The position numbers and the translations under genes were made by a program. The notes beneath the pieces were generated by a model that made no database searches, was not told the DNA's origin, and saw only the letters and a program-made list of their open reading frames with translations. From Phycisphaerae bacterium (GTDB lineage Bacteria; Planctomycetota; Phycisphaerae; UBA1845), in NCBI GenBank assembly GCA_029260215.1, contig JAJDDQ010000014.1, positions 1 to 64,000 on the forward strand: a stretch of 64,000 nucleotides of DNA. The letters run 5' to 3'. Of this stretch, positions 1-64,000 are shown piece after piece (the stretch's first letter is position 1; the number at the start of each line of letters is the position of its first letter).

Positions 1-209
1 GACCAGAGCAATGCGTCACTTCGCAAGAAGAACCTCCCCCTGAACGCTCCCGACTTGGTCGCGCCCAGCCTCCTTCTGAAGGAGGAGAGGAACAGGGCCT
101 CTGCCGAGACCGGCGGGCACTAAAAACGCTTGCAGCCGTCCGAAATTGTGCATAGCCAAAGCCAAGCCGAGGCTATAATCAACCGTCAGGTAGGGGAAGG
201 AGATTTCTT
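1..209. other. Upstream region with palindromic repeat debris
   Basis: No gene is seen here. Around 28-85 lies a CCTCC...GGAGG palindromic tract that resembles the middle of the miniature element at 640-885 (compare 771-815), so this is probably a decayed related repeat. A purine-rich ribosome binding site (GGGGAAGGAG) at about 194-203 precedes the start at 210. Confidence 0.4.
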
Positions 210-1192
210 ATGCGCATTTCGAATCTGTTCGCAGTAATTATCGCTACGATGGTCCACGCGACGGCCGGGGAACCCCTGACGTTCTTACGCCACAACGCCG
301 TGGGATGGGGGACCGCACAGGTTTTTGACGGTGGGCCAACTGTGAGCGACAGCGGCGGAACTGAGGACTCTGATGATTCAAGTATGAGTTTTCTTGCTGT
401 GGATTTTACGCCGGGAGGCAGTTTCGGTGCAGCGGCTTCCGCGGGTGGGCGATCGAGAATCACGAATTTCGAGCAAAGTATGACGATAGTCGTGGATCTT
501 AGTGTAGGTTATTCGCCCTCTGTCTTTCCCGGCGGCGACAATCCGGGCGGTATGGCCGAGGGTGGAATCGACTCGGTTATCGAGTTCGTCATGCCGGTCG
601 ATGAACTGGAATGGGACTATGGCCTGACGATTGACCAACGTAACTCTTCAGCCATGTGCAATGTGAAGCCACGACCTGCCATTGCCTTGCGACAGGGAGC
701 GGTCTTTTCCCCCCTTGCAAAGGGGGGATACTGGGGGGTCTCGACTGGAGTAGCGCTTCGGTTCACAGAAAGAACCTCCCCCGGCCCCTCCTTCGTAAGG
801 AGGGGAGGAAGAGGGATACTATCGCATCCACGAGATCCAAGTAGTGTTTGTCGCCATTCAACATTGCACATGGCTGAATTCTTACTGACCAACAATCGCC
901 ATTTCAAGGGTTTTCGCAAATTGTCTTCCAGAATCTGACCACTGGCGCAGTGCTGTTCAACTTGACTGAAGAGACGATCGTCAACGACGCAACCCTCAGT
1001 GCGAATATCGGTGACGTAATGCGCCTAACCACGAACCTCTCCGGGTTCGGCAGCATGGGTCCGGGTTCGGGCCGCAGGTACGGTGCTCGCGTGGTCATGT
1101 TGCTCGCCATTCCCGAGCCGGCGACATTGCTCCTTCTCGCCGCAGGAGCGGCCACCGTGCTGCACAGAAACCGGTTGCCATCCGTCTCGTGA
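210..1192 (+). pseudogene. PEP-CTERM protein gene interrupted by a miniature element
   Basis: The 5' part (210-639) encodes a signal peptide and a beta-rich secreted domain. The 3' part (from 893, in another frame) ends in a PEP-CTERM sorting signal (IPEPATLLLLAAGAA followed by basic residues). Between them sits a 246-bp element (640-885) with an 8-bp target duplication. Removing the element and one duplicate restores one continuous frame of 242 residues, reading across the join as ..GLTIDQ-QSPFQGF... The intact protein would be exported and handled by an exosortase-type system. As the sequence stands, translation runs into the element and stops at 936-938, losing the sorting signal. The insertion looks recent because the host frame is otherwise undamaged. 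Confidence 0.85.
640..885. mobile_element. 246-bp MITE-like element (family A)
   Basis: The element has inverted terminal repeats of about 25 bp (640-664 and 861-885) with 22 of 25 positions matching; the inner 18 bases, TTCAGCCATGTGCAATGT, are a perfect inverted match. It is flanked by an exact 8-bp direct repeat TGACCAAC (632-639 and 886-893), the mark of a cut-and-paste transposition. The interior holds two palindromes (CCCCCTTGCAAAGGGGGG and a CCTCCTT..AAGGAGG type) and no transposase frame. It is therefore non-autonomous and must be moved by a transposase encoded elsewhere. A decayed relative lies at 7002-7193 and a half copy at 41025-41135. Confidence 0.88.
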
Positions 1193-1202
1193 AAAGCCCG
1201 GG

Positions 1203-2594
1203 TCAGAGCGACGACAGGCTCTTGCGTGCGCGGTGCGCGTGCGTCTTCACGCAACCCTTGCCGGCACGCTTGGCTTCGTACAGGGCGACGTCGGCCAACT
1301 CCAGCAACTCGCGACCGCTTTCAGGGTGAACGCGGTGCAGTGACGCTAGCCCGGCACTCAACGTCACCGGCTTGGCCACGTCCAACAACGATGCACGCTG
1401 GCGGAACAGCCTGATGAGCCGGTCGGCTGTTTCCTCAGCCTCAGCCGATTCCGTCCCGAGCAGCATGATGACGAATTCATCGCCGCCCAGACGCAGCCCG
1501 ATGTCCGTGGGCCTTAGCGAACCGCGCAGCAACTCGCCGACGAATATCAAGATCTCGTCGCCGGCTTGATGGCCCAGCGTGTCGTTGAGAAGTTTGAAGT
1601 TGTCCAGATCGAGCACGATGATCGACAGATCCTCGCCCACGTCCAACTGCGTCTGAAACACATCCTCTAACCGGTCCTCCAGCAACGCCCGGTTGCCGAG
1701 TCGGGTGAGCGCATCCACCCAGGCTTTTCGCTCCGCGCGACGCAACATGCCCTGAACCTGCCGCGTCCGGTCGGACACATCCTGCTCCGCCGTCCGGCGC
1801 ATGCGGTTGATACGCGCATGCGCGTCCTCATGCTGATCCTTCAACTCCTCAATGGCCCGCGCGATCGCTCCGATTTCGTCAGGCCTGTCCACCGGCGACG
1901 GTGACCGCGCCCCGTCGCCCATCCGCGCCGCGCAGCCAAGCTCTTCCAATGGCACAACCATCGTCCGACGGAACACCAGAACCGACCCCGCCCAAAGCGC
2001 AAGCCCGCCCAGTCCGATAACGACAAATGCACCCACCGGCAGCGACCGCGACCCTCGCCCAGCGGAATCAGCCAAAAGCACCACGCGAAAACCGGCTTCA
2101 TCGCGAAAAGACGCAGTCCGCCCCACACAACCAACCCGCTCCGCCAGCGTCGGCCAATCCATACCGGAATCGCCCGCAAACCTGTCCGCCGGGACCGCTG
2201 CAAGAACACGGTCCTCCGGCGACACAAAAAAAACGGCATCGACCGCCGGGTCTTTCCAGGCCGACCACGCCACCCGTTTGAACGACGCACGACGCTCATC
2301 CAGCGAGACCGACGCCTCACGCGGCTCAATCGCCCGCCCAACCACACCGGCTAGCTGCCGAAGGTGATTTCGGTCCGATAGGCCACGCTCCACGCTGACG
2401 CGCCAAGCCACCGTGCCCACCAGAACCGCCATCGCACCGCCCAGAACGAGCGCCCGCCAGGCTGCGACCCTGAAAATGATGCTGTGTTGCCCCACGCCGC
2501 CCAAAATACCCAACCCTGTGAACCGAACATTTGCCTTACAAAACAGATGCAGCCCGAATAACCGGACATGTGTACCAACACCTGTCAGACACAA
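1203..2594 (-). CDS. Membrane-anchored diguanylate cyclase (GGDEF)
   Basis: This protein should make cyclic di-GMP from two GTP. The C-terminal domain (about residues 290-450) contains an intact GGDEF active-site motif at 370-374. An RxxD inhibitory site (RPTD, 361-364) stands exactly five residues upstream, so product inhibition is likely. The N-terminus has a membrane segment (around 44-62), an extracytoplasmic sensor-like region, a second membrane segment near 195-215, and a HAMP-like/coiled-coil linker. The start is uncertain: the first ATG is at 2594, but the GTG at 2495 directly before the first membrane segment is plausible. It is divergent from accA. I do not recognise the sensed signal. 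Confidence 0.88.
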   Translation of the reverse strand: MCLTGVGTHVRLFGLHLFCKANVRFTGLGILGGVGQHSIIFRVAAWRALVLGGAMAVLVGTVAWRVSVERGLSDRNHLRQLAGVVGRAIEPREASVSLDERRASFKRVAWSAWKDPAVDAVFFVSPEDRVLAAVPADRFAGDSGMDWPTLAERVGCVGRTASFRDEAGFRVVLLADSAGRGSRSLPVGAFVVIGLGGLALWAGSVLVFRRTMVVPLEELGCAARMGDGARSPSPVDRPDEIGAIARAIEELKDQHEDAHARINRMRRTAEQDVSDRTRQVQGMLRRAERKAWVDALTRLGNRALLEDRLEDVFQTQLDVGEDLSIIVLDLDNFKLLNDTLGHQAGDEILIFVGELLRGSLRPTDIGLRLGGDEFVIMLLGTESAEAEETADRLIRLFRQRASLLDVAKPVTLSAGLASLHRVHPESGRELLELADVALYEAKRAGKGCVKTHAHRARKSLSSL

Positions 2595-2831
2595 AATGAC
2601 ACCCTACGATACGAGATCACGAATTGCCATAACGTATTGTTTTATAGGTCTTTACGGGAATACAGTGCAATCAGTGAAACCTGAAATGGGTTCGAAATGA
2701 CCTCGAAGACGAAGAAACAACTTGCCGATTCCCCGGTGTGTGATAACGTACCCCTGTCGCGGCGCACTCGGCGCGGTAATCGTCGCGACAGAAAGTCAAT
2801 CGCCAAACGTACACCTACAAGAGTGTCAGAT
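2595..2831. promoter_or_regulatory. Divergent intergenic region, GGDEF gene / accA
   Basis: This region separates two divergent genes and probably holds both promoters. It is AT-richer than the surroundings around 2620-2670. The accA frame is open upstream to 2697, giving a 45-residue lysine/arginine-rich extension without similarity to known AccA N-termini; I place the accA start at 2832. Confidence 0.35.
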
Positions 2832-3935
2832 ATGCGTGATTCCCAAGTTGATCATATTTTGCCGTTGTCCGACAACGCCGTCCTCGAATTCGAAAAGCCG
2901 CTTCTGCGCATACAGCAGGATATCGCAGCCCTCGAAGTCGAACAGGCACAGTCTGGGCGGGATCTTGCAAGCGAGATCAAGCAGCAGCAGGAGCGAATGA
3001 TCAAAAAAACGAAACGTCTCTACAGCCATCTGACGGCTTGGGAGACGGTTCTGGTCGCGCGTCACGGCGAGAGGCCTCGGGTTACCGACCACATCAACAA
3101 TTTCGTCGAAGACTTCACGGAGCTGCACGGCGACCGGACGTTCGGAGACGATCGCGCGATGATCACCGGCTTCGGCAGAATCGCCGGGCACAAGGTCATG
3201 GTCGTAGGCCACAATAAGGGCAAAGACACACGCGAACGGATCGAATGCAACTTTGGCTGCGCGCATCCGGAGGGCTACCGCAAAGCGCTTCTCAAGATGA
3301 AGCTGGCTGAGAAATACAAGCTGCCCGTCGTCTGCATGATCGATACCCAGGGTGCGTTTCCCGGTATCGGTGCGGAGGAGCGCGGCATATCGCAGGCCAT
3401 CGCGGTCAACATGATGGAAATGTCCCGCCTGCGCGTGCCGATCGTGTGCGTCGTTATTGGCGAAGGCGGCAGCGGCGGTGCGTTGGGTATCGGCGTGGGC
3501 GATCGCGTCGCGGTCTTCGAGCACGGCTTCTATTCGGTTATCTCGGCTGAGGGTTGTGCAGCCATTCTCTGGAAAACGAACGAGCAGCGTCAGCGTGCGG
3601 CTGAGGCACTGCGTTTCACCGCCAAGGATTTGCGCAAGCTGGACATCATCGACGACATTATTCCCGAGCCGATCGGCGGCGCTCATCGCAATCCGATCGC
3701 GACGTCGCAGTTTCTCGAGCAGTACATCGGCGACACGCTTCGCGATTTGAAACGCCCGCGCATCGAAACAGTGTTGAAGCGACGTCAGGAACGCTTCCGC
3801 AACATCGCGAGTTTCTTCGACGATCCCTCAGCCACGGAAACCGGTGGCGGCAAAGCGGCACGCCGGGGTATTCGCGGCAGCCGGGCTACACGCAGCCGAA
3901 TCGCGTCCGACCGATCCACCGTCGGCGTCGCGTAG
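2832..3935 (+). CDS. accA: Acetyl-CoA carboxylase, carboxyltransferase subunit alpha
   Basis: AccA forms the carboxyltransferase with AccD and moves the carboxyl group from biotin to acetyl-CoA, the first committed step of fatty acid synthesis in the cytoplasm. The 367-residue product carries the crotonase-type core with landmarks TRERIECNFGCAHPEGYRKA, IDTQGAFPGIGAEERG and GEGGSGGALGIGVGDRV, which make the oxyanion hole and CoA site. The usual length is about 320; the excess is a basic, low-complexity C-terminal tail of about 40 residues. The in-frame ATG at 2832 fits known N-termini better than the upstream start at 2697. The gene stands apart from accD, as is common. Confidence 0.95.
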   Translation: MRDSQVDHILPLSDNAVLEFEKPLLRIQQDIAALEVEQAQSGRDLASEIKQQQERMIKKTKRLYSHLTAWETVLVARHGERPRVTDHINNFVEDFTELHGDRTFGDDRAMITGFGRIAGHKVMVVGHNKGKDTRERIECNFGCAHPEGYRKALLKMKLAEKYKLPVVCMIDTQGAFPGIGAEERGISQAIAVNMMEMSRLRVPIVCVVIGEGGSGGALGIGVGDRVAVFEHGFYSVISAEGCAAILWKTNEQRQRAAEALRFTAKDLRKLDIIDDIIPEPIGGAHRNPIATSQFLEQYIGDTLRDLKRPRIETVLKRRQERFRNIASFFDDPSATETGGGKAARRGIRGSRATRSRIASDRSTVGVA

Positions 3936-3938
3936 CTC

Positions 3939-4607
3939 TTGCCACGCAATCGCCGAGCGCGAATAGGTCTTTCGCAAAGCAAGACTCCGATCCGCGCATT
4001 CACCTTCCCCGGTTCGCCCGATTGCGTGCTCATTCTCGGCGGCATGCATGGCGATGAGCCGAAGAGCGTTTTCGTGGCTCAAGAGCTCGTCGCGCTTCTG
4101 TCGGAGTCCCCGCCGACGCACACAACGATCGTCGTAACCATTGTCAACCCGGACGGATACGAGCGCGGAGTGCGCAGAAACGCTCGCGGCGTCGATATCA
4201 ACCGCAACTTTCCAACCCGCGATTGGAAGACATCACCGCAACATCGACGCTTCCACGGCGGCGTGAAACCAGCGTCCGAGTCGGAAACGCGCGCGATCGT
4301 CAGGCTCGTGGAATCCCGGCGCCCGGTTCGTATCGTGACAATCCACTCGATCAGCGAGTATCGCCACTGCAATAACTACGATGGACCTGCCGGAGCGTTG
4401 GCCCGACGCATGGCAAAATTCAATAAGTACCCGGTTACATCGAACATAGGCTATCCCACGCCGGGGAGCTTCGGCACGTGGGCGGGCATCGAGGGCGGAA
4501 TTCCGACGGTCACGCTCGAACTGCCGTCGCATCATTCGCGTAAGCGATGTTGGGAAGACAACGCGCAAGCACTATCATCCTGTTGCCATTGGCCGGTCGA
4601 ACCATGA
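3939..4607 (+). CDS. M14-family zinc carboxypeptidase / murein peptide amidase-like
   Basis: The 222-residue protein looks like a small M14 metallopeptidase of the MpaA type, which trims murein peptides. Zinc ligands fit the family pattern: H37 and E40 in GGMHGDEP, then H136 in TIHS. The family's arginine and asparagine substrate region is visible in NARGVDINRNFP, and the likely catalytic glutamate is E194 in VTLEL. No signal peptide is seen, so it probably acts in the cytoplasm on recycled peptides. It begins with TTG three bases after the accA stop, suggesting co-transcription. The substrate is an inference from family. Confidence 0.75.
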   Translation: MPRNRRARIGLSQSKTPIRAFTFPGSPDCVLILGGMHGDEPKSVFVAQELVALLSESPPTHTTIVVTIVNPDGYERGVRRNARGVDINRNFPTRDWKTSPQHRRFHGGVKPASESETRAIVRLVESRRPVRIVTIHSISEYRHCNNYDGPAGALARRMAKFNKYPVTSNIGYPTPGSFGTWAGIEGGIPTVTLELPSHHSRKRCWEDNAQALSSCCHWPVEP

Positions 4608-4641
4608 TTGAATAAATCACTCAGACAAGACGAAACTCGTT

Positions 4642-7005
4642 ATGATCAAAACCCTCGCACGCTACATGAATTGGCTTCACACGCGTTGGCCGGCGGGCAC
4701 GGTCGAGAGACTGCCGCAGATCAACGACGACGGTTCGACCAACGTAGCCGGCGTCTACGTGGTGGGCGATCTGACCGGCATTCCGCTGCTCAAATTCTCC
4801 GCCGACAGCGGCGCACGCGTCGTCCAACGCATCGCCGCGGACGCATCGTTCAACAAACTGCGCGACGAAGGCGGCCCGGAAGTGCTCGACATCGCCATAA
4901 TCGGTGCGGGCGTTTCGGGCATGGCTGCCGCGCTGGAAGCAAAAAAACACGAGCTGCGTTTCGAAATATGCGAAGCCTCCGAACCATTCTCGACGATCGT
5001 CAATTTTCCCAAGGGCAAACCCATCTTCACCTACCCGACGGACATGACGCCGGCGGGCGACCTTCAATTCACCGCCGAGGTCAAAGAGCCGCTGGTCGAC
5101 GAAATTCTTGCCCAGACGATAGGCCGGGGAATCAAGCCGCGAACCCTGCGCATCGAACGCATCCGACGGAAGGGTAAACTCCTCGAATGCACAGCCGCCG
5201 ACGGCAGCGTCATCGTCGCCCGTCGCGTGGTGGTCGCCATCGGTCGATCCGGCAATTTTCGCAAGCTCGGCGTACCAGGCGAAGACAAAGACAAAATCTA
5301 CAACAGGCTGCACGATCCCAAGGTGTTTTGCGGCAAGGACACGCTCGTCGTCGGCGGTGGAGACAGCGCACTGGAGACCGCCATCGCGTTGGCCCAGTGC
5401 GGCGCGTCGGTGACCGTTTCTTACCGCAAGCCGGAATTCTCCCGCGCGAAGCCCGACAACATCGAAAAAATCGAAATGCTCCAAGCCGACGCGATGGCCG
5501 ACGTCGCAGTGGAGCATCCTTCATCCGAACGGGTAACGACATCCTCCGGAGCGTTCCTCGGCAAACATCGCAAGCCGGGCAGCATCAAACTGATGATGGC
5601 CAGCAAGGTCAAAGCCATCGACAACGACGCGGTCGAACTCACGGGCGCCGACGGGCAACCGGCGCGCATCGCGAACGATGCCGTGTTTTCCATGATAGGC
5701 AGAGAAGCGCCGCTGGACTTCTTTCGCCGCAGCGGCATCACCATTCGCGGTGAGTGGCGTGCGAAGACATACGTTTCCTTCGCAATGTTCATGCTCTTTT
5801 GCGTGTTCCTGTACCATTGGAAAAAGGACGCGGGCATCCCGGTTTACCAATGGTTTCAATCACACGGATGGTTCCCATTCAACGTCGCAAGTCTGTTCGA
5901 CTCGGTCGGCGGTGCCTTTTCCGAAGCAGCCAACAGGCCCACGAACATTCTCTACACGCTCAAAAAATCGATGTCCGGCGGCGGGTTCTATTACACGCTG
6001 GCCTACTGCTCCTGCGTCGTCATCTTTGGCCTCAGGCGCATCAAGCGTCGCAAAACGCCCTATGTAAAAGTGCAAACACTCACGCTGATGGCGATTCAGT
6101 GCATCCCGCTGTTCATCCTGCCCGAGATCATCCTGCCGTGGGCCGGTCGCAACGGCTGGTTCGCCGAAGGCACGACGCTGGCCCCCATCGTCGATCAACT
6201 GTTCGAGCGTTACGACGTCATCGGACACGAGCGCGCGTACTGGCGGGCGTACGGCTTCATCCTGGCTTGGCCTCTGTTTGTATGGAATTTTTTCACGGAC
6301 AAGCCGATGTGGGCGTGGCTGGCGATCGGATCGTTGCAGACGTTTGTGGCTATTCCGCTGATGATCCGCTACTGGGGTAAAGGTGCGTATTGCGGGTGGA
6401 TCTGTTCGTGCGGAGCGCTGGCGGAAACACTCGGCGATGCCCACCGCGATAAAATGCCCCATGGCCCCATCTGGAATCGCGTGAACATGGTCGGTCAGGC
6501 GGTGCTCGCGTTCGCATCATCACTGATGATCATGCGCATCCTGGGGTGGATTTGGCCGGGGTCGGTGTTTGAGAACATTTTCGCAGCCGGCTTATCCGGC
6601 ATTCCCGTGTTGAACTACAAGTGGTTCGTTGATTTGATGCTGGCTGGTGTCCTGGGTGTGGGCTGCTATTTCTGGTTCAGCGGGCGGGTGTGGTGTCGCT
6701 TCGCGTGTCCGTTGGCTGCGTTGATGCACATTTACGCACGTTTTTCCCGCTTTCGCATCTGGGCGGACAAAAAGAAATGTATTTCCTGCAACGTGTGTAC
6801 ATCAGTGTGTCACCAGGGCATCGACATCATGAACTTCGCCAACAAAGGTCTGCCGATGGAAGACCCGGAATGCGTGCGCTGCAGCGCCTGCGTGCAATCC
6901 TGCCCGACAGGTGTTTTGGAATTCGTGCAGATCAACATTGCGACCGGCGAATTAGCGAAGCGCGATCGGTTGGGCGCATCGCTCGTGCGGATGGCGGAGG
7001 AGTAA
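4642..7005 (+). CDS. Fused FAD/NAD(P)-binding and membrane 4Fe-4S oxidoreductase
   Basis: This 787-residue protein joins a thioredoxin-reductase-like flavoprotein to a NapH/NosR-like membrane iron-sulfur module. A GVYVVGDLTG segment (38-47), normally found at the C-terminal end of such flavoproteins, comes first. The FAD site IGAGVSG (87-93) and an NAD(P) site VVGGGDSALE (near 236) follow. Several membrane segments lie between about 375 and 700, including a CGWICSCG cysteine cluster and CRFACP. Two 4Fe-4S clusters are formed by C713/716/719/723 and C744/747/750/754. It probably passes electrons between NAD(P)H and a membrane partner; the partner is unknown. The TAA stop overlaps the end of a family A element. 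Confidence 0.82.
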   Translation: MIKTLARYMNWLHTRWPAGTVERLPQINDDGSTNVAGVYVVGDLTGIPLLKFSADSGARVVQRIAADASFNKLRDEGGPEVLDIAIIGAGVSGMAAALEAKKHELRFEICEASEPFSTIVNFPKGKPIFTYPTDMTPAGDLQFTAEVKEPLVDEILAQTIGRGIKPRTLRIERIRRKGKLLECTAADGSVIVARRVVVAIGRSGNFRKLGVPGEDKDKIYNRLHDPKVFCGKDTLVVGGGDSALETAIALAQCGASVTVSYRKPEFSRAKPDNIEKIEMLQADAMADVAVEHPSSERVTTSSGAFLGKHRKPGSIKLMMASKVKAIDNDAVELTGADGQPARIANDAVFSMIGREAPLDFFRRSGITIRGEWRAKTYVSFAMFMLFCVFLYHWKKDAGIPVYQWFQSHGWFPFNVASLFDSVGGAFSEAANRPTNILYTLKKSMSGGGFYYTLAYCSCVVIFGLRRIKRRKTPYVKVQTLTLMAIQCIPLFILPEIILPWAGRNGWFAEGTTLAPIVDQLFERYDVIGHERAYWRAYGFILAWPLFVWNFFTDKPMWAWLAIGSLQTFVAIPLMIRYWGKGAYCGWICSCGALAETLGDAHRDKMPHGPIWNRVNMVGQAVLAFASSLMIMRILGWIWPGSVFENIFAAGLSGIPVLNYKWFVDLMLAGVLGVGCYFWFSGRVWCRFACPLAALMHIYARFSRFRIWADKKKCISCNVCTSVCHQGIDIMNFANKGLPMEDPECVRCSACVQSCPTGVLEFVQINIATGELAKRDRLGASLVRMAEE

Positions 7006-7193
7006 CAAGTCAGCCATGTGTAATAGCCGTCCACTCAAGGACCGCGTTCGCCCTATTTTCTACCCGGTTTTCGAACGCCCCCACGAGCCGCGGACTTCAG
7101 TCCGCGCGGACGCTCCCGGACCCATCCTGCTTGATTCTCAACCAGCATGTCTCCACACCGAAACATCGTCATTGCAAATTACTGACCAGTTAC
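7002..7193. mobile_element. Decayed family A MITE-like element
   Basis: The left end (from GTAAC at 7002, then TCAGCCATGTG) and right end (CATTGCA..CTGA..GTTAC, ending 7193) are degenerate versions of the terminal repeats at 640-885. Flanking 8-mers, 6994-7001 and 7194-7201, match at 6 of 8 positions, consistent with an old target duplication. The element's first bases supply the TAA stop of the oxidoreductase gene. Inside lies a family 2 REP hairpin (7085-7110). Confidence 0.65.
7085..7110 (+). repeat. REP-like palindrome, family 2
   Basis: Sequence of the type GAGCCGCGGACTTCAGTCCG, with a perfect 8-bp stem CGCGGACT/AGTCCGCG. Related copies lie at 31060-31085 and 49665-49690. Confidence 0.7.
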
Positions 7194-7242
7194 ACAGAGG
7201 AATAGTCCGCAGATTGCGGAATTCATCGCTCTCTTCTGTGTT

Positions 7243-7272
7243 CCCTCCCTTACGGTCGGGGCTCTGATAAGA
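7243..7272 (-). repeat. Family B repeat core
   Basis: CCCTTACGGTCGGGGCTCTG matches the core shared by 33594-33625, 47949-48000 and 59058-59082. No terminal repeats are recognisable around this copy, so it is a fragment. Confidence 0.55.
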
Positions 7273-7295
7273 CGCGGTCCGACAGAGATGGACTG

Positions 7296-8675
7296 CTATC
7301 GCGGGCCGGTGAACGCAGCGGTATGGGCGGCGACATCGGTCAGGTCAACGTCGTTGTCAGCGTCGAAATCGAATATCTCGCATTCGTCGCGCGGATAAGC
7401 TTTGCTTTCACCGGAGAAACACTGTTGTAGGCCCACCCAGTCGCGCAGATCCACGTCGGAGTCGCCGTCGAAATCTCCGCTGGCTGGAATGCGCACGTCG
7501 AAGATCCAGAATTGCGTCTCCTTGTCGCTGACCAGAACCTTGTCCCTGCCAAGAAACGGATAGACACCCCACGCACCGTGAAAGACGGTCGTGTTGACTG
7601 ACGTATCATAGTGCGCGACCAACCGAAGCTCCTTCGCGATCGGGTCGATATCGAACGCCATCAACCCCCGGTTGTACCACGCGCAGTACGCGCGATAGCC
7701 CACGACATAGACATTATGTGACGAGCGAGCGTCGGCCTGCGGAATTGAAAACGTGTGGCGAAGCTCCAATGTGTAACCGTTGCCCGTGTCGGGCATCATC
7801 TCGTACAGATTGACAGGCCCCCCGTTTGTACGCTCCTCGTTCGTAACGATCCATCGCTGATCGCGCGTGGGCCAGGCTGAGTGCGTATTGTCTCCCGGTG
7901 CGGACGCGAGAAAAATCGGCGGCTGGTTCGCGATGTCGCGGACGTCGTACACCCAGAGTCCCGAATCCCACGCAGCCGCGTACAACCGTCCGTCTGAAAC
8001 AGTGATGTCATGCACGCGAGACGAACCAACACCAATCACACGCCAGTATTCCTGCGTGATGTTCTGCATCGGCCTGATGTCGGGATCGATATCACGCAAA
8101 TCGACAACAACGATTTGCGTATTTTGGCTGTTGGCCATGTAGAGAAAACCACGATCGTAAAACACATTATGAACGTCGAAGAATCCCGTGATCTTGATAT
8201 TGGTCAGGAACTGCGGCTGCGCGGGATCGCGCACGTCAACGACTTCAACGCCGTCGTTTCCGTCGTCATCCAGGCCGACAAACATCAGCCCGTTCGCAAC
8301 CTTGACCTCTTTCGCGTTCGCGAAGTTATTGGGCGGCCCGACGACATACGTTGTCTCAAGGAACGGTACGGCTGGGTCGGAGATATCCATAATGTCTACG
8401 GTCGCCCCAAAGCGGTTGCACACGTAGGCGTACCCCTGATCGTCGGCCCACACTTCGGCGGCGGTGTAATCGGTCGGATGGTCGTCCCAGTTGGCGACGA
8501 GGTGAACATTCAGCGGCGGAATCTGAGCCAGGACATCGCCGTGCGTGCATGCGAACGCAACGACACCGAGCATCGCCGCGAACGAACGGTCGCTCCGAAC
8601 CAGCCCACACGCGTTCTGCGGCACGCGATCAAGCGCTTTCAAAAATGAGTGGCTCCAATTCCTGTTTCGCGACAC
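7296..8675 (-). CDS. Secreted LVIVD beta-propeller protein with dockerin-like EF-hands
   Basis: The mature protein has repeated blocks of the form VDIMDISDP, VEVVDVRDP and IVVVDLRDI, typical of LVIVD-repeat beta-propellers on bacterial surfaces. The C-terminus carries two calcium-binding loops (DFDGDSDVDLRDW and DFDADNDVDLTDV), a dockerin-like pair common in Planctomycetota. A hydrophobic signal (AAMLGVVAFACTHGDVLAQ) precedes the propeller. I start at the GTG at 8675, which has a GAAGG ribosome binding site; an ATG at 8822 would add a long non-signal-like extension. It is probably extracellular or envelope-attached and used for binding. No enzyme motif is visible. Confidence 0.75.
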   Translation of the reverse strand: MSRNRNWSHSFLKALDRVPQNACGLVRSDRSFAAMLGVVAFACTHGDVLAQIPPLNVHLVANWDDHPTDYTAAEVWADDQGYAYVCNRFGATVDIMDISDPAVPFLETTYVVGPPNNFANAKEVKVANGLMFVGLDDDGNDGVEVVDVRDPAQPQFLTNIKITGFFDVHNVFYDRGFLYMANSQNTQIVVVDLRDIDPDIRPMQNITQEYWRVIGVGSSRVHDITVSDGRLYAAAWDSGLWVYDVRDIANQPPIFLASAPGDNTHSAWPTRDQRWIVTNEERTNGGPVNLYEMMPDTGNGYTLELRHTFSIPQADARSSHNVYVVGYRAYCAWYNRGLMAFDIDPIAKELRLVAHYDTSVNTTVFHGAWGVYPFLGRDKVLVSDKETQFWIFDVRIPASGDFDGDSDVDLRDWVGLQQCFSGESKAYPRDECEIFDFDADNDVDLTDVAAHTAAFTGPR

Positions 8676-8843
8676 GCCTTCACCCCTTCCCGATGAACCC
8701 GTAAGTATTGTACACAACTCGCCGCCCGAAACCCAGCCGCCGCAATACGCCCGCAGGCCAAACCAAAACCCCCGATAACCCCATTGCCACTTTGAAAAAA
8801 CGCATTGCCATTCACGGATCAACGGGTGGCCGCCTGTGCAAGA

Positions 8844-9506
8844 TCAAATCCCGTGCAGAATAAACGGATTGGTCCGCCGTTCCTCACCGATCGTTGTCTC
8901 AGGCCCATGACCGGAAAGGACGCGGGTTTCGTCGGGCAGCGTCATGAGCGTTTCGTGAATGTTCTTCATCAACATCGAACCGTCGCTGTGCGGAAAGTCG
9001 ACGCGCCCCACACTGCCCGCGAACAACGCGTCGCCGACAATGACGATGCCCTGCTCCGCACAGTAAAACGATCGACCAGCCGGTGAATGCCCCGCCACGT
9101 CGCCGATCGTCCAGTTGGAGCTTTCGAGCGTTAATTCCCCACCGACGGGCAGGTCTTCGACGTTCTCCGCGTTCGCCGTGATCGGCATACCCAACCCGGC
9201 TGACAGATTCTCATTTGCGTCGGAAAGCATAGGCCACTCTCCGCGAGCGAGCTTCACAGGCAATTGCCCGAACGCAGCCAGCATGTCGTCGACGCCCGCG
9301 ATGTGGTCGGCATGCGCGTGTGTCAGAACGATGGCACAGGGCTTGAGATCATGTTGGCCGACGAAGGCGATAATCTGCTCAGCCTGCGGCGGCAGACCGG
9401 GGTCGATAATCCAGCATGCCCCGCCGTCTCGCAGATAAACCGTGTAGCCGTTTTCCGCGAACATGGGGTCGTTGGTGATATGCATCTGAATCGGCTGATC
9501 GCTCAT
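8844..9506 (-). CDS. MBL-fold hydrolase, glyoxalase II-like
   Basis: This 220-residue metallo-beta-lactamase-fold enzyme keeps the full binuclear metal motif: H63, H65, D67 and H68 in THAHADH, then GHSPAG, GDALFAGSVGR and the terminal SGHGPET. These match the short hydroxyacylglutathione hydrolase/YcbL group, which hydrolyses thioesters of small thiols. No signal peptide is present, so it is cytoplasmic. Its ATG overlaps the TGA of the upstream esterase gene by the ATGA arrangement, so the two are co-translated. The true substrate is not shown by the sequence. Confidence 0.85.
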   Translation of the reverse strand: MSDQPIQMHITNDPMFAENGYTVYLRDGGACWIIDPGLPPQAEQIIAFVGQHDLKPCAIVLTHAHADHIAGVDDMLAAFGQLPVKLARGEWPMLSDANENLSAGLGMPITANAENVEDLPVGGELTLESSNWTIGDVAGHSPAGRSFYCAEQGIVIVGDALFAGSVGRVDFPHSDGSMLMKNIHETLMTLPDETRVLSGHGPETTIGEERRTNPFILHGI

Positions 9507-10687
9507 CGGAAGTTCCTGTGTGTTAAAGTAGTGCGGAGGTCGCGCGCATGGGCAGCCCGACCGGATTCCGGGTATTGCTTGAGTATTCTGTCGCAGATTT
9601 CCACCGCCTCGGTCGGTCGGCCGTCGCGTTGCGCACCGAGCGCGTCCCGCCAGAGTTCCTCCGACCGATTCTCCTGCTCAATGAGCGATTCGAGCGTCAG
9701 CCACTCGCGCAGCTCGGGTGTCTGTTCGAGTTCGGTGCGGTGTTGGCGGACGACTTTCGCCAAAGAAGACGGTTCGAGCTGATTTTCGAGGGAGACCAGG
9801 GCGCGACGGGCCTGAATGTACCGATCGGCTGCCACCTCGCGAGCGATCTCGTCGAGTCGTTCAGCCACCCTTTTTGCCGCTGCGTCGGTCAAAGCTTTTG
9901 CGCTCGCGAAGTGTTCCCGTGCGTACGCGACCGGTGAAAAAGCGATGCCCTCCATCGCCGCGATGCTCAGGCCGTCCAGGGCGGTCGTTTTCAGAGTTCT
10001 TTCAGTATTTTCAATCCGCTTTGAAATCCGCCCGGCAGACAAGGACTCAAACCAGCGAAGGGCCTTTTGCGTCGTTGGCCTGTCCAGCGCGTGGCCTATG
10101 CCCGGATTGAGGGCGGTGACAGCCACACCGCCGGATTTTAGAGTATTTATGCCGCTTATCCAGTTTGAAATGTTTGCATCGGTTTTGCCGACTGAAAAGA
10201 GCACCGGTACGGAGGATCGTGCACGGATGTCCGCAGCGGAAACGGTCGGGGGCAGGTAGCAGGCGGTGACGGCCAAGGCTGACGGCGGCGGGTCGGTTTC
10301 GTGGTAAAGGGCGTGCAATGCCATCACCCCCCCGGCGGAATGGCCCGTGAGCAAAACCCGATCGGGGTCATGGGCCACTCGCTCCCGAGTGTATCGCCAG
10401 GCTGACCTGAACAGCGGCAGGTCTGCATCATTCCACCCCCGGCTCGAGGCTTGGGGTGCCACGATGACGACAGGCAGTTCGCTGCGCAGCGATCGCCAGA
10501 AGGAAATGAGGTCGTTCGCGTCGGTTTCCGTGCCGTGCAGCACGAAAATCAACGGCAGCGGAGCGTAGGGATCGATGTCGGCGGGTCGAGAGACCCACAC
10601 CGTCCCTTGAGGCAGAGTTACGCGCTCCGGGGCGGATACCTCGCCGAGGCACGCGATTACGCAGAATAACACTGTGGCGGTGAACAT
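9503..10687 (-). CDS. Secreted alpha/beta-hydrolase (esterase/PHB depolymerase-like)
   Basis: The protein begins with a signal peptide (MFTATVLFCVIACLGEVSA). A hydrolase domain follows, with an oxyanion-hole motif LIFVLHGTE, a nucleophile elbow GHSAG (S117 by this start) and a likely catalytic histidine in GIGHALD. This is the layout of feruloyl-esterase/PHB-depolymerase-type serine esterases. The last 150 residues are charged and helical, with a TPR-like segment (AVEICDRILKQYPESGRA), possibly for protein contact. The ATG at 10687 is preferred over 10756 because only it places the hydrophobic segment at the N-terminus. It is the first gene of a two-gene unit with the MBL hydrolase. Confidence 0.78.
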   Translation of the reverse strand: MFTATVLFCVIACLGEVSAPERVTLPQGTVWVSRPADIDPYAPLPLIFVLHGTETDANDLISFWRSLRSELPVVIVAPQASSRGWNDADLPLFRSAWRYTRERVAHDPDRVLLTGHSAGGVMALHALYHETDPPPSALAVTACYLPPTVSAADIRARSSVPVLFSVGKTDANISNWISGINTLKSGGVAVTALNPGIGHALDRPTTQKALRWFESLSAGRISKRIENTERTLKTTALDGLSIAAMEGIAFSPVAYAREHFASAKALTDAAAKRVAERLDEIAREVAADRYIQARRALVSLENQLEPSSLAKVVRQHRTELEQTPELREWLTLESLIEQENRSEELWRDALGAQRDGRPTEAVEICDRILKQYPESGRAAHARDLRTTLTHRNFR

Positions 10688-10894
10688 TTCGGCTGAGTGT
10701 ACGTGCGTAGCGGGGGCGGGCAAGGTGGGCGATTCCAGAGTCACTTCACCGCTCAATAGAGTAGAAGGTGTTGATGTCGGGGTGGGGGCGGCCTTTAATG
10801 GTCCGTTGCGACGGCGAAACTTTACAGGTCGGCGGGTTCGTTGGATACTGCTCGATCGGCTTCACTGTTTGGTATGCATTCGACGGAGTAGTTC
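10688..10894. promoter_or_regulatory. Divergent region, esterase / pilM-like gene
   Basis: This separates the minus-strand esterase pair from the plus-strand pilus/secretion cluster and should contain promoters for both. I could not assign convincing -35/-10 pairs. Confidence 0.3.
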
Positions 10895-12949
10895 ATGGCC
10901 ACCGCTGTTTCGGTCTGGGGGATCGACGTTGGGCGTTGCGCGCTTAAGGCGATCAAGCTGCGCCCCGCGGGCGACAATCAGGTGCAGATCGTTGATTTGG
11001 AGTATTTTGAGCACCCGTCGGTCATCGGTGACGGCGAGGGCCGGCAATTCCAGCAGATCGCGGAGGCGCTTGAGAAATTCCTGGCCAACCACGATATCAC
11101 CAAGGACAAGATCGTGGTCGGCGTACCGGGTCAGCACACACTGGCTCGTTTCAGCAAGCTCCCGCCGGTCGAACCCAAAAAAATCCCCGATATCGTTCGA
11201 TATGAGGCTGATCAGCAGATTCCGTTCGATCTGGACGATGTGATCTGGGATTATCAGACGTTTCAAGAGGAGGACGCTCCGGACGTTGAGGTCGGGATTT
11301 TCGCGATCAAGCGAGAATTGATCCGCGATTACCTCCTGCCGTTCGAGCAATCCGGGATTGAGCCGGTTGCAGTACAATCCTCACCCTTGGCGGTTTACAA
11401 CGCGATGAAGTTTGAGGGGCGGCTGGACAGCGGTGCCAGCGTTTTGCTGGACGTGGGTGCGGAAAATACAAATTTAATCGTGGCGACGGACCACGGATTG
11501 TGGACGCGGACGATCCCCCTGGGCGGCAACAAGTTCACGGATGCCTTGGTCAAATCCTTCAAGTTGAATTTCGCCAAAGCGGAAAATCTCAAGCGGACAG
11601 CCGCTTCGAGCAAGTACGCGCGGCAGGTTTTCCAGGCGATGCGCCCGGTTTTTGCGGAATTTGTGCAGGAATTGTCGCGTTCGCTGGGTTTTTACCGATC
11701 GACGCATCGCGAGGCGGAGTTGAAACGTGTCATCGGGCTGGGCAACGCTTTCAAGCTTCCCGGATTGCAAAAATATCTTCAGCAGAATCTTCAACTGCCC
11801 GTGGACAAGCCGGAGTCGTTTCGCAACGTCGATTCGACGGAGGTCAACAACCACGAAGCGTTCAAGGAGCAGTTGCCGAGTTTCGTGGTGAGTTTCGGAT
11901 TGGCGCTGCAGGGGCTGGAGGCGACCAAAGCCATGCCCAAGGCGGCGGCGATCACCAGCAACCTCCTGCCGCCCGAAATCGTCAAACACGTGATTTGGCG
12001 CAAGAAAAGGCCTTTTCTTGCGGCGTCGGCGGCCTGCCTGATGCTGGCATCGGGGATTGTCTGGTTCCGCCGGCAGACCGATCTGGGCGCAATGGCTGCC
12101 AACGCGGGCAAGCCGGTAGCTAAGGTCAGTTACGTCCGGGCGACGGACTTGCTGAATCGCGGCGTGTCCGGTCTCCCGCCGCGCGAGGAGGGGGCGACCT
12201 GGCTGGCTGTGGCGAAGGCTTTTCAGGCTGAGATGGGCAAATACAAGAATTCGGGGCAGATCGAGGTCGATCGCAGCAACGAGATTCTTCAGCTTCAGCG
12301 CAACAAGGCTGTTTGGCCTGCGATTCTCTCGGTCATTCACCGGGCGTTGCCGCAACCGCAGGGCGCGCTGGCTGGTGTGGACGACCCCGAAAAGATCTAC
12401 GCGCTGGTCAGTTCGGACAAGACCGGCACGCTGGCTCGGGGCAAGCGCACGGAGATTTACATCGAGCGCATGACCACCGAATACAAGGACGACGTGACCA
12501 AGACCGATTTGTGGGATGTGGTCTCGCGGGAGCCGAAAGTCGTCGTCGAGGAGCCTGAGGTCAAAAAGGGTTTCGTGGTCACGCTGGAGTGCCGGACACC
12601 GAATCAGGACAAGTATCGTTTCGTGGCGGACACGTTCAAAACTGCGCTGATGTCGTTTGGTGCCAAACCGGATATGGGTTTTTTCATCAATCGCGTGGTG
12701 ATCGCCGGGGGGCGGGATTTCAGTGAGAAAAAGGGTAAGGGCACGCGTCCGCCGCCCCCTCCGTCCGGACGCGGCAGGGGTCGGAACAAAAAAGCGCCGC
12801 CGCCCCGGAAAAAACTGACAACGGTCAAGAGATACGATCCGGTGACGGACGAGCCGATGGACAGCGACTGGGTTTTTGAGATCCGGTTCGACGTGATCCT
12901 GGCTGATCTTCCGAAGAAGGAAGAGGCGAAGAGCGATCAGGGCGTCTAA
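10895..12949 (+). CDS. pilM: PilM/GspL-like inner-membrane platform protein
   Basis: Residues 1-350 form the actin-like PilM fold: phosphate-binding GIDVGRCALKAIKL at the start, VGVPGQH, and LLDVGAENTNLIVATD. A single membrane segment (about 368-390, FLAASAACLMLASGIVWF) follows, then a periplasmic domain of about 290 residues. Separate PilM is cytoplasmic and about 350 residues; this fused layout is that of GspL or of a PilM-PilN fusion. A proline/arginine/lysine-rich stretch (about 615-645) precedes the C-terminus. It heads a four-gene plus-strand cluster ending in a secretin and probably forms the assembly platform that contacts the motor ATPase, which is not in this window. Confidence 0.82.
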   Translation: MATAVSVWGIDVGRCALKAIKLRPAGDNQVQIVDLEYFEHPSVIGDGEGRQFQQIAEALEKFLANHDITKDKIVVGVPGQHTLARFSKLPPVEPKKIPDIVRYEADQQIPFDLDDVIWDYQTFQEEDAPDVEVGIFAIKRELIRDYLLPFEQSGIEPVAVQSSPLAVYNAMKFEGRLDSGASVLLDVGAENTNLIVATDHGLWTRTIPLGGNKFTDALVKSFKLNFAKAENLKRTAASSKYARQVFQAMRPVFAEFVQELSRSLGFYRSTHREAELKRVIGLGNAFKLPGLQKYLQQNLQLPVDKPESFRNVDSTEVNNHEAFKEQLPSFVVSFGLALQGLEATKAMPKAAAITSNLLPPEIVKHVIWRKKRPFLAASAACLMLASGIVWFRRQTDLGAMAANAGKPVAKVSYVRATDLLNRGVSGLPPREEGATWLAVAKAFQAEMGKYKNSGQIEVDRSNEILQLQRNKAVWPAILSVIHRALPQPQGALAGVDDPEKIYALVSSDKTGTLARGKRTEIYIERMTTEYKDDVTKTDLWDVVSREPKVVVEEPEVKKGFVVTLECRTPNQDKYRFVADTFKTALMSFGAKPDMGFFINRVVIAGGRDFSEKKGKGTRPPPPPSGRGRGRNKKAPPPRKKLTTVKRYDPVTDEPMDSDWVFEIRFDVILADLPKKEEAKSDQGV

Positions 12950-12978
12950 CTGAAACCGGAATTCGGAGTTCGATTTAC

Positions 12979-14325
12979 GTGCGTACAGTATTGGATTTTC
13001 TGAAACGAAACGCTTTCAACCTTGTGTGCGGGCTTGTCGTGGTCGCGTCCATCGGACTGGGCGTGTGGGGCTTCCTGTCGATGTCGGATGTCGAGAAGGA
13101 ATTGAAGTCCGTCAGTTCCCTGCATAGCCAATTCGCCTCCATACAGCGCAGCCCTGCAAACGACGAGAGCATTGAGGCGGAGCATCGTCGCGTGGAGACG
13201 GTGCAGAAGAATTACAAGAATCTGATGGCGGCTGCGGCTGACTTCAATCGGTACCAGCCGCTCCCGCCACCGGACAGCGAGACGTTTTTTCCGGAGCCGA
13301 CGCGGGACGGACAATTGCGTTTTCGGGACATTTATCTCGAAGAATTCGAGAAGATGCTGGAGCGCTTGGTGGCGGGCACCGCGCCCACCAGCGACGACAT
13401 CCAGCAGATGCAGGAGATCATGGACGAGGAAGAGCGGGCACACTCGGGGTTCGGCCTCGATTCGGATGCGGCTGACTCGAAGTCGGCTGACAGTGCGGCT
13501 GACACGCTCGATGAATCGTTCAAGTCCGGTCTGATCTCGACGAAGGACGCGCTGGAATCGGCTGCGACTAAGATGGCCATCATTCGTGCGAAGACGATCA
13601 ATTGTTACGTGGATGCGGATGCATTTGATCGTCACGCGAAGATCGTCCGGCAGGTTGCGTTTACGGTGCCGGACCCGGCGGATATGTGGATGGCCCAGGT
13701 TTCGCTGTGGATTCAGCAGGATGTTGTGGACGCCTTGGCGCGGGTGAACGAAGCGGCGGCTGAGGAAATCAAAGCGAGCAACAAGAAGGCGGCTGAGGAG
13801 CTCAAGGCGAGCGGGGCGAATGAAGCCGCGGCGGAGGAACTCAAGGCGAGCAGCAAGAAGGCGTGGGTGGGTACGCTTCCGGTCAAGGAAGTGATTTCGA
13901 TTCGCGTTTCGGATTATATTCACAAGTCGATCGAGCTGGGTCGGCCCGAGCGCGAGCTGTCCGGTTTCGATCCGGCAGAGCCGCCCATGTCCGCCGAGGT
14001 GGTTTTCACGCACAACGAATCGGGTGATCTTTACGACCTGGTGCAGTTCACGTTGAAGCTGGTAGTCGATCCGCGTGATATTCCGAAGATTATCGACGAG
14101 ATCAGCAAGAACCGATTTCATACGCTGCTGGATATTGAATACGAATTTGATCCGTCTGTGCTTGAGACGCTGGACATGACCGGAAAGATTTACGGTGGTG
14201 AGCCGGTGGTCGTTGTGATGATGGATTTTGAGACGATTTTTCTGGGTGATATTTACCGGCGCATGATGCCCGACGCGATTTTGGAGCGACTGGGTGTTCA
14301 GAGGCCTGTGGATGAAGTGGATTAG
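12979..14325 (+). CDS. Single-pass membrane protein of the pilus/secretion cluster
   Basis: I do not recognise a named family. The 448-residue product starts with GTG (VRTVLDFLKRNAFNLV), has one N-terminal membrane segment (about 13-33), and then a periplasmic region with coiled-coil character. This is the topology of PilO/GspM-type proteins, and it sits where those genes belong, between the PilM-like gene and the secretin. An alanine/glutamate/lysine-rich section (about 255-295) consists of three imperfect repeats of the type NEAAAEELKAS. The C-terminal 120 residues look globular. Function in the platform is inferred only from position and topology. Confidence 0.6.
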   Translation: MRTVLDFLKRNAFNLVCGLVVVASIGLGVWGFLSMSDVEKELKSVSSLHSQFASIQRSPANDESIEAEHRRVETVQKNYKNLMAAAADFNRYQPLPPPDSETFFPEPTRDGQLRFRDIYLEEFEKMLERLVAGTAPTSDDIQQMQEIMDEEERAHSGFGLDSDAADSKSADSAADTLDESFKSGLISTKDALESAATKMAIIRAKTINCYVDADAFDRHAKIVRQVAFTVPDPADMWMAQVSLWIQQDVVDALARVNEAAAEEIKASNKKAAEELKASGANEAAAEELKASSKKAWVGTLPVKEVISIRVSDYIHKSIELGRPERELSGFDPAEPPMSAEVVFTHNESGDLYDLVQFTLKLVVDPRDIPKIIDEISKNRFHTLLDIEYEFDPSVLETLDMTGKIYGGEPVVVVMMDFETIFLGDIYRRMMPDAILERLGVQRPVDEVD

Positions 14326-14605
14326 CGCTTTGTCAAGCGTAAAACGACGGTTGGGTGCCCCACCTCTTCAGAGGTGGGGAAGTCGAAAGACCCTTGGATT
14401 CAACTTCCCCAACCCGTCAATTGATGCGTGACAATGCATTAGTGTGGTGGTGGAGCGTGTTGTACGCACTACCGCTGAATGGGAAACGTGTCGCACGTTT
14501 CACCGTTAAATTGAAGACGTGTCGCACGCGACACGGCAAAACGAAGAATTGTGATGCGGGACGCGTGGTTTAACACGCCGGTGCGAAGTGGAGATTTGAG
14601 GATCA
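14326..14605 (+). promoter_or_regulatory. Structured intergenic region inside the secretion cluster
   Basis: A hairpin with a 9-bp perfect stem, CCCCACCTC/GAGGTGGGG (14358-14379), has a TTCA loop. The descending arm can alternatively pair as GGGGAAGT/ACTTCCCC (14376-14383 with 14403-14410), and an outer stem GGTTGGG/CCCAACC (14349-14355 with 14408-14414) can enclose the first hairpin. No T-run follows, so it is not a clear terminator. Further down are two GTGTCGCACG words. No gene is seen. Confidence 0.45.
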
Positions 14606-16438
14606 ATGGCCAAGCAGGCGGTCAACATAGTTGAACGACACGTTGAGAAGGGTGTGCTTGGTCTTTGTGCCGCCATTCTCCTTGCGTCGATTGTGATGTT
14701 TCTGGTTTCGACGCCGAACAAGATTGCGGTCGGCGGTTCGCAGGTGTCGCCGGCTGAAATCGACGAGCGCGTGCGCGACGCGGGTGTTCGGCTGCGCAAC
14801 ACACTCAACAATGTCGAGCCGGATGCAGCCGAGGCGAAGGATTTCGTCCCGGATTTGAAACAGGCATCCAGCCCGATCAAATACGCGGGGCTGAACTCGG
14901 TGATTCCGTCGCCGGTACCGCCGCTTCCGCGTGTGCCCAATATCGGCGAGGCACCTCCGCGCATTGGTGAACTCCAACTGGCCAAGGCGATCGCGCCCAC
15001 GGAGCCCATCGTGACGCACGGGCGATCGACGGTGCAGTTGTCGGGCAGGGCGGACGTGAACTGGGTGACGTTGGCTGCCAAATTCGACCAGCAGCGTCAG
15101 ATCATGGAGAGTCAGCAGGCTGGCTACAAGCCGGGGCGCCGCAATCCGTATCTGGTCGGTGTGGACATGCAGCGACAGGAACGGCTGGCTGACGGTTCGT
15201 ACGCTGAATGGGTGGATGTTCAAACACACACGCCGGACGTTTTGCCTCCGCTTCCAGATGTGGTTTTGGAGCAAGGCCGTAAAGAATTGCTGCCCACGGA
15301 CGCGACGCGCGAGGCTATTCGCAATTTTTTTGCCACGTTGAAAGAAATTCAGGTCGACCTGTTCAGGCCTCTGTTTCCCGAACGCGTTTACGGCGACCCT
15401 TGGCTTTACCCCAAGTTCAATGATCCGGAGATTCCGCCGATCGAGGAGCTTGATTTCGAGTTGTGCAGCAAGGATGACCCGGCGGATTGCGTCTCGCGTG
15501 AATATCCACCGCAGACAGATATTCAGCCGGTAGCGGTTGCGGTTGCGCGGACGCCGGCTGAGATGGTCGATGACGCGATTGCCGAGGCCCGTCGCCTGCT
15601 GAATACCGGTCGCTGGGACGAAGCGATCAGATCTGCGGACAATGCGAAGACTTTGGACGGTGTGCGGGCCAATAATCTCGCGGAGTTTGACGCGATTGTG
15701 GCGGAGGCTCGCCAGCGTATTCGTGACCTTGAGCAGAATCGCATCAAGCCGCCGGTGGCGACGGATGATGCGGACGACGACGTGACGGCGCGCAAATCGC
15801 GTTTTCAGGTTGTTTGGGCACACGATGTGACGGTTCCCGGCCTCGGTGGGGCTGAGTCCGGCAAGACTTATCGATACCGTGTGCGTGTTCGGCTGTACAA
15901 CCGTTATTGCGGCGTGCCGGCTGATCTGATGGACTTCAACGACGCGAAGAAGGTGTTTATCGTTGGAGAGTGGTCGTCGCCGACCGAGGATGTGGGCATC
16001 CCGGCTGACACCGAGTTTTACTTCACCAGTGCGGACGTCAACAATCGCCGAAAGGCGCGGGTGACGATTTTCAAGTGGTACGAGGGCGTGTGGGTGAACC
16101 ACGTGACGGATATCGAGGTGGACCAGCCGATTTTGTCAAAGCGGGCGGTCCGTAAGGCTGTCCGGGAGAATCCGGACGGTTCGCTGGACAGGCCTAACGT
16201 CGATTTTGATACGGGGTGTGAAGTCGTGGACATCGATTACGACTACACATTCCGCTCGAAGCGTGTTCGCGGGCGTGGCGGATTCGAGATCGAACCCCCC
16301 GAGCGAACGGCTGTGCTGGTTTACAAGGACGCCGAGGGGCAGTTGCGTCAGAAAGTGCTCTCCGCGGATCGCGGCAGTGCCCGGTACAAGGCGTTGAAGG
16401 ATATGGAATTCAAGCCAGGCCCCGCTCGCGGGCGGTAG
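14606..16438 (+). CDS. Single-pass membrane protein of the pilus/secretion cluster (610 aa)
   Basis: I do not recognise a family. An N-terminal membrane segment (about 18-36, GLCAAILLASIVMFLVS) is followed by about 570 periplasmic residues, first proline-rich (SPVPPLPRVPNIGEAPP), then a helical AEARRLLNTGRWDEAI segment, then a beta-rich C-terminal part. Position between the preceding membrane protein and the secretin suggests a structural role linking the inner-membrane platform to the outer-membrane pore, a job done in other systems by GspC or PilP. That is inference from order and topology. The ATG at 14606 places the membrane segment near the N-terminus. Confidence 0.6.
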   Translation: MAKQAVNIVERHVEKGVLGLCAAILLASIVMFLVSTPNKIAVGGSQVSPAEIDERVRDAGVRLRNTLNNVEPDAAEAKDFVPDLKQASSPIKYAGLNSVIPSPVPPLPRVPNIGEAPPRIGELQLAKAIAPTEPIVTHGRSTVQLSGRADVNWVTLAAKFDQQRQIMESQQAGYKPGRRNPYLVGVDMQRQERLADGSYAEWVDVQTHTPDVLPPLPDVVLEQGRKELLPTDATREAIRNFFATLKEIQVDLFRPLFPERVYGDPWLYPKFNDPEIPPIEELDFELCSKDDPADCVSREYPPQTDIQPVAVAVARTPAEMVDDAIAEARRLLNTGRWDEAIRSADNAKTLDGVRANNLAEFDAIVAEARQRIRDLEQNRIKPPVATDDADDDVTARKSRFQVVWAHDVTVPGLGGAESGKTYRYRVRVRLYNRYCGVPADLMDFNDAKKVFIVGEWSSPTEDVGIPADTEFYFTSADVNNRRKARVTIFKWYEGVWVNHVTDIEVDQPILSKRAVRKAVRENPDGSLDRPNVDFDTGCEVVDIDYDYTFRSKRVRGRGGFEIEPPERTAVLVYKDAEGQLRQKVLSADRGSARYKALKDMEFKPGPARGR

Positions 16439-16632
16439 ATTCGTCTCAATCCGCACAAACCACCGAGCGTTCGGGCGGGTTGCGGGGTATCGAAGGGGCA
16501 ACTAGACTGTCGCCCGCCGCTGGCGGCTGTGGCGATGAGAGGTTTTGCCGCGCATCGGGCATTCAGGCGCGCATTACGCCGTAGGCGCGTGGAAGATATT
16601 TCCCGCCGGACATCAACCTTAGGAGGTCCAAG
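16439..16632 (+). promoter_or_regulatory. Intergenic spacer before the secretin gene
   Basis: About 190 bases without a gene separate the membrane protein from the secretin. The only clear signal is the AGGAGGT ribosome binding site at 16621-16627, which decides the GTG start at 16633. Confidence 0.5.
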
Positions 16633-19600
16633 GTGCATCCGTTTTCCGTTCCAAGCCGAGTTGTTTTGTTCGGCTTTTTCGCGCTCGCGATGGCCGGTGT
16701 TCCCGGCGTGTATGCTCAGACGACCGGGGGTGAGCAGCTCGAATCCGCAGTTCAGCGATTCGACGAAGGCGACTTCGCCGGGGCGCAACACCTGCTGAAT
16801 CAGGTTGATGCGACGACTCTGAGCGTCGAGGAGCGCGCGACCTACGACACCTACCGTCAGCGTGCTGCCCACGCTGTTTCCATGTATCAGAAGGCTGAGA
16901 CCGACGCGGAGGCGGCTTCGCTCGCGATATCGGAGGGGCGACTCGACGATGCGCGGCGATTGTTGCGCTCCGTGGTGGACAACGAATTCGCCCCCGAGCA
17001 CACACGTGCAGCCGCCAGCCAGGAGTTGCGCGGACTCGGTAGTGGAGCGGTGCAAGCGTCGGCTTCACCGGATGATTCGCCGGCGGGCGGGCCTGACATG
17101 ATGCAGCAGCGTCGCAACCTTCGTGCCCGCGTGTTGACGCGCGAAGCGGACGAGGCTGTCAGCGCCGGTCGATACGGTGAGGCGGAGCGTTTGTACAAGT
17201 CTGCGCTTCAGCAGGTTCCGGGTTTGCCTGAGGCTGAGGATGGCTTGCGGCGCGTGGCGGATCATGATCGCGTCGAGTCCGGTGCGCGCGAACTGATCGA
17301 TCGTTACAAGGAACGCAATGTCATTCAGTGGCAGCGCACGGTGACGACGTTCCGCTCGGTCGAGCGTGAGATTCGTCAGGCAGTGCTTAGTGACGATTTC
17401 GCGGCGGCCAGGCAGGCGATGCTGCGGGCGCGTCAGGTGTTGGAATCCGGCAAGATCGCAGCCGACCCGATCTCTCGATACAAAGCCCTCGTCCATGATC
17501 TGGAGGCGTTGGGACGATACGTCGAGGATGAGGAGCGTCGTTTCAACGAATCGGAGGTTTCCCGTCAGCGACAGGAGGCTCGACGCGAGCACACGGGACG
17601 TCAGCGTCGTATTCGTGAGAGCAAAGCCGCCCGCATCAGTGCGATGATGGAGGAGGCGATTCAGCATAAGAACGACGGCGACTACGAATCCGCGATCAAG
17701 GTTCTCAAGCAGGTTCGCGCGGTGGATCGCGGTAACGACAATGCCAAATGGATGATGAGTGTGCTGGAGGACTTGTGGGCGTTCAAACAGCAGCGGCGCG
17801 TTCTTCACGACAGGAATCGCGAGACGCAGGGCGTGCTCATGGATGTGCTCGAAAGTGCCATCCCCTGGCACGAGGAGCTGAACTACCCCAAGAATTGGAA
17901 TGAGATCATCAGTCGTCCCACGCGCAGGGTGCCGGGGACCGAGGGCCGAAGCGGTGTCGATCCCAAGCTTCAGTCCAAACTCGATCAGCCGATGCGTATC
18001 GAATTCAACGGTGACCCGTTCGACGCGGTTATCGAGCGACTGGCCGACGCGGGGGGCGTGAATATTTCCGTCGATTGGGGCGATCTGTCCGCCGCGTCGA
18101 TCGACCCGAAATCGCCCGTGCGTCTACGGCTTAACCACCCGGTTCCTATGGGGACCGCGCTTCGCGAGGTGCTCGATCAGGTCAGCGGGGCGCACACCGA
18201 TCTTGGTTATCTTCCGATAGAGGGTGTGGTCAAGGTGGCTACGCGCGATCGCTTGGATCGGCATGTCTTTGAGGAAGTGTACGATGTCAAGGATCTGCTC
18301 ATGCCGATCCCGAACTTCGACGACGCGCCCAGCATGGACATCAACGACTCGCTCGCGTTCGCGCGAGCGGGCGATGTCAGGTCGACGTCGAGCGGGCAGG
18401 CGATTTACCCGCGAGGCTACGGCGAATATGACGCGGAGCGTGTTGATGAAGACGCGAACCAGCTTGTTTCTCTGATTCGCCAGACCATCGATCCGGACAG
18501 TTGGCGCGCGAACAACGGCACTGTCGGTTCGATCACGGAAATCAACGGGCAACTCGTAATCACACAGACGCCGACGGGGCACGGTCGTATCGGCGGTTTG
18601 CTTTCCAAATTGCGCGAGCAGCGTGCGATTCAGGTGGCAGTCGAGTCTCGCTTCATCACCGTTCAGAGCAACTATCTCGAAGAAATGGGAATGGACCTAG
18701 ACATCATTCTCAATGCGGGCAATGCCGGGTTCGATTTTCTGGAGAATCCCGACAACCGTGGTAACACGCTGTTTGATCCGATTCTGGGTAGTCGGCTGCT
18801 GCTTCCACGATCCTTTTCCCGCGTCGGATTTACGCCGAGCACGCCGGGCGTGGGCAATGCGCTGGCTGCGTCGTCGGCCAACCCGCTGGTTCAGCCATTC
18901 AACGCGCCGGGCCTCGTTCCGCAGCGCGGCAACAGCAGCGGGTCCGGCACGCCCATTCCGATTCTCAACAACATTCTCCAGATTACCGATCCGGGAGGCC
19001 TGACGAGCGACCTGCCGGGATCATTTGCGGGCAACCCCACTTTGCAACCCGCATTCAGCCTGTTTGGTAGTTTTCTGGACAACATTCAGGTCGACTTTTT
19101 GGTCCGGGCGACGCAGGCGGATTCACGCACGAGTCTTCTGACCGCCCCAAGACTTGTCTTGTTCAACGGGCAGCGTGCGTGGGTGGCAGTCGTCAACCAG
19201 CAGTCGTTCGTCAGTTCGCTTCAGCCCATCGTCAATGCCACGGGTCAGCAGCCGTTGGTGCGAACCATCGAGACCGGGGCTGTGCTCGATGCTCAGGTCA
19301 CCGTCTCTTCCGACAAGCGTTATGTCACCATGACCATTCGTCCGTCCGTCGGCCGGCTGCTCGGCATCCAGACGTTCGCGTTTACTTCGGGTGCGAACGC
19401 GGGCGAGGGTTCGTTCGTGCAGCTTCCGAATATTTCGCGGCAGGTGATCCGTACTACGGTTACCGTGCCGGACGGCGGCACGCTCCTTGTCGGCGGGCAG
19501 AAGCTCGCTCAGGAAATCGACGTCGAATCGGGCGTGCCGATCCTGTCCAAAATTCCGATTTTCAAACGCCTCTACTCGTCCAAGACGTTGGTCAAGGACG

Positions 19601-19689
19601 AGCAGGTGCTGCTGATCCTGATCAAGCCGAAGATTCTCATTCAATCTGAGGCTGAGCAGGAGGCGTTTCCGACCTTCAGCCAGAATTAG
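16633..19689 (+). CDS. Secretin (GspD/PilQ-like) with N-terminal TPR-like region
   Basis: This 1018-residue protein should form the outer-membrane pore of the cluster. The signal peptide (LFGFFALAMAGVPGVYAQ) is followed by helical TPR-like repeats (about 35-380), a secretin N-domain (about 440-640) and the secretin barrel (about 660-1010). Barrel landmarks are VAVESRFITVQSNYLEEMG, DGGTLLVGGQKLAQE and the VPILSKIPIFKRLYSS signature. The start is a GTG at 16633 with a strong AGGAGGT site at 16621-16627. Its N-domain resembles the stand-alone protein at 55864-56697. GspD is usually about 650 residues; the excess is the TPR region. Confidence 0.9.
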   Translation: MHPFSVPSRVVLFGFFALAMAGVPGVYAQTTGGEQLESAVQRFDEGDFAGAQHLLNQVDATTLSVEERATYDTYRQRAAHAVSMYQKAETDAEAASLAISEGRLDDARRLLRSVVDNEFAPEHTRAAASQELRGLGSGAVQASASPDDSPAGGPDMMQQRRNLRARVLTREADEAVSAGRYGEAERLYKSALQQVPGLPEAEDGLRRVADHDRVESGARELIDRYKERNVIQWQRTVTTFRSVEREIRQAVLSDDFAAARQAMLRARQVLESGKIAADPISRYKALVHDLEALGRYVEDEERRFNESEVSRQRQEARREHTGRQRRIRESKAARISAMMEEAIQHKNDGDYESAIKVLKQVRAVDRGNDNAKWMMSVLEDLWAFKQQRRVLHDRNRETQGVLMDVLESAIPWHEELNYPKNWNEIISRPTRRVPGTEGRSGVDPKLQSKLDQPMRIEFNGDPFDAVIERLADAGGVNISVDWGDLSAASIDPKSPVRLRLNHPVPMGTALREVLDQVSGAHTDLGYLPIEGVVKVATRDRLDRHVFEEVYDVKDLLMPIPNFDDAPSMDINDSLAFARAGDVRSTSSGQAIYPRGYGEYDAERVDEDANQLVSLIRQTIDPDSWRANNGTVGSITEINGQLVITQTPTGHGRIGGLLSKLREQRAIQVAVESRFITVQSNYLEEMGMDLDIILNAGNAGFDFLENPDNRGNTLFDPILGSRLLLPRSFSRVGFTPSTPGVGNALAASSANPLVQPFNAPGLVPQRGNSSGSGTPIPILNNILQITDPGGLTSDLPGSFAGNPTLQPAFSLFGSFLDNIQVDFLVRATQADSRTSLLTAPRLVLFNGQRAWVAVVNQQSFVSSLQPIVNATGQQPLVRTIETGAVLDAQVTVSSDKRYVTMTIRPSVGRLLGIQTFAFTSGANAGEGSFVQLPNISRQVIRTTVTVPDGGTLLVGGQKLAQEIDVESGVPILSKIPIFKRLYSSKTLVKDEQVLLILIKPKILIQSEAEQEAFPTFSQN

Positions 19690-19766
19690 TGCGTGGCCAA
19701 ACTTGATTGTGCGCGTTTTCGCTGTCCGCCCCTGCGCATCGGCGGGGGCGACTGTTGCGTGGGATT

Positions 19767-20711
19767 ATGCCGCCGTTTATCGCATACATTTTGGCGTTGC
19801 TTGCGGTCGCTCAGCCGCCAGCGAACCTGAAACCGAACTCAAAGGACCGCGATCGTGTCAAGGCGTACGCGCCGCACGTCCGCATCGATTGGGCCACTCG
19901 GCGCGTCGAGGTGGACGGCGAGATTGCGCTACGCGGGGGAATGCTCGAGCTATTCGCGTGTACTCCGCACACCCGTGAACATGAGAGCATCGTGGTCTCT
20001 CCCGCCCGCCCGTTGCACATTTACGAGGCCCTCGGACTTGTTGGGCTGTCGCCGGGGCACCCAATCAAATACGACGCAGTCAACGCTCGCTGGACGCCTG
20101 CCGACGGCGACGGCGTGCGGATCGAGGTCCGTTGGGAACAGGACGAAAAGCAACACACACGCGACATAGGCCAATGGATGCGCTCGTTGAAGACGGGCAA
20201 ATCCGTGCCGCCAAGTGTTTGGCGGTTTGCCGGGTCGATGCGTGACGAACGCGGCGAGTTCCTGGCGGACGGCGACGGCACGATTATCTGCGTGGTTGAT
20301 TTCGCCACGGCTTTGATCGCGTACGCGGAAAATAAGCCAGCTGACAACGACGCGCTGTGGGTGGAGGCGATGACGGAAAACATCCCACCGGTCGAAACGC
20401 GCGTGACACTTCTCTTCTCGGCGATGAGGCCTGAGGTATTCACATTTTCGCTGGGTGCGAACGGAAAAATATCCCTGAAACGCGACGGCGTGTCCATGAA
20501 GCGGCTCATCGAACGGCTCGTGAAATTCCAGAACGAACACGCTTTGATTAAAGTGGTCATCAAGGTTGGTCCGCAAACGTCGGAGCTTTCCCTCAAGCCA
20601 ATTCGGGATGCCATTCTCAAAAAAGTCCGTCGCGGCACTGACGTCGAGGTCTTGCGGGACGAATCCGTGCTTGACCAGCCAATTCAAAAACGCAATAGTG
20701 ACGAGCCATGA
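19767..20711 (+). CDS. YdjY-like secreted protein
   Basis: The product starts with a short signal peptide (PPFIAYILALLAVAQPP). It then has a domain resembling YdjY proteins of Planctomycetota: the IDWATRRVEVDGEIALRGGM region and a segment around HESIVVSPARPLHIYEALGLVGL fit the pattern of these roughly 150-residue domains. The C-terminal third resembles an ExbD/TolR-type periplasmic region (HALIKVVIKVGPQTS, IRDAILKKV), but no TolR membrane helix is present there. The ATG at 19767 is chosen because it places the hydrophobic segment at the terminus. Its TGA overlaps the next gene's ATG (ATGA). Function unknown. Confidence 0.55.
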   Translation: MPPFIAYILALLAVAQPPANLKPNSKDRDRVKAYAPHVRIDWATRRVEVDGEIALRGGMLELFACTPHTREHESIVVSPARPLHIYEALGLVGLSPGHPIKYDAVNARWTPADGDGVRIEVRWEQDEKQHTRDIGQWMRSLKTGKSVPPSVWRFAGSMRDERGEFLADGDGTIICVVDFATALIAYAENKPADNDALWVEAMTENIPPVETRVTLLFSAMRPEVFTFSLGANGKISLKRDGVSMKRLIERLVKFQNEHALIKVVIKVGPQTSELSLKPIRDAILKKVRRGTDVEVLRDESVLDQPIQKRNSDEP

Positions 20712-21751
20712 GAGCGAGCGCCGATCGCATGGAACCCGTCAAGACCGATCCCGAAACCGTTGATGACTCCGGAGCAATCCTGCAGCGCGGGCGGGATATC
20801 ATTCTTCGCGAAGTCGAGGCTGTCCGGACAGCCGCGGACAAACTGGACGGCGCGTTTGTGTCGGCTGTCCGTTTGATCCTCGCGTGTCGGGGCCGCGTCG
20901 CGGTGAGTGGTGTGGGAAAAGCCGGCGACGTAGGCAAGAAGATACAATCCACACTGGCCAGCACGGGTACGCCTTCATACGTATTACACCCCGTTGAATC
21001 GCTGCACGGCGATCTGGGCATGATTCAGCGCGAGGACATCGCCCTCATGCTGACCAAAAGCGGAGCAACGCAGGAACTGGCGCGCATGATTCCGCTGGTC
21101 TCCGCCTTCGGGTGCAAGGTGATCGTGGTGACCGCCAAGCCTCAGTCCGTCTGCGGCAAACTCGCCAACGTGGTCATCGACATCGGCAACGTGCCGGAAG
21201 CGTGCCCGCTGGGTATGGCCCCAAGTTCTTCGACGGCGGCGATGATGGCCGTCGGCGACGCACTGGCGTTGACCGTGATGGGCATCAAAAACATCGAGCC
21301 GGAGCAGTACGCAAAATATCATCCCGGCGGAGCGTTGGGGCGGAGCTTGATGCGCGTGCATGAAATCATGCGCGAAGGCCCCAATTGCCCGATCTGCCAC
21401 ATCAACGACACGCTCCAAGACTATGATCGCATTGTCCACGGCGCCCCCAAGCGGGCGGGGGCAGCCTCGGTCGTTGACGATGACGGCGTACTCGTGGGGT
21501 TTTTCACGCACGGCGACGTGTCGCGATTGCTGTCCGAGCCGGAGCATCCCGCCCGTCGCAGGATGGGCGACGTGATGACGCGCTCACCGAAGGTCATCCA
21601 CCGCGATGCCAAGGTGGCCGACGCCATCGCGATCATGCAGTCGTTGCGTATTGACGAGTTACCCGTGGTCGACGACGGGCGTCATGTTGTGGGCATGGTC
21701 GATATTCAGGATCTCCTCGCGTGCGGTTTCTCGGTGTTCGACGATGGATAA
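20708..21751 (+). CDS. kdsD: D-arabinose 5-phosphate isomerase, KdsD/KpsF type
   Basis: The enzyme converts ribulose 5-phosphate to arabinose 5-phosphate, the first step to Kdo. An SIS sugar-isomerase domain (about 35-215) shows [17 protein letters not shown]-like [19 protein letters not shown] and LTKSGATQE motifs. Two CBS domains follow (about 225-345). Length matches the family (about 320-330). It overlaps the YdjY-like gene by four bases and the glycosyltransferase gene by eight, so the three form a tightly coupled unit. A Kdo route fits the later kinase-like gene at 48031, though that link is only suggestive. Confidence 0.9.
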
Positions 21752-22478
21752 ACCTCAATCGCCAAGTACATCGCCGTTGTGTCTGTCCGTTGTAATCCCC
21801 GTCTACAACGAGAAATCCACCCTGATGGATTTGATCGCGCGGGTCATCGCCATCGATGTCGGCATGGATCGCGAGATCGTGCTGGTTGATGACGGCAGCA
21901 CCGACGGCACGCGCGATCTGTATCCCGAGATCGAAAAAAAGTGGCCTGAGATTTCGTTCAAAATCAAGCTGCAATCGGTGAACAAGGGCAAAGGGGCTGC
22001 TCTGCGGGCGGGGTTCGCGTTGGCCACCGGCAACATCGTCATCATTCAGGACGCCGATCTGGAGTACGACCCCGCCGACTACCCGCGTCTGTTGGCCCCC
22101 ATCCTCGACGGTCGGGCCGACGTTGTCTTCGGCTCGCGGTTCGTCGGGTCGGAAGCCCATCGGGTGCTGTACTACTGGCACTATGTCGGCAACAAGCTGT
22201 TGACGTGGTTGTCCAACATGATGACCAACCTGAACCTGACGGACATGGAAACCTGCTACAAGGTGTATCGTCTGGACGCCCTGCGCTCGATGGACCTGGT
22301 CAGCGACGGGTTCAACATCGAGCCGGAAATGACCGCGAAAATCGCGCGCGGCAACTGGCGGATTTACGAAGTCGGCATCAGCTATGCGGGCCGATCGTAT
22401 GAAGAGGGCAAGAAGATCACATGGGTTGACGGTGTGCGCGCTCTTATCGCCATCCTGCGTTTTCGATTTATCGCGTAG
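21744..22478 (+). CDS. Family 2 glycosyltransferase, polyprenyl-phosphate type
   Basis: The 244-residue enzyme has a GT-A fold: nucleotide site [14 protein letters not shown], metal-binding [25 protein letters not shown] and FGSRFVG. These match dolichyl/undecaprenyl-phosphate mannosyl- or glucosyltransferases, which load a sugar onto a lipid carrier at the cytoplasmic face. There is no C-terminal membrane segment, unlike DpgS/ArnC-type proteins, so it is likely peripheral. The ATG at 21744 lies eight bases inside the end of the isomerase gene. Sugar specificity cannot be read. Confidence 0.85.
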
Positions 22479-22511
22479 AACCCTTGTACCTTCGAGCAAT
22501 TACTGTTCCGA

Positions 22512-22546
22512 CACCTGCATCCACCTCTGTGGGGGGGATGCAGGTG
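22512..22546. repeat. Strong hairpin between convergent genes
   Basis: A perfect 11-bp inverted repeat CACCTGCATCC/GGATGCAGGTG with a 13-base loop lies between the convergent glycosyltransferase and DUF1579 genes. There is no T-run, so it may be a palindromic repeat, a bidirectional RNA-stabilising hairpin, or both. Confidence 0.55.
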
Positions 22547-22604
22547 CCATCGCGTACTGTGTTCGCTGGCGCGCGCTGTGATTCCAACGCGCAAAGCAGC
22601 GCGG

Positions 22605-23195
22605 TTACTTCAGTTTGCTCGTTCCGGTCATTTCAAAATACTTGATCAGGCCCAGCGAGTCCGTTTCGCACCACGTCCACTCCATCGTGTCATCGTCGAT
22701 GAATCGCATCGTGCCTCTCTGGCCGCTCTTGTGTCCGTGGACCATGTCCCGGCCTTTCCCGCGCATGGTGAATGTCTCGGTCTCGGAGTTGTAAGTGGCA
22801 GTACCCGTGCCAACTCCGCCCCAATTGTCAAACCACCACGTGCGGTATTTCTTGGCATGGTCGTCCCAGGTCCAGACGCCCACGCCCGACATGGTGACCG
22901 TGCCGTCGGGCGTGATCATTGTGGAGTCCATTTTCTCGACCAGATACCTGCCGCCGAGCTCAAGTTTCGTTTCGCTGTTTCCCGAACCAACGATCTCACC
23001 GTCGGCTCCCATCATTTCGCTCGTGTACGTTGTGTGCCAACTGCCCACGAGATTCTTCAACTGGTCCATCTGAGCAGGGATGGCTTTTTGCCCGGCGGCC
23101 ATTTCAACCATGTTGAATTCCGGCGCTTTGCAGCCCACCGTCATCAACACCGCGCCCGCAGCTGCTACCAGTCGAAGGTCAATGAAGTACTTCAT
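22605..23195 (-). CDS. DUF1579-family lipoprotein
   Basis: The 196-residue product has a lipoprotein signal (AGAVLMTVGC, cysteine at about 22). It then shows the DUF1579 pattern: LKNLVGSWHTTYTSEM, LGGRYLVEKM, GVGVWTWDDHAKKYRTWWFD and TMRGKGRDMV. This family has a lipocalin-like beta barrel and no proven function. It is a single gene, with proS downstream in the same direction after 200 bases. Confidence 0.8.
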   Translation of the reverse strand: MKYFIDLRLVAAAGAVLMTVGCKAPEFNMVEMAAGQKAIPAQMDQLKNLVGSWHTTYTSEMMGADGEIVGSGNSETKLELGGRYLVEKMDSTMITPDGTVTMSGVGVWTWDDHAKKYRTWWFDNWGGVGTGTATYNSETETFTMRGKGRDMVHGHKSGQRGTMRFIDDDTMEWTWCETDSLGLIKYFEMTGTSKLK

Positions 23196-23339
23196 TCTGT
23201 TGACTCCTCAAGAAATGAAAATGTTTTCCATCGGCGCAATTTGCGCGCCATTTTACTATCCAGACCGTGTTGCGAGGAAGATATGCTAAATCTCTGCCCA
23301 GAGGAAGCCGCAATCGCGTGCGCAACCACCGTACCCGGC

Positions 23340-25055
23340 CTACGCGCTTGGGGCCAAGCTCGAAATCAACCTATCCACATGCCCGACGGCTGCGTCCGGG
23401 GCGACCTTGGCCACCTCGTCGCTGCTACGCGATTTGATCTCAACGATGCCGTCGCCCAACCCGCGCTTGCCCACCGTGACGCGCACGGGGACGCCGATCA
23501 AGTCGGCGTCTTTGAACTTGTGACCGGGGCGGGCGTCGCGATCGTCGAGCAAAACATCGACGCCGCTCGCCTCCAACGCATCGTGCAGTTTCGTCGCGGT
23601 CGCCATGACGTTCTCGTCGCGATGGTCCAGCGCGCAGATGAGCACCGAAAACGGTGCGATCCTGATCGGCCAAATGATGCCGCTCTCGTCGTGTGACGAC
23701 TCGATAGCGGCAGCCACAATGCGGTTCGCACCGATACCATAACACCCCATAACGAAAGACTTGGCTGAGCCGTTCTGGTCGAGGAACGTAGCCTTCATCG
23801 CGTCGGAATACTTCGTGCCCAGTTTGAACACGTGGCCTATCTCGATGCACTTTTCAAAAATGAGTGGCGAGCCGTTCGGAGCGCTGTCGCCTTCAACGGC
23901 ATAGCGAATGTCGCCGGTTTCTTTGATCTCGAAATCCCGCCCGGGGTTCACGCCGGTGATGTGATGCTCGGACTTATTCGCACCGGTGATCGCGTTGTGC
24001 ATAACCGTGACCGCCTGATCGACAATCACACGCGCCTCCAGCTTGACCGGCCCGGCGAACCCGACGTCCGCCCCCGTGAGTTTTTCGATCTGTTCCGGTG
24101 TGGCCGCCGCCAATCCGGAGACCTGCGACATGCGACGCAGCTTGGCTTCGTTGACTTCATGATCGCCGCGAACGAGGGCGACGAGAAGCCCGTCATCGTG
24201 CTGAAAGATGATCGTCTTGATCATCTGCTCCGGTTTGCAACCGAGGAGCTTTGAAACCTGTTCAATGCTCGTCACGTTGGGCGTGTGTACCTCGCTGATT
24301 TCGTTCTGCGCGTCGCAACCCGCATCGGCGATGGGCAACATCTCCGCGCGTTCGACGTTGGCAGCGTACGAACCGTCCTCGGCGCGAACGAGATAGTCCT
24401 CGCCCGCATCGGTGCGCACCATGAACTCGTGCGATGCGTCGCCGCCGATGGGGCCTGAGTCCGCCTCCACCGCGATGTACGGCAGGCCGCAGCGACCGAA
24501 AATGCGACAGTAGGCCTCGTACATTTTCGTGTAGCTCGTATCGAGGCCGGCTTTGTCCGTGTCGAATGAGTAGGCGTCCTTCATCAGGAATTCGCGTGTG
24601 CGCAGGACGCCGCTCTTGGGCCTGTGCTCATCGCGAAATTTGGTTTGAATTTGAAAAAGGTTGATCGGCAACTGCTTGTAGCTGTTGATGTACGCTCGGG
24701 CGATGTCGGTGACGATCTCCTCGTGCGTCGGACCCAGAACCGTACCCCGCCGCCAAGGCTGATCCGGCAGGTGAATGAGCGTCGAGCCCATAGTCTCCAC
24801 GCGGCCGGTTTCTTCCCAAAGCTCGATGGGGTGCATCGCGGGCATGTTCAGTTCGATACCGCCCGCCCGGTTCATCTCCTCGCGGATGATGGCCGTCACC
24901 TTTTGCAGAACGCGATAGCCCAGCGGGAGATACGCATAAGCGCCAGCCACCGTCTGCCGCAGCATGCCCGCACGAATCATCAACACGTGAGAGGGGACGA
25001 CCGCGTCGTGCGGCGTTTCCTTCACGGTCGGAATGAAAAATTTGCTCCAGAACAT
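23340..25055 (-). CDS. proS: Prolyl-tRNA synthetase, bacterial long form
   Basis: The enzyme charges tRNA-Pro. Class II motifs are clear: motif 2 region FQIQTKFRDEHRPKSGVLRTR with REFLMKDAYSFD, and motif 3 GCYGIGANRIVAAAIE. The insertion (INS) editing domain lies between (about 225-380, SKLLGCKPEQMIKTIIF onward), and the anticodon-binding domain is at the C-terminus (DVLLDDRDARPGHKFKDADL). At 571 residues it matches the family. I take the ATG at 25055 (MFWSKFFIPTVKETP), since ProS proteins begin near this sequence; the frame is open to 25115. Confidence 0.96.
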   Translation of the reverse strand: MFWSKFFIPTVKETPHDAVVPSHVLMIRAGMLRQTVAGAYAYLPLGYRVLQKVTAIIREEMNRAGGIELNMPAMHPIELWEETGRVETMGSTLIHLPDQPWRRGTVLGPTHEEIVTDIARAYINSYKQLPINLFQIQTKFRDEHRPKSGVLRTREFLMKDAYSFDTDKAGLDTSYTKMYEAYCRIFGRCGLPYIAVEADSGPIGGDASHEFMVRTDAGEDYLVRAEDGSYAANVERAEMLPIADAGCDAQNEISEVHTPNVTSIEQVSKLLGCKPEQMIKTIIFQHDDGLLVALVRGDHEVNEAKLRRMSQVSGLAAATPEQIEKLTGADVGFAGPVKLEARVIVDQAVTVMHNAITGANKSEHHITGVNPGRDFEIKETGDIRYAVEGDSAPNGSPLIFEKCIEIGHVFKLGTKYSDAMKATFLDQNGSAKSFVMGCYGIGANRIVAAAIESSHDESGIIWPIRIAPFSVLICALDHRDENVMATATKLHDALEASGVDVLLDDRDARPGHKFKDADLIGVPVRVTVGKRGLGDGIVEIKSRSSDEVAKVAPDAAVGHVDRLISSLAPSA

Positions 25056-25296
25056 GCGGAAAGGTTTAGCGGGAACCGGCTTGGAATGCAATGCCAGCCA
25101 ATCAGATCGGGACAAACAGGCGAAACGCTCCGCCCGCCGCTCGTGGATATTGAACTATCACCCTGTTCAAGAACGCGGGTCTTCTGTGTGGCACCGGTTT
25201 TCAACCGGTGCAAGCGGTCATGTTCCACGCGGTGTCGGATTCCTCACCCGCGGAATCACGGGTGGGAAAACCGTACCGCATTGCGTCTTTGGCGTA
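25056..25296. repeat. Repeat-rich intergenic spacer
   Basis: No gene is seen. A palindrome GCACCGGTT-TTC-AACCGGTGC lies at 25191-25211, and a weaker inverted pair (CACCCGCGG/..CACGGGTGG) near 25248-25266 follows. These look like family-specific intergenic palindromes. The next minus-strand gene ends at 25297. Confidence 0.5.
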
Positions 25297-27570
25297 CTAA
25301 CCAGCGCTGCTGACCAACGCCTTTTTCTCAACCGCAGCCTCGAATCGCTTCAGCGCGTTTTGAAGATCCTCGCGCGTAGGATCACCGGACTGAGCGATGG
25401 CCTTCTTTTCGAATTCGACAGCCGCTTCCGCGTCGCCCGTCTCGAACTTCGCGAGGGCGAGCGTGTCCAGGTACGCCCAATTCCGGTAATCGGTAAGCTC
25501 GTTGGAGCGTGTCGAAAAGCGTGATGCGATATCAGCGTATGCGCCACCGTAGCGTTTCTCTGTCAGGATGGTCCATGCGATACGATTCAGTTCGTTGGCG
25601 TCACGTTCGACGGCTTTGAACAGCGCATCGGCCGCCTTGCGCGCTGCCACCGCATCTTTCTTGCCCACAGCCAGCACTTCAAAACTCTTGCGCATCATGC
25701 GCACGTCACCGGGATGTTTTTCCAGCGACCGTTCGATGGCTTTGGCTGCTCCATTCCAGTCGCCTTCTCGCTTGGCAACGGAGATGCGTCGGTGCGTCGT
25801 TTCGCGCTCGCGTTCCTCGGCGATGCGCTTGGCCAACAGGTCGCCGATCTTTGGAATACCCGACACGCCGACAGAAAAATGGAATTCGTTGTCGCCGTGC
25901 TCGACGGTCACCGCCGCCACCGTGTCGGTGAGGCGATCGAGGTAGGGAGCCAGCTCGGCTGCCTCGCCCGCCGGCATGAAGTTTTTGGCGATGGCGGCAC
26001 ACCGGCCCGCGTGTACGAAGACAGCCTTCGTGCAATCAGGGCTTAACTTGGCGATGCGATTCGCGAATGCTTTGTCGTCAAGCACGGATTGTCCGTTGCG
26101 TTTGGCCTGCACGGATCGCCCGATGGCATCCTTGGTCGTCGAGACGATCACGTCGTTGCCGACGGTCGTGAAGTAAACGGCTGCATGCCCGGGAAATTCA
26201 AATCGCCGCACTTGTGTTTCGTTCAGTGTCACACGTTCGCCTTCGACGGCTCCGACGCCGCTCGCGAGGCTTGCGATACCCAGTATCTGAGTCCACAGCG
26301 CCTCGGACTTAGCCGGGTTGTTTACGGCAATGACCAATCCGACATCCGGCACGCCAGGCCAGGGCGTTTCCCCCGACGGCGGCAATGCGAACAAGGCGAC
26401 GCTGGTCATGTTGGCGAAAATCTCGCGCCCAATATCGAGCATTGAAATCGGCGGCGGCTGATCACCGTTCATCTCCCCGGCGGTCGCATTACGCGACGGC
26501 GGCTCGTTCAGAGCGCCGATGCTGAAGGCGATCGCGCCCGCCGGCACACTGCGCAGCGTTTCACGATCAATGGCGGCGGTGCGCAGAAAATTGAACGCGA
26601 CCGACCGATGCCCCTCGTCGAGACGCAGCGTAAGGTCCAAAGAAATGTCATCGCCGCCGACGCGAAATTGGCCGTTGAGCGATTGAAGACTGTCGAAATC
26701 CAGCAGCGCGTCCGCAAGGGCCATCTCCTGCGGATCGGACTGCGACGCGATCATACCTTTGACCATCGGCATCAATGCTTTGGCGTTGATCATGAAGTAG
26801 GCCAACGCATCGTCGCGCGAACCAGCCGGCCCGGCGATCGCGGGTGTGTCCGCCAGCGACGTGGTCAGCTCGCCCTTCAGCCGGCGGACCACCTGTATGA
26901 TTTGCGACCGTTCGGTGCTCGCGATCACCAGACGCGATGTAAGCGTGACGAAGACTTTTCCTTCGACGTTGTACGTGGCGTAACCCTGGACCGGTTTTGC
27001 CGGTTGCGCGGCGATGGGCAGACCCGTCTCAATGGCTCCACGGATGATCTCCATGTCCCCGTGGTGAAACACCAGAACGCCCGACGGCACTTGCTTTATC
27101 GGGTTAAACCCGGTCAGCGCGACCGCCGCCCCGCGAATACCCAGCAGCCCTTCTATCAGCGCCGGGCTGACCGCGATGCGTGGATCGCCAAGATCGCCAG
27201 CCGTCGCATCCTCCCCGAGCAGCCCCAGTTGATGCAAAATTTTCTTGACCTGTTCGCCGGGGCTGGAAAGCTCGACATAGGCGAGCGCGTTCGGCGGCAT
27301 GAGGCGGGCGAAATCGCTGCTGGCCAACTCCTCGCGTACCGCAGCCAGCCGGACTTCAGCCAGCGCGCGAATCTCCGCGTGGACCGCCCGGTCTCCGACG
27401 ACATCTTCATACAGGTTTTCCGCCTGCTGATAATCGCGCTCAGCCTGCTCCGCGTAGTAGGCATGGTAAAATGCACCGGCTTCCCGTTCGATGCCTGACG
27501 CGCGATCCACCGCGACGACCAGTACCATCGCCACCGACCCCAAAACGGCGTAAAACCTTGTTAAGAACAT
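25297..27570 (-). CDS. Large secreted protein of unknown function (DUF3352-like)
   Basis: I do not recognise a defined function. A signal-like N-terminus (FYAVLGSVAMVLVVAVDRASG) precedes about 720 residues. The pattern LMPPNALAYVELSSPGEQVKKIL, then alternating strands with repeated AVxxVxxGxxE segments, resembles DUF3352-type surface proteins of Planctomycetota and cyanobacteria. The C-terminal 200 residues are helical and TPR-like (GDWNGAAKAIERSLEKHPGDVR, AVAARKAADALFKAVERDANE). It is probably exported and structural or binding. Confidence 0.55.
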   Translation of the reverse strand: MFLTRFYAVLGSVAMVLVVAVDRASGIEREAGAFYHAYYAEQAERDYQQAENLYEDVVGDRAVHAEIRALAEVRLAAVREELASSDFARLMPPNALAYVELSSPGEQVKKILHQLGLLGEDATAGDLGDPRIAVSPALIEGLLGIRGAAVALTGFNPIKQVPSGVLVFHHGDMEIIRGAIETGLPIAAQPAKPVQGYATYNVEGKVFVTLTSRLVIASTERSQIIQVVRRLKGELTTSLADTPAIAGPAGSRDDALAYFMINAKALMPMVKGMIASQSDPQEMALADALLDFDSLQSLNGQFRVGGDDISLDLTLRLDEGHRSVAFNFLRTAAIDRETLRSVPAGAIAFSIGALNEPPSRNATAGEMNGDQPPPISMLDIGREIFANMTSVALFALPPSGETPWPGVPDVGLVIAVNNPAKSEALWTQILGIASLASGVGAVEGERVTLNETQVRRFEFPGHAAVYFTTVGNDVIVSTTKDAIGRSVQAKRNGQSVLDDKAFANRIAKLSPDCTKAVFVHAGRCAAIAKNFMPAGEAAELAPYLDRLTDTVAAVTVEHGDNEFHFSVGVSGIPKIGDLLAKRIAEERERETTHRRISVAKREGDWNGAAKAIERSLEKHPGDVRMMRKSFEVLAVGKKDAVAARKAADALFKAVERDANELNRIAWTILTEKRYGGAYADIASRFSTRSNELTDYRNWAYLDTLALAKFETGDAEAAVEFEKKAIAQSGDPTREDLQNALKRFEAAVEKKALVSSAG

Positions 27571-27766
27571 AGTTGCGTCTCCTGTGATTCGATTTCGCCC
27601 AGCCGTCGCGATCCACGCGGACCCCGCATGGAAGACCGTGGCCGCCCGATGACTATTCGGGGCTCGCCAGCGGATATTCGCACGGCGGCGTGCTTTCTGA
27701 CAAATCTCCCGACGGCTCGTTAGGCCAACATCGTTCGATTCGCCCCGAATTTGCGTTGCAGGAGAT

Positions 27767-28033
27767 TCAGCAGTCGAGCGAGCGTTTCAGACGCTCCCGA
27801 GATTCGTCGGAGAGTTGGCCTATTGGGGAATCGTCGGCCAGACGCGATACGGCTGTGCTTAGAATGGCCAACTGCTTTTTGTAACGTCGGCAGGCGGAGC
27901 AATAGAGGAGGTGCAGGCGCAGGGCAAACCGCTTCCCAGGGGGCAGAGCCTGATCCGCCGAGGCGGAAATGAGGGCGGCCATATCGCGACAGGGCAGGTT
28001 CAATACGCGAAACCAGTCAATGATCCTACTCAT
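27767..28033 (-). CDS. Zinc-finger anti-sigma-like protein (zf-HC2 type)
   Basis: The 88-residue protein carries an early cysteine (NLPCRDMAALISASAD) followed by H-LLY-C-SA-C, the HxxxCxxC pattern of zinc-binding anti-sigma domains (ZAS). No membrane segment is present, so it would be cytoplasmic like RsrA. It lies 105 bases downstream of the ECF sigma gene on the same strand, the usual place for the cognate regulator. In RsrA-like proteins thiol oxidation releases zinc and frees sigma; whether that holds here is inference. The small size is normal for this group. Confidence 0.78.
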   Translation of the reverse strand: MSRIIDWFRVLNLPCRDMAALISASADQALPPGKRFALRLHLLYCSACRRYKKQLAILSTAVSRLADDSPIGQLSDESRERLKRSLDC

Positions 28034-28138
28034 ATTTCAGGTTCCGCTTTTTTCCTTTCGCATTCGGTTTTTCCGACCGCGTCGCCGCCGACTACGGTCC
28101 GATGGGCGGCTGAGCCATTCGCCCTATTTTAGCCCATC

Positions 28139-28729
28139 TTAGCGGTTTTTGTCCGTTCCGAACCAGTTTATTTCGAGGCACCTTCGCAAATGCATCCTCG
28201 CCCGATGGAGTTGCGTCCACAGATTCGTCGGCGTCAGGTGCAAAATCTTACAAACTTCCTCGCCGGAAATGCCCTCGATCTCGCGAAGCGTGAAGGCGTC
28301 GGCCATCGTTTCAGGCAGATTTTGCAGACAATTGAACAAAACGCCCCGAAATTCGTCGCTTTCCAAGGCACGATCGACGTCGGGCCACGATTTCGGACCG
28401 TCGCGCCAGAGACCGTTTCCGGCAAACGTGTCCGATTCCAGGGCATCGATGTCGGATAATGTCTGCGTAGCTCGCTCCCGTCCAGCTTGACGATAATGGT
28501 CGGCGATTTTGTGCTTGAGGATACCGATGAGCCAGGTTCGCTCCGCCGATCGGCCTGAGAAGGACTGCGGGTTACGCAAGGCGGCGGCGAAGGTCTCCTG
28601 CAGGAGTTCCTCCGCCCGTTCGGGCAAACGGACACGCAGCAGCGCGAACCGGTACATAGCCTCCGCATGCTGATCGACCCACTCGGCTGGGTTGGCTGCC
28701 TTGTTCCTGTCACTGGCGGATTCAGCCAT
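28139..28729 (-). CDS. ECF-family RNA polymerase sigma factor
   Basis: The protein (about 197 residues from the ATG at 28729) has sigma region 2 (MYRFALLRVRLPERAEELLQ, then SAERTWLIGILKHKIADHYR). After a linker comes region 4, with a helix-turn-helix (LPETMADAFTLREIEGISGE, EVCKILHLTPTNLWTQLHRAR). Regions 1 and 3 are absent, as in ECF factors. The frame is open to 28819, but the extra 30 residues are not sigma-like. It is followed by a zinc-finger anti-sigma-like gene and is divergent from the probable selenoprotein gene at 28867, with 137 bases between. Confidence 0.92.
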   Translation of the reverse strand: MAESASDRNKAANPAEWVDQHAEAMYRFALLRVRLPERAEELLQETFAAALRNPQSFSGRSAERTWLIGILKHKIADHYRQAGRERATQTLSDIDALESDTFAGNGLWRDGPKSWPDVDRALESDEFRGVLFNCLQNLPETMADAFTLREIEGISGEEVCKILHLTPTNLWTQLHRARMHLRRCLEINWFGTDKNR

Positions 28730-28866
28730 TTCAGTTCCGAAATCTCCATCGAGGATCGTCGCCGTTTGCCGTCGATTTGGCAATTCGGGCGTACGCTGTC
28801 TACAATCATATTCGACCAACGGGCCTGGTGAACGATTTCAATATTTCAAATGGAGCGAAGCACAAT
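28730..28866. promoter_or_regulatory. Divergent promoter region, ECF sigma / redoxin
   Basis: This 137-base spacer must carry promoters for both genes. An ECF-type promoter shared by the pair would be expected if the sigma factor is autoregulated, but I cannot identify its elements by eye. A GGAGCG ribosome binding site lies at 28853-28858, before the ATG at 28867. Confidence 0.4.
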
Positions 28867-29796
28867 ATGCTGCACGCGTTGCTGATTCCCCTGGTGTTTG
28901 CCGCCGGCGACGGATCGAACGACGCGCTTAAACTCAAAGCGCGCATCACGTCGTCGAAACTCGTCGTCGGAAAAACGTACGAAATTGACCTGATCTGCAA
29001 ATTCGACAGAGGCTGGTCCGGCGATGAAGCCGGGCTGCCGCATCCGATTCTGCACGTCAACGTACCGCCGTCCGCCGAGCTTGCGGGCGACGTTCTGGCC
29101 ACGCAAAAGGAATTGTCCAAGAACGAATTTCTCCACGCTCCTTACGAACGGCAGTTGGAGGACAAGCGCACGAAGATCGAGTTTACACTGTTGAGCGAGC
29201 CGCATGCGGACGAAGTCTTCAGCCTGACCGTGATCGCCTACGCGCAAGACAAAGCTGGCGAAAACTATTTCCTTCGCGAGCGCGTCGAAGTGCCGCTTCA
29301 ACCTCGCGGGAAGTCGCGAAAAGTCGCAGCGGTGCCCTCCAACTTCGGCGGTGACTTCGATTATCTTCAGATCGGCGACAAAGCCGTCGAATTCGACTTG
29401 CCCAAAGCGGACGGTTCCCACGTGAAGCTGGCGGACTACATCGGCAAGAAAAACATCGTCGTCACCACCTATCGGGCTTTTTGGTGACCGTTCTGTGCAA
29501 CGCAACTGGTTCAGTTGCTTGAAAACTACGACGAATTCACGTCGCGCGACACTGTGGTCGTAGCCGTCGCACAGGAGGACTCCGATCTCAAGAAGCACGG
29601 CCAAATGATCCGCAAGCTCCCGTCAGTGCCACCCTATGACATCGTCGCGGACATCGGTTGCGAGCAGACCAGCCGCTACCACCGAACGCACGCTTACCTG
29701 ATCGACAAGCAGGGCATCGTTCGGCAGGTGTTCCCGATGCTGATCCATCATCGCGGGTCGTGGGACGCGGTACTTCGCGAAATCGACAGGCTGTAA
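28867..29796 (+). CDS. Probable selenoprotein redoxin (DsbD-N-like + AhpC/TSA-like), in-frame UGA as Sec
   Basis: The frame reads through one internal TGA at 29485-29487 and stops at 29796, about 309 residues. After a short signal-like start (MLHALLIPLVFAAGDG), a beta-rich domain (about 20-155) resembles the DsbD N-terminal domain. The redoxin domain follows (about 170-309: GDKAVEFDLPKADGSHVKLADYI). At the active site the sequence reads YRAFW-UGA-PFC-ATQLVQL, where related proteins have W-C-P-x-C, so the UGA stands for the first, peroxidatic-type cysteine. The downstream part (KHGQMIRKLPSVPPYDIVAD and onward) keeps normal redoxin coding. Expected role: reduction of peroxides or disulfides. 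It depends on SelA/B/C/D encoded elsewhere. The alternative is a nonsense mutation. Confidence 0.82.
29485..29518 (+). promoter_or_regulatory. UGA and candidate bacterial SECIS hairpin
   Basis: After the UGA (29485-29487), a perfect 7-bp stem GCAACTG/CAGTTGC (29502-29508 with 29512-29518) is closed by the 3-base loop GTT. The loop's first base is G, with 21 bases between the UGA and that G. Known bacterial SECIS elements need a small apical loop with a G in its first two positions, about 16-37 bases after the UGA; all criteria are met. The hairpin lies within coding sequence (ATQLVQLL). Confidence 0.75.
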
Positions 29797-29821
29797 AAAT
29801 CCCGCGTACCGCGTCGCCGCC

Positions 29822-31030
29822 TCAAAATCGCGGCACGTTGCGGACGACGAGTTTGATATCGACTTCGTGGAACGCACTGTCCCGCCAGTAGCGGACGATC
29901 GTATTTGTGCCGGGTGCGATGGCTGCTATGACGTCCTTGAGTTCGTTGGAATTCCCGACCGCCGAACCGCCAATCGATACGAGCACATCGCCGACGCGCA
30001 GGTCGGCGATGTCTGCCGGGCTGCCCCGCTGGATCGTCGTGATGATCACGCCGTCTGATTCGTGCCAGTCGAGTTCGTCCTCAGCCAAGCTCCGTGCGTT
30101 GTGGACGTCCTGATAACCCACGCCGAGAAAGCCGCGCACCACGCGACCCTGTTTCAGCAATTGAGGCAGTAGCTGCACAACGCGGTGCGACGGAATCGCG
30201 AATCCAACACCGCTGAACTGCCCCGAATGCGTCGCGATGGCTGTGTTCACGCCGATGACCTCGCCGCGCAAATTCACCAAAGGCCCACCGCTGTTGCCAG
30301 GGTTGATGACCGCGTCCGTCTGGATGAAGCCTTCGTAGGTGAGGTTGTTGATCGCGATGTTGGACCGCCCAAGCCCGCTCACGATGCCCCGGCTGAACGT
30401 GCCGTCCAGACCGAACGGGTTGCCCAGGGCGAATACTTCATCACCCACACCCAGCAGGCGGCTGTCGCCGAATTCGATCGCGTGCAGGCGGTCGGCTTCA
30501 ATTTTCAGGACAGCCAGGTCCGACTCCGGATCGACGCCGATCACGTCGGCTGAAAAGCGCCGGCCGTCGTGCAGGATGACATAAACCTCCTCCGCGTCTT
30601 CGATCACGTGGAAATTGGTGATGATGTGCCCTGCGTCCGAATCGACCACGAACCCGCTACCCAATCCCGATTCGACATATTCGCGTTGGCCTCGATCGCC
30701 CGGTGCATTTTCCCCGCGAAGAAGCGGGTGACTTCTGCCAAGCCGTTCGAGCAGCGATGAAGATTCACTCAGGCTGACGTTTCGTTTGGTTTCGACGTAG
30801 ACCACGCTCGGCCTGGCTACGTCCGCCACGCGCCGGCTGGGCGCGTTCCAGCGGTCGATGGTCTCTTGCGAGGGCAGCTTTTCGTAAATTGCACGCAAAC
30901 GCCCACGCTCGATGGAGTAGGCCAAGTGCTCGACAACCTCGGTCTCCCGAACCACGGTGACGAAAACAAGCGTGACGGCAAAGCCGATCAGAAACTGTCG
31001 CCAGGTGGAATGTCCGCGTTGCTTACCCAT
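29822..31030 (-). CDS. DegP/HtrA-like serine protease with PDZ domain
   Basis: The protein (402 residues from the ATG at 31030) has an N-terminal membrane anchor (FLIGFAVTLVFVTVV). A trypsin-like domain follows with the full catalytic triad H141 (ITNFHVIED), D171 (ESDLAVLKI) and S247 (NPGNSGGP). One PDZ domain is at the C-terminus (about 300-395, GFLGVGYQDV..GSPADIADLRVGDVLVSIGG). One PDZ and an anchor make it DegS-like in layout, which suggests regulated proteolysis or quality control in the periplasm. It converges with the redoxin gene, 25 bases apart. Confidence 0.9.
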   Translation of the reverse strand: MGKQRGHSTWRQFLIGFAVTLVFVTVVRETEVVEHLAYSIERGRLRAIYEKLPSQETIDRWNAPSRRVADVARPSVVYVETKRNVSLSESSSLLERLGRSHPLLRGENAPGDRGQREYVESGLGSGFVVDSDAGHIITNFHVIEDAEEVYVILHDGRRFSADVIGVDPESDLAVLKIEADRLHAIEFGDSRLLGVGDEVFALGNPFGLDGTFSRGIVSGLGRSNIAINNLTYEGFIQTDAVINPGNSGGPLVNLRGEVIGVNTAIATHSGQFSGVGFAIPSHRVVQLLPQLLKQGRVVRGFLGVGYQDVHNARSLAEDELDWHESDGVIITTIQRGSPADIADLRVGDVLVSIGGSAVGNSNELKDVIAAIAPGTNTIVRYWRDSAFHEVDIKLVVRNVPRF

Positions 31031-31059
31031 ACGACCAAATCCTACTGACAGTCCCCCCA

Positions 31060-31085
31060 CGAGCCGCGGACTTCAGCCCGCGCGG
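31060..31085 (+). repeat. REP-like palindrome, family 2
   Basis: GAGCCGCGGACTTCAGCCCG type, differing from the copy at 7085-7110 by one base in the stem. It lies 30 bases upstream of the protease start, within its likely leader. Confidence 0.65.
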
Positions 31086-31282
31086 TCGCGAAGAAGTCTT
31101 ATGTTCCCATCCTCACCAACTCCCGCTGTCCCAAGCGTGCGCTCGATGCACCCGACCCCATATCCTATGGCGTCAGACCGCCAAGGACCAAGAGTAATAT
31201 TGTCGCTTCCGGGTGCATCCCAAAACGGGTGGCAATTCGCAGTGCAAGGCGGCACCCGTCGCTTCCTGCGCGGGGCTGTCGG
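31086..31282. other. Intergenic spacer, no gene seen
   Basis: The bases between the DegP-like gene's upstream repeat and the end of the MBL gene contain no supportable gene. A GTGGCAATTCGCAG word at 31229 is repeated in similar form near 32023 (GTGGCCATTCGCAG), so repeat debris is likely. Confidence 0.4.
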
Positions 31283-31951
31283 TCAACCGACGTAGAAGAT
31301 GTTATCGTGGCCGGGGACGATTGCGTCGGCGATGTCAGCCAGCTCGCGGAAGGATTCCTTCGCCTGTTCCGGGTCGCTGGAGCGGTCCCACACCCGCCCG
31401 TTGTCGAAGTAGCCGCTTGTGATGATTGCGTCTCCGGCGATCGCGATAGTCCTTTGGCCGCAAACGAGCAGGCTCATGTTGCCCGGGGTTGCGCCGTATG
31501 TGGGAAAAATGCTCACGTGCTCGGACAGCTTTTCCGGGGCGATTTTGAGGCGTTCGATCAGGGCGTTTTCCGCTTCGATTTCCTCGAACGAGACTTCATC
31601 TGCACCGACCGGGCCTCCATTCATCATCGCCCCAAGCCCGGCTTGGACGACCTCTCGCTCGACCTGGCCGATGAACCAGATCGATTCCGCGAACAAGCTC
31701 AACCCCCGGCGGTGCAGGGGGCTGAAGCTGGTCAGAAAAACCGTATCGATCTGCTGAGGGCTTAACCCGGTCCGCTCGTCGAGGCGATGGCGCATCAGGT
31801 CCGGCGGCAGCGACGGATCGACCAGAATCGTGTGCTCGCCGTCGCGAATGAGCGTGGTGGTGGCGTGTCCGGGGCGTTTGGCCGCCGATTCCTCCCACAA
31901 CGTGTTTCGGGTCAGCGTGCCTATGTTGATGATGTCCACACTCAGGCTCAT
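31283..31951 (-). CDS. MBL-fold protein with degenerate metal motif
   Basis: The 222-residue protein has the MBL scaffold: HTILVDPSLPPDLM, then the motif region LTSFSPLHRRG, later GDAIITSGYF and VPGHDN. The classical HxHxDH is replaced by SFSPLH, so only one histidine remains of the first metal site, while the later aspartate and histidine are kept. It may bind one metal, use other ligands, or have lost hydrolase activity. I start at the ATG at 31951 (MSLSVDIINIGTLTRN), because upstream codons to 32047 overlap a repeat element. Confidence 0.7.
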   Translation of the reverse strand: MSLSVDIINIGTLTRNTLWEESAAKRPGHATTTLIRDGEHTILVDPSLPPDLMRHRLDERTGLSPQQIDTVFLTSFSPLHRRGLSLFAESIWFIGQVEREVVQAGLGAMMNGGPVGADEVSFEEIEAENALIERLKIAPEKLSEHVSIFPTYGATPGNMSLLVCGQRTIAIAGDAIITSGYFDNGRVWDRSSDPEQAKESFRELADIADAIVPGHDNIFYVG

Positions 31952-32040
31952 GAGGCTGGAGAGTTTAAGGCCGGTGACCGTGCGAGACAACGCCCGCCGG
32001 GCTGAGTGCATTCCCAAGCGTGTGGCCATTCGCAGTGGAG

Positions 32041-32119
32041 GTGGCACGGTCTACCGGCGCAGTCGGTAGGCCGTGGGAATTGAAGAACGCCACGGCTTGG
32101 CTGTGCCAGACCGTGCCAC
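32041..32119. repeat. 79-bp inverted-repeat element
   Basis: A perfect 12-bp inverted repeat GTGGCACGGTCT/AGACCGTGCCAC (32041-32052 and 32108-32119) bounds a 79-bp unit with further internal palindromes (CTACCG..CGGTAG, GCCGTGG..CCACGGC). It lies between the divergent MBL and serS genes and could be transcribed as one long hairpin or be a small non-autonomous element. Confidence 0.6.
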
Positions 32120-32236
32120 GCAGGATGAGAATGGGGTTCGCCTCCGCCCGCCTACTTGACATCGGCTTGTCCTTGCACAACAAAGGCTGTTTCAATCTTC
32201 GAGCAATACAATCGACGTGAAACGGGGTTTGGCATC

Positions 32237-33571
32237 ATGATGGACATCAAGCAAGTACGTGAAAATCCGGATCGCTTCAAAGAGGCGTCCCGGCTGAAGA
32301 ACGTTCCGTGCGACATCGACAAGTTGATCGAGGTCGATGCGCGAAGACGGGCCGTCCAGCAGGAATTGGAGAGTTTGCGTACGCAAAGTCGCGAGGGCGG
32401 GCAGCAGTTGGCGCTGTGTCGCAACCCCAAATCCGAGTGGTACAAACGAGCCGTCCAAAACGGCAAGACGCCCGAAGAGATCAAAGTCGAAGCCGACCGC
32501 CTGCAAAAAGAATTGAACGACGTCAAAGCCCGGTCCAAACCGCTCGAAGACGAGGACCGCACCGTCAACGAGGAATTCGCCGCCGCGATGCTCACCGTTC
32601 CTCAGCCAGCCGGGCCTGACGTGCCGGTGGGTAGTGACGATACCGAGAACGTCGAGCTGCGCCGTGTCGGCGAGATTCGTCAATTCGATTTCAAGCCGAA
32701 GGATCATGTCACGCTCGGGCAGGAGCTGGATATCATCGACATCGAGCGCGGTGTGCGGTTGGCCGGCTCGCGGAATTATGTTCTCAAGGGCGATGGGGCT
32801 TTGCTGCATCAAGCTGTACTTCGTCTCGCGCAGGACATGATGGTTCAGCGCGGCTTTGTACCCATGACGGTTCCGGTGCTTGTGCGCGAGGAGGTCATGA
32901 CCGGCACGGGTTACTTCCCCGGCGGGCGGGAGCAGGCTTACCTTTGCGAGCGGGACGAGAAGGCCCTCGTCGGAACCGCCGAGGTGCCGCTGACCGCGTA
33001 CCACGCCGGAGAGATTCTCGACGAGTCGCGCCTGCCGCTGAAGTATTGTGCGCAGAGCACCTGTTTTCGCAGAGAGGCCGGCGCTGCGGGCAAAGACACT
33101 GCGGGCCTTTATCGCATTCACCTTTTCGACAAAGTCGAGCAGGTCATCATCTGTCGCAACGACGAAGAGCTGAGCATCAAGTTGCACGCGGAGATTCTGC
33201 AAAACGCGGAAGATGTGGTGGCTGCGCTCGAATTGCCTTACCGCGTGGTCAACGTCTGCACCGGCGACCTCGGCCAAGGACAGGTGCAAAAATTCGACAT
33301 TGAAACGTGGATGCCCTCGCGAGACAGCTACGGCGAAACCCACTCCGCCAGCCGTTTCTACGAATTCCAATCCCGTCGCCTCATGCTCCGCTACAAAGAC
33401 GCGCAAAAGAAAACGCGGTTCTGCCACACGCTGAACAACACAGTCGTCGCCAGCCCGCGCATTCTCATCCCGCTCCTCGAACTGCACCAAAACGCCGACG
33501 GCACCATCAACATTCCACAGGCGCTTCGCCCCTACATGAACAACAAAGAGCGCATCGAACCCAGGCCATAA
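32237..33571 (+). CDS. serS: Seryl-tRNA synthetase
   Basis: The enzyme charges tRNA-Ser (and Sec tRNA where present). The N-terminal coiled-coil arm (about 1-105, MMDIKQVRENPDRFKEASRL then long charged helices) is followed by the class II core: motif 2 CFRREAGAAGKDTAGLYRIH and motif 3 NNTVVASPRILIPLLELHQN. At 445 residues it is slightly longer than usual (about 425). Two ATGs stand side by side at 32237 and 32240; either could start. In selenoprotein-making bacteria this enzyme also supplies seryl-tRNA(Sec), relevant to the gene at 28867. Confidence 0.96.
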   Translation: MMDIKQVRENPDRFKEASRLKNVPCDIDKLIEVDARRRAVQQELESLRTQSREGGQQLALCRNPKSEWYKRAVQNGKTPEEIKVEADRLQKELNDVKARSKPLEDEDRTVNEEFAAAMLTVPQPAGPDVPVGSDDTENVELRRVGEIRQFDFKPKDHVTLGQELDIIDIERGVRLAGSRNYVLKGDGALLHQAVLRLAQDMMVQRGFVPMTVPVLVREEVMTGTGYFPGGREQAYLCERDEKALVGTAEVPLTAYHAGEILDESRLPLKYCAQSTCFRREAGAAGKDTAGLYRIHLFDKVEQVIICRNDEELSIKLHAEILQNAEDVVAALELPYRVVNVCTGDLGQGQVQKFDIETWMPSRDSYGETHSASRFYEFQSRRLMLRYKDAQKKTRFCHTLNNTVVASPRILIPLLELHQNADGTINIPQALRPYMNNKERIEPRP

Positions 33572-33573
33572 CG

Positions 33574-33650
33574 TAGTGCGTCACGCTGAGTGCTTCTTAT
33601 CAGAGCCGCGACCGTAAGGGAGCGGAGAGCAAGAGTTACGTCAATTGCCC
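33574..33650 (+). repeat. Family B repeat element
   Basis: TAGTGCGTCACGC starts two bases after the serS stop, followed by the shared core TCAGAGCCGCGACCGTAAGG at 33600-33619. The start matches the terminal repeat of the better-preserved copy at 59012-59118; the other end is not recognisable. Confidence 0.55.
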
Positions 33651-33845
33651 AAAAGACGCGGCGAGTGGCATGCCGTGCCAACAGTGTTCTTATGGCTGCC
33701 CCGCGCCCAGCCACGCCATACATTTCACCGCACAAGACGAGCGTCGCGCAATCGGAAAACCCCTCACGTTTCCACAAGGGGTTCCGAGAACAAAGCAAGT
33801 GTATTGTAATCAGGTCACACAGCCGCAAGGACTGTGCTTGAGTTA
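33651..33845. terminator. Convergent spacer with weak hairpin
   Basis: Between the convergent serS and PEP-CTERM genes, an ACCCCT/AGGGGT inverted pair (about 33759-33784) can form a hairpin; no T-run follows on either strand, so termination is only a possibility. No gene is seen. Confidence 0.35.
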
Positions 33846-34640
33846 CTATGCAATCCGGCGACGCACCCAGCCGACGAATCCGAAACCGGCCATGCCGAGA
33901 AACGCTGCGCCTGGAGCCGGGATGACGGACACTTTCATGTCGCCGCCGTCGGACATGAATCCACCGTGCAAAGCTGCTTCGGCAAAGAATGCTTCCGCGT
34001 CGCCGGCGACCGAAGTCGACGTGCCATCGCGGAACACGGGGATGCTTGTTTCGAGAACGAATACCGAACCGGTCGTGTAATTCACACGGTCAGCCGCTTC
34101 GACGGTGAACTGATCGCTCAGCCCGTCGAGACCCGCACCCAACGGCATGTCGCTCGTGCCTTCGAAGACCCAGTCGCCCGCCGGGCCAACCAGAATCGAA
34201 CTTCCCCCGATTCCGTTCAAACGCCCGCGAATCGCCAGCGTTCCGCCCGACCACGTGACGCCGTCCATGTCCGAACCAAAAGCAGTGTTGGAGAACGCAG
34301 CCGAGTAAGAGGCCGTCCCCGTGGTTTTGTCCGTGCCCTCCATTGTGCCAGCCAGACTCAGGTCGTCCGTACCAGCCCCGTCGACGATAAGCGCGTCCAG
34401 CAGAAACCCAAACATGCCCATCCCGATGTCGGCGCGATCTGTCGGTGTGTCGACAATGTCCCGAAGGCTTGCCTTCACGATCGTGGCGGTGTTCTCAGTC
34501 ACCGACAGTCGGCTTGTGCCCGCGTCGAAGTCGATGCGAATGTCCGCATAGTCAAAAAATACGTCGGCACGCGCCGTTTGGACGGCCAGCGTCATCGCGG
34601 CGAAACCGACAAACATTGGGAGCAATTTCTTAACAGTCAT
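33846..34640 (-). CDS. PEP-CTERM sorting-domain protein (VIPAPGA type)
   Basis: The 264-residue product has a signal peptide (LLPMFVGFAAMTLAVQTARA), a beta-rich secreted region without a known domain, and a C-terminal sorting signal VIPAPGAAFLGMAGFGFVG followed by WVRRRIA. The motif then membrane helix then basic tail is the exosortase substrate layout. It is predicted to be cell-surface or exopolysaccharide associated. No exosortase gene occurs in this window. Confidence 0.82.
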   Translation of the reverse strand: MTVKKLLPMFVGFAAMTLAVQTARADVFFDYADIRIDFDAGTSRLSVTENTATIVKASLRDIVDTPTDRADIGMGMFGFLLDALIVDGAGTDDLSLAGTMEGTDKTTGTASYSAAFSNTAFGSDMDGVTWSGGTLAIRGRLNGIGGSSILVGPAGDWVFEGTSDMPLGAGLDGLSDQFTVEAADRVNYTTGSVFVLETSIPVFRDGTSTSVAGDAEAFFAEAALHGGFMSDGGDMKVSVIPAPGAAFLGMAGFGFVGWVRRRIA

Positions 34641-35135
34641 TTTCTTGTTTCCTTCCCCCTAAATACTTTTCCCACCCCACGCCTGTTCAGAAATCGATCT
34701 GCTTGAGCACCTGCTCGACTCGTCACCTGGTAGTCATCCTCTACGAGAGGATTGAATCACCGGCGTCACAAGCCGACTCGAATTCCATGAACTGCGTTTT
34801 GAATACACCCCATGCAGCCGGCACGAACAGGAACGGCTGCCACTACGACGGCAGGACGCGACGCTCAGTACTTTGCGCCTCGCCGTTGAACAATCATTAA
34901 CAATTGCTCCTCGCAATCAACTGAAAAACACGCCGATTCCGCTGATCTGCGTACGCCCGAAAATATGCGGAGCTGTGTCACCGCAACAACGATTGCGAGG
35001 ACGAGTGTAGCGGTGACCACCCACTTTCCGGACTGTGTGGACGACTGATAAACTATTCAGGACGGAATGGGGATATGGAATGCGTTTTGAGTGAATTGCG
35101 AAGTGATATCGGACCAGTCGTTTGAAGAGGACAGC
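34641..35135. other. Intergenic region of about 500 bases without a gene
   Basis: I see no supportable coding region, RNA or repeat. Short frames here lack ribosome binding sites and family features. The stretch around 34905-34960 is AT-richer and could hold the promoter for the minus-strand PEP-CTERM gene or an untraced small transcript. Confidence 0.4.
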
Positions 35136-35885
35136 CTACCCGTTGCGTAGGATCAGCCGGCCTAACTCCACGCTGCCGCGAACGGCTGCACTGACAAACA
35201 GCAGCAGCGCCAACGTCGGCACGGTCAGACTGAGGATGCCCCAGCCGGCTTCGACGAGATGGTGAACGGAGCTGGACATCAACCCCGCCAGGGCAGCCAG
35301 CACCCCGACGAGCATTATCGCCCCCAACGAGCCGCGAATGTTCCCCGGAAACGGAGCCATGCGCACGGTAAGGCAGATCATCAGATAAACGAAAAGCCAG
35401 AGTCGCCAGTTGCCTGGGAGGGCGGCTGACACGGCGTTGACCAGCGATTCCACCATGCTGACAAAATCGCGGAGCAATTCCCAAACCGCCGGCAGCGATG
35501 TCGGCAGATTCGATGCGACGCGACTCTCGCCGAACCCAGCGAGCACACCGACTCCCAAAGGATGCACGACGAGGAAGATGCAGACAGCGCACGCGACCAG
35601 CGGCAACATGCCGATGATGACCGGTCCGATAACCGGGATACGCGGTTTCGGGTTCTGCGTCGTGCCCGGTTCGCCGTCTCCGTCCTGATAGAGTGCTGTG
35701 TTGGTAACCGTCGCGCCGGTGATGAGCAGCCCGAGCACGTGCCCGAGCTGCGCGACCAGCGTACCCGGAAGCAAAACGATGTTGATGACCCTCGGCTTGA
35801 CCAGGCCGGACCACAGTTTTTGTACACCCAGCGCTGCCAACACGATGAACAGCAGCCAGAATGTGAATGACAGATACAGCATCAT
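35136..35885 (-). CDS. Polytopic membrane protein, unknown function
   Basis: The 250-residue protein has about six membrane segments. The second begins with IVLLPGTLVAQLGHVLGLLI, which resembles the HELGH zinc site of M50-type membrane proteases but has A-Q-L-G-H, so the usual first histidine and glutamate are absent and no metal site is expected. The segment between helices two and three is polar. The start is one of two adjacent ATGs (35885, 35882) with a GAGAAG site upstream. A role as an inactive protease-like scaffold is possible but unproven. Confidence 0.6.
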   Translation of the reverse strand: MMLYLSFTFWLLFIVLAALGVQKLWSGLVKPRVINIVLLPGTLVAQLGHVLGLLITGATVTNTALYQDGDGEPGTTQNPKPRIPVIGPVIIGMLPLVACAVCIFLVVHPLGVGVLAGFGESRVASNLPTSLPAVWELLRDFVSMVESLVNAVSAALPGNWRLWLFVYLMICLTVRMAPFPGNIRGSLGAIMLVGVLAALAGLMSSSVHHLVEAGWGILSLTVPTLALLLFVSAAVRGSVELGRLILRNG

Positions 35886-36137
35886 CGCGCTTCTCACTTG
35901 TGGCTGGCGCGTTTCCGAGTCGCCGCCGCGCGGCGCGCACCCCGCCCATCAGTATTGATCCTGTATTTCTTATCGGTCGCAGGGGTAGTCATCGCTTTAA
36001 TCGCGTCTGACGATTGTCGCGGGATGGTTCGGGCGGGAACAGAACATGAGGAACGCCCGCTCCGTCTTGGGGTACACGGAGCGGACGCGGGGATCATGAA
36101 ATCCAAATCTTGTCTTGCGGCGTAAGGCGTTACGCTA

Positions 36138-36755
36138 TCATCGTTTACGTCGAAAAACGGCGACCAGACCGGCTGCACAGAGCGCGAGGGTAGCTGGCTC
36201 AGGAACGCTTGGCCCACCACCGCCACCGCCTCCACCGCCACCGCCACCGCCGAGTTGCGGACCGGGGTCGATATTGGTCGACGGACCGGTGATCGCCAGC
36301 GGGAGCGGCTCTGCTGAGAGATCGAAGAATCCGGCTCCGAATCGAGCGAATCCTTCCGTCAGATCGCCGATGGTGGTCAGCAGAGAAATCAGCGTGTCGC
36401 CTTCTTCGACGGCTTCAAAGCGCGCGGTGCCGATAATCAAGTCCACACCGTCCACGCCGCCGCTCAGCGACAGCCCGGCAATGCCGTCACCGTCGGGCGT
36501 TCTGGATACGTTGACGAAGCCGTCCCCCGCGTCGTAATTCACGAACGACAGAGCTTCGTCGGTGTCCAGATCGAATCCGTAGCCGACCAGCAAGCTGGAA
36601 GTCGTCGCGATCACATTCACGTCGATGGCGTCGCCGACCGTGTAGGTGTCCGAGTCGGCTTCCAGTCGAATATCAATCGTTTCCGCCGTGGCCACGCCGC
36701 CGATCATGACGGCTGCGGTCGCGAGCAAACGGACCATTTTCGTTTTCGTTTTCAT
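36138..36755 (-). CDS. PEP-CTERM protein with cohesin-like domain and poly-glycine linker
   Basis: After a signal peptide (MVRLLATAAVMIGGVATA), residues about 30-150 resemble cohesin-type beta-sandwiches (DTYTVGDAIDVNVIATTSS, GYGFDLDTDEALSFVNY). A run of 14 glycines links it to the sorting signal VPEPATLALCAAGLVAVFRRKR. The glycine run is encoded by GGT/GGC-type codons, giving a near-perfect trinucleotide repeat at about 36208-36249 that may vary in length by slippage. The next gene upstream encodes a dockerin-like lipoprotein on the same strand; cohesin-like and dockerin-like partners side by side may interact, which is inference. Confidence 0.8.
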   Translation of the reverse strand: MKTKTKMVRLLATAAVMIGGVATAETIDIRLEADSDTYTVGDAIDVNVIATTSSLLVGYGFDLDTDEALSFVNYDAGDGFVNVSRTPDGDGIAGLSLSGGVDGVDLIIGTARFEAVEEGDTLISLLTTIGDLTEGFARFGAGFFDLSAEPLPLAITGPSTNIDPGPQLGGGGGGGGGGGGGPSVPEPATLALCAAGLVAVFRRKR

Positions 36756-36806
36756 CGTATTCACGTATTCCTCTCTTCTCTCCAAGCCTCGTCGCATGGG
36801 CGGGGG

Positions 36807-37232
36807 TTATTCCTCTTCCGCCTGGGAGGCAAGCGTCAGAAACATCTGAAAATCGATCAGGGTTACCTGACCATCGCCGTCCAGGTCGGCTGAGTTTGCC
36901 AGCTCGTCGTCGCCGAAGTTTCCGAACGAATTCCGGAATGCTTCGAGATCGCTGTCATCCAGCACACCGTCGTTGTTGAGATCGCCGAATTCCTCGACCG
37001 GAACCTCAACGTCTTCCTCGACGACCGGCTCGTCGCCAACCTCGCGGATCGGTTCCTCGATCACAGGCTCAACAATTTCGAAGTTGTCGATGAATGGGTC
37101 TGGTGTGTCGTCCGGTATGGCGCGGTCCGGGGGCGGCGGCTGCATGAAGCAACCCGTCACACCAACACCGGCGACGACGAACAACGTGATATGTAGATAG
37201 AACGTGAGCGGACGTTTGGTAATCTTTCGCAT
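36807..37232 (-). CDS. Lipoprotein with dockerin-like EF-hand repeats
   Basis: The 141-residue product has a lipobox (VGVTGC), a proline/acidic spacer (VEEDVEVPVEE), and two calcium-loop repeats, DLNNDGVLDDSDLEAF and DLDGDGQVTLIDFQMF. The layout suggests an anchored, acidic spacer presenting a dockerin-like module. The cohesin-like PEP-CTERM gene lies 51 bases downstream on the same strand, so they are probably one transcript. I choose the ATG at 37232, which gives a proper lipoprotein signal; the frame is open to 37283. Confidence 0.78.
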   Translation of the reverse strand: MRKITKRPLTFYLHITLFVVAGVGVTGCFMQPPPPDRAIPDDTPDPFIDNFEIVEPVIEEPIREVGDEPVVEEDVEVPVEEFGDLNNDGVLDDSDLEAFRNSFGNFGDDELANSADLDGDGQVTLIDFQMFLTLASQAEEE

Positions 37233-37546
37233 GCCTCTCTCCCTCGTTGTGTGCCCCGCCCTTCCCTCAAAGAACGGAGTCAAGTCACAGCATCATAGCC
37301 AGGCGGAAGTTGCGGTTCAGCCGGAAAACCGAAAATTTGTCCCGATCGGTGCTGGACAACGCAGCCTACGCTCCTGAATGTCGCTACCGGGGTCTTTACC
37401 GGACGCCGTGTGCCGGGAATCCGCCGGCAAGCGATGCGAACGTGGTGCGGGTCGGGGATTTCCGCGTGCCACGATCGGTTCCTGCCATACGGTCCCACCG
37501 AAGTCGGTATGGTGACATCAAGCTGCACGAGCCGTATCCTTCCTGA
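37233..37546. promoter_or_regulatory. Divergent region, dockerin lipoprotein / folD
   Basis: About 310 bases between divergent genes. I see no coding region. Promoters for both sides are expected but I cannot mark them with confidence. Confidence 0.35.
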
Positions 37547-38413
37547 ATGGATGAAGTTCCGAATAACAAACTGATCGATGGTCGGCCTTCTGCGCGGCGG
37601 CTGCTCGAACATGCCAAATCCAATGTTGACCGCTTGCGGGAAGAGCACGGCGTGACGGCTGCCCTGGCCACTGTGCTGGTCGGTGACGATCCTGCGTCGG
37701 CTGCCTACGTCCGTATGAAGCGTCGGCGTTGTGAAGACGTGGGCATGAAGTCACTGTTGATCGAGTTGCCGCGCGGCACGACGACGGAAGAACTGGTGGC
37801 TGAGATCGACAAGTTAGCCCGTGACGATTCCGTTCATGGCATCCTGCTGCAACATCCGGTGCCCGCGCCCATCGACCGTCGGGCAGCGTTTGAGGCCATC
37901 CCCATGAAAAAGGACGTTGACGGTGTGACGTCGGCGACGCTGGGGCGCGTGGTTCTCGGTATGCCTTCGTTCGTACCCTGCACGCCGGCCGGGATCATGC
38001 GTCTGCTTTCGGACTACAAGGTCGAGATCGACGGTGCCCACGCCGTGGTCGTGGGACGCAGCCCCATCCTCGGTAGGCCTATGGCTTCGTTGTTGATTAA
38101 CCAGCACGCGACTGTCACGCTGTGTCACTCGCGTACGCGCAATTTGCCCGCGATCGTGCGTCATGCCGACATCCTCATTGCCGCCGTCGGCAAAGCCCGT
38201 TTCATTCAGGGGGATTGGATCGCGCCCGGGGCTGTGGTCATCGACGCGGGATACAACGAAGGCAACGTCGGCGACGTCGACTTTGAAGCCGCCTTGCCCC
38301 ACGTCCGACTGATCACGCCCGTTCCCGGCGGCGTAGGCCCCATGACCATCGCCACCCTCATCGACCAGACCACCATCGCCGCCGCCCAAGAAAAGGGGTC
38401 GGGAGTCGTTTAA
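37547..38413 (+). CDS. folD: Methylenetetrahydrofolate dehydrogenase/cyclohydrolase
   Basis: FolD interconverts 5,10-methylene-, methenyl- and 10-formyl-tetrahydrofolate in the cytoplasm using NADP. Family motifs are present: YVRMKRRRCEDVG with the catalytic lysine, GILLQHPVPAP, PCTPAGIMRLL, VVVGRSPILGRPMASLL for dinucleotide binding and PVPGGVGPMTIATLI. Length (288) is normal. The last residues, KGSGVV, are encoded by an inserted REP repeat (38391-38411), which also supplies the first base of the stop codon; the family's natural end lies just before it. Confidence 0.96.
   Translation: MDEVPNNKLIDGRPSARRLLEHAKSNVDRLREEHGVTAALATVLVGDDPASAAYVRMKRRRCEDVGMKSLLIELPRGTTTEELVAEIDKLARDDSVHGILLQHPVPAPIDRRAAFEAIPMKKDVDGVTSATLGRVVLGMPSFVPCTPAGIMRLLSDYKVEIDGAHAVVVGRSPILGRPMASLLINQHATVTLCHSRTRNLPAIVRHADILIAAVGKARFIQGDWIAPGAVVIDAGYNEGNVGDVDFEAALPHVRLITPVPGGVGPMTIATLIDQTTIAAAQEKGSGVV
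38391..38411 (+). repeat. REP family 1 (RAYT-linked), copy 1
   Basis: AAAGGGGTCGGGAGTCGTTT (38392-38411, one extra A in front) overlaps the 3' end of folD and encodes its last residues. It points towards the transposase gene and is in inverted orientation to copy 2 on its other side. Confidence 0.85.
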
Positions 38414-38416
38414 GTC

Positions 38417-39113
38417 TCAATCGGTGGAATCGATACGTTTCTTCGGGCGACCGGGGGGATTAAGCGACGAGGTCAAGCCAAGTTTCTCGGCTGTGTGCTC
38501 TTGCCATTGCGCGTCGCCGAATGGTGTGCCGCGCTGCGTTGAAGCTCTCAAGGCTGAAAGCTCGCTTTCGTCGTCCCGCCGGTTGACGTTCTGCACCCAG
38601 TTGCGTGGCGGCGGTACGGGCCAATGTCCTGTTGCCGCGAGGAAAGCGCGATCCTGCACGCTGCGCCTGCGACGGGTCGCGAGGCTGCACCAGCGCCAGT
38701 CTTCGGCGTTCTCGACAAGGCCTGCGCGCAGGGCATTGCGTTCGATGTATCGGCACACTGTGAGAAAATGATGGTCCTGTTTGATCGGAAACGACTTGTA
38801 TCGTCCCTGATACAGTGGCCCCGTACCAGACGTGCCGTGGTGTGCGTGCCAACGTTGCGTGTGCGTGACGGTGAGCCATCGCATGAATTCGGATAGATCG
38901 CCGTCCGCCTTTGGCCAAAGCACCAAGTGCCAATGGTTGGGCATGATGCAATAGCTGATGATCCGCATGCCGGTGCGTTCCCACGCTTCCGCAAGCACGC
39001 GTTCAAATGCTTCGTAGTCAGCCTCTTTCTTGAAAATCGTCGCGCGACGGACGGCGCGATTCAAAACGTGGTACGCGAAACCGCCGGCAGCGTGTCGAGG
39101 TCGTCTTGGCATG
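38417..39113 (-). CDS. REP-associated tyrosine transposase (RAYT)
   Basis: This Y1-type, single-copy transposase is thought to mobilise REP sequences as single-stranded DNA. The HUH motif is NHWHLVL and the catalytic tyrosine sits in CRYIERNALRAGLV; PRRPRHAAGGFAYHVLNRA at the start and GPLYQGRYKSFPI are typical. The 232-residue product begins at the ATG at 39113; the open frame to 39217 overlaps a REP. REP family 1 copies lie in inverted orientation on both sides (38391-38411 and 39150-39169), which supports this protein as their enzyme. No membrane or DNA-binding accessory domain is added. Confidence 0.93.
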
Positions 39114-39144
39114 CGCGCGATTCTCGACGGAACGAGCCAGTTTG

Positions 39145-40005
39145 TCAAGAAACGACTCCCGACCCCTTTCCGAGAAGAGCGAGGCTGGTGATGGACGTTC
39201 CGAGCTTGGTGGGCCACGGAAGCGATCCGAGGGGCAGTGTCTTGATGGGCACGCCTTCGTCGATCAATCGCCGCGTGGCCATGGCCGGGCCGACAGCGAA
39301 TGAACCGCGAGGCCAGAGCAGCTTTTCATCCGGAAAGAAATCGTGCAGCAATACGTACCCGCCAGGGCGAAGGCAGGCGAGGGCGGCTGGCACTTCGCGA
39401 TAGACAGCCGGTGCTGCATGGTCGCCGTCCAGAAAGATCATGTCGTATTTTTGCCCGCAGTCTCTCATGAAGGGTATTGCGGGCTGGGCGTGGAAGGTGA
39501 CGAAATCATCGAAGCCGAGTTTCCGGATCATCTCACGCGGAGCAAACATGGAGCCGAACCGCAACCACGGCTTCGATCGTTCGTCGTTGACATCGCGAAT
39601 GTCTGCCGTGTCGAGATGGATTTGCGCTGCGTCGCTCTTTGCGTGGGTTCGTCGCATCGCGGCTGCGATGTGAATGGTGGAAGCACCGATGTGCGTACCG
39701 ACCTCAAGAAAAGTTCTGGGCTTGAGGTGGCGGACGAGGCAATGAATGGCGCGTCGGTCGCCGGGGTTCACGCCGCCGGCGCGTTCGTGGATGCCCAAAT
39801 CGGCAAGCTCAGGCTGCATGTCCTGCCAGTCCCCGGCGTAGTCGTCGTTGGAGAAGATAGCCGCGAGGTCGAGGTCGTCGATGCGTCCGAGGGGTTCAGC
39901 GTTGCAGGGGATGGTTTCGACGTGGCGGAGCCGGCCTCCGTCGCGAATGATCTGGAGACGTCTCGCCAACGCAGCCGGCACGAGCCTCTTGGCATATTTG
40001 AGCAT
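39145..40005 (-). CDS. Class I SAM-dependent methyltransferase (Methyltransf_24 type)
   Basis: The Rossmann methyltransferase core is clear: SAM-binding TFLEVGTHIGASTIHIAAAM, the acidic loop MIFLDGDHAAPAVYREV, and LRPGGYVLLHDFF. This group often modifies small molecules or sugars in surface-polymer loci. The final residues GKGSGVVS and the position of the stop come from an inserted REP repeat (39150-39169), as in folD. A 287-residue length is typical. Substrate unknown. Confidence 0.8.
   Translation of the reverse strand: MLKYAKRLVPAALARRLQIIRDGGRLRHVETIPCNAEPLGRIDDLDLAAIFSNDDYAGDWQDMQPELADLGIHERAGGVNPGDRRAIHCLVRHLKPRTFLEVGTHIGASTIHIAAAMRRTHAKSDAAQIHLDTADIRDVNDERSKPWLRFGSMFAPREMIRKLGFDDFVTFHAQPAIPFMRDCGQKYDMIFLDGDHAAPAVYREVPAALACLRPGGYVLLHDFFPDEKLLWPRGSFAVGPAMATRRLIDEGVPIKTLPLGSLPWPTKLGTSITSLALLGKGSGVVS
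39150..39169 (-). repeat. REP family 1, copy 2
   Basis: AAACGACTCCCGACCCCTTT, the reverse complement of copy 1, lies within the 3' coding end of the methyltransferase gene and just upstream of the RAYT start. Confidence 0.85.
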
Positions 40006-40066
40006 CGGTCCAATCTCCAGTATGAGAACATATCAGGCGAGCGCGTGAGGATCAAGCAACCAGAAT

Positions 40067-40086
40067 AAAGGGGTCGGGAGTCGTTT
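40067..40086 (+). repeat. REP family 1, copy 3
   Basis: AAAGGGGTCGGGAGTCGTTT, a perfect copy, 62 bases upstream of the methyltransferase start. With copy 4 it bounds a 188-base inverted pair. Confidence 0.85.
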
Positions 40087-40234
40087 CTCACTGACGAACG
40101 GCGTGACGAAGTCGGATTGAGTGTGTCGCCGATGTGAATCGCCCCGCCGGAGCGCCGGAACGCGCGTGGGTTGCGTTACGCTTATCACTCGCGGACAGGC
40201 CCGTCACTGAACAGATTTGTGTTCAGCACACGAT

Positions 40235-40254
40235 AAACGACTCCCGACCCCTTT
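40235..40254 (-). repeat. REP family 1, copy 4
   Basis: AAACGACTCCCGACCCCTTT, inverted relative to copy 3 and directly upstream of the gene at 40272. The 148 bases between copies 3 and 4 (40087-40234) hold no gene; the pair resembles a BIME-type unit. Confidence 0.85.
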
Positions 40255-40271
40255 AATTGAGGACTGTCGCG

Positions 40272-40973
40272 ATGTTTGAGGAATTGGATTACCGCAAGAC
40301 CGAACTGGGAGAACTGATTCTGCGACGAAGGGCGGTGCTCTCGCTTGACGGGGCAGAGGTGTATGAGGTCAAGCTGGACGGGGAATTCCTCATGTCCAGC
40401 CTGGTCAAGGACGCCGAAATCGCCTTGGCTACTGAAGCATTGCGTCTGATCGAGTGTGCCGAGTGCGATGTGCTGGTCGGCGGCTTGGGGCTTGGATACA
40501 CAGCCCAGGCTGCATTGGATGCGCAGAATGTGCGGTCGGTGATGGTGATCGAGTATCTTGAGGGTGTCATCGATTGGCATCGGCGTTGTTTGGTGCCCTT
40601 GGGGCAATCACTCACCGAAGACGCGCGGTGCGCACTGATTCTGGGCGACTTCTTTGAGGCCATCATGTCGCGGTCGGTCAACTCCCCGGTGGCGGGTCGC
40701 CGTTTTCACGCGATCCTGCTGGATATTGACCATTCACCGCAGTGCCTACTTCAGCCGTCCCACGCAGGCTTCTACAAACGTGAGGGGTTGGAGCGGCTGG
40801 TTGATCGGCTGCATGCCGGAGGGGTGTTCGCGGTGTGGTCCGCCGATCCACCGGAAGAGGGATTCCTGAACGGGCTGCGGTCGGTGTTCGCGGATGTTCA
40901 GGTCCGAGAATGCGCGTTTCACAATCCTCTGTTGAACGAGGACGACGTGAATTACATCTATCTCGCCAAATGA
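40272..40973 (+). CDS. Spermidine-synthase-like methyltransferase-fold protein
   Basis: The 233-residue protein has the spermine/spermidine synthase Rossmann fold: CDVLVGGLGLGYTAQAAL as the nucleotide loop, VMVIEYLEGVIDWHR, and HAILLDIDHSPQCLL in place of the aminopropyl-transfer DxxDP region. Several synthase residues differ, so the substrate may not be putrescine; such standalone proteins are common in Planctomycetota and proteobacteria. I start at the ATG at 40272, 17 bases after REP copy 4; a TTG at 40257 would begin near the repeat. Confidence 0.72.
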   Translation: MFEELDYRKTELGELILRRRAVLSLDGAEVYEVKLDGEFLMSSLVKDAEIALATEALRLIECAECDVLVGGLGLGYTAQAALDAQNVRSVMVIEYLEGVIDWHRRCLVPLGQSLTEDARCALILGDFFEAIMSRSVNSPVAGRRFHAILLDIDHSPQCLLQPSHAGFYKREGLERLVDRLHAGGVFAVWSADPPEEGFLNGLRSVFADVQVRECAFHNPLLNEDDVNYIYLAK

Positions 40974-41380
40974 AAACATGTCGGGGAAATCGCCGGGGTT
41001 AATCGGCTTGGAATAGCTTGTGGGGTAACAGGTCAACTATGTGCAATGCGTGCGTATCTTCTGTCCTTTCCTTGCGACGGAAAACAGCCTTTTTCCCCCT
41101 TGCAAATGGGGTGTATGGACCGGGGACAAGGGTAACACTCGTGCAGATGACGACCGGAAGTCGGTGGACAACTTAATCGGTCGCAAATTTCTCATCCACG
41201 ACACATCAGTTGCTTTTCCAGAGCATCTCATCGTTTGCGAACCGGGCTCTTTTTTCGTTGCCCCTGGCCACGCGATACCTCCTGGGGGCCAACGGCGGGG
41301 CAATTGCGATTCTGGTTTACAGTGGGCGATTCCGGAAGTACGCTGCGCGGGGAGGTCAAGGTACGTTGGAGGCGGTTGGC
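40974..41380. other. Intergenic region with half copy of family A element
   Basis: No gene is seen in these 407 bases. The left end (GTAACAGGTCAACTATGTGC from 41025) and interior (CCTTGCGACGGAAAACAG and a CCCCCTTGCAAATGGGG palindrome near 41093-41109) match the family A element at 640-885. The right end is not found, so this is a truncated copy, about 41025-41135. The rest presumably holds the promoter of the prepilin-like gene. Confidence 0.55.
41025..41135 (+). mobile_element. Truncated family A MITE-like copy
   Basis: Degenerate left terminal repeat and internal palindrome, as described for this region; no right terminus and no target duplication. Similarity to 640-760 runs along most of its length. 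Confidence 0.55.
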
Positions 41381-42100
41381 ATGCGATATCGACGAGTTGG
41401 GTTCACATTGGTTGAGTTACTGGTGGTCATTGCGATCGTGGCGCTACTGCTCACGATGCTGCTGCCGTCGCTGGCGCGTGCGCGGGGACAGGCTAAGCTG
41501 ATTCGTTGCGGCGCGAACCTTCACCAGCTTTCCACTGCAATGGAGATGTATGCCTCATCCAATCGCGGTTGGTTTCCCCCCTGGTCGGTTTGGCACGTTT
41601 GGGGATACTATGGTACCGAGCTCGATGGTACCGGGGGCGATGCGGAAGGTCCCGCGTGGTCTGAGCGCCTGCGTGACGACGGGTCACTGCCCAGCGTCAA
41701 CATCTATCGCTGCCCCAGTTTTCCATCACAGGTCAACGTCTCGTATTTTGAGGCCGCCTACGCGTCATGGAATCGCTATGAGCTTCGGGCCACCAGGCAA
41801 GATTGGATCAAGTACCCGTCGACATTTGTGTTGGGCGGAGATTGTACGAATCCGCTGTTTTACAAACCTCCGTGGGGTGCCAACGAAGCAGTTGGCATCG
41901 ATGACGCCGACATGGACGACGCTTCGATGCCTTGTTTGGATTGGTCGAAACTCATCCACATGGACTCGGCTCTCAATGTCCAGTTCGCCGATGGGCACGT
42001 CTCTCAATATTCCTCATTCAGCCGAGGGGAGATGACTTACGACACGATCACGCGCTCGATGGATTGGGGCGGATTCGACACAGGCGGGAACGCTCCGTAG
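41381..42100 (+). CDS. Prepilin-type N-methylation protein (pseudopilin-like)
   Basis: The product starts MRYRRVGFTLVELLVVIAIV, a textbook type III signal with cleavage before phenylalanine (G7/F8) and the conserved glutamate at +5. The 240-residue protein has a hydrophobic helix (8-30) and a globular domain ending in DSALNVQFADGHVSQYSSF, the H-x-G-G-x-N-x-x-F-x-D-G-H style C-terminus of planctomycetal prepilin families (DUF1559-like). It could be a subunit for the pilus/secretion cluster at 10.9-19.7 kb. Two signal-peptidase/assembly genes expected for it are not in this window. Confidence 0.85.
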   Translation: MRYRRVGFTLVELLVVIAIVALLLTMLLPSLARARGQAKLIRCGANLHQLSTAMEMYASSNRGWFPPWSVWHVWGYYGTELDGTGGDAEGPAWSERLRDDGSLPSVNIYRCPSFPSQVNVSYFEAAYASWNRYELRATRQDWIKYPSTFVLGGDCTNPLFYKPPWGANEAVGIDDADMDDASMPCLDWSKLIHMDSALNVQFADGHVSQYSSFSRGEMTYDTITRSMDWGGFDTGGNAP

Positions 42101-42167
42101 GCCAAAGTGCCTGAGAAACAATGCGCCACAATGCCTGTTACAACACCCGTGCAAGGGAGTTCGCTCG

Positions 42168-42890
42168 GTGAAATGTGTTCATACGATCCACTTCTTGATG
42201 GTCTTTCCGGCGCTGGTGTTTTCCGGATGCGGGAGCCCGCGCATGGTCGTGACGCAATACGGAGCAGTTCGAGAGGTGTTGCGAGCGCGACGTACCGAAC
42301 CACGAATTGACCTCGCAACGGTCGTCGAGCTTCCCAATGCATACGCCGTTGGTGCGCTGGAGAAGCTTGAAGGTGAAATCACGATTGTCGATGGACAGGT
42401 GTGGGTCGCCAGAGCCAAAGGTGACAGCCTGTCGGTGAGTGGCCCTGCCGTCGTTGCGTCGGATCGGGCAACCCTTCTCACACTGAGTCACGTCACGCGG
42501 TGGATGCACCTTCGGCTGGCCAACGACCTGTCTGGTGACGATCTTGAGTTGGCTGTCAGGCAGCATGCACGCGACCAGGGGATTGACACCGACAGTCCAT
42601 TTCCCTTTCTTATCGAAGGGGAGGTCAAGCTGCTCGAAGCACATGTCATCGCCGGTTCCTGCCCATTGTCAAGTTCGTCGGACGGGGCTGAACCGTGGCG
42701 TTTGTCAGTTGACAAGCTCGTAGACGCTACGCTTGTCGGATTTTTCGCCAACAATCAAGCCGGCAGCATGACACACCACGGCACTTCGGTTCACATGCAC
42801 ATCGTCTTGGTAAGAAACGAACAAACGATCACAGCACATGTTGATAAAGTCGCGATGACCGCTGGAAGTATTCTTCGACTGCCGAAGTAG
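42168..42890 (+). CDS. Acetolactate-decarboxylase-like lipoprotein
   Basis: The GTG at 42168 (AAGGGAG site upstream) starts a lipoprotein signal (FPALVFSGC). The rest resembles alpha-acetolactate decarboxylase: VGALEKLEGEITIVDGQVWVAR in the N-terminal half, and THHGTSVHMHIVLVRNEQTI with H209, H211 and H224 near the C-terminus. These match the HxH plus third-histidine zinc site, though the last spacing is two residues longer than in the classical enzymes. Known enzymes make acetoin and are cytoplasmic or secreted; a membrane-anchored form is unusual. Activity is unproven; it may be a distant relative with another substrate. Confidence 0.6.
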   Translation: MKCVHTIHFLMVFPALVFSGCGSPRMVVTQYGAVREVLRARRTEPRIDLATVVELPNAYAVGALEKLEGEITIVDGQVWVARAKGDSLSVSGPAVVASDRATLLTLSHVTRWMHLRLANDLSGDDLELAVRQHARDQGIDTDSPFPFLIEGEVKLLEAHVIAGSCPLSSSSDGAEPWRLSVDKLVDATLVGFFANNQAGSMTHHGTSVHMHIVLVRNEQTITAHVDKVAMTAGSILRLPK

Positions 42891-42914
42891 TGGGAGTTTT
42901 CGGGAAATATAGTC

Positions 42915-45098
42915 TTATTGGGGGTGGTACCGCCGCCACAGACGTTCGATTTGGCCGTCGCTTAACTGTCCGTCAATGCCAAGCGCGCGGCGCCTATCTT
43001 TGCGCAATGCGTCAGCGCGATTCAATCCCTCGCCCCACAAAGTGTTGTTTTGTGCAAACGGCTGCGTGTAATAATCGTCGCCCCCAGCGTCGATGAACAA
43101 CCCCACGCAACTCATCGTCTCCCTAATACCCGACAAACGGGAGGCAAACCCCAATGTGTGGTCCGAGGGTGTATGGTATTTGTCGTTGCCGGCCACATCG
43201 ATGAACAAACCAACACCAGCAGCATTTCCGGCACCGGTGGAAAGCCCCGGACCACAATATTCGTCATTGCCCGACAGGTCAGCCAGAAACCCGACCGAGA
43301 GATCGTGACCTGTGCCAAGGCTGGTGGACATCGTGGCTTTGTAATTGTCGTCACCGGCCTCATCAAGAATCGCCCCAATCGCAAAATGGGCAGCCGCACC
43401 CTGCACATACCATTGGCCTGAGTAGTGATCGTTACCTGATGCATCGATTAGAAAACCCGCCGAAAGCCAATACCCAACGCCTTGGCCAAACACGCCGCAA
43501 GAGTACGAATCATTACCTTTTGCGTCGAACAACACGGCGACTCCACCGTCGATGCTGTACCCATCCTTGAAGTCGGCACGATGTCCTGATGCGGCTCCTT
43601 GGCACATCGATGTATTGTGTTCGGAGGATTGGGAGGACGGGAAGCGAATATCGGTGTCGTTGGCTTCGTAGCAATCGTCACCCGCCAAATCAATAAGTGC
43701 GGAGACTCCACGCACAAACGCGAAGGCTTGGGAAGCTGTGTAGGCTTCGTAGACATCGTGACCATCGCGGTCGACAAGCAGTCCCAAACCCGCGACGGAT
43801 GATCCCTGACTGTTGGCGATCGCCTTGTATCGATCCCTGCCCTGCCAGTCGTCACAAATGCCGGCACCCAGGAGTCCGAAACCCATTCCGCGATCCGTGA
43901 CTTCGTACGTGTCATTTCCGCGCGTATCAACTAACAGGCCAATTCCGCCGACACCGGCACCAAAAGCGCACAGAATGGATTGGTGTGGAATGCGATCACG
44001 GTCCGCAGAAGCGTCGTCTCCCAACATGGACTCCAATGGCTCCTGTGGCGATCTGTATTGGTCATTCCCGGCTACGTCAATGATGACGGAAATGGGATTA
44101 ACAGGATAAGTTGCACCAGCCCCGGCGTGGTAGATGTCATCACCTTTGAAATCCAGAATCAGCAGATAGTCGTCCGGAGCGTAGTCGCTCGCATTGTTCG
44201 CATCGATCACGACGAGCCCGTAGGGTGTTCGCCATTGCCAATGGAACAAACCCGCCGGAGATACAAGATCCGCAGCGCGTGCGACTGCATGGACAGCGAT
44301 GGCGAGCTCTTCCGTCGCGGCGAACGTGTGACCAACTTCGAACGCGCTCAAGACATGTCTCGACTTCGTCGTGTCAGCCTGTTTGTCAAAATCAAACAGG
44401 ACGGCCAACTTCTGCGGGTCGCTCAGGAGTGAGTCGTCGATCCCAGCCAACGCCCGGTCCTGCGAATGCATCGCCCGGCGCGCAACGTTGAGGATCAGCG
44501 CTGTCATGCACTGCGCGGAGGAAGGCAGATCGACTAGGGACGACCGCAGGTGATTCCGTTCCACCGCGCTGAGCGGTTCCCCGGCGCGCATGTGCAAACG
44601 TATCACAGCTTCAAGTAGCGCGTTTTCCGTGGCGGCTTGCCGTGTCTCGACTTCGATCGGATTGCCAAGAAGTGCGCGCCTCACCGCACGATCGTTCAAT
44701 CGTGTGAGTACTTCGATGACACCTACCAGGCTCTTGGGGGGTACCAAAGCACCGGATTTCGGCGACGGGTGTGCAATTTCCGGTTGAACGCAAACCCGTC
44801 GTCCCAGCCTGCCGTTCGCGTCAGGCGTCAGAGACTTCAGGAAACTCCGACCCACATGCTGCATAAACCATTTGCTCTGCATGGGTTCATTCAGGAGAAA
44901 AGCCAGCGTTCCTGAGACGGCACTGCGATTGGTGAGACGGTCGAGATCGATACGTTGGATGTGGGCGCGCTCAAGGATTTCACCAATCACTACGGCATCA
45001 TCGCGCACCGCGGACACTTGGGGATCCTTTGCATTCGCGTCCGGTGGCAACGCGACCGCACTCAGCAATAACGTATTCAGGAGATATCGAACCAGCAT
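42915..45098 (-). CDS. Secreted protein with 12 G-N-D-x-Y-type repeats
   Basis: I do not recognise a named family. A signal peptide (LVRYLLNTLLLSAVALPPDANA) is followed by a helical region (about 25-300). A repeat region (about 320-700) has 12 copies of [L/I]xDxxG[N/D/H/R]DxY, for example LIDASGNDHY, LFDAKGNDSY, IIDVAGNDQY, each 28-50 residues apart. The D-x-x-G-N-D pattern looks suited to metal (calcium) binding and to a solenoid fold, in the manner of RTX repeats but with a longer period. The ATG at 45098 has a GGAGAAG site. It ends the strand segment downstream of the CLC channel gene. Confidence 0.7.
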   Translation of the reverse strand: MLVRYLLNTLLLSAVALPPDANAKDPQVSAVRDDAVVIGEILERAHIQRIDLDRLTNRSAVSGTLAFLLNEPMQSKWFMQHVGRSFLKSLTPDANGRLGRRVCVQPEIAHPSPKSGALVPPKSLVGVIEVLTRLNDRAVRRALLGNPIEVETRQAATENALLEAVIRLHMRAGEPLSAVERNHLRSSLVDLPSSAQCMTALILNVARRAMHSQDRALAGIDDSLLSDPQKLAVLFDFDKQADTTKSRHVLSAFEVGHTFAATEELAIAVHAVARAADLVSPAGLFHWQWRTPYGLVVIDANNASDYAPDDYLLILDFKGDDIYHAGAGATYPVNPISVIIDVAGNDQYRSPQEPLESMLGDDASADRDRIPHQSILCAFGAGVGGIGLLVDTRGNDTYEVTDRGMGFGLLGAGICDDWQGRDRYKAIANSQGSSVAGLGLLVDRDGHDVYEAYTASQAFAFVRGVSALIDLAGDDCYEANDTDIRFPSSQSSEHNTSMCQGAASGHRADFKDGYSIDGGVAVLFDAKGNDSYSCGVFGQGVGYWLSAGFLIDASGNDHYSGQWYVQGAAAHFAIGAILDEAGDDNYKATMSTSLGTGHDLSVGFLADLSGNDEYCGPGLSTGAGNAAGVGLFIDVAGNDKYHTPSDHTLGFASRLSGIRETMSCVGLFIDAGGDDYYTQPFAQNNTLWGEGLNRADALRKDRRRALGIDGQLSDGQIERLWRRYHPQ

Positions 45099-45216
45099 TG
45101 TCTTCTCCGCGTTGCCCGACTTCGCGTTTCGCAACCGTCCCACTCGTTGTTTGCACACGTTGTTGTTCCTGCCCCGGAATCTCGCCTTTCTCAACGATCC
45201 GGCACTACGGGGCTTG

Positions 45217-47103
45217 TTACTGTTTCGGGCTTGCAATCTGCCGGTTGTATGCCGTAATGACGTCGCTTCGGCTGAGCGTGTCGATGGCTCGGCGGGAGTC
45301 CTGCTCGTCGACCACGATCAACTCGTGTCTGCCGGTGCTGACCATAAGATTCACCGCTACAAGAAGCGACTCGTTGGGTGAAACCGCTTGAACTGATTCG
45401 GCAATGTCGCCCGCAATAACTGCGTCTGAAAAAGCGATCTCGGTCACCAGTTGCCGAATTTGGTCCGTGTCGATGACACCGACCAGGCAGCCTTCACCGT
45501 CCACAACGGGAAAGCACTCATGCGTCGAGCTTGCGAATCGATCGACCAGCTCGCTGAAAACCATGTCGACCGGCACGACCATGAGGCTCCTGTCCGGTTT
45601 CATGGAAAGTGCAAGGCGGACGGTCAATCGCTGAAGAATCGCCCGGGCCATGTTGCCCACCTTGCTGGGCGCATCCAGACGCGACGGCAGTTGTCGCTCG
45701 TAAAGTGTAAATTTCTGACAGAGCATGTACGAGACAATACACACGAGCATGGCTGGCAAAAGCAGATTGTAATTACCCGTCATCTCGCTGACCATGATGA
45801 TCGTCGAAATGGGCGTATTGGCCGCCCCAGCGAAGAAGCCAGCCATACCAACCAGGGCAAACGCGCCGGGTTCAACCTGCCAGGCTGGGAATAATTCTGC
45901 ACACAATAGCCCGGTCGCTCCGCCGAGCGCACCACCAATGACCACCGCCGGGCCGAACACGCCGCCGCTCCCTCCACTCCCTATCGAAAAAGAGGTCGTG
46001 CCGATTTTGGCGACGGCGATAATCGCGAGCAGCGCAGCGCCGACAAACGCGGGTGCCATACCACCGGGCAGGAAGTCACGAATTGCACCAGCACTGGGAA
46101 GATCAATGATCGCCGGACTCACGCCTACGTCGTTATTGAAACAGGCTTGCACAACACCGTAGCCAGCCCCAATCGCCTCGGGCAAGAAGAACCCAATGAT
46201 CCCGACAACGATTCCGCCAAGGGCCGGCTTGACGTGGTTCGGGAGCTTGAGACGGTCAAACATCAAGTGACGAGCACCGTAGAAAGAACTCACGAAGAGC
46301 TTGGCACCGAGTGCGCAAACAACAGCCAAAATAAAATACGGTAAAAGCTGAAGCGGTTGGCTGATATGATAGGCAGGCGTGACGAAGAGTGGATGGAAAC
46401 CAAAGAAAGCCCCAAATACGCAATAGGACACGATCGAAGTCACAAACGCCGGTACAAATACCTCATGCTCCTGGTCAGGCCCCTGATACATGACTTCAGC
46501 CGCAAAAAGCGCACCGGCCAACGGAGCATGAAAGATCGCACCAATGCCCGCAGCCATGCCAGCCGCCATCAGAATCCGACGTTCGTCCGGCGGCATCTTC
46601 AGCCAACCGCCCAAGATGGAGCCGAATCCGGCACCGATCTGTGCAATGGGGCCTTCGCGCCCTCCGGAACCACCGGAACCGATTGTGATCGCAGACGTGA
46701 TCGCCTTGATAAAGGGAACCCGCGCACGTACCACGCCGTCCTTGAAATGGTAGGCTTCGATCGCCGCATCAGTGCCGTGGCCTTCAGCCTCCGGTGCGAG
46801 CGAAAACGTAATCAAACCGCTGATCAGGCCACCGACGGCCGGAATGATCAGAAGAACCCACCGAATGATCGACTGACCGTCCCCGCTCTCGGAGTCGAAC
46901 AAGGGTGTCTCGTAACCGGGGCCGTTGGGGTGATACCCCGCCAGATAGCCCATGCAGAAGGCTGAGCCAGCCTCCAGCATGACGAAAAATGCGGCAGCGC
47001 CCAAGCCGGCGACAATACCAATAAGGACGCACGACGCCATTACCCGGCGAAGATCTTGCGCCTCAGGATGAGCCTGAATTTGCGGGAGTTCCACTGCAAA
47101 CAC
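45217..47103 (-). CDS. CLC-family chloride channel with CBS domains
   Basis: The 628-residue protein has the CLC core of about 18 helices (1-465) and a C-terminal pair of CBS domains (about 500-620). Pore motifs are GSGGSGGREGPIAQIG with the gating glutamate E150 and a second GSGGSGGVFGPA. In the E. coli exchanger the internal proton glutamate is the second E of an EEM triplet; here the corresponding stretch is AAEVM (E203-V204), so that glutamate is valine. This is the pattern of true chloride channels rather than proton exchangers. The CBS pair may sense nucleotides. Confidence 0.9.
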   Translation of the reverse strand: MFAVELPQIQAHPEAQDLRRVMASCVLIGIVAGLGAAAFFVMLEAGSAFCMGYLAGYHPNGPGYETPLFDSESGDGQSIIRWVLLIIPAVGGLISGLITFSLAPEAEGHGTDAAIEAYHFKDGVVRARVPFIKAITSAITIGSGGSGGREGPIAQIGAGFGSILGGWLKMPPDERRILMAAGMAAGIGAIFHAPLAGALFAAEVMYQGPDQEHEVFVPAFVTSIVSYCVFGAFFGFHPLFVTPAYHISQPLQLLPYFILAVVCALGAKLFVSSFYGARHLMFDRLKLPNHVKPALGGIVVGIIGFFLPEAIGAGYGVVQACFNNDVGVSPAIIDLPSAGAIRDFLPGGMAPAFVGAALLAIIAVAKIGTTSFSIGSGGSGGVFGPAVVIGGALGGATGLLCAELFPAWQVEPGAFALVGMAGFFAGAANTPISTIIMVSEMTGNYNLLLPAMLVCIVSYMLCQKFTLYERQLPSRLDAPSKVGNMARAILQRLTVRLALSMKPDRSLMVVPVDMVFSELVDRFASSTHECFPVVDGEGCLVGVIDTDQIRQLVTEIAFSDAVIAGDIAESVQAVSPNESLLVAVNLMVSTGRHELIVVDEQDSRRAIDTLSRSDVITAYNRQIASPKQ

Positions 47104-47165
47104 TCTCCTTGCCGTCGGCTGACTTCAGGACCGGGTACCAGAATCCCAAACCCCGACGAGACACT

Positions 47166-47888
47166 CTAACTAAGAAATGCAGCGGCGGTAACTTCAGTGT
47201 GGAATCGGAGCAGCGCGTTCATCCCGATAGGTTTCAATCCGGCTGCGACAGCCTCGTCCGCACACGCTGCCCTGGTCATTGCGTGGCGACCGCCCAGCTT
47301 GCCGGTCCTTCGTGTCTTGCGATGGCGTCTCCACGCACGAAACGATGTCGAATCGAAAAATGATACGACGACGCCCAAACGAGCAACACGCGCGAACTCC
47401 CTCAAAATCACGAGGCGGTCGTCACGGTCGGCGATATGGTGCAAAAGCCTGGAGCACAGGACTACATCGACGGCGTTGTCGGGCAGGGCGATGTCGAGCG
47501 CCGACCCAACCAGCTCGACCGGCCGCTCCTTGAACAACGCATGATGCTTCCTCCCTTCGCGAAGCACAGCCCCCGAAGTGTCCATAGCGAACACACGCAC
47601 ATTCAACGATGCCAGCGTCGGAAGAAATCGCCCGGTCCCTGATGGGCAGTCCAGCACACTGTCAAAGGGCTGACGCCGACGGATTCGCTGCAACGACCGC
47701 CGTATCATCGCAATCTCAAAGTTGTTGGATATCCGACGCCCTAACGTGGAATCGTGTTTCTCCGAATAGTATCGCGCGTAGTCGTCAACCTTGTACTTGC
47801 TGCCGAAGCTGCGCTGGGGAAGCTGTTGCTGTGAACCGGGTGCCACAGCCGATTTCTCACGCGACTCGCTCATAGTATGCACGTCCAT
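47166..47888 (-). CDS. Class I SAM-dependent methyltransferase
   Basis: The protein (240 residues from the ATG at 47888; a second ATG at 47873) has a clear Methyltransf_11-type core: SVLDCPSGTGRFLPTLASL with D/G binding motif, MDTSGAVLREG, LPDNAVDVVLCSRLLHHIAD. The N-terminal 40 residues resemble lipid/ubiquinone-related methyltransferases (DDYARYYSEKHDSTLGRRI). It lies immediately downstream of the kinase-like gene, separated by a family B element. The frame is open to 48029, but the extra codons lie in the repeat. Confidence 0.78.
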   Translation of the reverse strand: MDVHTMSESREKSAVAPGSQQQLPQRSFGSKYKVDDYARYYSEKHDSTLGRRISNNFEIAMIRRSLQRIRRRQPFDSVLDCPSGTGRFLPTLASLNVRVFAMDTSGAVLREGRKHHALFKERPVELVGSALDIALPDNAVDVVLCSRLLHHIADRDDRLVILREFARVARLGVVVSFFDSTSFRAWRRHRKTRRTGKLGGRHAMTRAACADEAVAAGLKPIGMNALLRFHTEVTAAAFLS

Positions 47889-47899
47889 TCTGGTCACTG

Positions 47900-48033
47900 T
47901 CTGGTGCTTTGGCACGACAAGAATTGCGGGGTCCGCCCGCTCTTTCAGAGCCGCGACCCTGAGTGCGACCAAGGCGGAAGCACGAAGGGAGCGGTTGGCG
48001 AGAACCCGCAAATTTAGGTGTGGCCACACACTA
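47900..48033. mobile_element. Family B element, copy 3
   Basis: The core GCTCTTTCAGAGCCGCGACC and the arm GGGAGCGGTTGGCGAGAACC match the reverse complement of 59012-59118 closely, apart from a 28-base insertion. The right end (ACACACTA at 48026-48033) supplies the TAG stop codon of the kinase-like gene on the minus strand. The left boundary is approximate. Confidence 0.6.
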
Positions 48034-49338
48034 GGTTGAAAGCCGTGTCAACTCGCTCCGGTCGAGATACTCCATCAACACACACAAGGCAGCCGGATCC
48101 CCTTCCATGCGAAAACGCCCCGCACGCAGCCGTGGGTAAGCGTCCGCATGACCGGAGATCAAAGCCAGCCACGTCTCGGGGTCCGTACGAATTTCAAGAT
48201 CGTGTTCAGCCTGACGCGCCAGGCTCATCGTCGCCCGCTCACCATCCACGACAATCGTACGATCGAACGCCCCGTCCGCCCCGGAAAACGAAAAGCGAAT
48301 GACCCTGCTCGACGGCGAAGCATCCGCCGAGACCGTTGGATCGGAACACATCTGTTCAAAGAACTCATCCACGGAACCGAACACGCGAGCGCTCCGGTCG
48401 CCGCGACGCGCGTTGCCGGCATGCTGCCGAAGCCATTCAATAACCTCGGTAACCGCCATCCGGCGGCGCTCCGATGGCGCGAGCGTATGGGCACGCTCGA
48501 TAATCCGCAATGTCAAATTTCGCTGATCAACCGTAAGACGCGAAACCTGAAAATAGGATTTCATAAAAGCCGACAATCCCGCACGCCGCCCCAGCGCTAT
48601 GCCCGATGCCACCAGTTCCGAAAGGTCAGACACAACAGCGGCATCCGGAACCCGCGAGGCGCTCATGCGCCCGTGCGTATCAGGATCGATCAGCAGAAAG
48701 TCGTAGCCACCGTCGGAGCCGGTGCTCAACAGAATGTTGCGCCAAAAAAGCCCGCCATGGCGAACGCCGGCATCGTGCATCTTTCGGATCGTCACAGCCA
48801 ACCCCCGGGCCAGCTCGCGCCGCTGAGAACGCTTCAGCGCTTTGGGGCCAACAGCGTTGAGCGCAAAAACGTCCATCGATCGAAACCCGTCAGCCCCCTC
48901 GGTAATCAGGAAGCTCGCCTGCAAAAACGCATACCCATAGTCTTCGCCGAAGGCGATCGGGCGCACGGTTGGAATCCGGCGGTTTCGCATCTCGACGAGG
49001 AATTCGTACTCACGACGTGCCCGGCTTCTGCCAAAAAGGGTGCCACGGAAAGCCTGTTTGATGCGCTGTTCGAGGCGTTCGTACCGATAGCGCTTGACGA
49101 AGACGTTCGGCGGACCGCCAAACGCCTCACCCACCGGCACCTCCATCACATCCGACGAACGTGACAGGGCAGCCACCCCACCGGTGGACCACCCCAGAAC
49201 ATCACCCACAGTCCGCCACGCAATCCGTTCGATCCAGCCCCGATCGGCAGTAGAAATTTCATACCGTTGCCGGAGTGAAAAAGGGGTCGGGAGTCGTTTT
49301 CGTCGTTGGGGTCGATTGGGCGGCTGAAACACGCTCAA
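48031..49338 (-). CDS. WaaP/Kdo-kinase-like domain fused to an SCP2-like domain
   Basis: Residues about 65-290 (counting from a TTG at 49338) resemble lipopolysaccharide kinases of the WaaP/KdkA group: NVFVKRYRYERLEQRIK as the ATP-lysine region and HDAGVRHGGLFWRNILL for the catalytic loop, where the usual H-x-D is H-G-G. FLLIDPDT would be the metal-binding DFG equivalent. The C-terminal 100 residues match an SCP2 lipid-binding domain (LEIRTDPETWLALISGHADA). The aspartate loss suggests altered or absent kinase activity. The TTG overlaps the gatC stop; the N-terminal codons include a REP repeat, so a later start is possible. Confidence 0.65.
   Translation of the reverse strand: MSVFQPPNRPQRRKRLPTPFSLRQRYEISTADRGWIERIAWRTVGDVLGWSTGGVAALSRSSDVMEVPVGEAFGGPPNVFVKRYRYERLEQRIKQAFRGTLFGRSRARREYEFLVEMRNRRIPTVRPIAFGEDYGYAFLQASFLITEGADGFRSMDVFALNAVGPKALKRSQRRELARGLAVTIRKMHDAGVRHGGLFWRNILLSTGSDGGYDFLLIDPDTHGRMSASRVPDAAVVSDLSELVASGIALGRRAGLSAFMKSYFQVSRLTVDQRNLTLRIIERAHTLAPSERRRMAVTEVIEWLRQHAGNARRGDRSARVFGSVDEFFEQMCSDPTVSADASPSSRVIRFSFSGADGAFDRTIVVDGERATMSLARQAEHDLEIRTDPETWLALISGHADAYPRLRAGRFRMEGDPAALCVLMEYLDRSELTRLST
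49280..49299 (+). repeat. REP family 1, copy 5
   Basis: AAAGGGGTCGGGAGTCGTTT at the 5' end of the kinase-like gene. If translation starts upstream it contributes KRLPTPF to the N-terminus. Confidence 0.85.
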
Positions 49339-49640
49339 GCCCCACCGTCGTCGAGAACCTTGGGGACGCGAAAGAAGTTGTCCTGCGATTGGGGCGCGTT
49401 GGTCAACGCCTGGTCAGGAGCGAGCGATTCCCGGATTTCGTCATCGCGGAAAACGTTGGTCGCACCGGCAGCATGGGCTGTGTCGGGCACGCCGTCCGTG
49501 TCCACTTCACGCAACTTGTCGATGTAGCCGACAATGGCGGACAACTCACGCCTCATGTCAACCATCTCCGATTCCGAAAGCGTCAACCGTGACAAATGCG
49601 CGACATGCCGGACAAGTTTCTCGTCAATCAACTCGGACAT
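49335..49640 (-). CDS. gatC: Aspartyl/glutamyl-tRNA amidotransferase subunit C
   Basis: GatC is the small stabilising subunit of the GatCAB enzyme, which converts Glu-tRNA(Gln) or Asp-tRNA(Asn) to the amidated forms. The 101 residues fit the family: LVRHVAHLSRLTLSESEMVD, ELSAIVGYIDKLREVDTDGV and NVFRDDEIRESLAPDQAL, with the C-terminal DNFFRVPKVLD. gatA and gatB are not adjacent here, which is not rare. The next gene on this strand begins within its stop codon. Confidence 0.93.
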   Translation of the reverse strand: MSELIDEKLVRHVAHLSRLTLSESEMVDMRRELSAIVGYIDKLREVDTDGVPDTAHAAGATNVFRDDEIRESLAPDQALTNAPQSQDNFFRVPKVLDDGGA

Positions 49641-49664
49641 GGAGTAATCTCAATTTCAACGCGG

Positions 49665-49690
49665 CGAGCCGGGAACTTCAGTTCGCGCGG
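49665..49690 (+). repeat. REP-like palindrome, family 2
   Basis: GAGCCGGGAACTTCAGTTCG type; same layout as copies at 7085-7110 and 31060-31085 with changes in the stem that partly keep pairing. Confidence 0.6.
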
Positions 49691-49814
49691 ATTTCAATTC
49701 GCCCAAACCTGAATTCACCCGGAATCCCCCGGACCCATGCCGCCCGTCGCGAATCCACGCCAACCAACACGCCGGCTTAATGCGGTGACACACTTTCGCG
49801 CGCCCGTCGTGACA

Positions 49815-49840
49815 CAAAAAAAGACCTGCAAACACAGGCC
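49815..49840 (-). terminator. Rho-independent terminator after rpmB
   Basis: On the minus strand a GGCCTG-TGTTTG-CAGGTC hairpin is followed by TTTTTTT. It lies 47 bases after the rpmB stop. Confidence 0.8.
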
Positions 49841-49887
49841 TTTGGTCGAATCACGAATTCTTTGCGAGCGGGAAGAAATCCCGAAGC

Positions 49888-50157
49888 CTACTCCGCAGCC
49901 GCTGCCGGCTCGGGCTTCCAGGTGCGCTTCACCGGTTTGACGACCAGGCCCATCTTGATGGCCCGCGTGCTAACCTTGATGCGACAAATCTTCCCGTCGA
50001 TAACCGCCCGGACGCGCTGGATGTTCGGCTTGAACTTCCGCTTGGTGATCCCGGTGACCTTCTTACCCACGCCGCCAAGGTACTTGGCTTTACCGCGGCG
50101 GGAGATCGACCGACCGGCACTCGTCTTCTTACCTGTGAAATAACAAACCCGTGGCAT
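49888..50157 (-). CDS. rpmB: 50S ribosomal protein L28
   Basis: The 89-residue basic protein starts MPRVCYFTGKKTSAGRSISR and continues with RGKAKYLGGVGKKVTGITKR and KPNIQRVRAVIDGKICRIKV, the L28 pattern. The two cysteines characteristic of zinc-binding L28 forms are only partly present (C5 and C61). The frame extends upstream to 50274, but that part lacks similarity. It ends with PEPAAAAE. A terminator follows at 49815-49840, so it is monocistronic. Confidence 0.93.
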   Translation of the reverse strand: MPRVCYFTGKKTSAGRSISRRGKAKYLGGVGKKVTGITKRKFKPNIQRVRAVIDGKICRIKVSTRAIKMGLVVKPVKRTWKPEPAAAAE

Positions 50158-50289
50158 CACAATTTCCTTACGATCACGCGACCCAGCTTCCATCCAACGC
50201 GAGCCGCGAACTATAGCGGCAGAACGGCCAAATGCAAGCCCGCCCCCTCCGAACGCCACGGCGGCGTGGCACAACCCGCGCCGACCGAC

Positions 50290-50877
50290 CTAATTACGCC
50301 CTTCGGGTTTCTTGGGCGGATCCTGCTCGAAAATCGACTGCGTCTTGAGAATCGACCTTTCAAGCGGGAAAATATGGAACGCATGCACGTGGAATTCGCG
50401 CTCACGGGCCTCAAAATCGATAAACGTCATCGGCACCAGACCATCGTGGCCCCAATCGTCGAACGACGTGTACATCCCCCGCCGCTCCGCGTACCGCATC
50501 AGATCGCGGTGGGTGGCTGGGAACAGGTTGTCCGACATCCGCTCGACCTGTGTCGAGAGGATAAAACGCAGACCGTCCGAAAATGTCTGCGAATAATCGC
50601 GTTCACCCCGGAAACGGAACGTGTGGGCCAAGCCCACGCGGGGGAAAAGCTCGTTCGGCTCCGCCACAAGCTCGGTCAACTGCTGGTTGCCGAACTGCAC
50701 GGTGACGACGTGCGTCAGCCCCGTAATCCAGATTTCAGCGCTGTAGCAGCGATGCTCGATGCGCTTGACCTGGTGAATGTTGAAAAGCTCAGGGTGTAAA
50801 GCCCGCTGATAGAGCGAAAAATGAAGCTCTTCAACGCATTGTTTTGTCTGCCCTAACTCCACAGAGAACTCCTGCAC
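50290..50877 (-). CDS. DUF2617-like protein
   Basis: The 195-residue protein matches the DUF2617 outline: an N-terminal strand-rich part with HRCYSAEIWITGLTHVVTVQ, the FPRVGLAHTFRFRGERD region and a C-terminal HVHAFHIFPLERSILKTQSI. Function of this group is unknown. No signal peptide or membrane segment is seen, so it is cytoplasmic. It is upstream of rpmB on the same strand with 132 bases between. Confidence 0.6.
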   Translation of the reverse strand: MQEFSVELGQTKQCVEELHFSLYQRALHPELFNIHQVKRIEHRCYSAEIWITGLTHVVTVQFGNQQLTELVAEPNELFPRVGLAHTFRFRGERDYSQTFSDGLRFILSTQVERMSDNLFPATHRDLMRYAERRGMYTSFDDWGHDGLVPMTFIDFEAREREFHVHAFHIFPLERSILKTQSIFEQDPPKKPEGRN

Positions 50878-51215
50878 GCGGTGCGTTATCGGTGTTTCCT
50901 CGTCACTGGTTCGGCATTATAAAGCGGGCACGGGGTGAAGGCCACATAAATCGCATTTCCTTGATAAATCGTTTCCATGCCCAAAACTGCATTGAACGTA
51001 ACTATATATAGATCAATAGGTTGAACGTTTTTTTAAGACTGTCAAATATTGTCGGTGGTGGCAGCGGCATGGCTGAGCGTGGCGTGAATCCCCCTACTGC
51101 GTCCGAGAAAATCACAGGCTGTGCGCGTATTTCATTTTGCAATTGCGAAATCGGACACAACGTCGGACACAAAGCTGGTTGCATCGCAACCCCGCCCTCT
51201 TATAATGCTCGCCTC
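50878..51215. promoter_or_regulatory. Intergenic region with TATAAT box and direct repeat
   Basis: No gene is seen. A TATAAT hexamer at 51201-51206 lies only ten bases before the ATG at 51216, with TTGCAT at 51179-51184 (16-base spacer) as a weak -35. Two TCGGACACAA words at 51151-51160 and 51163-51172 sit just upstream and might be a regulator site. The AT-rich stretch at 51001-51035 could also serve a promoter. Confidence 0.4.
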
Positions 51216-51644
51216 ATGCCTTACACGTGGATTGTCATCCAACGCCCCCTCACGATCGCGCTGGCCATCGCGATGGCGGCCAATGTCACTTTAATTCCTT
51301 CACTCAAAGCTGAGGAGTGGCGGGCGGCGATGGATTCCGGCGTTTCTGCGGCTGCGGACGCGCAGGACGAGAATTCACAGGGAACCAGCGAGTCGGCCTC
51401 CGACGAGTCGGAATCCAGCGGAATCGGCTGCTACGTTCCGCCAACGAGTTGGTGGTCACAGGCAGCCACGGGCGTTGAGTCCAGCATTGCCTCGGTCTCG
51501 ACTGCCCATCACCGATGGGGCGGCTGCGACATCGGGACACCTAAGCCCCGCGTCGCAAAATTGGCGATTCCGCGGGATGTGCCAGCCAATCCCTGCCCCT
51601 TGAATCCGGGTCATCCGATTCACGCGCCGCCGCAGCCCGCCTGA
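51216..51644 (+). CDS. Small secreted protein, unknown
   Basis: I do not recognise this 142-residue product. It begins with a signal-like segment (RPLTIALAIAMAANVTLIPSLKA), followed by an acidic serine-rich stretch (ENSQGTSESASDESESSG), then a proline-rich tail. The TATAAT box ten bases upstream would give a nearly leaderless mRNA. Coding is plausible but weakly supported; the secDF gene follows after 131 bases on the same strand. Confidence 0.4.
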   Translation: MPYTWIVIQRPLTIALAIAMAANVTLIPSLKAEEWRAAMDSGVSAAADAQDENSQGTSESASDESESSGIGCYVPPTSWWSQAATGVESSIASVSTAHHRWGGCDIGTPKPRVAKLAIPRDVPANPCPLNPGHPIHAPPQPA

Positions 51645-51775
51645 TTCCCCGAAGCGGAAATTCCGACAGTTTCTAGTGTTCTGAGCCTTTGAATTCACAC
51701 AGGCCTGCGTTGGATCGTGCATGCATGTTCGATCGGCGGGCGTGACAAATCAATAAATGGAGCGAATGTTCAAAA

Positions 51776-54700
51776 ATGAAAGATGACAAGAGGTTATTGA
51801 AGTGGGCGTTGGTCATCGTACCCGTTGTCGGGTCGATTCTGGCCATCTACCCTCCGAGCCGTAAGCTCAAAGCCGGTATCGACTTAGCGGGCGGATCGAG
51901 TCTGTTGTTCGAAATCGACACGTCGGACATGAAGAACGAGCGGAAATCCGGGTTGGCTGAGGAGATGATGCGTGTGCTGAAGCGGCGTGTTGATCCGAAC
52001 GGCCAGATGAATCTGGTTTGGCGCCCGATCGGCAACAACCGCCTCGAGATTCAGATGCCGCGTCCGTCCCGAGACGCCCTGGAGCGTCGGGAGGCGTTCA
52101 ATGAGGCCATCGGTGTGCTGGAGGAGCTGAATATTTCCAAGCTGGACTTGGAAAGAATGCTCAACGCCTCGGGCGACGAGCGTGAGGCGTTTCGCAAGGA
52201 GCTGGCGCACGGCATTGCTTCGCGCGACGAGATTCTGGGTCGCCTGATTCAGGCCCGGGACGATTTTCAAGCCGGTCGCGACAGCGACGACATTCTCACG
52301 GTGACGACAACGCGGCAGACGTATGAAGGCACGTTGGAGGAAGCATTAGCGACCGGCGTGAACGTGGGTCGGCTTCGCGACATTCTCGCGCTGCCCAACG
52401 CGACGGAGCGTGCGTCTGAGCTGGCGGTCATCAAATCCAAGCATCCGTCTCCGGCCTACACGGAAGCATTGGACACCATCATCGCCCGCTACGACGCATG
52501 GGCCAAGGATAAGGGTGCATTGGAGGACCCGTCTGACCTCAAGCGTCGGATTCGGGGTGCGGGTGTTCTGGAATTCCGCATTCTCGCGGAGCGCAACACG
52601 GGTTCACCGAACCTGACAACACATGCCGACGCGCGTTTGCAGGTCCAGATTTCTGATTACGCGAAGCAGTTGCAGGAGCGTGGTCCTCGCTGGCGTCCGG
52701 GCGATCTGTACAAATGGATCGAGGTGGCGGACGTTGTGGATTTCATGGGCGCCGATTCGATCGACGAGGTCGAGCAGTCCAAAGACTCGCGCTTGAAGAT
52801 CGTGGAGAAGTATGCGGGCAAGTGGTTTGTCCTGGCGCACGCGGAGCCTCAGTTCGGCCTGCTGCGCGACAGCAAGCCCAAGTGGAAGCTGATTGATGCT
52901 TGGCCTGGTATTGACAGTTCCTCTGGCGGTCCGTGTTTGTTCTTTCGTCTTGATCCACGCGGCGGGCAGCTGTTCGGGCGTCTGACTCGGGCCAACCTTC
53001 AGCGACCGATGGCCATCGTGCTGGACGACAAGGCTCAGTCGTCGGCGAACATTAACAGCATGATTCAGGAGCAGGGTCAGATCGCCAGTCGACGCTTCAC
53101 GAATGAGAAGGTTAACGAGATCGTGTCGACACTTCGGGCGGGCACGTTGCCGTCGAAGCTGATCGAGACGCCGATCATGGAGCAGACCATCGGCCCACAG
53201 TTGGGCGAGTACAATCGTACGCTGGGCGTGCGTGCGGCGATGTACGGTGCTATTGCGGTGGCGATCTTTATCCTGATTTACTATCGCTTTGCGGGCATCG
53301 TGACGAACATCGCGCTGGCGATGAACCTTCTGTTCACGCTGGCGATCATGGCCACCATGGAGGCGACGTTCACGTTGCCGGGCATCGCCGCCTTGATTCT
53401 CACGGTGGGTATGGCCGTCGACGCGAACGTGCTCATTTTCGAGCGTATTCGTGAAGAACGTGAGCGCGGCATGGGCCTGCGGAAGGCGATTCGTCTGGGA
53501 TACGATCGGGCATTGTCTACGATTGTCGATGCCAACCTCACGACGTTGATCACATGCGTGGTGCTTGGATATGTGGGTACGGAGGAAGTCAAGGGGTTCG
53601 CCATGGTGCTGGGATTCGGCATTGTGACGAGTATGTTCACGGCTTTGTTCGTGACGCGTCTGATCTTCACGGAGCTTCTTGATCGAGGTTTCCTAACGAA
53701 GCTTTCGATGATGCACATGTTCAAGCTGCCGCACATCGACTGGCTGTCGTTGCGTCGTGTGTTCTGGCCTGTATCGGCATCGTTGGTCACGCTAGCGGTT
53801 GTGCTGACGAGCGTTCTGACGGTTACGAACAAGGAAGCATTGTTCGACATTGAGTTCCTCGGCGGGACCAGTGTTCAATTCGAGTTGAAAAAAGGCGAGT
53901 TACTTTCGGACGAGGAAGCGCGTCGTCTGGTTACATCGACCGAAGCGGGCGAACCATCGGCCTGCAATTGGTTGCGGGATACGGCGGCCAAGGCGTTGGA
54001 ATCCGCGACCGTCAAGAGAGTGGCTGCGGGTTCGTTCAGTATTTCCGCGCCCGGCTTGACGGCTGAGGAAATCGAAGCGTTGGTGAAGGCTGAGCTTGAT
54101 CCGCTGGTTGAGCGGGGCGGTTATCAACACGCTGGCGCGTTGTTGATGATCGATGCGAAAGCGGACGATGCCGACAAAATTGGCGTGGCATTGACCCGCG
54201 CGACCGAGCACACTGAAAAAGCGGCGGATCGTTTGAGCGGTTCGCGCATTCAGACCGTTGAGCAGTTGGACGCGGCGGAGGATGCCGCACCGGCGTTTGA
54301 GGTCATCACGGTGGAGACGAACAAGGACCTGGTCAAGACCGCGATTCTCGCGGTGATGGGCGACAGGCTTCGCGTCGAACGGGCGCTCAGCTTCGATCTT
54401 GTCACGGACCGCGATCTTGCCCCGACCGGTTTTTGGCCTATCGAGGAGACGGCGCATTATCTGTCCGATGTGATCGAGGAGCCTGACGCGCAGTTCGACA
54501 TCCGCAATTACAAGGGCGGGGCTGTGTTCGTTTTCGACAATCTTCATCCTGCGTTGTCGGTGGAATCGTTCGAGAAGCGTATTCGCGAGATTCGTCTTCA
54601 GCCGGAGTTCTCGAACATCGACACGAGGCCTTACCGCGCGATCGGCTTGAAGTCGGCCGGCAGCGACAACGGCGAAACCGTCTACTCCAAGGTAGCGTAT

Positions 54701-55552
54701 GTCGTGGTCGATGAGAATCTGCCTTATTATGAGGATCCGGGTGCGTGGGAGCAGTCGTTCGCCGCGTCGGAACTGACGCAGGCGACCGAAGCGCTTGCGA
54801 CCGAAAAGTCGCTGCGCAAAGTAATTCAGTTCGCCCCGCAGATCGCACAGCAGACGCAAAGCCAGGCGGCGATTGCGATTGTGCTGGCGCTGGCAGCGAT
54901 CGTGGCTTACATCTGGATTCGTTTTGGTCAGATGCAGTTCGGTCTCGCTGCGATTGTTGCGTTGGCCCACGACGTGTGTATCACGCTCGGATTGCTGGCG
55001 GGTGCGCACTTTGTTTACAACACGTTCCTGGGCAGCATCTTCGGGTTGTCGGATTTCAAGATTGACCTGCCGATGATTGCGGCGTTCTTGACGATCATCG
55101 GGTACAGCCTGAACGACACGATCGTGGTGTTCGACCGCATTCGCGAGAATCGCGGGAAGCTGAAGACGTTGGCACCGGCGGTGATCAACAACAGCATCAA
55201 CCAATGCCTCTCGCGTACGGTGCTGACCAGTTTCACGACCTTCATCGCCGTCTCGCTGATGTACGTCTTCGGCGGGCCTGGAATCCACGGATTCAGTTTC
55301 GCGCTGCTGGTTGGCGTGGTCGTGGGTACGTACAGCTCGGTCGGAATCGCGACGCCGCTTCTGCATCGGCCTGTGGTTTTGCATACGATCGTGTATTGCA
55401 TGATTGCGGCTGCCTTGCTGGGTGCGAGTTCGATGATCTTCTCCGGCATGCAGATGGCACTCACGGTGGCAGCGGTGCTGATTGCTGCGGCTTTGATCTG
55501 GGCGATCGCGTTGGAAATGCGGGCACACCGTCCGGCGGCTGCCGGAGCATAA
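51776..55552 (+). CDS. secDF: Fused SecD-SecF protein translocase subunit
   Basis: This 1258-residue protein drives late steps of Sec export using the proton motive force. SecD covers about residues 1-640: one membrane helix, then a large periplasmic P1 domain, [18 protein letters not shown] and [25 protein letters not shown]. SecF covers about 660-1258: membrane helix 7, [14 protein letters not shown], second periplasmic domain, and [29 protein letters not shown]. The conserved aspartates in [13 protein letters not shown] and [13 protein letters not shown] are kept. SecF periplasmic region is about 300 residues, larger than usual. One-chain SecDF is normal for Planctomycetota. Confidence 0.96.
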   Translation: [1258 protein letters not shown]

Positions 55553-55731
55553 ACGAGTGCTTTGTTACGGATGAATCGATGGGTAGTCCGAAATTGCGAC
55601 CGGAAAAAAAGGGGGGGGGTGTAATGCACGGTCATTACGATCCCCCGCTTCCTGACGGGCGCGGCTCTGTTGGTCTCTTCCCATCGGACGACGCTTGACG
55701 AAGCACAAGTCTGTTTGACTGATTTACTCCA

Positions 55732-55772
55732 CGCCCGCCGGTCGTTTCGTGCGATCGGCGGGCGTTCTCTTT
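55732..55772 (+). terminator. Hairpin after secDF
   Basis: A perfect 9-bp stem CGCCCGCCG/CGGCGGGCG (55732-55740 with 55756-55764) is followed by TTCTCTTTG. The T-tract is interrupted, so termination may be partial. Confidence 0.55.
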
Positions 55773-55800
55773 GCGCATGTCATACCGGGCGCGCGCAAGC

Positions 55801-55831
55801 AAAACGCCGGCAACGGGAATCGCTGCCGGCG
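55801..55831 (-). terminator. Terminator of the secretin-domain gene
   Basis: On the minus strand CGCCGGCA/TGCCGGCG (8-bp stem, 11-base loop) is followed by TTTT, 33 bases after the stop at 55864. Confidence 0.6.
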
Positions 55832-55863
55832 CTTGAAATTGATTCGAAGTCGTTTGTCGAGGC

Positions 55864-56697
55864 CTACTCGTTGATGTCGAAAGGCCCGCCGATGATCTCG
55901 TGAACTTCCAGGGTATTGCGGACGGTGAGCATCTTGTTCATCACGGCCATGGTTCCCAATCCGCCGTTGTCCTGCCAGCTATCCGGAAGAACAGTGGTCT
56001 GAATCCACTCTATGATCTCGTCGCCACGCTCTTCATCCTGGTCCTCGTTGTCGTCGTTGTCCTGGTTACCGCCACCGCCGGACTGGCCGAAGATGGACTG
56101 GACCTGTGCAACGCCTCCAGCACCGCCACCGCCGCCGCCACCTTGCTGCTGCTGATTCAGATTGATCTGCGGCGATCCCCGGAAGTTGCGAATCTCAAAA
56201 AATATGTCGTCGATGTTGTAGATGCGCACAAAGAGCCTGCGATCGAAATCGGTCTTAGTCGAAATCTTGAGCTTGTTGTTGATGCCGATGTAGGTCAGAG
56301 GATCGACGTCGGAGAGCTGATCGAGCGTTTCGTTCAGCACTTCGGCGACGGTCGTGTCCTCCATCTTGAGCGATACAAACGTATCCTCGTCGACGCTCTC
56401 GATGGAAAGCGCCCGCCATTGCACGACAACATTGACCTTTTGGCCTTCTGCGCTCTGCTCACGCAGCCAATCAAGCACCTCGCTGAACGACTTCTCCTCC
56501 CAGTTTACGGAATCGACATGCTTGAGTAGAAGACTGCGAATCGCCGACAGGCCGCGATCGACACGGATGTGACCGTCGTCTCCAGCGTGGGTCAACTCGC
56601 GCGCCGACATGGCTCGATCCCGCCGAGATTGCGCCGATGCCGCACCGACGGGTAAAAGTAGCAGTCCAACGACCAGGGCTATCTTGAATCGCAACAT
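55864..56697 (-). CDS. Secretin N-domain (STN-like) protein without barrel
   Basis: The 277-residue protein has a signal peptide (MLRFKIALVVGLLLLPVGAASA). A periplasmic domain follows with VLDWLREQSAEGQKVNVVVQW, MEDTTVAEVLNETLDQL and a C-terminal TVLPDSWQDNGGLGTMAVMN. This matches the N-domain part of the secretin at 16633-19689 in order and motif (for example DPDSWRANNGTVGSITEING there), but it lacks the pore barrel. A glycine/glutamine-rich linker (QQQGGGGGGGAGG) lies in the middle. It may cap or plug a secretin, or act as a scaffold; the role is inferred. Confidence 0.7.
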   Translation of the reverse strand: MLRFKIALVVGLLLLPVGAASAQSRRDRAMSARELTHAGDDGHIRVDRGLSAIRSLLLKHVDSVNWEEKSFSEVLDWLREQSAEGQKVNVVVQWRALSIESVDEDTFVSLKMEDTTVAEVLNETLDQLSDVDPLTYIGINNKLKISTKTDFDRRLFVRIYNIDDIFFEIRNFRGSPQINLNQQQQGGGGGGGAGGVAQVQSIFGQSGGGGNQDNDDNEDQDEERGDEIIEWIQTTVLPDSWQDNGGLGTMAVMNKMLTVRNTLEVHEIIGGPFDINE

Positions 56698-56949
56698 CGA
56701 AATTCTCCAAACAGGCTCGCCATATCTGCGCAGCCGATACAAAGCCGCCCGCGCTACTGTCATCCTACCACCTCTTTAGCGGTATCGGCAACTCGAACAG
56801 GGTGCGTTTCGGTCCATTTCGTTCAATTGAGACGGATTGAGGGCACAATCGTCACTCCCAAACCCCATCCCTACTTTGTGCATACGCAAAAGAAACAGGT
56901 TCATCGGCCGTGCATCTGCCGGAGGGGAATCGTTACAACCTGAAAAAGC

Positions 56950-56978
56950 TTGACACGCCGATAATTTAGTTGGACAAT
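56950..56978 (+). promoter_or_regulatory. Candidate sigma-70-type promoter
   Basis: TTGACA (56950-56955, perfect -35), a 17-base spacer and GACAAT (56973-56978, 4 of 6 matches to TATAAT). Start of transcription would be near 56985. Confidence 0.45.
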
Positions 56979-56984
56979 TTGGAC

Positions 56985-57127
56985 GGTGTGGTTCTGAGCC
57001 GGGGTTGATGACCAAGGGAAGGGACCATCCAGCGTTCAGAGAACGATAAACGACCCACTCAACCGGCCCATCCCCCATGGGCCGGTTCCCCCAAGGCCCG
57101 GTTCACCCCGCCGGGCCTACTTTTTTT
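56985..57127 (+). ncRNA. Possible orphan small RNA
   Basis: The predicted transcript of about 140 bases runs from the promoter-like pair to a terminator. It contains an 11-bp perfect hairpin AACCGGCCCAT/ATGGGCCGGTT (57061-57087, 5-base loop), then the terminator stem AGGCCCGG/CCGGGCCT (57094-57118) and TTTTTTT (57121-57127). No reading frame with a ribosome binding site is present. Nothing is transcribed from the plus strand nearby, so the terminator needs this source. I recognise no known RNA family. Confidence 0.4.
57094..57127 (+). terminator. Strong plus-strand terminator
   Basis: 8-bp GC-rich stem with a 9-base loop, then two bases and seven Ts. It faces away from any annotated plus-strand gene. 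Confidence 0.75.
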
Positions 57128-57167
57128 GCGCTGGGCGGGAATTGCGAGAATCGTGATTTCGCGAACG

Positions 57168-58238
57168 TCAGTGCGTATTTGAGACCGGACGAACGGTGAC
57201 GGCGATGGGACCGGCTTCAAGTGTGACTTTGTGCGATGCCCCTGCGGCGGCGTGCTGGGTTTTGACGTAGGCCAGCGCAAATGAGCCGGCTGGTGTGCGG
57301 CCCGAGCTTGTGACCCGTCCGACCTCGACGTCGGCGGCGAGAACGGCGCTGCCGGGGGCGGGAAGTTTTTCCGTCTCAAGGGCGAGGAGTACCAGCCGGC
57401 GCGCGGTGATCTTGCGGGCGCGCATGCGTTCGACGACTTCCTGGCCCAGGTAGCAGCCTTTGACTGAACTGACCGCCCGGGACATTTGGCCGGTCTCCGC
57501 AGGCAAGATGCTGTCGTTGATTTCGGACACGGGCCAGGGAACGGAGTGTGCAATGCGGATTTCGTCGATGGTTCGATGGCCAACAACCTGGGCGAGGTTT
57601 TGCGAAGCCAGCACCGACGCGACGGTTTCTTTGGCTGAGGTTGGCACGATCAAATCGAAAGTACTCGGCCCGCACAGGTCGTGTTTGAAGTAGAAGCACT
57701 TCGCGTGACCTACGACGACCTGTTCGACCTGGAAATAGGGGACGGGCGCTGCGTTGGTCGCTCCCAATTGCACGAGCACCTCGGCGGCGGTCGGGCCGAG
57801 CAAGCCGACGCGGGTGAAGTCCGCTGTACGATCACGCACATGCACATCTTCCATAATGATGTACTTGTCGAAATGGGCACGGGCACACTCAACCGATCGA
57901 ACGTCGATGTCCAGCCAGATTGAATCGGGACGGACGAGGACGTTCGTGTCGAAGAGGATTCGGCCTTGGAGGTTGAGCACGAAGCAGTAGTTCCCTTGGC
58001 CGGGTTGCAACGTTTTGACGACATTGGTGGTGAGATTGTGAAGCCAATCCGCCCGATCAGCTCCGGTGATTTCGAGCAGGGTTCGGTATCCGCGGTCGAA
58101 GATGACGGCTCGCTCTGAGGTTGCGCGATGTTCGTCGTCCGGGTCGGTGAGGCGTGCCGTGCCCAACCACGAGCCGATGGTGACGGTCGGCTGACCTTCG
58201 TTGGGGGTTGTAAAAACGTGTCGGTTTGATTCGGTCAT
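57168..58238 (-). CDS. ygfZ: YgfZ/GcvT-like folate-binding protein
   Basis: The 356-residue protein carries the YgfZ signature KGCYLGQEVVERMRARKITA in which the cysteine is conserved. YgfZ proteins bind tetrahydrofolate and aid assembly or repair of iron-sulfur clusters. The N-terminal domain fits the GcvT fold (ITGADRADWLHNLTTNVVKT, LNLQGRILFDTNVLV), and the C-terminal SSGRTPAGSFALAYVKTQ is the usual beta barrel. The ATG at 58238 is chosen; codons upstream to 58367 are unlike the family. Several iron-sulfur proteins (such as that at 4642) could be clients. Confidence 0.85.
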   Translation of the reverse strand: MTESNRHVFTTPNEGQPTVTIGSWLGTARLTDPDDEHRATSERAVIFDRGYRTLLEITGADRADWLHNLTTNVVKTLQPGQGNYCFVLNLQGRILFDTNVLVRPDSIWLDIDVRSVECARAHFDKYIIMEDVHVRDRTADFTRVGLLGPTAAEVLVQLGATNAAPVPYFQVEQVVVGHAKCFYFKHDLCGPSTFDLIVPTSAKETVASVLASQNLAQVVGHRTIDEIRIAHSVPWPVSEINDSILPAETGQMSRAVSSVKGCYLGQEVVERMRARKITARRLVLLALETEKLPAPGSAVLAADVEVGRVTSSGRTPAGSFALAYVKTQHAAAGASHKVTLEAGPIAVTVRPVSNTH

Positions 58239-58287
58239 TGGTGATTCTCCCGCGTTTTTTCTTGGATTGGCGCGATTGGGGTGTCGT

Positions 58288-58980
58288 TTATTTGTTCGCT
58301 CTCGCGGCGGCCGTGAGTTCGTCGAGTTTACGCAGAATCGATGTTTGTCGAAGCTCGATTTCCGCACGCAGGGTTTCGGCGGTCCATTCTTCGGTATCGA
58401 CGCGGTCAGCCATGCGTTCGAGCATCTGTGCGAGTTGGAGCAGTTGTTTGGTCACGCCGGCGACCGGCTCTATAGATAGCACCCAGAGGCGATCGCGATG
58501 CATCAGTTTGACTGATTCCAACGGAAGTCGATCGGCGATTTGATAGCTGACGGTGGCTTGGTCGTCGTGGGCGCGCTCGCCGAGGAGCGTTACCTCTGTG
58601 GAAAAGACGCCCGCGATGTTGCCGACCTGTGTGTATTGGCTGTAGGTCAAGGCGGCGGTGAGTCCGAGTTTTTTTCGGACGCTTTGTTGAAGTCGCCGGG
58701 CGGCGGCGGTGAGCCGATCCACGGCGCGGAGGTGTTCGATAACGGAAGCCCGTTCCTCAGGCAGGAGATGGGCTTCGATGAGGCTGAAGCGGCCCTCGAG
58801 ATGCCAACGACGCAATTGATCGATGGTTTCGGTGGGCGACGCGCGGGACAGGTCGATGGGCTGGGGCGATTGGGCGGCTGACGCTTTGGGGGGGGCGGCG
58901 GACTCGTCGGGTGCGCAGCCGGAAAGCCACGCGAAAGCGACGCCAGTGAGAATAAGACTCACGTGATGGGGGCGATGCAT
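58288..58980 (-). CDS. Lipoprotein, unknown
   Basis: The 230-residue product has a lipobox (FAWLSGC) and then a helical, charged region. The pattern PTETIDQLRRWHLEGRFSLI resembles planctomycetal lipoproteins of unknown role. It lies 49 bases upstream of the YgfZ gene on the same strand and after a family B element that separates it from the preceding lipoprotein gene. No motif suggests an enzyme. Confidence 0.6.
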   Translation of the reverse strand: MHRPHHVSLILTGVAFAWLSGCAPDESAAPPKASAAQSPQPIDLSRASPTETIDQLRRWHLEGRFSLIEAHLLPEERASVIEHLRAVDRLTAAARRLQQSVRKKLGLTAALTYSQYTQVGNIAGVFSTEVTLLGERAHDDQATVSYQIADRLPLESVKLMHRDRLWVLSIEPVAGVTKQLLQLAQMLERMADRVDTEEWTAETLRAEIELRQTSILRKLDELTAAARANK

Positions 58981-59011
58981 GTTCGGTCATCGCCCGGACG
59001 ACGGTGCAGAC

Positions 59012-59118
59012 TAGTGCGCGACCGCACCTGATTATGCGGGTTCGTGCTAACCGCTCCCTCACGGTCGCGGCTCTGAAAGAGCGAACGAAACCCGCGAGAA
59101 AAAGTTGGCGACGCACTA
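59012..59118. mobile_element. Family B MITE-like element, best-preserved copy
   Basis: Terminal inverted repeats begin TAGTGCG on both sides (59012-59018 and 59112-59118) with further matches inward (CGACC/CGCC). The core GCTCCCTCACGGTCGCGGCT is shared with three other places in this window. The right terminus supplies the TAG stop codon of the lipoprotein gene at 59116. There is no transposase. Confidence 0.7.
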
Positions 59119-59661
59119 ATTCCGAACCGTGACGGGCACCTTGAAGAAGTTTCGTTTGCCGCGCACGACGCGACCGTCGTACCGTTCAAAGGATACGATG
59201 AAAACGACTTCCTCGCCAAGCACGTCGTTTTCGCCCCATTCGAGGCGAAACTGATAGCCCCAGCCGGTGCGCTGGCGTTCGCGGAATCCGTATTGATAGG
59301 CTTCTTCGGTGCTGAATCGCCACTGCTTGAGGTGAACGAGTTCTTTGCGGTTGGCGGGGCCGCCATCCATGCGGTACATGTCGATGAGCACCGTTCCGTC
59401 ACCGAAGACGCCCAGAGGTCCGTTGCTGCTGGTAAAGTAGACAGCCAGCTTCAATCCGCCGGGCACGTCACGCGGCGGGTTGTCGAAATTCAACCAAGGA
59501 TTGAGTTTATCGACGAAGGTGGCCACCTGCACGATATCCTGCCGAAACCGGTTGTCCATCTTGAAACCGGACGGGGTCGTGCGGCAACCGGTGAGGCTGA
59601 CGGCTGCGGCGCACAGGCCAGCTGACAGTATGATTCGCGTTCGGACGCTGTTGGACATCAT
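59116..59661 (-). CDS. Lipoprotein of the giant secretin unit
   Basis: The 181-residue protein has a lipoprotein signal (GLCAAAVSLTGC). The following beta-rich region (LNPWLNFDNPPRDVPGGLKL, AVYFTSSNGPLGVFGDGTVL) has no known domain to me. Its ATG-ATG directly follows the TAG of the giant secretin gene with no gap, so translation is coupled. It may be a pilotin-like or accessory factor for that secretin; this is inference from position. Its last codon and stop lie in a family B element. Confidence 0.65.
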   Translation of the reverse strand: MMSNSVRTRIILSAGLCAAAVSLTGCRTTPSGFKMDNRFRQDIVQVATFVDKLNPWLNFDNPPRDVPGGLKLAVYFTSSNGPLGVFGDGTVLIDMYRMDGGPANRKELVHLKQWRFSTEEAYQYGFRERQRTGWGYQFRLEWGENDVLGEEVVFIVSFERYDGRVVRGKRNFFKVPVTVRN

Positions 59662-62600
59662 CTACTCGTGCGACTCGCTCTTGACCAATATAGGGCCGTA
59701 GACCTTCCTTGTGGCGGGATGGCGCACTGGCGTGACATCCGTCGCGCGGGCATGCGGGGCAGCCGTCGGTCGAGGCGGGCCGTAGGTACGCGGCACGGGC
59801 CCGTAGATTGAGCGATCGCGTTCTCGCCGGCCATTGTTGCGATCACGCAGGTCAGGACTGAGGCCGTCCGGGCCCATAGCGTCCGCTTCCGGTGTGATGC
59901 GCAGCCCCTGCATAAGCGGGTGACGCATCACGCGGTCGGGCAGACCGCCGGTGCGATCGCGCTCTTCCATAGAGATGTAGCGCAGATCGTCTTCGGTACG
60001 AAGCACGTGAACGGTCAGGACGATGAGCAATTCCGTTTTGCGACTGGCTCTTGAATCGAACCGGAAGAGCTTCCCAATGAGTGGAAGGTCCCCGAGCAGC
60101 GGAATTTTGTTTACCGATTCATCGACCTGATCGGTAATGAGTCCGCCGAGAATCACGGTTTCGCCGTCTTTGACGGTGACGGTGGTTTCCGCGGACCGCT
60201 CGGAGAAGATGGCTGCTGTCAGGCCTTCGGCGATTTGCGTCGTTTGGCCGCTGATCTGCGATATTTCGGGGTTGATTTCCAGATTGACATACCCATCCGG
60301 ATTGATTTGCGGGGTCACGGTGAGAATGATGCCCACATCTTCGTATTGGATAGTCGTCGAGCTTTGGCCGCCGGCACTGGTGCTGCCTGTCGGAATGGGC
60401 ACACGGTCGCCGATGGTGATGGTGCCTTCGGCGTTGTTCTGGACGAGCAGCGTCGGGCGGGAGAGCACCTCGAGCTGGCTTTCGGTTTCGAGGGCACGGA
60501 AAAGGAACCCGAAATCCTCACCGGAGATGGTCAGCGACAGGCCGCCAAGCCCGGTGCCGGCGGCGCCAATATCGGTTCCGATGACGATATCCTTGCCGCC
60601 GCCCTGAATGGTGCCGTTGTCGCCGACGAAAGCATTTTCGGAAAAGACCAAATCCTGTGCGGCGAATTCGACACCGAGTTCGAGGCGGTTGTTCATGGAC
60701 ACCTCGGCGATCATGACGGAAATCATGACCTGTGGTTCGGGGCGATCCATGCGCTGGATGGTGTCCATGACGCGGTCGAAGTTGCGCGAGCTGGCACCGA
60801 CGAGGAGCATGTTGCTGTCCTCGTCGCCGACGACGCTGACCTGGCGCTCCGCGCGTCGGCGGATGGCCGTCGCATCGTCGTTTTCGCTGAAAATCTCGTT
60901 TTCGGCGTCGTTGAACTGTTGAAAGGTGTCGGCCAGCGTTGAGGCGGTGAGGTAGCGCGTGCGGTAGACCTCCTGGTTGCGCTCGTTGATGTCGCGAGCG
61001 TCGAGTTCCCGAATCAAGTCCTCAGCCATGCGCAGGTCAACGGAGTTGCCGGCGGCGATGACCGAATTCGTGCGACGATCGGCCGTGAAGCGAATGGGCG
61101 TCCGCGTGGATGATCCGTCCCCGCCGACGGAGACAGCCGCTGCACCGCCCTCACCGCCGAACACGATGCGTTGCTCCGCCCCATCGCCCTGCTCGTCGGT
61201 GCCGAAGATTTCGTCGAGTTTTTCGACCATATCTTCCGCATCGGCGTTGGCGAGCGGGAAAATGTTGATCTCGGCGGTCACGGGGCTGATGCGGTCGAAA
61301 TCGCGAATCATGGCTTCGAGCATGTCCATGCTGTCTAGTGGGGCCATGACCATCAGCGCGTTGGTTCTGGGGTCGGGTGTGATGGTAATGTCCTGGCGAA
61401 GTAGGCGACGCAACACCTCGGTGCCGTCGTCGCGACGTTCTTTGAAGGAGACAATGACGGCTCCGCTGTCGTCGCTTTGGCTTTCGCCGTTGAAGAGCGT
61501 TTCGGTGAATACTTCCGCGAAATCCTCGGCTTGAGCCTGTTTGAGTTGAATGACCTTCATCTGCATTTCGACGGCTGGTGTGGTGGTGTCGAGTTTTTCG
61601 ATGATGGCAGCGATGTTGTCCATTTCGGAATCGGAGGCCCAGACGACAAGTGCGTTGCTGCGTTCGTCAGGTTGGACGGCGATGGCGTCTGCTCGGCCGC
61701 TGCCGCCCTCAGCCTGCTGCTGGAAGAGCTGGTCGAGTGTTTCGGCGATCTTGGCGACCTTGGCCCGTTTCAGCGGGAAAATCTGAAACTGTCTGGCAAT
61801 GTTAGACGGCTGGTCCAAAAGGTCGAGCAGACTGCGGATGAGAAGGTGGTCGTCACGCGAGGCGCTGGCGATGAGGCTGTTGGAAGGCTCGTCGGCCATG
61901 ATGTTGATGGGGGTGGCTTGGTCGTCGCGTCCCTCTGCCCGCTTTTCGAACAGTTCCTGCATTTTGGTGGCGAGCTTGTTGGCGGACCCATACTGGAGGG
62001 CGTAGACCTCGAAAATGGACGACGGCGGGCCGGCGGGCCTGTCAAGCTGAGTGATGAGGTCGTTGCAGCTGCTCATGGCGTCCGGGGTGCCGGAGAGAAT
62101 CAGCGTGTTGCTGCGTTCGTCCGCGATGAGTGTCGGCTTGCGGAACAGGTCGGGTTCCGCCGATTCGCTCTTTCGGGCGTCGAAGAGTTCGTTGAGCATC
62201 TCGGTCAGCTTCACCGCGTCCGCGAATTCGAGATTCACGATCTTGGTATCGTCGCCGAGCAAGGGACTCATCTCGCCGTCCATGCGTTCGATGAGCCGTT
62301 CGATGATGGAGAGGTTCGGCTTGGATGCGCTGACGATGACAGCGTTGATGCGTGGGTCGGCTGTGATGGCCACCTTGTTGCGCTCCTCGACGATCGGGCT
62401 TTCGATGCCCGAAGTCGACGAATAAAGCCCCTGATCGAACAGTTCCTTGATTTTGTCGGAGACGTCGGACGCTTCCGCGCGTTCGAGGATGAACAGGCGC
62501 ACGACGCCCTCGGCGAGCGGCAGGACGTCGATGGCGTGCGTGATTCGGTCGATTTCGGCGAAGTTTTCGCGACTGGACGCGATGAGCAACGTGTTGGTGG

Positions 62601-64000
62601 CAGCGTCCACCGCGATGGCGACGCGGTCCGACGGGCTTGGCTCCTGACCGCTGGCGAGCCGCTGCTGCATGCGTTCTTCAAACAGCGAGGTGAGCATGTC
62701 GCCGGTCTGGGAGGCGTCGTTGTTGGTCAGGGTGAGCAGGCGGATTTCCGCGATGGGAGAGAGCGGCTGCGCTTCGAGGCGGGCGACCAGCTCCTCAATT
62801 TCGGAAAAATCCTCCGGGCTTGAGGCGACGATCATGGCGTTGCTGCGCTGGTCGGCCACGATGATGGGCTTGTCCACGGGCAGGTCGTCGGCGCTGCGCA
62901 GGTCGGCTTTGCGCTGCCAGAGTTCGTCGATCTTGGTCGCCAGATCGGCTGCGTTGGTGTTGGCGCAGTTTACGATGCGGATGTTGTCGATGAGTCGGTC
63001 GGGGGCGACGTTCAATTCGGTGACGATCCGGCCTATTTCAGCGACGTTTTCCTCGCTGGCGGAGACGATGAGAGCGTTGCTGCGGATATCGACAGCCAGA
63101 AAGACCTTCTCGCGGGCGGCGGCCAGCTTGCCTGCGTCGGTTTCGTTGAGCAATTCGACGCGTTTTGTGTACAGCTCCTCGATGATGGCTTTGACGCGTG
63201 AGGCGTCCACGTTCTTGCCCAAAAACAGGAGTTTGAGCGGAAAAACCACTGTGGTGACCGGGACGTCGAGATTATTGACCACCATTTCGGCGACGGCCAA
63301 CTGCTCCGGTCGACCGGAGACGATCAGCGTGTTGGTACGCGCGTCGGCGGACAGGCCTATGTTGTAAACGAGGGCTGCCCCCAGGGTGGTCTCGGGGACG
63401 GCTTCGGTCTTGGTCCCGCCCGGTGCTCTTTCGGAGAGTTTCTTGCCCTCGTCGAACATGGTTTTGAGCATTTCCAGAACCTGATCCGCTTCGGCGAACT
63501 TGAGCGGGAAAATCTTGACGTTCATCGCGTGGCCCGTCGGGTAGCTGTCGAGCAGTTCAATGATCGCGCTGAGGGAGTCGATGTTCTTGTCAACGGTGGC
63601 GATGATGAGCGAATTGGTGCCTTTGTCGGACAGGACGCGCAACGGCTTGTCGAGATCGAGCGGTGCCAGTTCGGTTCGGGTTCCGTCGGTATTGGTTTTG
63701 ATAATGCTCAGGCGGCGGATGGTTTCCTGAACGTCGGCCTGCCCCGTGGTCGTGGCGAGCATGTCGGTGAGCACCTGCGACAAGTCGTCTGCCACCGCGT
63801 TGAGCAGCGGGAAGACGACGAGCTTGACCTGGCTGAAATCGCTGGTGGGTTCGACATCGATCTGATCGATCAACCTCTGAATCTGCTCGCGGATGGCGGC
63901 TGGGCCGAAGACCATGATGCTGTTGTCCGCGTCGTTGATCTCGATATCGATCTTTTCACGATCTTCCGCCCCTTGCCGGCCTTGTAGACGCTCGAGAATC
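59662..64000 (-). CDS. Giant secretin with at least 13 repeated N-domains (5' end outside window)
   Basis: About 1445 residues are visible and the N-terminus lies beyond the window edge. The C-terminal part (about 59950-60750) is a secretin barrel: VMISVMIAEVSMNNRLELGV, DVGIILTVTPQINPDGYVNL, DGETVILGGLITDQV and IPLLGDLPLIGKLFRF. Before it are 13 repeats of about 100 residues, each with the [D]xR[S/T]N[A/T/S]L[I/V] motif of secretin N1-type domains (for example DKGTNSLIIAT, DARTNTLIVSG, DPRTNALMVMA); the first is cut by the edge. Usual secretins have three or four. The tail has YGP repeats. It is outer-membrane pore of unknown cargo. Confidence 0.92.
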   Translation of the reverse strand, partial: ILERLQGRQGAEDREKIDIEINDADNSIMVFGPAAIREQIQRLIDQIDVEPTSDFSQVKLVVFPLLNAVADDLSQVLTDMLATTTGQADVQETIRRLSIIKTNTDGTRTELAPLDLDKPLRVLSDKGTNSLIIATVDKNIDSLSAIIELLDSYPTGHAMNVKIFPLKFAEADQVLEMLKTMFDEGKKLSERAPGGTKTEAVPETTLGAALVYNIGLSADARTNTLIVSGRPEQLAVAEMVVNNLDVPVTTVVFPLKLLFLGKNVDASRVKAIIEELYTKRVELLNETDAGKLAAAREKVFLAVDIRSNALIVSASEENVAEIGRIVTELNVAPDRLIDNIRIVNCANTNAADLATKIDELWQRKADLRSADDLPVDKPIIVADQRSNAMIVASSPEDFSEIEELVARLEAQPLSPIAEIRLLTLTNNDASQTGDMLTSLFEERMQQRLASGQEPSPSDRVAIAVDAATNTLLIASSRENFAEIDRITHAIDVLPLAEGVVRLFILERAEASDVSDKIKELFDQGLYSSTSGIESPIVEERNKVAITADPRINAVIVSASKPNLSIIERLIERMDGEMSPLLGDDTKIVNLEFADAVKLTEMLNELFDARKSESAEPDLFRKPTLIADERSNTLILSGTPDAMSSCNDLITQLDRPAGPPSSIFEVYALQYGSANKLATKMQELFEKRAEGRDDQATPINIMADEPSNSLIASASRDDHLLIRSLLDLLDQPSNIARQFQIFPLKRAKVAKIAETLDQLFQQQAEGGSGRADAIAVQPDERSNALVVWASDSEMDNIAAIIEKLDTTTPAVEMQMKVIQLKQAQAEDFAEVFTETLFNGESQSDDSGAVIVSFKERRDDGTEVLRRLLRQDITITPDPRTNALMVMAPLDSMDMLEAMIRDFDRISPVTAEINIFPLANADAEDMVEKLDEIFGTDEQGDGAEQRIVFGGEGGAAAVSVGGDGSSTRTPIRFTADRRTNSVIAAGNSVDLRMAEDLIRELDARDINERNQEVYRTRYLTASTLADTFQQFNDAENEIFSENDDATAIRRRAERQVSVVGDEDSNMLLVGASSRNFDRVMDTIQRMDRPEPQVMISVMIAEVSMNNRLELGVEFAAQDLVFSENAFVGDNGTIQGGGKDIVIGTDIGAAGTGLGGLSLTISGEDFGFLFRALETESQLEVLSRPTLLVQNNAEGTITIGDRVPIPTGSTSAGGQSSTTIQYEDVGIILTVTPQINPDGYVNLEINPEISQISGQTTQIAEGLTAAIFSERSAETTVTVKDGETVILGGLITDQVDESVNKIPLLGDLPLIGKLFRFDSRASRKTELLIVLTVHVLRTEDDLRYISMEERDRTGGLPDRVMRHPLMQGLRITPEADAMGPDGLSPDLRDRNNGRRERDRSIYGPVPRTYGPPRPTAAPHARATDVTPVRHPATRKVYGPILVKSESHE

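What the first reader, a model, noticed from the sequence alone, without database searches (positions are those of the whole stretch)
28867..29796. Probable selenoprotein redoxin: UGA at the catalytic cysteine
A single in-frame TGA (29485-29487) splits a gene that otherwise reads on without damage for about 100 codons. In the sequence, the UGA falls in YRAFW-U-PFC, where related redoxins have W-C-P-x-C. A 7-bp hairpin with a G-led loop begins 14 bases after the UGA, within the accepted SECIS range. By established knowledge of bacterial selenocysteine insertion this is the expected arrangement. A DsbD-N-like domain ahead of the redoxin part makes the domain order uncommon.
Basis: partly seen in the sequence, partly recalled or inferred. 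Interest (0 to 1): 0.88.

Follow-up and report, generated by a model that had tools for sequence, protein, structure and literature searches.

The report
Two-domain selenocysteine redoxin of Planctomycetota
A bacterial gene that looks broken by a stop codon in fact encodes a whole redox protein whose catalytic position is selenocysteine; all 33 copies found carry the same codon and the same RNA hairpin, so it is a real selenoprotein of a known general kind, in a subfamily that no curated model passes.

Summary
The gene at 28867-29796 (+) has one in-frame TGA (29485-29487), followed by 102 constrained codons. Of 33 full-length homologues in 32 Planctomycetota genomes (own included), every one has TGA at this codon and none has Cys; single-domain redoxins have Cys there (W-C-P-F-C). 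A 7-bp hairpin starts 14 nt after the UGA. Its outer six pairs form in 33/33 genes, with compensatory changes at four of seven pairs, against a mean of 6.3 of 31 expected from synonymous codon choice. The genome holds selB, selA and selD over their curated cut-offs; selD also has an in-frame TGA, at the known Sec site. TGA also serves as an ordinary stop.

One gap: tRNA-Sec was not found in this genome's assembly. It is present in 40 of 51 genomes of the same family and in 11 of 12 gene-bearing relatives, so an assembly gap is the likeliest reason.

The 'DsbD-N-like' reading is not supported: the front domain is a predicted Ig-like beta-sandwich without conserved cysteine.

Best reading: an (inferred) exported UxxC thiol/selenol-disulfide oxidoreductase of the known Prx-like/redoxin UxxC kind, in a two-domain, apparently Sec-only subfamily.

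The parts
28867..29796 (+). Complete selenoprotein gene, 309 residues with Sec at 207 (stop TAA 29794-29796)
   Evidence: Read-through translation; 59% identical full-length homologue with TGA at the same codon; 33/33 homologues
28867..28911 (+). Short hydrophobic leader MLHALLIPLVFAAGD, probable export signal (inference)
   Evidence: Sequence; hydrophobic N-termini recur in homologues; no signal-peptide predictor was available
28918..29310 (+). N-terminal beta-sandwich (Ig-like) domain without conserved Cys
   Evidence: AlphaFold2 model of the domain alone, pLDDT 80.9, all beta; fold search; Cys count
29371..29733 (+). AhpC-TSA / redoxin (thioredoxin-fold) domain, residues 169-289
   Evidence: PF00578 E 1.5e-18 over cut-off; PF08534 E 2.6e-11 over cut-off; 31/31 members of A3 match both
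29485..29487 (+). UGA read as selenocysteine, first position of a U-x-x-C motif (Cys at 29494-29496)
   Evidence: TGA in 33/33 genes, Cys in single-domain relatives; the +3 Cys is kept in 30/31 aligned proteins
29502..29518 (+). SECIS-type stem-loop: 7 bp, GUU apical loop (or 6 bp with GGUUC)
   Evidence: Outer six pairs in 33/33 genes; 4 of 7 pairs covary, 0/500 shuffles reach the covariation score; synonymous resampling control; fits the published bSECIS constraints
29488..29793 (+). 102 codons after the UGA, under purifying selection
   Evidence: dN/dS in pairwise comparisons; 68% protein identity to L111 over this part

Best explanation
The gene encodes a selenoprotein: a Prx-like/redoxin-family thiol(selenol)-disulfide oxidoreductase with a U-x-x-C active site, carried behind an N-terminal beta-sandwich domain. 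SHOWN by comparison: the UGA is conserved, it lies where relatives have the first Cys of C-x-x-C, and an RNA hairpin right behind it is under selection of its own. SHOWN by gene content: the genome has SelA, SelB and a SelD that itself carries an in-frame UGA at the known Sec site. INFERRED: SelB with Sec-tRNA(Sec) binds the hairpin and inserts Sec at this UGA; the protein is exported; Sec207 is the attacking residue and Cys210 the resolving one, so it reduces or exchanges disulfides (or acts as a Trx-like peroxidase) outside the cytoplasm; the front domain binds a partner or substrate rather than passing electrons, as it has no conserved Cys.
For: UGA at the same codon in 33/33 full-length homologues in 32 genomes, none with Cys. 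Cys at this place in single-domain redoxins, WCPFC/WCPYC. Hairpin: outer six pairs 33/33, 98.2% of cells paired versus at most 36% when slid, 13 double-change cells against 2.5 shuffled, 31/31 versus mean 6.3 (max 15) under synonymous resampling. Hairpin geometry meets the bSECIS model as summarised in PMC13188914: the loop's first base is 22 nt after the UGA, within 16-37, G first in the loop, MFE -10.0. selA, selB, selD over curated cut-offs; selD has its own UGA in a UxxK motif, the Sec motif listed for SelD. TGA is also the stop of 15 of 43 large ORFs in the window, so it is not globally reassigned. Constraint after the UGA. tRNA-Sec in 40/51 genomes of the same family and with anticodon TCA in 11 of 12 gene-bearing relatives.
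Against: No tRNA-Sec was found in this genome's 88-contig, 97.1% complete assembly (best hits are tRNA-Ser and tRNA-Leu). In the family, gene presence and tRNA-Sec presence are not associated (21/25 versus 19/26, p = 0.50), because most genomes have Sec anyway. No protein or activity data. The hairpin of this single sequence is not unusual by energy (z -1.55). Export and enzymatic role are inferred only.
Confidence: 0.95

Rival explanations
1. The TGA is a true stop; the gene is a decaying pseudogene or a sequencing error.
For: A single stop inside an otherwise open frame is what a nonsense mutation looks like; tRNA-Sec is missing from this assembly.
Against: The same TGA is in 33/33 homologues from 32 genome assemblies; purifying selection continues after it; the downstream hairpin is conserved with covariation.
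Confidence: 0.01
2. UGA is read as another amino acid (Trp or Cys) by a reassigned code or programmed read-through, without selenium.
For: tRNA-Sec not seen in the own assembly; conserved read-through would also preserve the downstream codons.
Against: TGA is an ordinary stop for 15 of 43 large ORFs here and ends several of the homologous genes themselves; selA, selB and selD present; a SECIS-type hairpin at the right place; Cys replaces it in single-domain relatives, as expected for Sec.
Confidence: 0.02
3. It is a selenoprotein, but in this particular species Sec decoding is being lost (selC gone) and only a truncated protein is made.
For: No tRNA-Sec in a 97.1% complete assembly although 44 other tRNA matches are found, the same number as in G433, which has tRNA-Sec.
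Against: selA, selB and selD are intact and the part of this gene behind the UGA is still constrained; a single short gene is easily lost in an 88-contig assembly; three other gene-bearing genomes without a hit are only 63-83% complete.
Confidence: 0.06
4. It acts mainly as a peroxidase (peroxiredoxin) rather than a disulfide oxidoreductase.
For: PF00578 AhpC-TSA is the best Pfam match; the best PDB sequence relative is a Bcp-type peroxiredoxin, 3drn.
Against: In the Prx-type proteins of the same alignment the catalytic Cys sits at position 210 with T or S at 207 (L048, L049, L050); here 207 is Sec and 210 Cys, the Trx/ResA-like U/C-x-x-C pattern.
Confidence: 0.25

Closest known systems
Prx-like thiol:disulfide oxidoreductase selenoproteins (PF00578, UxxC/UxxU) and 'Redoxin family protein' (PF08534, UxxC), as listed in PMC13188914
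   Same: Same Pfam domains, same UxxC motif, Sec in place of the first Cys
   Different: Those list entries name only the redoxin domain; here there is a conserved extra N-terminal beta-sandwich domain and no Cys form was found. Whether the listed example HEU0032618.1 is of this subfamily was not tested (the sequence is not held).
NCBIfam NF040769 SelL-related redox protein
   Same: Partial match to the region ahead of and through the active site in 31/31 members
   Different: 27.9 bits against a cut-off of 120 for the window protein
ResA / TlpA-type thiol-disulfide oxidoreductases (NF002854)
   Same: Redoxin fold, CxxC-type motif, extracytoplasmic by analogy
   Different: 39.2 bits against a cut-off of 170; Sec, and an additional front domain
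DsbD N-terminal domain (nDsbD; e.g. PDB 6dps)
   Same: Ig-like beta-sandwich; nDsbD appears among the Foldseek matches (prob 0.98, E 2.9e-3, TM 0.33)
   Different: Many unrelated Ig-like proteins match as well or better; no conserved cysteines; no Pfam hit

Membership tests
Bacterial selenoproteins (SelB/SECIS-dependent) | In-frame UGA conserved at a catalytic position, with Cys in other homologues | tested here: met
   33/33 UGA; Cys in single-domain redoxins
Bacterial selenoproteins (SelB/SECIS-dependent) | bSECIS stem-loop just downstream: 4-16 bp upper stem, 3-9 nt loop with G in the first two places, 16-37 nt spacing, MFE <= -7.5 | tested here: met
   7 bp, GUU loop, loop's first base 22 nt after the UGA, MFE -10.0 for the 45-nt stretch (constraints)
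Bacterial selenoproteins (SelB/SECIS-dependent) | selA, selB, selD in the same genome | tested here: met
Bacterial selenoproteins (SelB/SECIS-dependent) | tRNA-Sec (selC) in the same genome | tested here: inconclusive
   Not in this 97.1% complete draft; present in 40 of 51 genomes of the family
Bacterial selenoproteins (SelB/SECIS-dependent) | Se incorporation shown biochemically | not testable with these tools
   Needs 75Se labelling or mass spectrometry
Prx-like/redoxin UxxC selenoproteins | PF00578 or PF08534 domain over cut-off with UxxC at the active site | tested here: met
   67.4 bits (cut-off 26) and 44 bits (cut-off 26.6); UxxC in 30 of 31 aligned
DsbD N-terminal domain (DsbD_N) | Sequence match to a DsbD_N profile | tested here: inconclusive
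   No such Pfam match among the families listed for 31 members up to E = 1; filters can miss distant relatives
DsbD N-terminal domain (DsbD_N) | Conserved pair of catalytic cysteines | tested here: not met
   Most members have no Cys in this domain; C44 of the window protein is not conserved
DsbD N-terminal domain (DsbD_N) | Ig-like beta-sandwich fold | tested here: inconclusive
   Predicted beta-sandwich; nDsbD is one of many matches

The most novel reading that the evidence does not exclude
A phylum-wide two-domain redoxin subfamily in which the active-site Sec has never been replaced by Cys, so that selenium is chemically indispensable for its task outside the cytoplasm.
Probability: 0.35. 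Interest if true: 0.6.

Novelty: new member of a known kind. Interest (0 to 1): 0.45.

Why it matters
Standard annotation splits this gene into a truncated protein and a fragment in every genome that has it, so a conserved redox enzyme is easily missed across Planctomycetota. It adds a well-supported, apparently Sec-only subfamily to the selenoproteome, and its 33-member hairpin alignment with compensatory changes is a useful test set for bacterial SECIS prediction.

Tried and rejected
Pseudogene, frameshift or sequencing error: rejected by 33/33 conservation. Global TGA reassignment: rejected, TGA ends 15 of 43 large window ORFs. Search for tRNA-Sec in the own genome by Rfam model, by pattern and by the closest relative's gene: nothing; the best DNA hit, on C54, is a tRNA-Thr. 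The GH3-like gene beside tRNA-Sec in the closest relative (L073) was located in the own genome (C36), but there it is followed by other genes and no tRNA, so synteny did not help. Co-occurrence of gene and tRNA-Sec within the family is uninformative (p = 0.50). AlphaFold on the whole protein with two sequences was poor (pLDDT 52.7), so the redoxin half was judged by sequence only. The fold search does not single out a family for the front domain. Conserved gene neighbourhood: none found, except the ECF sigma factor gene next door in one relative (L112), within short flanks.

Full report
OBSERVATION. The + strand carries ATG at 28867 and TAA at 29794-29796 with a single in-frame TGA at 29485-29487; read through, this gives 309 residues with U at 207 in YRAFW-U-PFCATQLVQL. 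Pfam finds AhpC-TSA (PF00578, 67.4 bits, cut-off 26) and Redoxin (PF08534, 44 bits, cut-off 26.6) at residues 169-289. No NCBIfam model comes near its cut-off.

CONSERVATION OF THE UGA. A genome collection scan found a Phycisphaerae MAG homologue (L017), 59% identical over the whole length, with TGA at the same codon. Search of 392 Planctomycetota genomes with the protein, and again with a 31-member profile, gave full-length matches in 8 genomes (own included), all interrupted by TGA at that codon. In the own taxonomic family 25 of 51 genomes (own included) have the gene, each with one TGA. In all, 33 genes in 32 genomes have U at this place and none has Cys. The Cys-bearing relatives are single-domain redoxins with WCPFC or similar (L029, L033-L039). 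In proteins of the ordinary peroxiredoxin type (L048-L050) the place is T or S and the Cys is three residues later. On a tree of the redoxin domain the Sec rows need only two label changes (quick tree, many weak branches).

THE HAIRPIN. GCAACUG-GUU-CAGUUGC starts 14 nt after the UGA (29502-29518); the loop's first base is 22 nt after it. Its outer six pairs form in all 33 genes. On the 31-row alignment A1, 98.2% of pair cells are standard pairs against at most 36% in slid controls; four of seven pairs have changes on both sides; no shuffle of 500 reaches the observed covariation; RNAalifold finds the same structure unaided. Because the stretch is also coding, I resampled synonymous codons: the outer stem forms in a mean of 6.3 and at most 15 of 31 sequences, against 31 observed. 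So the RNA structure is selected beyond the protein. It meets the published constraints for bacterial SECIS elements (PMC13188914). For the window sequence alone the folding energy is not exceptional (z -1.55); the case rests on comparison.

CODING AFTER THE UGA. Pairwise estimates against nine homologues give nonsynonymous well below synonymous change after the TGA, as constrained as or more than before it in most pairs. TGA is an ordinary stop in the window (15 of 43 large ORFs) and ends several of the homologous genes, so it is not globally reassigned.

MACHINERY. selB (C37:21028-22908, 375 bits, cut-off 242) overlaps selA (559 bits, cut-off 268), and selD (369 bits, cut-off 125) lies on C34. 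selD itself has an in-frame TGA in CAG-U-AGK, the UxxK motif listed for Sec-containing SelD: independent evidence that this genome decodes Sec. tRNA-Sec is the gap. The Rfam model finds it in 40 of 51 family genomes at 61-71 bits and in 11 of 12 gene-bearing relatives, all with anticodon TCA, but in the own assembly only tRNA-Ser/-Leu type hits up to 45 bits. A pattern search and a search with the closest relative's gene also found nothing. With 88 contigs and 97.1% completeness, an assembly gap is likelier than loss, since selA, selB and selD and the downstream half of this gene are intact; but this is not shown.

DOMAINS AND ROLE. The protein starts with a short hydrophobic leader (probable export; inference). 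Residues 18-148 form a predicted Ig-like beta-sandwich (pLDDT 80.9). nDsbD is among the fold matches, but many unrelated Ig-like proteins match as well or better, no member has a Pfam hit to it there and there is no conserved Cys. The 'DsbD-N-like' label is therefore not supported, though a common fold is not excluded. The redoxin domain has U207 invariant and C210 in 30 of 31 aligned proteins. Inferred mechanism: SelB delivers Sec-tRNA to the UGA by way of the hairpin; Sec207 is the nucleophile and Cys210 resolves, in a disulfide-exchange or peroxide-reducing reaction outside the cytoplasm; the front domain probably binds the partner.

COMPARISON. The general kind, Prx-like or redoxin UxxC selenoproteins, is known (PMC13188914, PMC2398784). 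What this adds is a two-domain subfamily, apparently Sec-only in the genomes searched, for which no NCBIfam cut-off was reached by the window protein. Only Planctomycetota were searched in depth, so Cys forms elsewhere are not excluded.

Noticed in passing
G000:C34:22067 (L018, TGA at 1531): selD of the same genome has an in-frame TGA in SCAG-U-AGKL (UxxK motif), with a strong stem-loop downstream: SelD is probably itself a selenoprotein.
   Followed up: partly
L030, L031, L032, L041 (other Planctomycetota): A sister group of redoxins with U in WW-U-L-(Y/F)-C, in longer proteins with a different front part; probably another uncurated selenoprotein group.
   Followed up: partly
L105 (5377-6270, -) and L026 (1438-2307, -): Divergent members keep UGA and hairpin but read UPGS and UGRC: in L105 the resolving Cys is replaced by Ser (UxxS).
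   Followed up: partly
L046 (G188:C68): Peroxiredoxin with FTPG-U-TREM, i.e. a TxxU peroxiredoxin selenoprotein of the known type.
   Followed up: no
G278:C9:557087-557181 and 554652-555548: In this relative the tRNA-Sec gene lies about 1.5 kb upstream of the selenoprotein gene, on the same strand.
   Followed up: partly
window 32156-33571 (+): Seryl-tRNA synthetase gene (the enzyme that charges tRNA-Sec with serine) 2.4 kb downstream; probably coincidental.
   Followed up: no
window 28139-28819 (-): Divergently oriented ECF-type sigma factor gene next to the selenoprotein gene; a 54% identical gene is also adjacent in relative L112.
   Followed up: partly
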